DNA from: Alphaproteobacteria bacterium
GTDB taxonomy: Bacteria; Pseudomonadota; Alphaproteobacteria; Micavibrionales; Micavibrionaceae
Direction: 5' to 3'
Assembly (NCBI GenBank): GCA_028282385.1
Contig: JANQIB010000026.1
Span: forward strand, 1-35,667
Length of the DNA: 35,667 nt
Shown: positions 1 to 35,667 of the stretch, in pieces
Layout: every line of letters begins with the position of its first letter
Position numbering within the stretch: the stretch's first letter is position 1
Translations under genes and position numbers: made by a program
Notes under the pieces: model-generated
Database searches by the model: none
The model's input: only the letters and a program-made list of their open reading frames with translations
Told to the model about the DNA's origin: nothing

Positions 1-2
1 TG

Positions 3-740
3 CCGATTTTGATGATCGGTACGGATGAAGATATGCCGCGTATTGCGCATGGCCTGGAGATCGGTGCACATGATTATATTCTGCGGCCCGTTGACCGGAA
101 TGAGCTTTTGGCTCGTGTCCGGACACAAATCCGCCGCAAACGCTTTCAGGAAAAACTGCGGGCAACCTATGAAATTTCTCTTTCTTTGGCGCTGGTGGAT
201 TCATTAACTGGGCTTTATAACCGCCGTTATTTTGAAACTCACCTACAAAAGCTGATTGTCAAAAATAAAGAGGCGGATAAGAAGTTTGGTGTTCTGATCA
301 TGGACATCGATCATTTTAAAAAGATTAATGATACGCACGGCCATACAGTTGGAGATGAGATTCTAAAAATTTATGGTGAACGCCTGCAATATAATATTCG
401 TGGTTTTGACATGGTGGCTCGTTTCGGTGGAGAGGAGTTTGTTGTGCTTCTGCCGGATGTTTCTGAAGAAACTGCTTATCATGTCGGTGAACGTTTACGT
501 CGTTCGATTTCTGATGTGCCGTTTGTATGTAATGTACCGGAAGGCCAGCTTACAGTGACTGCTTCTATCGGTGGGGCAATTATCGAAGCGGGTGACTATA
601 CCGTTGCCGAGGTCCTGGACCGGGCGGATAAAGCGCTTTATGAAGCCAAGGAGTCAGGGCGGAATGCAACCTTTTTTGAAAATGTCGGCCGGATTGATCC
701 GGAGGAATATAAAAAGGAAGAGCGTAAAGCCGTTTCATAA
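3..740 (+). CDS. pleD: PleD-like response regulator / diguanylate cyclase, 5' end outside window
   Basis: Makes the second messenger c-di-GMP from two GTP. The visible part begins near the end of a receiver domain (the stretch ending in RPVDRNELLARVRTQ is typical of the PleD REC-to-GGDEF linker) and continues into a complete GGDEF domain. The catalytic GGEEF motif is at bases 426-440. An RGFD sequence lies five residues before it, matching the RxxD inhibitory site that binds c-di-GMP for product feedback. DSLTGLYNRRYF opens the cyclase domain and a conserved SIGGA stretch lies near the end. PleD proteins have REC-REC-GGDEF order; only the end of the last REC is seen here, so the full architecture is inferred. 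The gene is convergent with rpmG and shares a terminator with it. Family is certain; the symbol rests on the linker and the alphaproteobacterial pleD/rpmG neighbourhood. Confidence 0.88.
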   Translation, partial: PILMIGTDEDMPRIAHGLEIGAHDYILRPVDRNELLARVRTQIRRKRFQEKLRATYEISLSLALVDSLTGLYNRRYFETHLQKLIVKNKEADKKFGVLIMDIDHFKKINDTHGHTVGDEILKIYGERLQYNIRGFDMVARFGGEEFVVLLPDVSEETAYHVGERLRRSISDVPFVCNVPEGQLTVTASIGGAIIEAGDYTVAEVLDRADKALYEAKESGRNATFFENVGRIDPEEYKKEERKAVS

Positions 741-766
741 AAAAACCGCCTTTCGGCGGTTTTTTT
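739..766. terminator. Bidirectional Rho-independent terminator
   Basis: The stem AAAACCGCC / GGCGGTTTT with a TTTC loop is followed by a T-run on the plus strand and, read on the minus strand, by another T-run. It lies between the convergent ends of pleD and rpmG and can stop transcription from both sides. Confidence 0.9.
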
Positions 767-774
767 ATTCTGAT

Positions 775-981
775 CTAGTTCTTTTTATGCGGCGGCATTT
801 TCTTTTCTTCGAACAAAACATGCATGCCGCGTTTGCCCGTGTCCGGGTTTACTGCCCACGGGTCATATTTCTTCATTTTGAGCTTTTCCGTATATTTTGC
901 GCCTTTTTTCTTATAGTAACGGTATCCCGTTCCTGCGCTGCTCTCCATACGGACTTTAACTGCTCCACCTTTTTTAGCCAT
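775..981 (-). CDS. rpmG: 50S ribosomal protein L33, variant with longer C-terminus
   Basis: Component of the large ribosomal subunit near the E site. The 68-residue, strongly basic product contains the L33 signatures TGYRYYKKK and YTEKLKMKKYDP. It has no cysteine, so it is the zinc-independent (C-minus) form. Bacterial L33 is usually about 50-56 residues and finishes soon after KKYDP; here an extra stretch of roughly a dozen residues (AVNPDTGKRGM) separates KKYDP from the closing HVLFEEKKM segment. The start is supported by a GAAGGAA ribosome-binding site about 8 bases upstream. It is the last gene of the minus-strand block that comes down from rnr, 67 bases after the rnr stop, and ends at the bidirectional terminator. 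Confidence 0.9.
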   Translation of the reverse strand: MAKKGGAVKVRMESSAGTGYRYYKKKGAKYTEKLKMKKYDPWAVNPDTGKRGMHVLFEEKKMPPHKKN

Positions 982-1048
982 TTTCTTATTCCTTCAAGCT
1001 CTAGAATTTCGCCCCGCAATATAAGGATTTTGGGCCGCGGGTCAAATG

Positions 1049-3322
1049 TTATTTACGTCTTTTTCCCCTTTTAGAGCCTTTAACTCTTGGTTTTCCATGC
1101 TTTTTTAAAGGTTTCTTCTTGCTGCGCGGGCCTGATTTCCGGTCGTTTTGAAGGTTCTTGGGCCGGGTAAATTTAATGCCTGGAATATCGGCGCTGTCAT
1201 CGCTGGCCAACTCAAAAACCGAGGATCCGGTGAGTTTATCGGCTTCGACGACGCGCGCCATAACCGGTGCGCCGAGCCGGTAAATCCGCCCCTGTCGCCG
1301 GCCGATCAGTGCATGCTGCTGCTCGTCATGAACGTAAAAATCATCCGGTAAGGAGCGCATCGGGACAAGCCCGTCGGCACCCGTTTCATCCAGTGTGACA
1401 AAAAGCCCGAAGCGCGTGACGCCATTGATTCTGCCCGCGAACTCTGCACCGACACGATTTGCCATCCAGCTGGCGGTAAAGCGGTCAACGGCGGCGCGTT
1501 CGGCTTCCATCGAGGTGCGCTCTGTCTGGGAAATATGATCAGCTTTCTCTTCGAGTGTGACGGCTTCTTCATCGCTGAGGCCGCCTTCACCTAAACCATA
1601 GGCACGGATAAGAGAGCGATGCACCAGCAGGTCTGCATAACGGCGGATCGGGGAGGTGAAGTGTGCATATTTGTTCAGCGCCAATCCAAAATGGCCGATA
1701 TTTTCGGGGTGATAAATGGCCTGTGATTGTGTGCGAAGAATAACCTCACTGATCAAGTGGCTATATTCCATTTCCGAAGCTTTGTGCAGAAGGTGGTTAA
1801 TCTGTGCAGGTTTGGCAACGCCGCCGGTTGGTAAAGATAACCCAAACGCATCTAAAAACTCGCGCGCGCTATCCAGTTTTTCATGGGACGGGCGATCATG
1901 TACGCGGTAAACACAGGGTGCTTTTTTAGCTTCAAGCGCTTGCGCCGCAGCAACATTGGCCAGAATCATAAACTCTTCGATCAGCTTATGAGCCTCAAGG
2001 CGTGTCCGTGGTTTAACGCCTGTCATCTCACCTTTGTCATTAATCAGGATTTGCCGTTCGGGGAGATCGAGGTCAAGTGCGCCACGTTTTTGCCGGGCTT
2101 TATCAAGAATGTCATAAGCGTCATAGAGCGGCGTGATTACCGTTTCCATGAGGGGGCCAGTTATATCATCCGGCATACCGTCTTTTGCAGCTTGAACCTG
2201 TTCATAAATCAGTCGCGCGGCGGAGCGCATGAGACCGCGGACGATTTTGTGTTTTTTAAGATTGCCGTGTTCATCAATCCAGAGATGAAACGCCATGCAG
2301 GCACGTTCTTCTTTTGGCCGCAGAGAACAGAGATCATTTGAGAGGGCTTCAGGAAGCATTGGAACAACCCGGTCGGGGAAGTAAGTCGAATTCCCGCGGC
2401 GGTAAGCTTCGGTATCCAAAGGGCTGCCGGGCCGGACATAATAGGCAACATCGGCAATGGCCACGATCAGGTGATAAGATCCGTCTTCCAGTTTTTCAGC
2501 AAAAACGGCGTCATCAAAGTCCCGCGCGTCTGCGCCATCAATCGTGACAAGTGGAATGGAGCGCAAATCCTCGCGCTTGCCAAGATCAGGAACTTTCATT
2601 CCTTTCGTTTCATTGATGGTTTTTTCAGGGAAACGTTCGTGCAGCCCCGCTTCATGCAAGGCGATAAGCGAGATCGCTTTTGGATCATCACGGCTGCCAA
2701 TGACTTCTACGATACGCACATGTTTGCGCCGGGCTCCACGTGAGGGTTGAATTTCGCCGACGGCTAAATCTCCGGGCTGGGCATTATTTAAATCTTTCTG
2801 CGGGATATCAAAATCGTATTTAGCTTTTTTGTTGGTCGGCTTTAAGACAAAGCCATTTTTAATTTTGACAACTTCACCAAGCACCTGTCCGCGCGGATCA
2901 TCAAGCCGGCGCAGGACTCTTCCTTCATAAAGTTCATCTGTGAATTTGCGCGTCGAAACCAGAACGCGGTCGCCTTCTTTCAAGGCAGGGTGGCCTCGCT
3001 TGTCTGGTACAATTTCAATGCGTGGAGGATCCCCAAGCAGGGCTTCATCCCATTCGGCCGGCCGGGCGAAGACGTCCCCGTCAATATCAATCTCGTAGAC
3101 TTGTGCAACCGTCACGGAGGGCAATCCTTTGGGTAATCCATAGGCGCCGCCGGAATGTTTGATGATTGCGCCGTCATTTTCGAGGCTGCGTAGAAGATCT
3201 TTGAGGGCACGCCGGTCATCACCTTTAATGCCAAAGGCACGAACAATTTCCCGCTTGGTCATAGGTTGTTGGCTATCTGAAAGCAGGCGGACAATATCTT
3301 TTTTTTGCGGGAGGTCAGTCAA
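1049..3322 (-). CDS. rnr: Ribonuclease R
   Basis: 3'-to-5' exoribonuclease of the RNB family that degrades structured RNA, taking part in mRNA decay and rRNA quality control in the cytoplasm. The 757 residues show an N-terminal winged-helix region (about 1-65), cold-shock-like domains (about 70-230), the RNB catalytic domain beginning near 250 with IDGADARDFDDAV (acidic residues D262, D268, D270, D271 by alignment to the family), an S1 domain around 645-715, and a lysine/arginine-rich tail typical of RNase R. Length is normal. The start appears to be TTG only 3 bases after the topA stop; the next Met is at residue 21, inside the conserved N-terminal helix, so TTG is preferred. Translation is probably coupled to topA. 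Confidence 0.96.
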   Translation of the reverse strand: MTDLPQKKDIVRLLSDSQQPMTKREIVRAFGIKGDDRRALKDLLRSLENDGAIIKHSGGAYGLPKGLPSVTVAQVYEIDIDGDVFARPAEWDEALLGDPPRIEIVPDKRGHPALKEGDRVLVSTRKFTDELYEGRVLRRLDDPRGQVLGEVVKIKNGFVLKPTNKKAKYDFDIPQKDLNNAQPGDLAVGEIQPSRGARRKHVRIVEVIGSRDDPKAISLIALHEAGLHERFPEKTINETKGMKVPDLGKREDLRSIPLVTIDGADARDFDDAVFAEKLEDGSYHLIVAIADVAYYVRPGSPLDTEAYRRGNSTYFPDRVVPMLPEALSNDLCSLRPKEERACMAFHLWIDEHGNLKKHKIVRGLMRSAARLIYEQVQAAKDGMPDDITGPLMETVITPLYDAYDILDKARQKRGALDLDLPERQILINDKGEMTGVKPRTRLEAHKLIEEFMILANVAAAQALEAKKAPCVYRVHDRPSHEKLDSAREFLDAFGLSLPTGGVAKPAQINHLLHKASEMEYSHLISEVILRTQSQAIYHPENIGHFGLALNKYAHFTSPIRRYADLLVHRSLIRAYGLGEGGLSDEEAVTLEEKADHISQTERTSMEAERAAVDRFTASWMANRVGAEFAGRINGVTRFGLFVTLDETGADGLVPMRSLPDDFYVHDEQQHALIGRRQGRIYRLGAPVMARVVEADKLTGSSVFELASDDSADIPGIKFTRPKNLQNDRKSGPRSKKKPLKKHGKPRVKGSKRGKRRK

Positions 3323-3325
3323 AAT

Positions 3326-5845
3326 TTAAGTTTTCTTTTTCGATTTCTTAGCTGACTTCTTTGTCGTTTTCTTGGCAGATTTTTTCGCGGTCTTTTTGGT
3401 TGCTTTTTTCTTGGACGGTTTGCGCTTTGGTGCTTGTGCGAGAAGCTCTACGGCGCGGTTCATGCCGATAGTAAATAGGTCATCATCTTTCGGGATAGAT
3501 TTGAATTTTCCCTGGTGAAGTAAATAGGGGCCGAAACGGCCAATCCCGGCTTTAATCATTTCCTTGCTTTCCGGGTGAATGCCGACATCACGCGGCAGGG
3601 AAAGTAGTTTTAGCGCAAGGTCGAGGTCAACATCAGCCACATCTGTCCCCTGCGGCAGGCCCTGACGTTTTGGTTTGGGCAGCGCTTTTTTCTTCGGCTT
3701 GCCGGGTTTGCGTTTTTTCCCTTCAGCTTCGGCGACTTTAACTTTTTCTTCCCACTCTTTATAGGCCGCGTCATTCAGTTCTTCGATTTCTTTAACGGCC
3801 TCGAGCGCCGGGTCAATCTGGACATATGGTCCGTAAGGTCCGCGGCGCAGCGACACAGAACGGCCCGTGTCCGGATCATTACCAAGAACTTTTGGTTCAT
3901 TGGCCAGCGCGGCCGTGGCGTCTCCGCCTTCTTCGGCGACTTCTAAAGGTTTGGTGAATTTACAATCCGGATAGTTGGAACAGCCGATAAAGGCGCCAAA
4001 TTTGCCAAGCTTCAGGCCGAGTCGTCCATTCTCGCGTCCATCCGCTTTACAGGCCTGGCATTCGCGGTCTTCATCACCGCGCGGGAAGAAGTGAGGACCG
4101 AGTTCCGCGTCCAGATAATCCAGGACTTCTGTAATGGTGAGCGGTTTTGTATCTTCCACCGCTTTTGAAAAATCAATCCAGAACTGGCGCAGTGCTTCTT
4201 TCCATTCAACATGGCCGGAGGCAATCGCATCAAGCTCTTCTTCCATGTTGGCGGTGAAGTCATAATCAACATAGCGCGTAAAAAATTTCACAAGGAAAGT
4301 GGTGACGATCCGTCCGCGATCTTCCGGGACAAAGCGTTTCTTGTCCATCGATACATAATTCCGGTCGCGCAGGACCTGCAGGATAGAGGCATAAGTAGAC
4401 GGGCGGCCAATGCCAAGCTCTTCCATTTTTTTAACAAGCGAGGCCTCCGTGTAACGCGGCGGAGGCTGGGTAAAATGCTGGTTTTCGCGCACTTCCATGA
4501 GTTTTGCGGAATCACCTTCAGTGAGTGGCGGCAGGCGGCGGTCCTTGCCATCAAGATCATCTTCCTCATCGTCTTTATCTTCGTGGTAAAGCGTCAGAAA
4601 ACCGTCAAATGCGATGACAGAGCCGGTTGCGCGCAGGACGACATCATCTGTCCCGTCAGAAATATCGGCAGCGACCTGATCGAGAACGGCCTGCTCCATC
4701 TGGCTGGCCATGGTGCGTTTCCAGATGAGTTCATACAGCCGGCGTTCCTGTTCATCAGTCGGTGATCCTTTGCGTCCCGGCAGGATGGATAGATCTGTCG
4801 GGCGGATTGCTTCGTGCGCTTCCTGTGCATTCTTGGCTTTGGATTTAAACAGGCGCGGGCTGTCGGGCAGATATTTATCGCCATAATCTGATTTAATCAG
4901 GCTGCGGGCCTGCGCGACGGCCTCTTGCGAGAGATCGGTCCCGTCCGTTCTCATATAGGTAATCAGCCCGTCTTCATAGAGACGCTGGGCAAGACGCATA
5001 GTCTGCGCAGCCGAATAGCCGAGTTTACGTGCGGCTTCCATTTGCATGGAGGATGTAATAAAGGGCGGCGACGGGTTCCGGCGAACCTGTTTCTTTTCAA
5101 CTTTTTGAACGGACAGGTTTTTGGATTTAATCCGTGCAGTAGCTTTATTTGCGTCCTCTTCAGAACCGATATCAAGTTTGCCAAGCTTATTGCCGGCCAG
5201 CACGGTGAGGCGGGCTGTATAAGGCGCACCATCCTGAGAGTGAAGCAGTGCTTCGATTGACCAGTATTCCTGTGCTTTAAAGGCTTCAATCTCGCTTTCA
5301 CGTTCTGAGATCAGGCGTAGCGCCACGGACTGCACCCGGCCGGCTGAGCGTGAGCCGGGCAGTTTCCGCCAGAGTACGGGTGAAAGGTTAAACCCGACGA
5401 GATAGTCCAGTGCCCGTCGGGCAAGGTAAGCATCAATTAAATCCTGATCCAGTTCGCGGGCATGGGTAAAGGCATCGGCTACCGCTTTCTTAGTGATTTC
5501 AGTAAAAGTGACGCGGTGAACTCTTTTGTCTTTTATAATATCCGCATCATTTAAAAGTTCCTGTACATGCCAGGCAATGGCTTCCCCCTCACGGTCGGGG
5601 TCAGGTGCGAGGTAAATCGCTTCTGCCTTTTTGGCGAGCTTTTTAATTTCATTGACGGGTTTGGACGCGCGGTCGCCTAATTCCCATTTCATTTTAAATT
5701 CTTCATCCGGCAGAACCGAGCCGTCTTTATTGACAAGATCGCGCACATGACCGTAAGAAGCCACGACTTCATAGCCGGGGCCGAGATAACCGCCAATTTT
5801 TTTGGCTTTTGCCGGGGATTCTACGATAACGAGGTTTTGTGCCAT
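3326..5845 (-). CDS. topA: DNA topoisomerase I (type IA)
   Basis: Relaxes negative supercoils through a transient 5'-phosphotyrosine break. The 839-residue protein starts with the TOPRIM domain (LVIVESPAKAKKI; acidic cluster PDPDREGEA at D82, D84 and E86), carries the active tyrosine in GLITYMRTDG (Y297), and has a C-terminal topoisomerase zinc-finger module around 595-640 with four cysteines (CQAC and CSNYPDC), followed by further repeat-like segments. It ends in a lysine-rich tail of alternating KKSAKKTTKK-like units, common in alphaproteobacterial TopA and likely used for DNA binding. The start ATG has an AGAAG ribosome-binding site that overlaps the end of dprA, 8 bases upstream, so dprA-topA-rnr form one operon. 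Confidence 0.97.
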   Translation of the reverse strand: MAQNLVIVESPAKAKKIGGYLGPGYEVVASYGHVRDLVNKDGSVLPDEEFKMKWELGDRASKPVNEIKKLAKKAEAIYLAPDPDREGEAIAWHVQELLNDADIIKDKRVHRVTFTEITKKAVADAFTHARELDQDLIDAYLARRALDYLVGFNLSPVLWRKLPGSRSAGRVQSVALRLISERESEIEAFKAQEYWSIEALLHSQDGAPYTARLTVLAGNKLGKLDIGSEEDANKATARIKSKNLSVQKVEKKQVRRNPSPPFITSSMQMEAARKLGYSAAQTMRLAQRLYEDGLITYMRTDGTDLSQEAVAQARSLIKSDYGDKYLPDSPRLFKSKAKNAQEAHEAIRPTDLSILPGRKGSPTDEQERRLYELIWKRTMASQMEQAVLDQVAADISDGTDDVVLRATGSVIAFDGFLTLYHEDKDDEEDDLDGKDRRLPPLTEGDSAKLMEVRENQHFTQPPPRYTEASLVKKMEELGIGRPSTYASILQVLRDRNYVSMDKKRFVPEDRGRIVTTFLVKFFTRYVDYDFTANMEEELDAIASGHVEWKEALRQFWIDFSKAVEDTKPLTITEVLDYLDAELGPHFFPRGDEDRECQACKADGRENGRLGLKLGKFGAFIGCSNYPDCKFTKPLEVAEEGGDATAALANEPKVLGNDPDTGRSVSLRRGPYGPYVQIDPALEAVKEIEELNDAAYKEWEEKVKVAEAEGKKRKPGKPKKKALPKPKRQGLPQGTDVADVDLDLALKLLSLPRDVGIHPESKEMIKAGIGRFGPYLLHQGKFKSIPKDDDLFTIGMNRAVELLAQAPKRKPSKKKATKKTAKKSAKKTTKKSAKKSKKKT

Positions 5846-5853
5846 ATCTTCTT

Positions 5854-7026
5854 TTAATTCATATTTATCAAGGCAACGCGCCCGCCGGGAAGGCGTTCAA
5901 GACGTCCCGCCAGTTCCAATTCCAGCAGGACAACCTGTACATTGCTTACGCTCACTTGGCATGTTCTGGCGAGTTCGTCAACCGGGCAGGGAATTTCTGA
6001 CAAATGAGAAAGAAGGACTTCGCGCAGGTCATCAAGGCTTGGTTCGTCTTCAAAAGAGCCTTCAATATCCTGTTCTTCTGCCGGTGGTGTGATCCATGAA
6101 AACTGATCGTGGTCCTTCAGTCCACTGCCTGTGAATGCATTGATGTTCTCTAAAATATCACGTGCGGACTGGACCATGACGGCGCCGTCTTTGATCAGGC
6201 GGTTGGGACCTTCCGCGCGCGGATCGAACGGGTGACCTGGTACGGCAAAAACATCCCGGCCCTGTTCGGCGGCCAGCCGCGCGGTGATAAGTGAGCCGGA
6301 ACGCAGCGTGGCTTCGACGACGACGACACCGCAGGACAGGCCGGAAATAATGCGGTTGCGGCGTGGGAAGTGACGGGCAAGTGGTTCCATCCCGAACGGG
6401 CTTTCGGCAACAATTAAACCCTGCTCACAGATTTGATGATACAGCGTTTCATTTTCGCGCGGATAAATCACATCAATGCCCCCGGCGACCACGGCGACAG
6501 TTCCGCTTTCAAGGCTGGCGCTATGAGCCGCTGTATCAATACCGCGGGCAAGACCGGAGATAACCATGATCTCTTCTTTACCAATCGCATGCGCGAGTTT
6601 TTCTGTCAGCTTGCGGCCATTCAGTGAGGCATTCCGTGCGCCAACCATACCAATTCCGTTTTTGCGGGTCAGGCGCAGATTGCCTTTATAGGTCAGGACC
6701 GGTGGGGCATCTTCAATGGCAGAGAGCGGTAGGGGATAATTTTCTTCACCGGCGCAAATAATATCAGCGCCGGTCTTGTGGAGCTTTTCAAGTTCGGTTT
6801 CAACAGATTCGAAAGTAGGGGCATTTAATGGTTTGGCTTTGCCGCCGCGCTTTGACAGATGCGGCAAAGCATTCAGAGCTTCGCTTGCTGTACCAAAACG
6901 TTCAATTAAACGGTAAAAGGTGACCGGGCCGACATTATCAGTGCGAATTAAACGCAGCCAGTTTAATTTTTCAGACTCAGAAAAATCTTTTTGTGGTGCG
7001 GTTGGTTTTGTAAATAAATCAGCCAT
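5854..7026 (-). CDS. dprA: DNA processing protein DprA (Smf)
   Basis: Binds incoming single-stranded DNA and loads RecA during natural transformation. The 390-residue product has an N-terminal SAM-like region (about 15-75), the Rossmann-like DprA core with GMVGARNAS, ISGLARGIDTAAH, GGIDVIYPREN, FPRRNRIISGLS and GSLITARLAAEQGRDVFAVP, and a C-terminal winged-helix DprA_WH domain (about 325-390) containing the VDELARTCQVSVSNVQ helix-turn-helix. Length and domain order are complete, so the gene looks intact. It lies between plsY and topA, as in many alphaproteobacteria. A 102-base spacer with an inverted repeat separates it from plsY. Confidence 0.96.
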   Translation of the reverse strand: MADLFTKPTAPQKDFSESEKLNWLRLIRTDNVGPVTFYRLIERFGTASEALNALPHLSKRGGKAKPLNAPTFESVETELEKLHKTGADIICAGEENYPLPLSAIEDAPPVLTYKGNLRLTRKNGIGMVGARNASLNGRKLTEKLAHAIGKEEIMVISGLARGIDTAAHSASLESGTVAVVAGGIDVIYPRENETLYHQICEQGLIVAESPFGMEPLARHFPRRNRIISGLSCGVVVVEATLRSGSLITARLAAEQGRDVFAVPGHPFDPRAEGPNRLIKDGAVMVQSARDILENINAFTGSGLKDHDQFSWITPPAEEQDIEGSFEDEPSLDDLREVLLSHLSEIPCPVDELARTCQVSVSNVQVVLLELELAGRLERLPGGRVALINMN

Positions 7027-7049
7027 TTCCTATTTTCAAATTTTTTATT

Positions 7050-7134
7050 TTTAACACAAAGTTCACAAAGTAAAACAAAGGCAAATAGGTTTATAAAAAA
7101 ACTTTGTCTAACTTTGTGCCCTTTGTGTTTAAAT
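7050..7134. repeat. Imperfect palindromic element with ACACAAAG/CACAAAG arms
   Basis: The left arm (about 7050-7080) reads TTTAACACAAAGTTCACAAA. The reverse complement of the right arm (about 7101-7134) reads TTTAAACACAAAGGGCACAA. The arms keep matching inwards with degenerate CAAAG units. Elements with tandem CACAAAG units in facing arms are common non-coding repeats in many bacterial genomes. The right arm contributes the plsY stop codon. On transcription the element would fold into a long hairpin between plsY and dprA. Confidence 0.75.
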
Positions 7135-7737
7135 TTTATTGCCTGCGGCGCTATTTTTCTTCCCGATCTTTGGTTCTTCCCCTGCAAACAGGCGCTTAAT
7201 ATTTTCACGGTGCTTGATATAAACCAGCGCAGCAATAAAAGCGCACAGGCCGGAGAGATTTGCATCGCCATACATATAATGAGACAAGAGCGGTGTTGCC
7301 CCAACTGCAATCAAAGCTGACAGGGAGGAATAGCGGAAGATGGCAGCAGCGCAAAGCCATATCCCGCAGGCCATCAGGCCAAGTGGCCATTTGAGGGCAA
7401 TCAGCGTTCCCAGTGTTGTAGCCACGCCCTTCCCGCCTTTGAATTTCAGCCAGACCGGATAGAGGTGGCCGAGCAATGCGGTGAAGGCGGCCATCATTGC
7501 CGCATTAAAATCGACAAAGTAATAAGCCAGCAAAACGGCAATGGCACCTTTTCCGCTATCGAGGATCAGGGTTAATGCCGCAAGAGGCTTGTTGCCTGTG
7601 CGTAAAACATTTGTGGCGCCGATATTGCCTGAACCGATCTTGCGGATATCGCCATAACCTGCGATCCGGCATAGCACGAGGCCAAAGGGAATTGAGCCCA
7701 GAAGATAGGATAAGAGTGCGGTGATTGCGTATATCAT
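7129..7737 (-). CDS. plsY: Glycerol-3-phosphate acyltransferase PlsY
   Basis: Inner-membrane enzyme that transfers an acyl group from acyl-phosphate to sn-glycerol-3-phosphate, the first step of phospholipid synthesis. The 202-residue hydrophobic protein has several membrane segments and the three family motifs: GSIPFGLVL near the N-terminus with KIGSGNIGATNVLRTG, GKGAIAVLLAYY, and FKGGKGVATTLG. An in-frame ATG exists 15 codons upstream, but those codons lie in the palindromic element at 7739-7821 and encode the repeat-derived sequence CFNALDCFATLAMT, so the start is placed at 7737, where the PlsY homology begins. No clear ribosome-binding site precedes this start. The stop codon lies in the repeat at the other end. 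Confidence 0.93.
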   Translation of the reverse strand: MIYAITALLSYLLGSIPFGLVLCRIAGYGDIRKIGSGNIGATNVLRTGNKPLAALTLILDSGKGAIAVLLAYYFVDFNAAMMAAFTALLGHLYPVWLKFKGGKGVATTLGTLIALKWPLGLMACGIWLCAAAIFRYSSLSALIAVGATPLLSHYMYGDANLSGLCAFIAALVYIKHRENIKRLFAGEEPKIGKKNSAAGNKI

Positions 7738-7738
7738 T

Positions 7739-7821
7739 GTCATTGCGAGCGTAGCGAAGCAATCCAGTGCGTTAAAGCACAATTCTGGATTGCTTCGTCG
7801 GCGTTGCCTCCTCGCAATGAC
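7739..7821. repeat. 83-base palindromic element of the GTCATTGCGAG type
   Basis: The element begins GTCATTGCGAGCGTAGCGAA and its end, reverse-complemented, begins GTCATTGCGAGGAGGCAACG. Both arms contain GAAGCAATCCAG, and the centre is GCGTTAAAGCAC. Elements with these arms (CAATCCAG ... CTGGATTGCTTCG ... CTCGCAATGAC) are known as interspersed palindromes in several bacterial lineages. It fills almost the whole spacer between pyrB and plsY and abuts the plsY start codon. Confidence 0.85.
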
Positions 7822-7827
7822 ATCATC

Positions 7828-8784
7828 TTAAAACTTACCTTTCATCAGGATGTCCATGACCGCCATGCGGGTGGGGACGCCGTTACGGACCTGCTCTAAA
7901 ATCAGGCTGCGGTCAGGATCGTCGGCGACGTCATCTGCGATCTGTACACCGCGGATGATCGGTCCCGGTGCCATCACCAGTGCGCCGGGGTTAGCAAAAG
8001 CGAGTTTTTCATGCGTAACGCCATATTGTTTAAAATATTCGGATTCAGATTTGATCGGGCTTGATTTCATGCGTTCAAGATAGATCCGGTCTGAAATAAT
8101 GATATCTGCGCCTTTTAGGCCTTCTTCGGCAGAGTTGAATGGCTTTATTTTATCAGACGGGAATTTCTCCGGCATTAAAACGTCCGGAGCTATGGCATGG
8201 ATATTAGCTCCCATTTTTGAGAGTAGAATCATATCGGACGCTGCCGTCCGGGCGTGTGCAATATCCCCAATCATCGCAACGGTAAGACCTTCTATTTTGC
8301 CAAGATGGCGCCGTATCGTCAGTGCATCGAGGAGCGCTTGCGTGGGATGTTCACGCCAGCTGTCCCCGGCATTAATAACAGGACAGTCTACGATCGTCGA
8401 AACAAATTGTGGCGCGCCATATTCAGAATGACGCACGATAATGGCATCCGGGCGCAGCATAGCGTTCAGGGTTTGGATCGTATCGAGGAGGCTTTCGCCT
8501 TTATTCATTGAGCTGCTACGCATATCCATATTGACGACGTGTGCGCCCAGGCGTTTGGCGGCAAATTCGAACGAGGTTCGCGTTCGGGTGGAATCTTCGA
8601 AAAACAGAGTCAGGACAATCGCGCCTTTCAAGATGTCTGGTTTGAAGTCACGGTCATCCAGCCGGTCGGCATAGTAATCCGCCAGGTCGAGGATCATATT
8701 GATCTCGTTTGCTGATAAATCTTCAATGCCAATCAGATGTTTATGGGAAAAAGCGCTGCGGTCGATCTTTTCAAATGGGCTCAT
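7828..8784 (-). CDS. pyrB: Aspartate carbamoyltransferase catalytic subunit
   Basis: Condenses carbamoyl phosphate with aspartate to give N-carbamoyl-aspartate, the committed step of pyrimidine synthesis. The 318-residue protein has the carbamoyl-phosphate loop FFEDSTRTRTSFE, the HPTQALLD motif, GDIAHARTA, and the C-terminal APGPIIRGV segment. Length is normal for the catalytic chain. The ATG at 8784 gives the usual N-terminus; only weak ribosome-binding bases precede it. The neighbouring pyrC (dihydroorotase or its inactive homologue), which commonly follows pyrB before plsY in alphaproteobacteria, is not present: a palindromic repeat occupies that position. Confidence 0.97.
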   Translation of the reverse strand: MSPFEKIDRSAFSHKHLIGIEDLSANEINMILDLADYYADRLDDRDFKPDILKGAIVLTLFFEDSTRTRTSFEFAAKRLGAHVVNMDMRSSSMNKGESLLDTIQTLNAMLRPDAIIVRHSEYGAPQFVSTIVDCPVINAGDSWREHPTQALLDALTIRRHLGKIEGLTVAMIGDIAHARTAASDMILLSKMGANIHAIAPDVLMPEKFPSDKIKPFNSAEEGLKGADIIISDRIYLERMKSSPIKSESEYFKQYGVTHEKLAFANPGALVMAPGPIIRGVQIADDVADDPDRSLILEQVRNGVPTRMAVMDILMKGKF

Positions 8785-8826
8785 AAAGTCGCATATAAAC
8801 CCACTCTACATAAAAGCGCAAGAACC

Positions 8827-10041
8827 TTAGATCACCTTATCCGCTTTTAAAGTGTCTATTTCATCAGGATTGAGCTTCAGCAGGTCTTTGAGTATGGCTT
8901 CTGTGTCTTCGCCCAAAGTTGGTGGCGATTTCCGATACGATACGGGCGTTCCTGAAAGCTTCAGGGGTGAACCGACCAGCTCTATTCCTTTTCCATGGGC
9001 GCTTTCAGGCATGTTTACTTTCATATCACGTACCTTTATTTGCTCCATCGCAAAGACTTCGTCCATCGTGTTAACCGGTCCGGCAGGAATGTTGTGTTCA
9101 AGGAAAAGCGTTGTCCATTCTTCGGTTTTTTTAGCTAATAAAGCAGTTTGCAGAAGGTCTGTTAGGGGTTGCCTGTTTTCCACGCGGCCCGAATTTTTTT
9201 CAAAGCGCGGGTCATCAGCAAGTTCCGGCTGGCCAAGAACGGAGCATAGCCGTTTGAATTGTCCGTTATTCCCAACGGCAATGACGATGTGTCCATCTGC
9301 GGTTTCAAATGTCTGGTAGGGGACGATTGTTGCGTGGGCATTGCCGACTCGCGGCGGCACTTTGCCTGAGGTTAGATAATATTGTGCAAGGTTGGTCATC
9401 CCGGCGAGCGTCACATCCAAAAGTGCAAGATCGACCATTTGCCCTTTGCCTGTTGTTTTTCGGGCATGAAGGGCAGAAAGAATGCCGATCACGGCGTAGA
9501 GACCTGTCATGACGTCGGACAGGGCAACACCTGCCTTGATGGGCGTGCCGTCAGGCTCTCCGGTATAGGCCATCAGGCCGCCAAGTGCTTGCGCTAAAAA
9601 ATCATAGCCGGGCTCCTGGGCCAGGGGGCCGTTTTGACCAAAGCCGGAAATGGCGCAGTAAATCAAATGCGGGAAGTCCTCTTTGACCTGTTCATATTCA
9701 AGCCCGTATTTTTGCAGCCCGCCAACTTTGAAATTTTCAATCACGATATCTGACTTTGCCATCAGTGCACGGATCAGTTTTTGGCCTTCCGGCTTTGTAA
9801 TATCAATAGTGACAGACTCTTTATTACGGTTGCAGGAAAGGTAATAAGCGCTTTCGGCCGTGTCATTGCCATCTTTATCTTTTAGGAAAGGCGGGCCCCA
9901 ACTTCGTGTATCGTCTCCCTCACCGGGGCGCTCGATTTTTATAACACGCGCGCCAAGATCGCCGAGAATTTGTGTGGCTACTGGTCCGGCCAAAACCCGG
10001 GAAAGGTCGAGAACAATAATATCTTCAAGTGCCAAAGCCAT
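8827..10041 (-). CDS. CaiB/BaiF family (class III) CoA-transferase
   Basis: Moves CoA between acyl-CoA and a carboxylic acid. The 404-residue product has the family N-terminus IIVLDLSRVLAGPVATQILG followed by DLGARVIKIE, the CNRNKESVTID segment, and GYDFLAQALGGLMAYTG. The Asp of ALSDVMTG (D176) aligns with the catalytic aspartate of formyl-CoA transferase. The substrate cannot be told from sequence. A longer reading frame extends 14 codons upstream, but the ATG at 10041 is preferred because TGAGG lies 7 bases before it and the conserved core starts at once. It overlaps the 3' end of the prepilin peptidase by 17 bases, so the two are probably co-transcribed, although no functional link is evident. 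Confidence 0.9.
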   Translation of the reverse strand: MALALEDIIVLDLSRVLAGPVATQILGDLGARVIKIERPGEGDDTRSWGPPFLKDKDGNDTAESAYYLSCNRNKESVTIDITKPEGQKLIRALMAKSDIVIENFKVGGLQKYGLEYEQVKEDFPHLIYCAISGFGQNGPLAQEPGYDFLAQALGGLMAYTGEPDGTPIKAGVALSDVMTGLYAVIGILSALHARKTTGKGQMVDLALLDVTLAGMTNLAQYYLTSGKVPPRVGNAHATIVPYQTFETADGHIVIAVGNNGQFKRLCSVLGQPELADDPRFEKNSGRVENRQPLTDLLQTALLAKKTEEWTTLFLEHNIPAGPVNTMDEVFAMEQIKVRDMKVNMPESAHGKGIELVGSPLKLSGTPVSYRKSPPTLGEDTEAILKDLLKLNPDEIDTLKADKVI

Positions 10042-10549
10042 GTAAAACCTCAAGATAAAAATGACGGTAATACCAGAGCGCAATTATCACAATGCCAAAG
10101 GCAAAACCGGGACCTGCCGGAATGGCAAGGCGGTTTAAGTTTAAAGGCTGTTTTGTTTTTATCGCAATCGATACGCCGTAAATTATACCGTGGATCAATC
10201 CTGCGAAAGCGCCTAGGGTGAGGGCAAACAACACCCCTTCAACACCCAGCCAGAAACCAGCTGCGCCAAGTAATTTAACATCCCCCAGGCCGAGTGCATC
10301 CTGCTTGTAATAGGCATTAGCTCCGGCGCGTACAAGATATAGCAGGCCGCCGCCGACAGCTGCGCCGGCAAAGCTATCCAGCGGTGAAAGATACGCGAAT
10401 AAGGTCAGTGCGTGGAAGACAAGGCCAATGGCTGCAAATGGAAACACAAATACATTAGGAAGAAGGCGCGTTTTCAGGTCGATATATGACAAGATGGAAA
10501 GAATAAAAAATCCGGCAAGGTGACAGAAAAAAGCAAGGAATAAGAGCAT
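10025..10549 (-). CDS. A24 prepilin peptidase (PilD/CpaA/PilU type, without methylase domain)
   Basis: Membrane aspartyl protease that removes the leader from prepilins at the cytoplasmic face. The 174 residues are almost entirely hydrophobic, with about six predicted membrane segments. The two catalytic aspartates are visible: D24 in SYIDLKTRLLPN and D90 in the GLGDVKLLGA motif. The N-terminal methyltransferase region with CxxC pairs found in PilD is absent, so this is the short form, as in type IVb and Tad systems. It is divergent from the pilus operon beginning at 10641 and probably processes its pilin-like products. TM packing and motifs make the family secure; the substrate assignment is inferred from location. 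Confidence 0.9.
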   Translation of the reverse strand: MLLFLAFFCHLAGFFILSILSYIDLKTRLLPNVFVFPFAAIGLVFHALTLFAYLSPLDSFAGAAVGGGLLYLVRAGANAYYKQDALGLGDVKLLGAAGFWLGVEGVLFALTLGAFAGLIHGIIYGVSIAIKTKQPLNLNRLAIPAGPGFAFGIVIIALWYYRHFYLEVLHGFGT

Positions 10550-10640
10550 GCTGGAGCCCGCGATAAGATTGCAAAGGTAAAAACCATGCTATAGGCTTTT
10601 GGGATAAATGTGAATCACTTCGTTCAAGGGTTTAATCACA
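10550..10640. promoter_or_regulatory. Divergent control region of prepilin peptidase and pilus operon
   Basis: This 91-base spacer must hold the promoters for both the prepilin peptidase (minus) and the response regulator with pilus genes (plus). A TTGCAA and a TATAGG sequence lie 15 bases apart on the plus strand (10569-10595), a spacing shorter than ideal, so no promoter is asserted. There is no strong ribosome-binding site before the ATG at 10641. Confidence 0.35.
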
Positions 10641-11027
10641 ATGTCTTTGATATCGACTGCACTTGTTGCTGAAGATAACGATTTTGTCCGTATGCAGATT
10701 GTAAAATTTCTTAAAGATGCGGGTTATGAAGTTGAAGAAGCAACAGATGGTAATCAGGCAATTCAGACCGTAGCTGACAAACAAATTGATATTGCTATCG
10801 TCGATGTCCGTATGCAGCCTGTGGATGGATTTGGATTTATCAAGACTATCCGTGGTCAAAACGTAGATATTCCCGTAATTCTTGTAACTGGTGACAATAA
10901 TCCTGATTTGCTTGAGCAGGCTCAGGTTTGGAATGTTGGCGCTGTCCTGATAAAGCCTGTTCAAAAGGACAGGCTTCTGAAAACCGTAGAGCGGACGCTC
11001 GCAGCTTATCGCAAGAGGGCTTCTTAA
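10641..11027 (+). CDS. Single-domain (CheY-like) response regulator
   Basis: A receiver domain of 128 residues with no output domain. The phosphorylation pocket is complete: acidic pair E11/D12, phospho-acceptor D55 in AIVDVRM, T83 in LVTGDN, and K105 in LIKPVQK. It must act by protein contact or as a phosphate shuttle. It is the first gene of the plus-strand pilus locus, with the secretin lipoprotein starting 5 bases after its stop. A hybrid histidine kinase with an HPt domain lies at the other end of the locus (21127-23433) and is the obvious candidate partner, although this is inferred from position only. Confidence 0.92.
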   Translation: MSLISTALVAEDNDFVRMQIVKFLKDAGYEVEEATDGNQAIQTVADKQIDIAIVDVRMQPVDGFGFIKTIRGQNVDIPVILVTGDNNPDLLEQAQVWNVGAVLIKPVQKDRLLKTVERTLAAYRKRAS

Positions 11028-11032
11028 AGTTT

Positions 11033-13288
11033 ATGCGTATTAAAAGAGTGCAAAATAAATTAACAACGCCCCTTCTCCTGATCGGGGTGCTTGTACTGTC
11101 TCTTTTTTCTTTAAGCGGTTGTGCGGATGTCAATGTGCCTGAAGCCAGAAACGTTGATATTCCATCCCCTGTAGGTGCGGATAAACGGCGTAAGGCTGTG
11201 AATGAACGTCCGGACAGTGTGATGTACTTACCTTTGGGAGAAGATGTTCTGGTTCCTGAGGTTCTGTCTGATAACCCGCTTCCGGGTGATTTGGTTGGTC
11301 CGTTTGAATTACGCAATGAGACATTAGCTGGTGCTTTGCAACTTATTCTGGCGGACTATGATATTTCCCTGGCGTTTGAAACCGAGGAAGCCTTTAACCG
11401 CCGGATTACAGTGGCCAATCTTCATGGCACCCTTGATAAGGTCGTTCGCCGTGTTTGTTCTCTGGCTGATATGTATTGTTCCTATGAGGACGCCGGATTG
11501 ATTGTAAAAGATACACAGACTTTTACCGTCACTTTGCCGCCAGTTGGGTCGGCCGAAGATAGTGCTGCTTTTATGGAAGATATTTCTTCCGGTCTTTCAG
11601 CTGTTTTGGGCGGGGATGCAGATCCAAGTGTTGATACGGCGACGCGTACTCTTGTTTATACAGCCACGCAGCGAAACGCACAGCTTGCGGTCCGCTATTT
11701 CCAAAAATTGCGGGCTAATACGGCGATGATTGTTTTTGAGACATATATTTGGGAAGTCTCTTTAAATGCCGGAAATTCAATGGGGATTGACTGGTCGCTT
11801 TTAGATACGGCGGGTAAGTTTAATTTTAGTGTTGGGGTTGATGGTGCAATCGGAACAAACTTTACCAACCCGATCAGTATTGGGCTGCCAACTACCCAGG
11901 CGATTACAACGCCGACAGATGTTGTTGATTTTCTCTCTAGGTTTGGTGCAGTCAAATCTATTTCCCAGCCTCAAATGACGGTTCTTTCCGGGTCATCAGC
12001 AGAGCTCCGCGTGGCGGAAACGGAGAACTATGTGTCCGAAGTGACAACGACCCTGGTTGATGGCGGGTCGTCTTCGACATCAGTCAGTACGGATTCTGTA
12101 GATTCCGGCTTCACACTCAATATTGGCAGTACGTGGGATAAATCAACAGTCTATGCAGATATTTCAATTGAGCTAACGGATGTTTTGCAAATTGATAATT
12201 TTGTTTTCTCTGATGGTGGTGCTGGAGGAACGAGTACGTCGATTCAGTTGCCGCAGACAACAGAACGTGAATTAACGACGCAAGTTCGTGTTCGTCCGGG
12301 TGATTCCGTTTTAATCGCAGGTCTTGTTCAGGAAAAAGATAATTTTGATAATGAGGGCCCCGGTTTTATGGAGCCGGTTTTACCTCAAAGCCGTACGTCA
12401 GAAACTGAAAACCTGGAGCTTGTTTTCTTGATCCGCCCGCGTGTTGTTGCTTATACGACAGGTCAAAAACCTGAACAAAAAGCGATGAAGGCTTCTCCTG
12501 TTGCTTCTTCTGTAGACAGCAGTACGGCGAAACCATCCAGATTGTACAATAATCGTTTTGAAGAAGGCACTGCGTCCTCATCTTCTACAACCGCTGTGCC
12601 GGTTAGTGTAACGCCTGAACCTGTGGCTGCCGCACCGGTTCCTGCACCGGCCCCGGCTGTCAAGCCGGCATCTGTGCCTGAACCTGCTGCTACAGCTATT
12701 GCGCCGCGTACTTCCTCCCAGCCTGTATCTGCGCCGCCTGTTGCCGTGGCGCCTGAACCGGCAGTTGTTTCTCAGCCCGCTCCTGTTGCAGCAACTGCGC
12801 CAGAGCCGGTATCAACAGCTCCTCCCGTTTCTGCTGAAACACAGGTGCCAAGAGCGTCGTCAACCTATAGATCCAGTTTTCAGTCCCGTTACATTGGAAA
12901 TGAAGGTGCACAGCCTGTGCGCTCTGATAACTCTACGACACAAAGCCAGGGCCAAAATGTTGAAAGCTCGTCGGTGATACCGCTGGATGATGTGAATAAA
13001 ACAGTAGAAGAGCCAAGTTATTCCTCATCACGCCCGGCAGCGTCTTCTTATTCCTCTTCTTACGAGCCGCTTGGGGATGCGCCTTCAATATCATCAGATG
13101 GTAATTACACATCATCTTCTTCCTATGTTTCATCTGATTCTGATTCGTCTCCGGACGTAGGGGCTGGCGTAGAAGTTTACGATGTAAATGGGGCAGGAAG
13201 ATCTTCTTCTTACGGTACGCCATCTTATAGCTCGCAGAGCTCATCTCCGTCATCATCAGAGACTGTTTCTCCGTCCACATATTATTGA
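11033..13288 (+). CDS. Outer-membrane secretin lipoprotein of a type IVb pilus system (PilN/GspD family) with long C-terminal tail
   Basis: Forms the outer-membrane channel for the pilus. The start chosen (11033) gives a lipoprotein signal peptide with lipobox LSGC (C30); an open frame further upstream lies inside the regulator gene. After a small N-domain region (about 75-165) comes the secretin core, with an NTAMIVFETYIWEVSLN strand, KSISQPQMTVLSG, VRPGDSVLIAGLVQEKDN and the closing ELVFLIRPRVV near residue 468. About 275 further residues follow: first a Pro/Ala/Val-rich stretch (PAPAPAVKP, APPVAVAPEP and similar), then Ser/Tyr-rich low complexity (SSYSSSYEP, SSPSSSETVSPSTYY). Secretins normally end near the core, so this tail is exceptional. 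A strong terminator follows. Confidence 0.92.
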   Translation: MRIKRVQNKLTTPLLLIGVLVLSLFSLSGCADVNVPEARNVDIPSPVGADKRRKAVNERPDSVMYLPLGEDVLVPEVLSDNPLPGDLVGPFELRNETLAGALQLILADYDISLAFETEEAFNRRITVANLHGTLDKVVRRVCSLADMYCSYEDAGLIVKDTQTFTVTLPPVGSAEDSAAFMEDISSGLSAVLGGDADPSVDTATRTLVYTATQRNAQLAVRYFQKLRANTAMIVFETYIWEVSLNAGNSMGIDWSLLDTAGKFNFSVGVDGAIGTNFTNPISIGLPTTQAITTPTDVVDFLSRFGAVKSISQPQMTVLSGSSAELRVAETENYVSEVTTTLVDGGSSSTSVSTDSVDSGFTLNIGSTWDKSTVYADISIELTDVLQIDNFVFSDGGAGGTSTSIQLPQTTERELTTQVRVRPGDSVLIAGLVQEKDNFDNEGPGFMEPVLPQSRTSETENLELVFLIRPRVVAYTTGQKPEQKAMKASPVASSVDSSTAKPSRLYNNRFEEGTASSSSTTAVPVSVTPEPVAAAPVPAPAPAVKPASVPEPAATAIAPRTSSQPVSAPPVAVAPEPAVVSQPAPVAATAPEPVSTAPPVSAETQVPRASSTYRSSFQSRYIGNEGAQPVRSDNSTTQSQGQNVESSSVIPLDDVNKTVEEPSYSSSRPAASSYSSSYEPLGDAPSISSDGNYTSSSSYVSSDSDSSPDVGAGVEVYDVNGAGRSSSYGTPSYSSQSSSPSSSETVSPSTYY

Positions 13289-13311
13289 TCAAATATGTTA
13301 TTGAAACTGTG

Positions 13312-13337
13312 GGCGTTTTTGAAAAACGCCTTTTTTT
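13312..13337 (+). terminator. Rho-independent terminator after the secretin gene
   Basis: GGCGTTTTT pairs with AAAAACGCC and is followed by seven T residues. It lies 24 bases after the secretin stop and separates the secretin/regulator unit from the rest of the pilus genes. Confidence 0.85.
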
Positions 13338-13367
13338 ACAATGGTTTCATGTTAAACTGCTAGCAGG

Positions 13368-13390
13368 ATGGCCACGTATAGTTTGGCCAT
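13368..13390. promoter_or_regulatory. Short inverted repeat upstream of the Ig/PilP-like gene
   Basis: ATGGCCA and TGGCCAT form perfect 7-base arms around a 9-base centre, ending 24 bases before the ATG at 13415. It could be an operator or a leader hairpin for the second transcript of the pilus locus. No regulator can be named. Confidence 0.35.
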
Positions 13391-13414
13391 GCTTTCATCT
13401 GCTCAGAGGAACTT

Positions 13415-14965
13415 ATGTTTTTTCGTTTTGTCATTCTTGTTCTGGTTTTCATGATGTTCTCGGTGCAGGCACAAGCGCAAAGTGCATTTGATGATCCGGG
13501 CGCGCGTAAGCCGGGCAAAAGCGGCGCTGATATTGTGCCGGTGACGCCCCAGGTCGATGGCGGAACGGTTGCGCTGGGATCAGCGTCTCAGGTTGTGATT
13601 TTGCTGCGCAATGATGATATCAAGCCCCTGACGGTTTCTGCGATTGATCTCTATCCGTCATCCAATGTTTCGGCAAGCGTCAGTCAAAACCAGTGTTCGT
13701 TAACGCCGCTTGAATCAGGGGCTGTTTGCGCGGTTGCTTTGACGGTGCAGGGGTTGCAGGCCGGAAAGTTCCGGATTGAAGTTTTGATTAAGCATGATGG
13801 CCGGACGCGTTTGTCGACGGCAACGGTTAGCGGCGATGTTGAAAGTTCCGGTGATGCCAGCCGGGATATGATTAATGATGTTGAATCCATTCCTGATAAA
13901 GTTGATTTTGGAAAGGTTGATGTCAGTCAGGCGCTGGTGGATTCTGTTGTTCTTAGAAATGTAACATCGAATGAAATTAAGATTGAATCGGTTTATATCG
14001 AATCCAGTCAGCAATCAGGATACGGTCTGGAAACGGATTGTGAGGTTTTGAAGACTGGTGAAGCGTGTCTTGTAACTGTGAGTTGGGCGCCGGTTCAAAA
14101 AGGACCGTCCCGCGGCGTTATTGTTGTCGAACATGACGGGCCGACAAGTGTGACCAGTATTCCGCTCAGCGGGGAGTTTGATCCGAGTGATCCAAGTGAG
14201 GCCGAGGTTTTTCCAGAGGCAGTGCCTGGAAAAGGGTTGCTTGTTTCTTCGTTAAAAGAAATTAATTTTGGCAGCGGGATTGAAAGCAAATCTTCTATTA
14301 CGGTGTCCATTTTGAACCGTGGTGATGCAGAGGCAACGGTCAGAAATATCCGCCTGTCCAATAATGATAATGGTGTGACAATTGAAAAGGGCGGTTGTGA
14401 TGCCGGGACAAAACTCGCGCCGACGGAAGCTTGCCCGTTGACCCTGGTCTGGGAACCGGTGCGCGAAGGATCTATTCTCGATGATCTTCAGATTGCGCAT
14501 AATGCGGCGCGCGGCATTCTTGTCCTGCCGGTGCGCGGGACAGCAACAAGCACAATCAATAAAGACAGCAAGGCCATTGTTCTGGATGATGAGCTTCTCA
14601 GCAACGTTCGTCCCTTAAGTGTAAGTGATTTATCAGATGGACAGGAAAGTAAAAGCAGGCCTTCTTCATCAGCCGGCCTCGTGTCACGTAACGTTCAGGG
14701 GGTCCTGGATGGCTATACAATTACATCGCATGGCGGAGACCGGGCCATCGTGTCTGGGCCGGGCGGGAGTCGGGTTATTTTCAATAATCAAGAGGCGGTT
14801 ATTGGCGGCGTGCTGTGGGGGATTGAGATTCGGCCGAGCGCAGTTAAATTTACCAATGGAAAACAACAGGTTCTGCTGCTTTTTGACAGATCTTTATCTT
14901 CTATTAACCAAAATAGTTCAGAATCATCGGGGACGAGCCAGAGTTCCGACACAACATCGAATTAA
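13415..14965 (+). CDS. Periplasmic protein: three Ig-like (ASH/choice-of-anchor type) domains plus PilP-like C-terminal domain
   Basis: The 516-residue protein begins with a Sec signal peptide (hydrophobic 4-16, cleavage likely after AQAQA). Three beta-rich repeats of about 115 residues follow, each with a cysteine pair and a closing segment (C94/C105, C209/C218, C328/C340; SWAPVQKGPSRG and VWEPVREGS are equivalent positions). This pattern resembles the ASPM/SPD-2/Hydin class of Ig-like domains. Residues about 427-495 form a separate domain (GVLDGYTITSHGGDRAIVSG ... AVIGGVLWGIEI) that resembles PilP/GspC homology regions, which dock to secretins. The tail is Ser-rich. An AGAGGAA ribosome-binding site supports the start. 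Lying between secretin and ATPase genes, it is probably a periplasmic bridge of the machine. Domain naming is by pattern, not by search. Confidence 0.75.
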   Translation: MFFRFVILVLVFMMFSVQAQAQSAFDDPGARKPGKSGADIVPVTPQVDGGTVALGSASQVVILLRNDDIKPLTVSAIDLYPSSNVSASVSQNQCSLTPLESGAVCAVALTVQGLQAGKFRIEVLIKHDGRTRLSTATVSGDVESSGDASRDMINDVESIPDKVDFGKVDVSQALVDSVVLRNVTSNEIKIESVYIESSQQSGYGLETDCEVLKTGEACLVTVSWAPVQKGPSRGVIVVEHDGPTSVTSIPLSGEFDPSDPSEAEVFPEAVPGKGLLVSSLKEINFGSGIESKSSITVSILNRGDAEATVRNIRLSNNDNGVTIEKGGCDAGTKLAPTEACPLTLVWEPVREGSILDDLQIAHNAARGILVLPVRGTATSTINKDSKAIVLDDELLSNVRPLSVSDLSDGQESKSRPSSSAGLVSRNVQGVLDGYTITSHGGDRAIVSGPGGSRVIFNNQEAVIGGVLWGIEIRPSAVKFTNGKQQVLLLFDRSLSSINQNSSESSGTSQSSDTTSN

Positions 14966-14979
14966 CCTTTTGAGGCGCT

Positions 14980-16806
14980 ATGGATGAGCCTGACAATTAT
15001 ATTGAAAATCAATCTGTTGAGGGTGTTCAGCCAACGCCGATAGACAAACGCTCCGGTGAAGACCGCCGTCAAAAAAGTGATGGGCCGCCGGGTGGGCTTG
15101 AACGTCGGCAAGAGTTGAGTGAGAGACGCAATCGCAAAAAAGAAGGACGGGAGCGCTATCTCGATATGGTCCAGCGGGAGCGGAGCATGTTCCTTGAACA
15201 AGGGCTTACCCGTTCAACCGAGCAGCTTTTGGATATGGCCGGGGCGACGTCCTCCTCTGATCATGAAGATGAAAGCGGGATTAAAGACCGGGCAACGGGT
15301 GACCAGCTTCGTTCGGTCTTGCCGGTTCAGTCCTGGCTTCCTTTAAGTATTCATTTGATCGGGCTGCGCAACGGCGTTTTAAAAATTGCGCCGCTCAATG
15401 ATCTGAATGATCGGCAGATGGATAATCTTTTATCGACGGCAAAGCGATGCGGGTTTCATGTCGAACAGGTTGAAGCCGAAATATGGGACCGTGCAGAACT
15501 GTTAGAAACGCTCCGGTCGGTCCACGATCTTTCTGCAGATCGCTGTGAAAAGACACTCGCGCTTTGGCTTGATGATGTTGATAACGGGCTTTTGCTCAAC
15601 CAGTTTCAGCGCGATATGCTGGCTGAGTCTTTGCAGCTTCGGGCGTCTGATATTCACTTGGTTCAGGACAATAATCCGGATACACCAAACTGGATTAAAT
15701 ACCGGATTGATGGTGATCTTATCCCGATGCACTTGCTGCCGGCGGATGCGATGGCGCGTTTGACAACCCTGCTCAAACGGGATGCTGGTTTGAACTTCGG
15801 GGATCGTGTGACTCCTAAAGACGGGCGTTTTAGTTTTGTTTGGCAGGGACGTGGAATTGATGTTCGTGTGGCGGCAGGGCCGCAGGCGCAGGATGGGGAA
15901 AAAATTACGATGCGTCTTCTCGATCGCGCTGCCCTGAAAGGCTTTGACGAACTTTTCCGGCGTCATCCTGATGTGGGAGAACATCTGGCGCATCTTCTTT
16001 CTCCGGAAATTAAAGGCGGTGGTGGTTTGATCCTGCTGTCAGGTCCGACCGGATCAGGTAAAACGACAACGCTCTATGCCTGTGTGCAGGAAATTGACCG
16101 CCGCCGCAAACATGTTTTAACAATTGAAGATCCGATTGAATATGAGCTGCGTTATGCGACGCAATGGCAGGTCAGGCCGAATATGCCGGGCGGTGAATTT
16201 GCCGATCTGATCCGTGCAGCCATGCGTCACGATCCTGATTATATTATCATCGGGGAGATGCGGGATGCCGATACGGTGGAAACCTCATTGCGGGCGGCTG
16301 AATCGGGGCACACAGTGATTTCAACAGTTCACGCGGATACAGCGCTTCAGACATTTGAACGTTTACGGTCTTTGATGCCGGCTGAACGGGAGCGTTCCTC
16401 TACTTTTACATTGTCACAGCAAGTCCGGGCGATCTTGAATCAGCGTCTTGTTCGGACTCTTTGTCAGGGGTGCGCCCACCATTCGAAGGTCAAAGATGTG
16501 CTGAATGCCGATGAGGTTGCGGAGATGGGTTTTGATGGCGAAGAGCAGGTCCGGACTCACAATGTTGCCGGATGTGATTTGTGTAATCGCACGGGAATTT
16601 CCGGACGGACATTATTGCTTGATGCGATCCTGATTACCCTTGGTCCCGGGCAGAGAAATAAAATCTATGATGCTTTGGTTCATAATGTGAATGCGCTTGC
16701 GGGTGAAGAAGGTGTGATTGTGCATACACGGCGTGAAGGGTTGATTGATCTTGTTGTGAGCGGCCAGGTCGATCCAAAATCTGCAATCTCTTATCTGGAA
16801 GAGTAA
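14980..16806 (+). CDS. Type IVb pilus assembly ATPase (GspE/PilB/PilQ family)
   Basis: Hexameric cytoplasmic ATPase powering pilus assembly. In 608 residues: a charged, arginine-rich N-terminal part with repeated ERR/DRR units (about 20-70), an N1E-like domain (about 105-190), the N2E region with ASDIHL (about 220-330), and the motor domain with Walker A GPTGSGKT (355-362), the TIEDPIEYE Asp box, Walker B IIIGEMRD and the His box STVHADTA. A tetracysteine zinc module is present (C495, C498, C532, C535), as in GspE and assembly-type ATPases and unlike PilT. No second, retraction-type ATPase is found in the window. The start has a GAGG site. The platform protein gene follows after 9 bases. Confidence 0.95.
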   Translation: MDEPDNYIENQSVEGVQPTPIDKRSGEDRRQKSDGPPGGLERRQELSERRNRKKEGRERYLDMVQRERSMFLEQGLTRSTEQLLDMAGATSSSDHEDESGIKDRATGDQLRSVLPVQSWLPLSIHLIGLRNGVLKIAPLNDLNDRQMDNLLSTAKRCGFHVEQVEAEIWDRAELLETLRSVHDLSADRCEKTLALWLDDVDNGLLLNQFQRDMLAESLQLRASDIHLVQDNNPDTPNWIKYRIDGDLIPMHLLPADAMARLTTLLKRDAGLNFGDRVTPKDGRFSFVWQGRGIDVRVAAGPQAQDGEKITMRLLDRAALKGFDELFRRHPDVGEHLAHLLSPEIKGGGGLILLSGPTGSGKTTTLYACVQEIDRRRKHVLTIEDPIEYELRYATQWQVRPNMPGGEFADLIRAAMRHDPDYIIIGEMRDADTVETSLRAAESGHTVISTVHADTALQTFERLRSLMPAERERSSTFTLSQQVRAILNQRLVRTLCQGCAHHSKVKDVLNADEVAEMGFDGEEQVRTHNVAGCDLCNRTGISGRTLLLDAILITLGPGQRNKIYDALVHNVNALAGEEGVIVHTRREGLIDLVVSGQVDPKSAISYLEE

Positions 16807-16815
16807 GGGGGCAGA

Positions 16816-18036
16816 ATGCAGCAATGGATTGCGGAAATAGCCTATGATAGTACCTCTGGCGCCAAACGTGAGGTTGAAACATTTTATCTTCCAACGGAAG
16901 ATGATGTTCGCAATGAAATAAGCAAACGTAATGGATATGTCCTTTCTATCCGTCCGCATGAACGTTCCCCGATTGAAAGACTGCTGGCGCGCTCAACAAT
17001 GTGGCAGGTCCAACTCTTGCGCGGGATTCAGTTTCGGTCGACATCAACCTCTCCGGGGGTGGCTCTTTGGAAAATTATTCAAAGCGAACGCAGCCCGATG
17101 CGTCAGAATATTCTGGCCCCGGCGCGTGAGGCCTTGTCACGCGGTCTTGGCATTATTGATGCACTGAAAGCGCTGAATATTTTTGATCCGGGTACACTTG
17201 CGATTTTAGCGGCCAGTGATAAGGCCAATAAGCTCGAAGACGGTATTCCGCATGCGATTCATTCCATTACCCAAAAACGCAAAAATACCCGCGCGATTAT
17301 GGGAACACTCAGCTGGCTTGGATTTGATGTTTTCACAATCGTGCAATCTCTAATCTGGGGACGGGGGATGGTGCTGGATTGGTTTAAAGATAATAAACCA
17401 ACGAGCCCGGAAGAGCAGGAAAAATACGATACGGTTGTTACCAATTTGTCCCTGACCTGGGATATTCTGATTGTGACTGCTGTTGCGATTGCCGTTTTCA
17501 TGTGCTGGGTGATTATTTCCTTTATGGCGAATAAGGGAAAAAAGGACTGGCCGACAGCCAGAATTGTCCGGAAAATCCCGATGATTGGCGGTTATTTGAG
17601 AGATCTTGGCTTTGCTGATTCAATGTCGGCCTGCGCACGAATGCTTAAAGGCCTTGTTCCAATCAACGTTGCTTTGGATCAGGCTTCGGAGGCAACAACA
17701 TCGCCTGAAATTGCACAATACTGGATAGATACAGCAAAAGACCTGGAGCGCGGGATTATGCTTGGTGGAGCCCTGGACCGTGAGCCATTGACCTATACGG
17801 AGCGGCTTGAACTTGCGACCTTGTCCGACCTCTCTCAGGTTGCTACAATCATGGAGTCTATTGCCGAAATGCGGGCTCAGGCGGCGAAAACCAAACACAG
17901 CCTGATCGTCTGGCTTGCATTTGCTCTGACCGGTGTTTATCTCGCAATTGCTTTTGGTAGTGCTATTTATGCCCTGACCGTTATGAATATGAGTATGGAC
18001 AGCATGATGAGCGGCTTAATGGAAGGATCATTCTAG
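16816..18036 (+). CDS. Inner-membrane platform protein (GspF/PilC/PilR family)
   Basis: Integral membrane component that couples the assembly ATPase to pilin extraction. The 406-residue protein has two T2SSF-like cytoplasmic domains: the first about 70-165 (GVALWKIIQSERSP, LAASDKANKLEDG), the second about 260-370 (FADSMSACARMLKGLVPINV, LATLSDLSQVATIMESIA). Membrane helices are predicted at about 213-237 (ILIVTAVAIAVFMCWVIISF) and 370-395 (SLIVWLAFALTGVYLAIAFG). Residues about 160-185 are also hydrophobic. The divergence from GspF is typical of the PilR/BfpE/TcpE branch of type IVb pili. It lies 9 bases after the ATPase gene and 2 bases before the next gene, so translation is probably coupled. 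Confidence 0.9.
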   Translation: MQQWIAEIAYDSTSGAKREVETFYLPTEDDVRNEISKRNGYVLSIRPHERSPIERLLARSTMWQVQLLRGIQFRSTSTSPGVALWKIIQSERSPMRQNILAPAREALSRGLGIIDALKALNIFDPGTLAILAASDKANKLEDGIPHAIHSITQKRKNTRAIMGTLSWLGFDVFTIVQSLIWGRGMVLDWFKDNKPTSPEEQEKYDTVVTNLSLTWDILIVTAVAIAVFMCWVIISFMANKGKKDWPTARIVRKIPMIGGYLRDLGFADSMSACARMLKGLVPINVALDQASEATTSPEIAQYWIDTAKDLERGIMLGGALDREPLTYTERLELATLSDLSQVATIMESIAEMRAQAAKTKHSLIVWLAFALTGVYLAIAFGSAIYALTVMNMSMDSMMSGLMEGSF

Positions 18037-18038
18037 GG

Positions 18039-19001
18039 ATGTCATTATTCTCAAAAGATAAAGCCGCAGATGAAAACAACAAGGGCGGGGTAAGGCGTCT
18101 TCGTCCTGGCGTGGCGGATCGTTTGGCGGGTGAGAAGAAAGATTTTAAAGAGAATCTGGATCCTTTTTTACCGCAGGAATTAATTGGCGGTTCTATTCCA
18201 CATATTGTCGGAATGGAAGAGGAGGCTGTCTGGAATGCAGCCTCTCAGGCATGCGGAACAGAAAAAGTTCATTTTGTTTACAGTGTAGAGGATAAACGGA
18301 TCTGGTATCTGGCTTGTCCGTCTTATGCAATGGCCTCCAGTCCTGACAGCTGGTGTCCTTTGGCTGCTGCACTTCCGGGAAATAGTGAATATTGGGACCG
18401 TGAAACCGTTTATCTGTACGAGCAGGAAGGTCTGGCCTCTGCTTTGAGATGGGATCCGGATACAGGGCGAATGCAGGTTTTTATTGGTGCGTCCAGAACG
18501 TTGTTGCCCCGTATTCAAAGTATGGATGCAAATTTTGTCACAGTGAATGCAGAAGTTGCTGACCTTGTTCCCTGGCATAACCGGATGCTGAAAACAGAGA
18601 AACTTTCTCGTGCGACAGCCCGTGTTCTTCTTCTTGTCGGGATTTTTATGAATCTGATTTTATTTGGAATTCTGGCAGGACAATATCTTTATACAAATAT
18701 GATCAAAAGAGATCTGGCCGCCGTGAAGCGGGAAACAGACCGTGCAGCTGTTAATCTGACCATGCAGGCAAATCAGGCTCTGCAAAGCGATACGATCAAG
18801 CATATGGTTCGTGTTCAGGAACTTTTGGACGAGCTGAAAACATTAGACGGAACGCTTGTAAAATACCAATTAGGTAAGGGCAAAGTAACTTGGGAAGCGC
18901 TTGTAAACCCGTCTTTTACGGGAAGTATTCAGGGCGTTAAGGTTGAGGTTCTGCCGGGGGTTGAAAAGGATAAACGGGTCAGGATTCGGGGACGTAAATA
19001 A
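18039..19001 (+). CDS. Bitopic inner-membrane pilus assembly protein (PilO2/BfpC-like by position)
   Basis: The 320-residue product has a cytoplasmic N-terminal domain of about 190 residues that is acidic/aromatic rich (VHFVYSVEDKRIWYLACPSY), one membrane helix at about 194-218 (LLLVGIFMNLILFGILAG), a coiled-coil-prone stretch (about 221-270), and a short basic C-terminal part. This layout, a soluble cytoplasmic domain followed by a single helix and a periplasmic coiled coil, matches the PilO2/BfpC/TcpR proteins or a PilM-PilN-like fusion that anchors the ATPase. Sequence similarity to a named family was not recognised; the role is inferred from order and topology. It begins 2 bases after the platform gene. 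Confidence 0.65.
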   Translation: MSLFSKDKAADENNKGGVRRLRPGVADRLAGEKKDFKENLDPFLPQELIGGSIPHIVGMEEEAVWNAASQACGTEKVHFVYSVEDKRIWYLACPSYAMASSPDSWCPLAAALPGNSEYWDRETVYLYEQEGLASALRWDPDTGRMQVFIGASRTLLPRIQSMDANFVTVNAEVADLVPWHNRMLKTEKLSRATARVLLLVGIFMNLILFGILAGQYLYTNMIKRDLAAVKRETDRAAVNLTMQANQALQSDTIKHMVRVQELLDELKTLDGTLVKYQLGKGKVTWEALVNPSFTGSIQGVKVEVLPGVEKDKRVRIRGRK

Positions 19002-19026
19002 TTTTTGGATTTGGACGGAAAAAGTT

Positions 19027-19557
19027 TTGGATTTAAAAAAAATAGACATATCAACACTCAAAAAGCTTATGGATCCCAAGGCTGCCGGGGACTTGAACGC
19101 TTTTTTGGAAAAATTGCCTCAAAATGCCGGGCAGGCTGTCCTGATTGCGGCGGGTATAAGCTGGGCGGTTGCTGCGGCGCTCGGGCTTTTTACAACAATT
19201 AAAATTCAGGAATTGACAGAATACAGACTGCAGCTGCAGGAACTTGAAGCTTTAAAGCCGAATGTTCCAAAAGTCAGGGATTTGCCTGTCAGTCCTGCAG
19301 AAGTGAAGGTTTTTGCTGAAAGAATGTCCGATCTTTACCGTGGTTTGAAAATTAGCTCTAGTGGGTCTACAATCTTTATTAGCGCGAAAGCGACGGCGCG
19401 TTATACAGAATTCAGGGAAGCTGTGGGACATGCCCAGAATGGCGGTCAGGGGTGGCGTGTGAATGTTGAAAAATTATGCGTTGGCCGTGAATGTAAACAA
19501 GAAAAACTTGGCATAGCTTTGAAAATAAACAAAGTATCTGTGGAAAATTCTTTATAA
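19027..19557 (+). CDS. Small bitopic pilus-locus protein (PilO/PilP-like by topology)
   Basis: Not recognised as a defined family. The reading frame has no good ATG near its beginning: a TTG at 19027, 25 bases after the previous stop, gives 176 residues, while the first internal ATG (19069) would give 162. The product has a short amphipathic N-terminus, one membrane helix at about 36-59 (VLIAAGISWAVAAALGLFTT), a short coiled-coil-like linker (LQLQELEAL), and a compact periplasmic domain of about 90 residues with C151 and C156. This resembles the topology of PilO-type alignment-complex proteins. It ends 71 bases before the first pilin-like gene. Confidence 0.6.
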   Translation: MDLKKIDISTLKKLMDPKAAGDLNAFLEKLPQNAGQAVLIAAGISWAVAAALGLFTTIKIQELTEYRLQLQELEALKPNVPKVRDLPVSPAEVKVFAERMSDLYRGLKISSSGSTIFISAKATARYTEFREAVGHAQNGGQGWRVNVEKLCVGRECKQEKLGIALKINKVSVENSL

Positions 19558-19628
19558 ATCTGAGATAAAGGTCGAGGATAATTACTTTATGGGTTTAGAT
19601 GAAATATCGTAGTTTAGGAGAATGATTA

Positions 19629-20339
19629 ATGTTTAAGTCTTACACAAAGCATCACGAAAGCGGAAACGTTCTGTTCCTGATCTTGATTGCGGTGGCATTA
19701 TTTGCGGCTTTGTCTTATGCCGTGACACAATCCACACGGTCTGGTTCTGGGTCGACGGAAAGGGAAGGCGCTGCGCTGAACTCGGCGACGATTACCCAGC
19801 ACCCAACAGCTTTAAGAACTGCTGTCGTTCGTATGGTGCTCGGCGGTTTGGCGGCAGAGGAAGTTGGGTTTGAAACGCCGTCTGCAACAGACTTTAATGA
19901 TGGTTCTTCCAGTCAGAGGGCATTCCATCCGCTTGGTGGAGCGGCTGTGTATCAAACAGCGCCGGATGATGCTGTTGTTTCTGGTTTCAATGGCCGCTGG
20001 TATATCAATTATAATTTCGAAGTGCCTGAGATTGGACAGGATGGTGCCACTGCCGGAACGTCAGCAAATGAGTTGATTGCATTTTTGCCTGGTGTTTCCA
20101 GCGGGATTTGCAGCCGGATCAATGAAGAATTTATGGGATCGACGACTATTCCGGCATTGAATGCGACAAATGCCAGTATTCAGGATGATCATGAGGTTGG
20201 TGAAACAATCCCGGCTGATGAAGATCTCGATCCAGGCTCAAATGAATTTGACGGTCAGCCAACGGGCTGTTTTGAAGATTCTGATCTGAATGGTGGTAGT
20301 TCTGCTTATATTGTTTTCTCTGTTATCCTTGAGCGATAA
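19629..20339 (+). CDS. Pilin-like protein with non-canonical type IV prepilin leader (1 of 2)
   Basis: The 236-residue product starts MFKSYTKHHESG, a short hydrophilic leader ending in Gly12, followed by NVLFLILIAVALFAALSYAV. Position -1 Gly and the long hydrophobic helix fit a type IV prepilin, but the Glu at mature position 5 that is usual in pilins is Leu here. The globular part is acidic, glycine/serine-rich, and has two cysteines in its C-terminal half. A TAGGAG ribosome-binding site precedes the ATG. It is followed by a paralogue-like gene of the same length (20420-21130). It is probably a pilin or minor pilin for this locus, processed by the peptidase at 10025-10549; without a search this remains an inference. 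Confidence 0.7.
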   Translation: MFKSYTKHHESGNVLFLILIAVALFAALSYAVTQSTRSGSGSTEREGAALNSATITQHPTALRTAVVRMVLGGLAAEEVGFETPSATDFNDGSSSQRAFHPLGGAAVYQTAPDDAVVSGFNGRWYINYNFEVPEIGQDGATAGTSANELIAFLPGVSSGICSRINEEFMGSTTIPALNATNASIQDDHEVGETIPADEDLDPGSNEFDGQPTGCFEDSDLNGGSSAYIVFSVILER

Positions 20340-20358
20340 TCCGGATAATAAGTTTTGG

Positions 20359-20394
20359 AAAGCCGGCTTTCATGTCATAGTGGAGGCCGGTTTT
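20359..20394 (+). terminator. Hairpin between the two pilin-like genes, possible weak terminator or mRNA stabiliser
   Basis: AAAGCCGGC pairs with GCCGGTTTT (one G-T wobble) across a loop of about 17 bases, followed by CATTTTG rather than a clean T-run. It may end part of the transcripts after the first pilin-like gene and so protect its mRNA. Confidence 0.45.
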
Positions 20395-20419
20395 CATTTT
20401 GAGTTAGAATAGAAAAGCT

Positions 20420-21130
20420 ATGAATAAAAATCGATTACAACGCGGCAGCGCTCTTGTCTACATTCTGATTGCGATTGCGCTTCTGGCTGCCTTGACGGTG
20501 ACCTTTATGCAGCCTTCGAGTCAGCAGGCGACATCTCAGCGCTCGTTCGAATCGTTTACGGCGCTTAAAACCCAGATTGATTTTATCCGCTCTTCGATCC
20601 ATGAATGTGTTCTTGTCTATCCGGGCGGGGATAGCAACCTGATCGGAACAGCGAATTTTCCGTTTCCAATTAACCCGTCCAGTAGCTTTTTTGACGGTTT
20701 TCCGGATACTCCGAATGCCGATAATGACGAAGTACGAAATGCCCGCTGTCCCGGTAACCCAGGGAATAGCCAGGATCATGCCGATATTTTTGCTGCCTCT
20801 TTTGGAAAATTTTTGGCACCTCCTCCGGATTTATTCGAAGAGTTTATTTACTATAATGGGGCGGATGGCGTTTTCTTTTATACACAGACAGATAAAACCG
20901 ATGCGTTCCTTCAAACGGCGATGGCTAAGCTTGATGATGAATTTTCAGAATGCGAGGCGGATGTTGTTGATGCCTCCGGCGGTCAGGTTGAAATGACCAG
21001 TACAGCTGATGCAAGCGATCCTAAATGTCCAAATAATTCTACCTGTTTCCGGGTCTGGATGATGATCCAGCCCAGCGCTGCAGGAGCTTATAACGGGGAT
21101 ACCGATACCGACGAAGCCAGTTGTCCTTAA
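20420..21130 (+). CDS. Pilin-like protein with non-canonical type IV prepilin leader (2 of 2)
   Basis: Also 236 residues. The leader MNKNRLQRG ends in Gly9, then SALVYILIAIALLAALTVTF forms the hydrophobic helix; as in the neighbour, Glu at mature position 5 is missing (Tyr here). The globular region has seven cysteines, compatible with several disulfides, and acidic Asp/Asn-rich loops near the C-terminus. Outside the N-terminal helix no strong similarity to the preceding gene is apparent by eye. The ribosome-binding site is weak. The stop codon overlaps that of the convergent histidine kinase gene in a shared TTAA. Likely a second (minor or tip) pilin of the locus, by inference. Confidence 0.68.
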   Translation: MNKNRLQRGSALVYILIAIALLAALTVTFMQPSSQQATSQRSFESFTALKTQIDFIRSSIHECVLVYPGGDSNLIGTANFPFPINPSSSFFDGFPDTPNADNDEVRNARCPGNPGNSQDHADIFAASFGKFLAPPPDLFEEFIYYNGADGVFFYTQTDKTDAFLQTAMAKLDDEFSECEADVVDASGGQVEMTSTADASDPKCPNNSTCFRVWMMIQPSAAGAYNGDTDTDEASCP

Positions 21131-23433
21131 TTTGTATTTTTAAGAGATTGGACTGTTTCTTTTACGCGTTCAAACTCAACCGGGATTTTTTCTGACAATT
21201 CGGCAACCTGATCACCGCCATGTTCAATATGAGTTTGCAGGTCTGCTGCCAGATCGCCGAGGACATTGGCACAGGCTGATCTTGCAGCGCCTTTCAGGCT
21301 GTGTGCTGTTTCCATTAATGCACTCATCCTGTCTTCCTCATAAGCTTTGATCACCTCTTCAACCAGTGGTGCCGTCATATCTACAAACATTTCCAGCATC
21401 TCGATCGTATTGTCATCCAGTGTACCCATCTGCTGGATAATGGCATCCTGATCGATAGCCGGCGGTAAACCATCATCGGATTCTTGAATATCCGGGACAG
21501 TTTCGGTTTTTATCTCGTTATCTTCGACAGGGTTTTGATCATTGCCTTCAATACTCAAAAGTCCCCAGCGCACAAGGAGGCGTCTGAAATGACCAAGAGA
21601 AACAGGTTTTAAAAGACATTCATCAAAGCCATGCCCCATATAAGCCTGACGCTGTGACATTTGAACGTCTGCGGTCATGGCGATGATTGGAAAGTGCCGT
21701 CCAAGTTTTTCATCATCAAGGCGGATTTCACGGACAAGGGCATATCCATCTTTTTCCGGCATATGCAGGTCTGTAATAAGAATGCCGTATTCTCCGCTTC
21801 GCACGGCTGCTAAAGCTTCAACGCCATTTTCAGCAAAGGTCGCTTCAACGCCTAAAAGAGCAAGTTGGCGCTGAAGAACATCCCGGACTGAGGCTGTGTC
21901 TTCGGCGATAATCAGTTTTGTTGGGCCGTCAATTGTAAGCTTTTCATGTTTGGCTGCGGCATCTAGAACGGCCTCACCCAGGCCGATCCGGCTAGCCGGT
22001 TTTGCAAGATACGTTACACCAAGCGATTGCAGTGTATGCTGGAGACCTGCATCATCGCGAACCGTATACATGATTAGTCCTGTAAACGGACGGATCTCCA
22101 TGACTTCCCGGATCAGGTCCAGGCCAAGACCGTCAGGTAAGCCCTGATCAATCACGGCAACATCAAAGGGGCGGCGCTTGATCAGGTCAAGTGCCTCAGC
22201 ATAAGTTGGACAGCTCTCAATCGTTGCATTCATCGACTTGAGAGATTTCACGATTTCTTTGGCCCCTTGCGGGTGGTCCTCAACCGAAATCACGGAAATG
22301 CCGTCAAGTTCAGGCATATCCAGAATATCTGCATTAACGTCAACTTCCTCGGTTGGAAATTCAAACCAGAAAGTCGAACCTTTTCCTTCTTCACTTTCTA
22401 CACCGATTTCACCGCCCATGAGCTCAACGAGTTTTTTGGAGATCGACAGCCCCAGCCCGGTGCCGCCATATTTGCGCGAGGTGGAGTTATCAGCCTGGGA
22501 AAAGGCTTTAAAAAGCCGTCCGGCAACCTCTTTGCTCATCCCGATTCCGGTATCCCGGATTTCAAAACGCAGGCCTAAACATCCTTCGGGCGGGTGAATG
22601 TGTTTTACATTCTTAGAGACAGCGATAGTTACCGAGCCGTCATGGGTGAACTTCATGGCATTGCCCATCAAATTCATAATAATTTGGCGCAGGCGTTTGG
22701 GGTCGCCGACAATTACGAAGGGCACTTCCTGGTCAATATCATCTAATAAGTCAACAGGCTTGCCCTGGACTTTAACGGCAAGTGCTTCGTTAATGCCACG
22801 GACAAGTGTACGGACTGGCACTTCAAACAGATCAAGCTCGAGCTGGTCAGCATCCATTTTGGCAAAATCAAGGACATCATCGAGAATTTCCAAAAGGCCG
22901 CTGGCAGAATCCTTGGCGGTTTTTGCCATTGTTAAAATATCACTCGGTGGTTTTGCCTGTTCGATCAGTTCCAAAAGCCCGTAAACAGACTGCATCGGTG
23001 TACGGATTTCATGGCTCATCGTGGCAAGAAAATTTGATTTTTGTTCGGCAATGGCATCTGCTGTTTCGGCGGCGGTTCGCAGATCTGTTTCCATCGCCTT
23101 GCTGGCGGAAATATCTGTTGCCCAAAAGATATAAGCGTCCTGATTGCCATACAGTGTTTGTGAAATAGAAACGAGTGTCCATTTAATCTCCCCGCCGGAT
23201 CGAATCGGCAATGTTGCTTCTTCTGGCGGGGTTGGACTTTTCAGCCGCTTGGCCAGGGCAATTACTTCTTCGGCCTGCCAGGCTTCTTCGAGAATCTGGC
23301 CCTTCACAGGTCCGCCCAGCATCATCCGCATGGGTTTGTTGGCATCCAGTATTTCAAGCTCTTTGCGGTCACGGCGGATCACCAGAACGCCGATGGGCAT
23401 ATCATCATAGGGAATTTGGTGGCTGTCGGGCAT
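21127..23433 (-). CDS. Hybrid histidine kinase, PAS-HisKA-HATPase-REC-REC-HPt
   Basis: Sensor kinase of 768 residues with no membrane segment, so cytoplasmic. Domains: PAS (about 8-110), HisKA with phospho-accepting H141 in SHEIRTPMQ, HATPase (about 245-362; GNAMKFTHDGS, RDTGIGMS, KYGGTGLGLSISK), a first receiver (about 378-495, D429), a second receiver (about 505-625, D555 in ILITDLHMPEKDG, K609), and a C-terminal HPt (about 660-765) with H711 in AHSLKGAARSA. This is the BarA/ArcB-like layout able to run an internal His-Asp-His relay and pass phosphate to a separate receiver. The receiver-only protein at 10641-11027 is a candidate. It is convergent with the pilin genes, sharing a 4-base overlap. 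Confidence 0.95.
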   Translation of the reverse strand: MPDSHQIPYDDMPIGVLVIRRDRKELEILDANKPMRMMLGGPVKGQILEEAWQAEEVIALAKRLKSPTPPEEATLPIRSGGEIKWTLVSISQTLYGNQDAYIFWATDISASKAMETDLRTAAETADAIAEQKSNFLATMSHEIRTPMQSVYGLLELIEQAKPPSDILTMAKTAKDSASGLLEILDDVLDFAKMDADQLELDLFEVPVRTLVRGINEALAVKVQGKPVDLLDDIDQEVPFVIVGDPKRLRQIIMNLMGNAMKFTHDGSVTIAVSKNVKHIHPPEGCLGLRFEIRDTGIGMSKEVAGRLFKAFSQADNSTSRKYGGTGLGLSISKKLVELMGGEIGVESEEGKGSTFWFEFPTEEVDVNADILDMPELDGISVISVEDHPQGAKEIVKSLKSMNATIESCPTYAEALDLIKRRPFDVAVIDQGLPDGLGLDLIREVMEIRPFTGLIMYTVRDDAGLQHTLQSLGVTYLAKPASRIGLGEAVLDAAAKHEKLTIDGPTKLIIAEDTASVRDVLQRQLALLGVEATFAENGVEALAAVRSGEYGILITDLHMPEKDGYALVREIRLDDEKLGRHFPIIAMTADVQMSQRQAYMGHGFDECLLKPVSLGHFRRLLVRWGLLSIEGNDQNPVEDNEIKTETVPDIQESDDGLPPAIDQDAIIQQMGTLDDNTIEMLEMFVDMTAPLVEEVIKAYEEDRMSALMETAHSLKGAARSACANVLGDLAADLQTHIEHGGDQVAELSEKIPVEFERVKETVQSLKNTN

Positions 23434-23523
23434 CTTTTGGCGGATAAAAAAGGCTTGTTAAAAGACTGGAAAGTATTTTATCACAAAGAGGGCAACATGA
23501 AAGACAGGAAAAGAGAGAATTAG

Positions 23524-24546
23524 ATGAGTTATAAGGTTGCGGTCGTTGGGGCAACAGGCAATGTCGGCCACGAAATGCTGAATATTCTGGATGAGCGGAA
23601 ATTCCCGGTCAGTGATGTGATTGCACTGGCCTCAGAGCGTTCTGCCGGGAAAGAGGTGTCGTTTGGAGATCAGGACTTAAAAGTTCAGGATCTGGCCAAG
23701 TTTGATTTTAAAGGCGTGGATATTGTTTTTTCCTCGCCTGGTGCAAAAGTCTCTGCCGAATATTCACCGAAGGCAGCGGCAGCCGGCGCAGTTGTCATTG
23801 ATAACACAAGTCACTTCCGGATGGATCCGGATGTGCCTTTGGTTGTGCCGGAGGTGAACCCGCAGGATATCGCCGGACATACAAAGAAAGGCATTATTGC
23901 TAACCCGAATTGTTCGACAATTCAGATGCTTGTGGCGCTGAAGCCCTTACACGATGCCGCAAAGATTAAGCGCGTTGTCGTTTCGACCTATCAATCCGTA
24001 TCCGGTGCAGGCAAGCCGGCCATGGATGAATTGTTTGATCAGTCCCGTAAATTCTTTGTGCATGACGGGGTGGAAAACGATGTGTTCCCAAAACAGATTG
24101 CATTTAACGCCATTCCACAAATTGATGTGTTCATGGATGACGGGCGCACAAAAGAAGAATGGAAGATGGATGTGGAAACTAAGAAAATCCTTGATCCGTC
24201 TATCGAGGTTTGTGCGAACTGTGTGCGCCTGCCGGTCTTTATCGGCCATGCGGAAATGGTCAATATCGAGTGCGAAAAGCCGCTTTCTGCCAAAGGCGCC
24301 AAGACGCTTTTACGCGATGCACCGGGTGTGAGCGTCATTGATCTTGAAAGCGAGATGGAATTTATTACGCCTGCCGAAATTGCCGGGGAAGATGACGTCT
24401 TCATCAGCCGTGTACGCGAGGATACCACGGCTCAAAATGCCCTCAATTTCTGGTGTGTTTCCGATAATCTCAGAAAAGGCGCGGCGCTCAATACGATCCA
24501 GATTGCTGAGGAACTAACAAAAAACTATATGAAAGCAGCAGCTTAG
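23524..24546 (+). CDS. asd: Aspartate-semialdehyde dehydrogenase
   Basis: Reduces aspartyl-4-phosphate to aspartate semialdehyde with NADPH, feeding lysine/diaminopimelate, threonine and methionine synthesis. The 340 residues show the dinucleotide-binding VAVVGATGNVGHEML, the catalytic cysteine in NPNCSTIQM (C130), the STYQSVSGAGKPAMDEL segment and conserved VFIGHAEMVNIE. Length is normal. A purine-rich GGAAAAGAGAG sequence precedes the ATG. It is divergent from the hybrid kinase, with a 90-base spacer for both promoters, and ends 42 bases before msrB. Confidence 0.97.
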   Translation: MSYKVAVVGATGNVGHEMLNILDERKFPVSDVIALASERSAGKEVSFGDQDLKVQDLAKFDFKGVDIVFSSPGAKVSAEYSPKAAAAGAVVIDNTSHFRMDPDVPLVVPEVNPQDIAGHTKKGIIANPNCSTIQMLVALKPLHDAAKIKRVVVSTYQSVSGAGKPAMDELFDQSRKFFVHDGVENDVFPKQIAFNAIPQIDVFMDDGRTKEEWKMDVETKKILDPSIEVCANCVRLPVFIGHAEMVNIECEKPLSAKGAKTLLRDAPGVSVIDLESEMEFITPAEIAGEDDVFISRVREDTTAQNALNFWCVSDNLRKGAALNTIQIAEELTKNYMKAAA

Positions 24547-24588
24547 GCCCGTTGTAACTTTTAAAGAGCTGTCTGCGAATAAGATTAC

Positions 24589-25116
24589 ATGATAAGCAGA
24601 CGTTCATTTATCGGGTTTTTAGGTGGGTTTTCGGCTCTCGCGGTCAGCAAAGCTGCTTTTGCTTATGATATTGGTGAGTTGCTTGGCCGGAAGAAATCGG
24701 AGCGTGAGATGAAGGATTTCCCTTTTAAATTAACAGATGCGGAATGGCGTGAGCGCCTGACGCCTGAACAATACCGGATTATGCGCGCAGAAGGGACGGA
24801 GCCGACTTGCTCCTCACCACTGGACAAGGAAAAACGCGCCGGGCTGTATCATTGCGCGGGCTGCGGTCAGAAACTCTTTTCCAATAACAATAAATTTGAA
24901 AGCGGCACGGGCTGGCCGTCTTTCTGGCAGCCTCTTACACCCGAGGCAATTGGCACGTCCACGGATTACAAAATCGGTGTGGCGCGTACAGAAGTGCATT
25001 GTTCCAATTGCGGCTCCCATCTTGGCCATGTGTTTGAGGATGGACCGCCGCCCACAGGCCTGCGTTACTGCATTAACGGTGTGGCTCTGAAATTTTTCCC
25101 GGATCAGGCATCCTGA
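24589..25116 (+). CDS. msrB: Peptide methionine-(R)-S-oxide reductase with Tat signal
   Basis: Reduces the R-epimer of methionine sulfoxide in proteins. The N-terminus MISRRSFIGFLGGFSALAVS is a twin-arginine signal peptide (SRRSFIG), so the enzyme should be exported folded. The MsrB domain (about 45-172) has two zinc CxxC pairs (C89/C92 and C138/C141), the conserved SGTGWPSFW, and the catalytic C161 in RYCING; C74 is placed to be the resolving cysteine. A second enzyme, MsrA, with its own export signal is encoded at 33581-34207. Its 3' end overlaps by 13 bases a small convergent reading frame. Confidence 0.94.
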   Translation: MISRRSFIGFLGGFSALAVSKAAFAYDIGELLGRKKSEREMKDFPFKLTDAEWRERLTPEQYRIMRAEGTEPTCSSPLDKEKRAGLYHCAGCGQKLFSNNNKFESGTGWPSFWQPLTPEAIGTSTDYKIGVARTEVHCSNCGSHLGHVFEDGPPPTGLRYCINGVALKFFPDQAS

Positions 25117-25274
25117 AAATCATTATTATCATTCCCGGCATGAGCCAGCGTCAGGATTGAACGCTGCCTGTCCTCACGCGGGTAATAGACCAGAACCGCG
25201 TTTTTATCGGCAATCACCTGCCCGTTTTCCGGCCATCCCGCCATAAAAAAGAGTGATATTTCGTCTGTGAGCAT
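25104..25274 (-). CDS. Small hypothetical protein (56 residues), divergent from the XRE regulator
   Basis: This short frame starts with ATG at 25274 and encodes MLTDEISLFFMAGWPENGQV and onward to a stop inside the end of msrB. It has no recognised domain; the middle part (AVLVYYPREDRQRS) could be a small beta-rich fold. An inner Met at residue 11 is an alternative start. It faces away from the XRE gene across a spacer with a perfect-armed palindrome, a layout typical of a regulator and its target. There is no good ribosome-binding site, so it could be non-coding or a remnant. Confidence 0.4.
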   Translation of the reverse strand: MLTDEISLFFMAGWPENGQVIADKNAVLVYYPREDRQRSILTLAHAGNDNNDFQDA

Positions 25275-25290
25275 TTTTATGACTGCTTTT

Positions 25291-25310
25291 TTGTTCGTTT
25301 AACCGAACAA
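25291..25310. promoter_or_regulatory. Palindromic operator candidate TTGTTCG-N6-CGAACAA
   Basis: TTGTTCGTTTAACCGAACAA is symmetric at 9 of 10 paired positions. It lies between the divergent small frame (start 25274) and the XRE gene (start 25354). XRE repressors commonly bind such dyads in their own promoters, so autoregulation is likely. Confidence 0.6.
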
Positions 25311-25353
25311 TAAGCCACTACATAAAAACAGTCAAGAGCTTCATCATTTACAG

Positions 25354-25587
25354 ATGAGTTATAAAAAAGCACGAAAAACAATGGATTTTTTGGCGGACCG
25401 TATGAAAGCCGTACGCGAGGCCGATGATTTATCTCTTGATAATATTTCGCAAATTACAGGCCTGAGTAAATCAACTTTGAGTGAAATGGAAAATAAAAAA
25501 TCCAGTCCTGAATTGATAACTTGTTTACGTATTTGTTATACGCTCGATATAAAACTCTCTGATCTTCTGAAGGAAATCGGGGAGTAA
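25354..25587 (+). CDS. XRE-family helix-turn-helix regulator
   Basis: A 77-residue DNA-binding protein made almost wholly of one HTH_3 domain (about 12-72). The helix-turn-helix is visible in LSLDNISQITGLSKSTLSEM, followed by ENKKSSPELITCLRICYTLD, the usual third to fifth helices. No ligand or dimerisation domain is present. Such proteins are repressors of small operons, phage regulators or antitoxins. Here it is divergent from a 56-residue frame across a palindrome that is probably its operator. No toxin family was recognised, so an antitoxin role is only a possibility. Confidence 0.85.
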   Translation: MSYKKARKTMDFLADRMKAVREADDLSLDNISQITGLSKSTLSEMENKKSSPELITCLRICYTLDIKLSDLLKEIGE

Positions 25588-25593
25588 TTTTCA

Positions 25594-25723
25594 CCCCCTC
25601 ACCCAAGTTTCGGTAAGCCCCTAGGTCAGGTCCGGGGCAACCTCAACTATCCCTCTCCCCCTTATAAGGGGGAGAGGGTTGTGTAGTCTTGGCCGAAGGC
25701 CTAGACAGAGCTGGGTGAGGGGG
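25594..25723. repeat. CCCTCACCCA / TGGGTGAGGG palindromic element, copy A
   Basis: A 130-base element bounded by CCCCCTCACCCA and TGGGTGAGGGGG, with a strong central hairpin CCCTCTCCCCC TTATAA GGGGGAGAGGG (25651-25678). Two relatives sit at 33395-33468 and 33499-33576. This type of GC-rich nested palindrome is a common intergenic repeat in proteobacteria. It fills the spacer between the XRE gene and the sdhC promoter and could end transcription from upstream. Confidence 0.8.
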
Positions 25724-25736
25724 ATAATTTATGGGT

Positions 25737-25764
25737 TTGAAATTTACTTTCAGGCGCGTATCAT
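25737..25764 (+). promoter_or_regulatory. Sigma-70-type promoter of the sdh operon, probably giving a leaderless mRNA
   Basis: TTGAAA (25737-25742), 16 bases, then TATCAT (25759-25764). The sdhC ATG begins 7 bases after the -10 box, where transcription would normally start, and no ribosome-binding site precedes it. Confidence 0.6.
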
Positions 25765-25770
25765 GCCTGT

Positions 25771-26160
25771 ATGACAAGCGATTCAAAGCGTCCGACCTCT
25801 CCGCATTTGCAGGTTTACAGGCTTCCCATGACGGCCCGGATGTCAATTTCCCACCGGATTAGTGGTGTCCTTTTAATGGCCGGTTCGGTTGTGTTTGCCT
25901 TGTGGTTGATTACGGCGGCATTTCGGCCTGCATACTTTGATATGATGATGGCGCTGGTGAATACCAAGATTGGTACGTTGGCCATGTTCGGTTTTTCTTT
26001 CCTGCTTTACTACCATATGTGTAATGGAATCCGTCACATGTTCTGGGATATGGGTTTTCTGTTTAAACTGAAAAATGCGGCGATTGCGAACTGGGTTGTT
26101 TTATTGTCTGCGGCCGGTTTGACTTTTGTGACATGGAAATGCGTTTGTGAGTATATGTGA
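25771..26160 (+). CDS. sdhC: Succinate dehydrogenase cytochrome b556 subunit
   Basis: Membrane anchor of respiratory complex II, binding heme b and quinone. The 129-residue protein begins with the conserved RPTSPHLQVYRLPMTARMSI followed by SHRISG, then three membrane helices (about 30-50, 64-86, 104-126). H82 in YYHMCNGIRHMFWD is the expected heme ligand. The start lies just after a promoter with no Shine-Dalgarno sequence, so the transcript may be leaderless. The stop codon is 8 bases before the sdhD ATG. Confidence 0.95.
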   Translation: MTSDSKRPTSPHLQVYRLPMTARMSISHRISGVLLMAGSVVFALWLITAAFRPAYFDMMMALVNTKIGTLAMFGFSFLLYYHMCNGIRHMFWDMGFLFKLKNAAIANWVVLLSAAGLTFVTWKCVCEYM

Positions 26161-26168
26161 GATTGATA

Positions 26169-26561
26169 ATGGGCTGTCCGAAGAAACAAAAAATCGAAAG
26201 TGATCTCGCAAAAGCCAAAGGGCTTGGTTCCGCTCATCATGGAGCGGAGCACTGGATGGCCCAGCGCGTAACAGCCATTGCCAATATTCCGCTGGTGATC
26301 TGGTTTGTCTATTCGGTGATGGCGATGAAAGGTGCGAGCCACGCAGAGTTTACCGCCTACATGGCTGAGCCCTATAATGCCTTTGCGGCTATTTTATTAA
26401 TTATATCAGTGTTTTACCATGCTGTGCTCGGTGCGCAGGTTGTGGTTGAAGATTATATTTCCTGCAAATGTTTCAAGATGATGAAACTGATTGGGATGAA
26501 ACTGTTTTTCACCGCGCTGGCCGTGGCCTGCATTTTTAGTATTTTGAAGATAGCTTTATAA
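26169..26561 (+). CDS. sdhD: Succinate dehydrogenase membrane anchor subunit
   Basis: Second membrane anchor of complex II. From the ATG at 26169 the product is 130 residues: a basic N-terminus, the family segment [20 protein letters not shown], and three membrane helices with [15 protein letters not shown] in the second helix (family His and Asp-Tyr near the quinone site). A GTG four codons upstream overlaps the end of sdhC and is an alternative start, but the ATG has a GAG at suitable distance. The stop TAA shares its last base with the sdhA ATG, indicating translational coupling. Confidence 0.93.
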
Positions 26562-28351
26562 TGACAGAAAATTACGAAATCATTGATCACGAATATGACG
26601 TTGTTGTTGTTGGCGCCGGTGGCGCTGGGCTTCGCGCGGGGTTTGGCTGCGCAGAAAAAGGCTTGCGGACTGCGTTAATTTCCAAGGTTTTTCCAACGCG
26701 CTCCCATACGGTGGCGGCGCAGGGCGGGATTTCTGCCGCGCTCGGCAATATGGGCGAAGATGACTGGCGCTTTCATTTTTACGATACGATTAAAGGGTCC
26801 GATTGGCTTGGTGATCAGGACGCGATTGAATATATGTGCCGCGAGGCAATCCCCGCGATTTACGAACTCGAACATTATGGTGTGCCGTTTTCCCGCACGG
26901 CGGAAGGCAAGATTTACCAGCGCGCCTTTGGCGGGATGACAACCCATTACGGCAAGGGCACGGCGCAGCGCACCTGCGCAGCGGCAGACCGGACGGGTCA
27001 TGCAATTTTGCATACGCTCTACACACAGGCACTGAAGAATCACGCCGAGTTTTTTATCGAATATTTTGCGCTCGACCTGATTATGAATGATGAAGGGGAG
27101 TGTCTTGGGGTGATGGCCTGGAATCTTGATGATGGAACCATTCACCGTTTCCGGGCGCACCAGGTGATTTTGGCTACGGGCGGCTATGGCCGCGCCTATT
27201 TCTCCTGCACGTCGGCGCATACTTGCACAGGCGATGGCAATGCGATGGTGCAGCGCGCAGGGTTACCGCTGCAGGATATGGAATTCGTGCAGTTCCACCC
27301 GACCGGGATTTACGGCGCTGGCTGTCTGATTACGGAAGGCGTACGCGGGGAAGGTGGTTATCTGACCAATAGCGAAGGTGAGCGCTTTATGGAACGCTAT
27401 GCACCAAGTGCAAAAGACCTTGCATCTCGTGATGTTGTCTCCCGCTCCATGACAATTGAGGTTCGCGAAGGGCGCGGCGTCGGGGAACGAAATGATCATA
27501 TCCATCTGAATTTGATGCATCTGGATCCGGACATTATTCATCAGCGTTTGCCGGGCATTGCGGAAAGCGCGCGGATTTTTGCCGGCGTGGATGTCACCAA
27601 GGAACCGATCCCGGTTCTACCCACCGTACATTATAATATGGGCGGCATACCAACCAATTTCCGCACCGAAGTCTTAAATCCACAGCCCGATGATCCGAAC
27701 CGGATCGTACCGGGCCTGATGGCGATTGGTGAGGCGGCTTGTGTGTCTGTGCATGGAGCAAACCGTCTGGGCTCGAACTCCTTGCTTGATCTTGTAGTGT
27801 TTGGCCGGGCGGCGGCAATTCGTGCGGCAGAAACAGTCGCGCCAGGTGCGCCGCATAAACCGATGTGCGGTGATGATGGCACAAAAGCGCTGGAGCGTTT
27901 AGACCACTTTAGAAATGCGAAAGGTAGCACACGCACGGCAGATCTGCGGGATCAGATGCAGCGCACGATGCAGGATCATGCTGCCGTCTTCCGCACCGGG
28001 GATACCCTTCAGGAAGGCTGCGACAAGATTGCCAAAATTTTCGATGGCAAAGCAGACCTGTCAATCGAAGACCGCTCTCTTATTTTCAATACCGATCTTG
28101 TTGAAACACTCGAACTCGATAATCTTCTTGGCCAAGCGGTTGTGACTTTGGAATCAGGTGTGAACCGAACCGAATCCCGCGGCGCCCATGCCCGTGAAGA
28201 TTGCGCCGACCGGGATGATGAAAACTGGATGAAGCACACGGTGACCTGGATTGATGAAAAGGGCAAAACCAAAATCGATTACCGCCCTGTCATCCTGCAG
28301 ACACTGACCGACGAGGTCGAGCCTGTTCCGCCAAAAGCGCGGGTTTACTAG
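26561..28351 (+). CDS. sdhA: Succinate dehydrogenase flavoprotein subunit
   Basis: Oxidises succinate to fumarate; carries covalently bound FAD. The 596 residues show the FAD-binding [16 protein letters not shown], the flavin-linked histidine in [11 protein letters not shown] (H49), the substrate region [20 protein letters not shown], the FAD/active-site segment [18 protein letters not shown], and the C-terminal [10 protein letters not shown] domain. Length is normal. The gene overlaps sdhD by one base. The iron-sulfur subunit sdhB does not follow directly: two unrelated genes (28390-29513) intervene, an unusual arrangement for this operon. Confidence 0.98.
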
Positions 28352-28377
28352 CCCTTTTTCTTTTTCCCTAACGGGCG

Positions 28378-28383
28378 TATAAT
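28378..28383 (+). promoter_or_regulatory. TATAAT -10 box directly before the 28390 gene
   Basis: A perfect TATAAT ends 7 bases before the ATG at 28390, the same geometry as at sdhC. No convincing -35 box is present (TTTTTC at the proper distance) and no ribosome-binding site is seen. It suggests an internal, possibly leaderless, promoter for the genes inserted in the sdh operon. Confidence 0.4.
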
Positions 28384-28389
28384 AGCCCT

Positions 28390-28890
28390 ATGACTTCCAT
28401 GCTGTTTTTTAAGGGAAGCGGTACAACACCGGCGAAGGCGATTATCCGCGCAGGACGTGAATGCGTTGAATTGCTGCAGAATAATCCGTCTTTATTAATT
28501 GAGCTGGTAGATCTTGTGAATGAGGGAACACATTGGGAGGCTCATATTCGTGTGATGGCTCTCGAAGCTGTTACCGGCGAAGAGGAGTCTCAGGCCCCCC
28601 CCACAAAAGATAAAAAACCTAAAAACCCTGAACATAGCATCTCAGGTGATCCAAATGCCTGGCGCCCGCCGGGTATGGAACATGATCCTTCCAGCCTGAA
28701 ACATGTTGAGAAGAAGTTTGATAAGGCGTCATATGCCGGTTATGTTCCCGATGTTCCTGTCCGTGATATTGTTCTTCTGCAGGAGCAGGGCTTATCACAT
28801 GATCAAATTGCAGCGATGCGGCGCCTCTACATGTCCCGCGCAATCCAGCGGCGCAGCGCTCCCGCCCCAAAAGTCGAAAACAATAAGTAA
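28390..28890 (+). CDS. Hypothetical protein inserted between sdhA and sdhB
   Basis: Not recognised. The 166-residue soluble product has an N-terminal helical part of about 60 residues (AGRECVELLQNNPSLLIELVDLVN), a linker rich in Pro, Lys and Asp (about 63-95), and a C-terminal helical region (about 115-150: VRDIVLLQEQGLSHDQIAAMR) that could form a small helix-turn-helix-like bundle. There is no signal peptide or membrane segment. A run of eight C residues (28595-28602) lies in the linker. A TATAAT box lies 7 bases upstream of the ATG. It is followed by a 161-base spacer and then the LOV gene. The coding nature is supported by its length and position; the function is unknown. Confidence 0.7.
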   Translation: MTSMLFFKGSGTTPAKAIIRAGRECVELLQNNPSLLIELVDLVNEGTHWEAHIRVMALEAVTGEEESQAPPTKDKKPKNPEHSISGDPNAWRPPGMEHDPSSLKHVEKKFDKASYAGYVPDVPVRDIVLLQEQGLSHDQIAAMRRLYMSRAIQRRSAPAPKVENNK

Positions 28891-28909
28891 GCTTACAGTG
28901 ACTATAGGG

Positions 28910-28934
28910 TCAAAATATATTGAGTATATTTTGA
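28910..28934. promoter_or_regulatory. AT-rich perfect inverted repeat upstream of the LOV gene
   Basis: TCAAAATATA and TATATTTTGA are perfect 10-base arms separated by TTGAG. There is no T-run after it, so it looks more like an operator than a terminator. It lies 20 bases after the stop of the unknown gene and 117 bases before the LOV start. Confidence 0.5.
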
Positions 28935-29051
28935 TTCCCAAAAGAGAATTCGTCTTCCGGGTATTTTGTTGATAGGTTACATTGTTTAAACGGTACTACA
29001 ATAGTACTCTATTCTTGTTGTTCATATTATTTTAAAAGCGGGGATTTAGAT

Positions 29052-29513
29052 ATGACAAACCAATTGGTGTTTTGGGATGATTTGGTTATTCGGGCAAATC
29101 AAAAGGACTGGAAAAATTTTGATTCCGCAAAAGAAAGCATCACGATTGCGGATATGCGGCAGGAAGATGCCCCGCTTATCTATGTGAATAAAGGGTTTGA
29201 GCGCATTACAGGCTATAGCCGGGCAGAGACCCTTGGAAGAAATTGTCGTTTTTTGCAAGGCATTGAAACAGATAGGAATGAAGTTAACCAAATGCGCACA
29301 GCTATTCAAAATGGTGAAAAATGTATCGTTGAATTTATTAATTATAAAAAGAACGGTGATATTTTTTGGAACCGCTTATCTCTCACGCCAATTATGGGGC
29401 TGGATAAAAAACCGGCCTTTTATATTGGCCTGCAAAATGATATTACTGATATGAAGTATATTGAACATCAAATATCACGGCATTTACGTGATGCAATCAG
29501 TAAACTGGGATAG
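29052..29513 (+). CDS. Short LOV (flavin blue-light photoreceptor) protein
   Basis: A single PAS/LOV domain of 153 residues with little else. The flavin-adduct motif GRNCRFLQG is intact (photoactive C65), and the other flavin contacts are in place: N97 in FINYKKNG, N107 in IFWNRLSL, and Q128 in IGLQNDIT. PLIYVNKGFERITGYSR is the standard first half of LOV. Short N- and C-terminal helices flank it (the last, KYIEHQISRHLRDAI, could be a dimerising J-alpha extension). There is no kinase, cyclase or DNA-binding output, so it belongs with short LOV proteins such as those described in Pseudomonas and Dinoroseobacter. A GGGGA ribosome-binding site lies about 9 bases upstream. It stands between sdhA and sdhB, 27 bases before the latter. 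Confidence 0.93.
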   Translation: MTNQLVFWDDLVIRANQKDWKNFDSAKESITIADMRQEDAPLIYVNKGFERITGYSRAETLGRNCRFLQGIETDRNEVNQMRTAIQNGEKCIVEFINYKKNGDIFWNRLSLTPIMGLDKKPAFYIGLQNDITDMKYIEHQISRHLRDAISKLG

Positions 29514-29540
29514 CTCCTAACACCCAATTAGATAATCAAA

Positions 29541-30350
29541 ATGGCTGAATTTACACTTCCTAAAAATTCAAAAATTAAAAAAGGTAAAAAGGTCAACGCG
29601 GCCGATGGCGCGAAGCGGACAAAAACCTTCAAGGTTTACCGATATGATCCGGATTTGAAAAACGAGAAAGGCGAACCTGAAAATCCCCGCCTGGATGAAT
29701 ATACGATTGATCTGGATAAATGCGGTCCGATGGTTCTCGATGCGCTGATCCATATTAAAAATGATGTTGATAGTACGCTGACATTCCGCCGGTCCTGCCG
29801 GGAAGGGATTTGCGGATCCTGTGCGATGAATATTGACGGGCGTAATACGCTGGCCTGTACCAAAGCCATTGGCGAGGTGAGCGGCGCGGTTAAGATTACG
29901 CCTTTGCCACATATGCCGGTTGTCAAAGATCTTGTCCCTGATCTGAACCATGTTTATGCGCAATATGCGGCGATTGAGCCCTGGATGAAAACAGACAGCG
30001 CGCCGCCGACAAAAGAACGCCTTCAGAGCGCGGATGATGCCAATCTCCTGAATGGAGAAGACGGGCATGGTCCGGCCGGGTGTATTCTCTGTTTTTGCTG
30101 TTCAACTTCCTGTCCAAGTTATTGGTGGAATGCGGAGCGGTTTATGGGACCGGCAATCTTGCTGCAAGCCTATCGCTGGATTGTGGATAGCCGTGATGAG
30201 GCAACCGGAGAAAGGCTGGATCAGCTCGAAGACCCGTTCAGGTTGTATCGCTGTCACACAATTATGAACTGTACAAACGCTTGTCCAAAGGGGCTAAACC
30301 CTGCAAAAGCCATCGCCGAGATTAAAAAACTTATGGTTGCCCGCAAATAA
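29541..30350 (+). CDS. sdhB: Succinate dehydrogenase iron-sulfur subunit
   Basis: Passes electrons from FAD to quinone through three iron-sulfur clusters. In 269 residues: a lysine-rich N-terminal extension usual in alphaproteobacteria, the [2Fe-2S] ligands C86, C91, C94 and C106, the [4Fe-4S] ligands C181, C184, C187 and C248, and the [3Fe-4S] ligands C191, C238 and C244 ([33 protein letters not shown]). All ligands are present. It follows the LOV gene by 27 bases, with poor ribosome-binding bases in between, rather than following sdhA. It ends in a small perfect palindrome. Confidence 0.98.
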
Positions 30351-30357
30351 TTTGCGG
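30341..30357. terminator. Small palindrome over the sdhB stop codon
   Basis: CCGCAAAT-A-ATTTGCGG is a perfect dyad containing the TAA stop. It could form a 6-bp stem with a 5-base loop. There is no immediate T-run, so termination is uncertain; it may mark the 3' end of the sdh transcript. Confidence 0.35.
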
Positions 30358-30449
30358 CACCCTGTTTATTAATTTTCTATTCTCTCTTAGCAAAACTGAT
30401 ATTTCTGATACACTTATGGTTAGGGTAATTTCATAAGAGGCTGTTTTCA

Positions 30450-30866
30450 ATGTTTGATTTTGACATAAATTTTTGGGCTTTTATATCATCTGGTATTCTG
30501 GCTTTTTTGATTGGACTTGTTTGGTACCATCCAAAAGTTATGGGGAAGCGCTGGATGGAAGTGCGTAATCTAACTAAAGAAGATATCAATTCCACGACAC
30601 CTCTTCCGTATGTTGCATCTCTTTTCCTGTGGCTTCTTGCGGCGTGCTTTTACTCTTTTCTTGCTCATTTTTTAGGTGCAACGGACAAAGAAGATTATTT
30701 TGCTTTATCCTGTTTGCTTTGGGTTGCATTTTCGATGCCGCCCACTTTGATGGGCGCGCTATATACAGGGTATCCGTTTGAGGCGGCAGCTATTGATACA
30801 TCTTACCAGCTCGCTGGCTATTATGCCTTTGCGCTGGTTCATATTGCATTTATCTATATGAATTAA
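30450..30866 (+). CDS. DUF1761 family membrane protein
   Basis: A 138-residue inner-membrane protein with four predicted helices (about 8-26, 53-73, 80-102, 118-137). The GLVWYHPKVMGKRWME segment after the first helix is the hallmark of DUF1761. No function is established for the family. AGAGG lies 9 bases before the ATG. The stop codon overlaps that of the convergent exported protein in a shared TTAA. Confidence 0.8.
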   Translation: MFDFDINFWAFISSGILAFLIGLVWYHPKVMGKRWMEVRNLTKEDINSTTPLPYVASLFLWLLAACFYSFLAHFLGATDKEDYFALSCLLWVAFSMPPTLMGALYTGYPFEAAAIDTSYQLAGYYAFALVHIAFIYMN

Positions 30867-31408
30867 TTTTCGGAAATACTCAGGATCGTTTCGCAGCTTG
30901 CGGACTCGACAACGATGCCGTGCGGCGTTTTCCAGCGAATTATTTGTGAACAGCGGGTTTTGCCGTCAAACGGAACCATTTGATCTTGCATTTGCATCAT
31001 GCCTTTTTCACTTGTGATCACAACAATATCCGCCTTGCGGCCACCGTTCGTAATGTCGTGTTCAATCAGCTTTGCATATGAGGAGTAATCCTGAAATTTT
31101 CCAACACTGTCTGTTACGTTTTTAATAAATCCCGGACGACCCAGTTCAATCTTACGGGTTTGCGGTGGGTACCCCTCAATATCGTAAACAATATTGGTCA
31201 CAAAATCAGCGCGGCTGGAGATGTGTTTTTTCAGGAAGTCCTGAATATCTTCTTTGCTTTTGCCGGTTTCCGGGTGGGTAATCAGGCTGCTTTCATCCAA
31301 AAAGGCCTGGATCGTATCAGGGGTTAATTTTTCATTATTTTGTGCATGGGCCTGCGTGTGTGCAAAAACCAGCAGAAAACAGGCTGCGATCAGAAACCGG
31401 ATTGTCAT
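30863..31408 (-). CDS. Exported hypothetical protein
   Basis: Not recognised. From the ATG at 31408 (AGGGGA just upstream) the product has 181 residues with a clear Sec signal peptide (MTIRFLIAACFLLVFAHTQA, cleavage near AHAQ). The mature part is about 160 residues, mixed helix and strand, with two cysteines near the C-terminus that could pair in the periplasm. A GTG ten codons upstream is an alternative start. It stands between the sdh region and nadC and is convergent with the DUF1761 gene. Confidence 0.75.
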   Translation of the reverse strand: MTIRFLIAACFLLVFAHTQAHAQNNEKLTPDTIQAFLDESSLITHPETGKSKEDIQDFLKKHISSRADFVTNIVYDIEGYPPQTRKIELGRPGFIKNVTDSVGKFQDYSSYAKLIEHDITNGGRKADIVVITSEKGMMQMQDQMVPFDGKTRCSQIIRWKTPHGIVVESASCETILSISEN

Positions 31409-31481
31409 TTCCCCTAAAAAACCCTTTATTATCAACACTCTGTATCAATGCTTATGATATCAAAAGATCCTTAATTTTAAC

Positions 31482-32342
31482 CTAATTCCGGTCAATGTCG
31501 AGACCCACATCCAGTGATATAACAGAATGGGTAAGGGCGCCGACAGAAATCATATCGACACCGCTTTCGGCAATGGTTTGCACATTCTTCAGGGTAACCC
31601 CGCCGGAGGCTTCAATAACGGTTCCGGGGCGTTTTTCATGAATTTTTTGAACCGCCTTTGTCAGGTCTTCTACCGTAAAATTATCCAGCATGATGATATC
31701 TGCGCCGCCGTGATTTAAAACCTCATCAAGCTGTTTGATTGTATCAACTTCGATTTCGATTTTGACCATGTGGCCGGCATAGGATTTTGCCTTATCAAGA
31801 GCCTTTGAAATACTGCCGCAAGCGGCGATATGGTTATCCTTGATCAGGATCGCATCATCCAGCCCAAAGCGGTGATTGATTCCGCCGCCGCAGCGCACGG
31901 CATATTTTTGAAAGGCGCGCAGGGATGGTAGGGTTTTGCGTGTGTCTGCAATTTGAGTTTTTGTTCCTTTGACTGCGTCAACGTAGCGGGCGGTTTGTGT
32001 AGCAATGCCAGACAGGTGAGACACAAAGTTCAGACACACGCGTTCAGCCGCAAGAATAGAGCGCGCAGGTCCTTCAATCGTGGCCAGTTTGCCCCCTTTG
32101 TTGATTTTATCACCATCACTTTTATGAACCTCAATATCGCATTCTCCGTCCATGACGATAAAGGCGGATAAACCAATACTTAACCCTGCCAGAACGCCAT
32201 CTTCACGGGCATTGAGCGTTGCCCTGATTTCATCTTCCGGGGAAATAAGGGCTGCGCTGGTAATATCATGACCGTGACCGAGATCTTCTTTGAGGGCAGC
32301 GCGGAGTGTTTCCTCAATCAGTAAAGGTGAGAGTGTCGTCAT
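31482..32342 (-). CDS. nadC: Nicotinate-nucleotide pyrophosphorylase (quinolinate phosphoribosyltransferase)
   Basis: Converts quinolinate and PRPP to nicotinate mononucleotide with loss of CO2, in de novo NAD synthesis. The 286-residue protein has DITSAALI near the N-terminus, LNFVSHLSGIAT, the strongly conserved DTRKTLPSLRAFQKYAV, GGGINHRFGL and IKDNHI, and the late EASGGVTL and VDMISVGALTHS. Length is normal. The ATG overlaps the nadA stop by one base, so the two are translationally coupled. No nadB lies in the window. Confidence 0.97.
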   Translation of the reverse strand: MTTLSPLLIEETLRAALKEDLGHGHDITSAALISPEDEIRATLNAREDGVLAGLSIGLSAFIVMDGECDIEVHKSDGDKINKGGKLATIEGPARSILAAERVCLNFVSHLSGIATQTARYVDAVKGTKTQIADTRKTLPSLRAFQKYAVRCGGGINHRFGLDDAILIKDNHIAACGSISKALDKAKSYAGHMVKIEIEVDTIKQLDEVLNHGGADIIMLDNFTVEDLTKAVQKIHEKRPGTVIEASGGVTLKNVQTIAESGVDMISVGALTHSVISLDVGLDIDRN

Positions 32343-33337
32343 TAGCTGAGTTCTAACATCTTATTGATTGGCACAATAGCGCGCGCGGCAATATCCGGAT
32401 CAACCAGAACTTCCGGCTGTTCTGTTTTAAGAGATTCCAAGATTTTCGGCAGGGTAATTCGTTTCATATGCGGGCAGAGCTGGCACGGGCGAACCAGCTC
32501 CATTTCAGGGTGTGCGGCAGCGATATTATCGCTCATGGAACATTCAGTGATGAGAACAACTTTACCGGGTTTTTCCTGTTCAAGATAATCGATCATTTGC
32601 TGGGTTGATCCGGTATAATCGGATGCTTCCAAAACCTCCGGTGTGCATTCCGGGTGGGCGAGTACTTCCACGCCGGGATAACGCGCGCGAAAGGTTTCGA
32701 TATCTTTCACGGTAAAACGCTCATGGACAATGCAGCTGCCCTGATAGGTCAGGACTTTCTTATTCACTTTCGTTTGCGTATAAGCGGCCAGATAACGATC
32801 AGGTACCATTAAAACTTCATCCGTCTCCATGGCTTCAACAATCTTAACCGCATTTCCGGAGGTGCAGCATATATCGCTTTCCGCTTTAACTTCGGCAGAG
32901 GTATTCACATAGGTGATAATTGGTACGCCGGGATATTTTTCCCGCAGCAGTTTGACATCATTCGCGGTAATCCCTTCGGCCAGAGAGCAGCCTGCTTTCA
33001 TATCCGGGATGAGAACCTTTTTATCCATGCAGAGAATCTTGGACGTTTCAGCCATGAAATGCACACCGCACTGAACGATGATATCAGCCTCGGTCTTAGC
33101 TGCTTCGCGCGCGAGCGCCAGGGAATCACCGACAATATCGGCTACGCCATGAAAGATATCCGGCGTCATATAATTATGCGCCAGAATGACTGCGTTCTTT
33201 TCTTTTTTCAGGCGGTTGATCTCATAGATATACGGCGCCAGTGTTTCCCAGTGTGTTTCATCATACTGGTCTTTTAAAAGGTCAAAGACTGGCGCTGTTT
33301 CGCGCGCGACTTCGGCTGTGTAAGCAAGGTCTGTCAT
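32342..33337 (-). CDS. nadA: Quinolinate synthase A
   Basis: Condenses iminoaspartate with dihydroxyacetone phosphate into quinolinate using a [4Fe-4S] cluster. The 331 residues include the substrate segment AVILAHNYMTPDIFHGVADI, MAETSKIL, and cluster cysteines in KAGCSLAEG, ITECSMSDN and PCQLCPHMK. Its partner enzyme L-aspartate oxidase (NadB), which often precedes it, is absent here; iminoaspartate must be made by an enzyme encoded elsewhere. Two palindromic repeats occupy its upstream spacer. Confidence 0.97.
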   Translation of the reverse strand: MTDLAYTAEVARETAPVFDLLKDQYDETHWETLAPYIYEINRLKKEKNAVILAHNYMTPDIFHGVADIVGDSLALAREAAKTEADIIVQCGVHFMAETSKILCMDKKVLIPDMKAGCSLAEGITANDVKLLREKYPGVPIITYVNTSAEVKAESDICCTSGNAVKIVEAMETDEVLMVPDRYLAAYTQTKVNKKVLTYQGSCIVHERFTVKDIETFRARYPGVEVLAHPECTPEVLEASDYTGSTQQMIDYLEQEKPGKVVLITECSMSDNIAAAHPEMELVRPCQLCPHMKRITLPKILESLKTEQPEVLVDPDIAARAIVPINKMLELS

Positions 33338-33394
33338 AGGATTGATGTAGAGGAAAGGTATCGGATGTTCAAGGCGTAAAGTTATACGCGTCTT

Positions 33395-33468
33395 CTCCCT
33401 CTCCCTTCAGGGAGAGGGCAACGAGGCTTACCTTTTTAGAAAAAGGTATAGCCGAGTGGGTGAGGGTG
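33395..33468. repeat. TCCCTCTCCC / TGGGTGAGGG palindromic element, copy B
   Basis: The element begins TCCCTCTCCCTTCAGGGAGA and ends TGGGTGAGGGTGT. It faces copy C in inverted orientation. The inner part includes its own small hairpin (CCTTTTTAGAAAAAGG). Confidence 0.8.
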
Positions 33469-33498
33469 TCTAATCTTTCAATTAACACAAATATTTAA

Positions 33499-33576
33499 CA
33501 CCCTCACCCAGCTTCGCCTAAGTTCAGCCTGACGGCCTCACTAAGGCTGCGCAACCCTCTCCCTGAAGGGAGAGGG
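33499..33576. repeat. CCCTCACCCA / TCTCCCTGAAGGGAGA palindromic element, copy C
   Basis: Begins ACACCCTCACCCAGCTTCGC and ends CCCTCTCCCTGAAGGGAGAG. The reverse complement aligns end to end with copy B at both termini but differs in the middle. With B it makes a 180-base inverted pair between nadA and msrA, whose coding regions diverge in order but not in strand. Confidence 0.8.
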
Positions 33577-33580
33577 AACT

Positions 33581-34207
33581 TTAATTCTTCTGCTGTTTGA
33601 ACAGCACACGGATATGCGGCTTGCCGTTGGTCACTTCATACTTCTCATAATATTGCTGGTGATAATCCTCGCCCTCCCAGAAGGTGACAAGGGGTTCCAG
33701 CGTTGTGACAATCGGCTTATCCCATGCGCCGGACGCATTTGCGGCCTCAATGGCCTCTTGCGCGCGCTGTTTTTCTTCTGCACTGCGGTAAAAAATGACC
33801 GAGCGGTATTGCGGACCGAGATCGACTCCCTGACCGTTCAATTGGGTCGGGTCATGGGCTTTCAGCAGGAAGTACTCCAGTAACTCACGCGCGGAAATCT
33901 GATCCGGGTTGTAATAAACCTGCACGACTTCGGCATGGCCGGTTTTACCGGTTGTGATGTCGTGATATGTTGGGTTATCCAGCTCTCCGCCCGCATAGCC
34001 GACCCGGGTATAAACTACGCCTTCTAGGGACCGGTATTCACTTTCGGTGCACCAGAAACACCCGCCGCCAAGGGTCAGGAAGGGCAGGTTTTCAGGTTTT
34101 TCAGATGTTATTGTCGATGCCACGGGCATGCCTTTCGCAAAAGGGGTATAGGGAAAAATAAACAGCGCCGCGATTACCAAAACCGGCAGAAGTGCAAAAA
34201 ACCGCAT
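33581..34207 (-). CDS. msrA: Peptide methionine-(S)-S-oxide reductase with export signal
   Basis: Reduces the S-epimer of methionine sulfoxide. The 208-residue protein starts with a hydrophobic signal sequence (about 2-22) that would export it or anchor it in the membrane. The MsrA fold follows, with catalytic C50 in GGGCFWCTES, GYAGGELDNPTYHDI, TGHAEVVQV, FLLKAHDPTQLNGQG and DLGPQYRSVIFY. C53 is the only other cysteine, so recycling probably needs it or an external reductant. AGGAGGA 4 bases before the ATG is a near-perfect ribosome-binding site. It probably works with the Tat-exported MsrB at 24589-25116. Confidence 0.94.
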   Translation of the reverse strand: MRFFALLPVLVIAALFIFPYTPFAKGMPVASTITSEKPENLPFLTLGGGCFWCTESEYRSLEGVVYTRVGYAGGELDNPTYHDITTGKTGHAEVVQVYYNPDQISARELLEYFLLKAHDPTQLNGQGVDLGPQYRSVIFYRSAEEKQRAQEAIEAANASGAWDKPIVTTLEPLVTFWEGEDYHQQYYEKYEVTNGKPHIRVLFKQQKN

Positions 34208-34247
34208 TTTTCCTCCTAAAACCTAATATAGACCTGTATCTTTATCC

Positions 34248-34275
34248 TTCAATCCATTCGTAAAAAGCGTAGAAT
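34248..34275 (+). promoter_or_regulatory. Candidate promoter of the MFS transporter gene
   Basis: TTCAAT (34248-34253), 16 bases, then TAGAAT (34270-34275); the ATG follows 9 bases after the -10 box. There is no ribosome-binding site, so a very short or absent leader is possible. The match to consensus is moderate. Confidence 0.35.
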
Positions 34276-34283
34276 AGTTACAA

Positions 34284-35591
34284 ATGACCACAGAGATTCC
34301 CGAAGAGTTACAGCCTACACACAGCAAACGCTCCATCCTGTCATGGTGCGCGTATGATTGGGCGAATACAGCCTTTGGCACGGTGATTATCACCTTTGTC
34401 TTTGCCGTGTTTTTCTCGCGCGGCATTGTGCAGGATGAAACCCACGGCGCAGCTTTGTGGAGTACGGCCATCGGAATTTCCGGTTTATTTATTGCCGTGT
34501 TTGCCCCGATTTTCGGCGCAGTGGCTGATCATGCCGGCGATCGCAAGCGCTGGGTCTTCTGGTTGTCCTTATTGTGTATCGTGCCTTGTGCAGGGCTCTG
34601 GTTTGCGCAGCCGGATCCGGGCTGGAACAATATCCTTTTTGTCTTGGCGCTTGTTGTCATTGCCAATATCGGGTTTGAACTGGCGCAGGTCTTTTACAAT
34701 GCCATGCTGCCGCATATTGCCCCGCATCACATGATGGGCCGGATCTCCGGCTGGGCGTGGGGGCTTGGCTATGCAGGCGGGCTTGTGGCTTTGGCGATCA
34801 CACTGTTCGGTCTTGTCGGCATTGGCGATATAGAACCGTTCTTTGGGGTCAGCGGCGCGGACAGCGCCAATATCCGGGCTAGTGGACCGCTGATTGCGAT
34901 CTGGTTTGCCGTTTTTATGATCCCGCTCTTTCTCTGGACAAAGGATGTCGAGCGCCAGCCGATGAGTTTTCTTACATCCTTAAAAGCCGGAACGCGTCAA
35001 CTTATCGGGTCGATCAAAGAGATCAGAACACATAAAAATATCGCGCTTTACCTGGTTTCCAGTGCGATTTACCGCGACGGGCTGGTGACACTATTTGCAA
35101 TTGGCGGGGTTTATGCCGCCGGACAGTTCGGGATGGATTTTCAGGAAATCCTGATTTTTGCCATCGGCCTGAATGTAACCGCCGGGCTTGGGGCGTTTCT
35201 CTTTGCCTATGTGGATGACTGGATCGGGTCTCGCCATACGGCGATGATTTCGCTGATGGGGCTGATCATTACAGGCCTGATGATCCTCAGTACGGATGAA
35301 AAATCTCTCTTTATGGGCATGGCGCTGTTTCTTGGGATCTTTATTGGCCCTGCGCAGGCGGCCAGCCGGACACTCGCCGGACGCCTCGCGCCGCCGGGCA
35401 TGGTGACGCAGACTTACGGGCTTTATGCCTTTACTGGCAAATCCGTGACCTTTTTAGGTCCGCTTGCTTATGCCTGGGCGACAGCCGCGTTCGGGACGCA
35501 GCAGGCCGGGATGATGACCATTATCCTGTTCTGGCTGGTGGGCCTTGCGCTGCTGTCTTTCGTGAGAGAAGAGCGCAATGGAGATGAATGA
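34284..35591 (+). CDS. MFS transporter of the UMF1 (Atg22-like) family
   Basis: A 435-residue inner-membrane transporter with about 12 predicted helices. The start SILSWCAYDWANTAFGTVI is the hallmark of the UMF1/Atg22-like branch of the major facilitator superfamily; the loop after helix 2 (FGAVADHAGDRKRWVFW) is the MFS motif A. NIGFELAQVFYNAMLPHIAP is also conserved in this branch. The substrate is unknown; relatives have been linked to amino acid efflux. Its last 14 bases overlap the start of an amidase gene, suggesting co-expression with cell-wall recycling. Confidence 0.9.
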   Translation: MTTEIPEELQPTHSKRSILSWCAYDWANTAFGTVIITFVFAVFFSRGIVQDETHGAALWSTAIGISGLFIAVFAPIFGAVADHAGDRKRWVFWLSLLCIVPCAGLWFAQPDPGWNNILFVLALVVIANIGFELAQVFYNAMLPHIAPHHMMGRISGWAWGLGYAGGLVALAITLFGLVGIGDIEPFFGVSGADSANIRASGPLIAIWFAVFMIPLFLWTKDVERQPMSFLTSLKAGTRQLIGSIKEIRTHKNIALYLVSSAIYRDGLVTLFAIGGVYAAGQFGMDFQEILIFAIGLNVTAGLGAFLFAYVDDWIGSRHTAMISLMGLIITGLMILSTDEKSLFMGMALFLGIFIGPAQAASRTLAGRLAPPGMVTQTYGLYAFTGKSVTFLGPLAYAWATAAFGTQQAGMMTIILFWLVGLALLSFVREERNGDE

Positions 35592-35667
35592 TCTTCCTTC
35601 CCCGAATTTTGATGAGCGTGACGGGGACATAGATTTTCTGATTTTGCATTATACCGGGATGGAAACG
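35578..35667 (+). CDS. N-acetylmuramoyl-L-alanine amidase (AmpD-like), cut by window end
   Basis: Only 30 residues are visible. PSPNFDER followed by IDFLILHYTGMET is the conserved N-terminus of Amidase_2 enzymes of the AmpD type; the His of LHYTGM is a zinc ligand in the family. AmpD cleaves the peptide from anhydro-muropeptides in the cytoplasm during peptidoglycan recycling; no signal peptide is seen, which fits. Two in-frame ATGs (35578 and 35584) are possible starts, both inside the end of the transporter gene. Confidence 0.8.
   Translation, partial: MEMNDLPSPNFDERDGDIDFLILHYTGMET

Follow-up and report, generated by a model that had tools for sequence, protein, structure and literature searches.

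In the window analyzed here, a 35,667-nucleotide stretch from the draft genome of a Micavibrionaceae alphaproteobacterium (1.77 Mb in 159 contigs), a gene for a short LOV-type protein lies between sdhA and sdhB. We consider it fairly probable that this gene was gained recently at an insertion hotspot, that sdhB is co-transcribed with it, that its product works through an unlinked partner without regulating complex II, and that the neighbouring gene for a 166-residue protein is a separate matter. The gene order is sdhC-sdhD-sdhA-(166-aa gene)-(LOV)-sdhB, all on the forward strand, with 161 bp between the 166-aa gene and the LOV gene. A preliminary description of this DNA had placed these two genes between sdhA and sdhB; the open reading frames have the coordinates that it gave, and Pfam confirms the four sdh genes. 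The features of the locus are as follows.

25771-26160, forward strand: sdhC (open reading frame and Pfam)
26157-26561, forward strand: sdhD (open reading frame and Pfam)
26561-28351, forward strand: sdhA, the 5' flank of the junction (Pfam FAD_binding_2 and Succ_DH_flav_C)
28341-28354, forward strand: terminator-like hairpin and T-run overlapping the stop codon of sdhA (consensus match only)
28390-28890, forward strand: gene for the 166-aa protein (open reading frame; conserved in five genomes)
28892-28921, forward strand: sigma-70-like match CTTACA-18-TATATT (9/12), candidate LOV-sdhB promoter (scan not above chance)
28910-28934, no strand assigned: perfect, operator-like palindrome TCAAAATATA-TTGAG-TATATTTTGA, overlapping the TATATT -10-like hexamer
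29052-29513, forward strand: LOV gene, 153 aa (open reading frame; PAS_9; YtvA alignment)
29541-30350, forward strand: sdhB, starting 27 bp past the LOV gene (open reading frame and Pfam)

Several other elements were observed around the sdh region. A small Cro/C1-type HTH gene, absent from the open-reading-frame list at 80 aa, is located just 5' of sdhC (25354-25587), and the sdh region lies between an MsrB-type gene (24589-25116), whose start is twin-arginine-like, and an MsrA-type gene (33581-34207). A REP-like dispersed palindromic repeat, CCCTCTCCC...GGGAGAGGG, occurs at 25651-25678, 33397-33418, and 33555-33576.

The best Pfam domain of the LOV protein is PAS_9 (E 7.8e-21; 74.7 bits against a cut-off of 27), and the whole core aligns with YtvA structures (2pr5, E 3.2e-32). 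The photoactive Cys65 (in GRNCRFLQG) and the flavin contacts Asn97, Asn107, and Gln128 are all present where the preliminary description had located them, in agreement with the YtvA alignment. The core carrying these residues is preceded by an N-terminal cap (residues ~1-23) and followed by a C-terminal tail (~133-153); only PAS-type matches of note were found, and the protein has no effector domain. Against the YtvA family model NF052652 it scores 153.4 bits, below the cut-off of 250, and covers positions 6-129 of 243. Judging by its core, its Cys motif, and the absence of an effector, the gene product is a short LOV-type protein, probably an ordinary blue-light sensor. In LOV domains, blue light induces a Cys-flavin adduct and the flanking helices of the dimer shift; short LOV proteins need partners to pass this signal on. 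By the same scheme, the LOV protein of the window would bind FMN, Cys65 would form the adduct in blue light, and the adduct would displace the flanking helices of the LOV dimer. The most likely mode of signalling is that the protein binds a partner in a light-dependent manner, like PmSB-LOV with its LitR-type regulator; the gene for this partner most likely lies elsewhere, unlinked to LOV.

The position of the LOV gene has to be read against the variability of the junction in which it lies. The sdhCDAB operon had been described as usually compact, which proved untrue for the Micavibrio order: among the 86 genomes of the order in which both sdhA and sdhB could be measured, the sdhA-sdhB gap exceeds 300 bp in 59 and reaches 7.3 kb, and it is 100 bp or less in 26. 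A further 11 genomes have at least 5.4 kb 5' of sdhB without sdhA, and in two more the two genes are distant on one contig. As controls, gaps above 200 bp were found in 0 of 46 cases between sdhC and sdhD and in 9 of 51 between sdhD and sdhA. The cargo of the junction varies both between and within genera and includes GGDEF genes (12 genomes), aldo/keto reductase genes (11 genomes) and, judged from sequence alone, ABC transporter and oxygenase genes. The sdhA-sdhB junction of the Micavibrio order is thus a gene-insertion hotspot. Since its cargo is so varied, the LOV gene appears as one item among many, and its position at such a site is weak evidence for a role in complex II. In the same set of loci, the GGDEF (diguanylate cyclase) genes are small and recur at the junction in several genera (e.g. 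L082, L017, and L078), and the aldo/keto reductase genes lie on the opposite strand.

No LOV gene was found at the sdhA-sdhB junction in any other genome examined, and none of the other LOV loci that were fetched lies beside sdh. In 104 genomes of the family, no non-self LOV match at E ≤1e-18 exceeds 45% identity, and all of these matches fall within reading frames of at least 468 aa; most of them are PAS domains with GKTPR-type motifs and no photoactive Cys. Such PAS domains occur family-wide (L036, L037, and L117-L123), with GKTPR/GKNPK-type sequences replacing GxNCRF in many of them. The best matches elsewhere are about 50% identical, phage and plasmid records gave only distant LOV matches (below 60% identity), and the best match in GTDB contigs is 42% identical, in a set from which the source genome and its near relatives were possibly excluded. 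In a tree, the window sequence stands apart from the LOV/PAS domains found elsewhere in the family, although this placement is weakly supported. The GC content of the LOV gene is 38.5% (GC3 37%), compared with 54.4% for sdhA and 49.0% for sdhB. Because the DUF1761 gene 3' of sdhB has a GC content of 40.8%, the AT-richness of the LOV gene is by itself no proof of transfer. On the basis of these comparisons, which include one other genome of the same genus (G001), the LOV gene was probably acquired recently by horizontal transfer.

Occurrence at this junction in a single genome, at a site where genes are gained and lost rapidly and vary even within genera, would also be expected if the LOV gene were a neutral passenger lacking a working photocycle or partner and due for loss. 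The frame is intact and every photochemical residue is kept, which argues against such decay, and we regard this explanation as unlikely.

The LOV gene stands where related genomes often have a promoter-like element. In many genomes with separated sdhA and sdhB, a promoter-like site, TTCACA-N17-TAT(C/T)CT, begins about 50-110 bp 5' of sdhB. A total of 25 of 95 upstream regions score at least 11/12 for this site, compared with 0.3 expected from shuffles, and the spacing is nearly always 17. It is missing where sdhA lies within about 60 bp of sdhB. The sister genome G001 (L078) carries a perfect copy, and another example is found in G124 (L126). On the forward strand of the window near the junction, no match to this promoter was detected within three mismatches, and the LOV gene occupies its place. 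For this reason, sdhB is probably transcribed together with LOV from a promoter 5' of the LOV gene. In the preferred reading, LOV would have been inserted at the recurrent site, displacing the sdhB promoter, with the transcript now starting upstream. No structured RNA was detected in the 28891-29060 leader (z -0.52). Upstream of both genes, the evidence for the hairpin over the sdhA stop codon is weak, since the window contains five terminator-like sites against 1.3 expected.

The sigma-70-like candidate and the palindrome over its -10-like hexamer bear on a second alternative, in which light sensed by LOV regulates the LOV-sdhB transcript itself, by way of an unlinked DNA-binding partner at the palindrome, and any light response of sdhB is a by-product of promoter replacement. 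The arms of the palindrome are 10 bp long, a length reached in 4 of 2,000 dinucleotide shuffles of the intergenic stretch. The absence of sdhB's own promoter from the window fits this scheme, and a short LOV protein acting via an adjacently encoded DNA-binding regulator has been described (PMC9758184). However, the promoter match does not exceed chance, and the palindrome might be the site of any regulator, or of no regulator at all; we therefore hold such self-control to be improbable, to about the same degree as a neutral passenger.

The 166-aa gene has a different history from that of LOV. The search for it was seeded with two sequences of a single genus, location playing no part in the selection, and covered first 104 genomes of the family and then 142 of the order. 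Five of the 142 genomes contain the gene, namely the source of the window (G000), G001 from the same genus, G058, G124, and G080. Its place is between sdhA and sdhB in every one of them, and no other location was found in the 142 genomes. It adjoins sdhB in these genomes, with the exception of the window, where LOV intervenes. In G001 it is immediately 5' of sdhB and there is no LOV gene, and in G080 sdhA is followed after 3 bp by the 166-aa gene, which overlaps sdhB in TAATG to form a gap-free operon. Comparison with the G001 sister sequence gave a pN of 0.22 and a pS of 0.80 (saturated), indicating purifying selection, and the gene changes faster than sdhA and sdhB. Owing to its conservation in five genomes and this selection against its sister, the open reading frame is a real gene. 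In accordance with the preliminary description, which had called the protein unrecognised, it matches no Pfam, NCBIfam, or PADLOC family. No relatives of either this gene or LOV were found in viral contigs.

The preliminary description had treated the two genes as a pair, and this did not survive the comparison, as LOV is absent from the junction in four of the five genomes that carry the 166-aa gene. It had also named a random placement of the two genes in related genomes as a refutation; this applies to LOV, which shows no association with sdh there, and not to the 166-aa gene, which is tied to sdh in five of five. The 166-aa gene would thus be the older, fast-evolving, and sdh-linked one, with a plausible accessory role for SdhB or complex II. 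In the best reading of these data, it is this gene rather than LOV that offers the better lead for complex II. In a stronger version, the fast-evolving 166-aa protein with its dodecin-like fold would be a new factor for the assembly or regulation of complex II in the Micavibrio order, and LOV, added to the same transcript in this one lineage, would let complex II, or the amount of SdhB available to it, respond to blue light. This version seems to us the least credible of the explanations considered.

Further examination of the 166-aa protein was directed at its fold. Residues 1-60 are predicted to form a beta-alpha-beta-beta unit of dodecin-like or SHS2 type; the ~100 residues that follow make up a variable tail, in which a GDPNAWRPPGMEHD-type stretch is conserved. 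An AlphaFold model of residues 1-69 from a seven-sequence alignment shows strand-helix-strand-strand at a mean pLDDT of 86.6; a model of the whole protein from two sequences (pLDDT 40) was set aside. Dodecins rank at the top and make up most of the 20 best rows of VIA-align for the N-terminal domain, with Z of 5.3-5.9, a range (below 8) that may reflect just a common arrangement. Foldseek gave E 0.2, and hhalign of the five close members against dodecins gave a borderline P of 0.007. An hhalign P of 8.8e-6 was not counted, as it needed added members that had been hand-picked by eye for a dodecin-like pattern. The N-terminal domain is thus predicted to adopt a dodecin-like or SHS2-like fold at the level of a middling match, and a likeness of this grade would imply neither membership in the dodecin family nor flavin binding.

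Wider dodecin-like genes were found at the sdhA-sdhB junction and also elsewhere in the family. This wider set was seeded from junction genes and has further members at unrelated loci, so the linkage claim uses the five close members only. The proteins with a dodecin-like domain at unrelated loci (L252-L267) have a VEGFSDNSA-type start, and two members of the wider set that were scanned (G077 and G015) match no Pfam family. In G001, a second, longer dodecin-like gene lies just 5' of the homologue of the 166-aa gene (L078:2925-3605).

Several dodecins bind flavin, and the predicted resemblance is one of the points that would favour a partnership of LOV and the 166-aa protein in a module that responds to light or flavin and tunes complex II. 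The two genes are adjacent, LOV lies 27 bp from sdhB and is probably co-transcribed with it, and the 166-aa gene is linked to sdh in every genome that has it. Nevertheless, LOV is missing from four of these five loci, most relatives have unrelated genes inserted at the junction, the 161 bp between the two genes contain a palindrome and a promoter-like site, and other fetched LOV loci are never near sdh. It seems very unlikely that such a module exists, and the same variable junction and unlinked LOV loci undercut the link between LOV and complex II that had been proposed from position. The intact LOV frame so close to sdhB also fits a selected link, and a functional LOV-sdhB link, if true, would be a light input into complex II. 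To our knowledge, no earlier light input into complex II is known. In the titles and abstracts of the open literature on LOV, sdhB, and blue light, no such link is described, and we consider it unlikely. The lasting points are the junction hotspot, the conserved promoter that sdhB frequently has, and a conserved small protein whose gene is tied to the sdh locus.

Compared with known systems, the window locus preserves the C-D-A-B order of compact sdhCDAB operons; unlike in these operons, A and B are apart in most genomes of the Micavibrio order, with sdhB frequently under a promoter of its own. Dodecins (Pfam PF07311; 1mog, 2vkf, and 2yiz) have the same strand-helix-strand-strand arrangement as that predicted for residues 1-60 of the 166-aa protein. 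In contrast to them, this protein carries a tail of about 100 residues and lacks a PF07311 match at the thresholds tried (none above 22.5 bits for the protein, and no match in G000 at E 1). The closest solved relative of the LOV protein is the LOV domain of YtvA (2pr5 and 2mwg; NF052652), whose motif and core it matches end to end. YtvA has a C-terminal STAS domain, whereas the window protein ends after its tail. It is in this respect similar to the short LOV proteins PmSB-LOV and DsLOV, which likewise consist of a single LOV domain plus flanking extensions, lack an effector, conserve the Cys and flavin contacts, and require a partner. DsLOV of the alphaproteobacterium Dinoroseobacter shibae is a regulatory short LOV that affects photopigment synthesis (PMC4335406). 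In Pseudomonas mendocina, light-dependent binding of PmSB-LOV to the LitR regulator, encoded beside it, relieves repression (PMC9758184). PmSB-LOV thus sits in a conserved cluster with its partner, whereas the LOV gene of the window has sdhB and the 166-aa gene as neighbours, in an arrangement that is not conserved.
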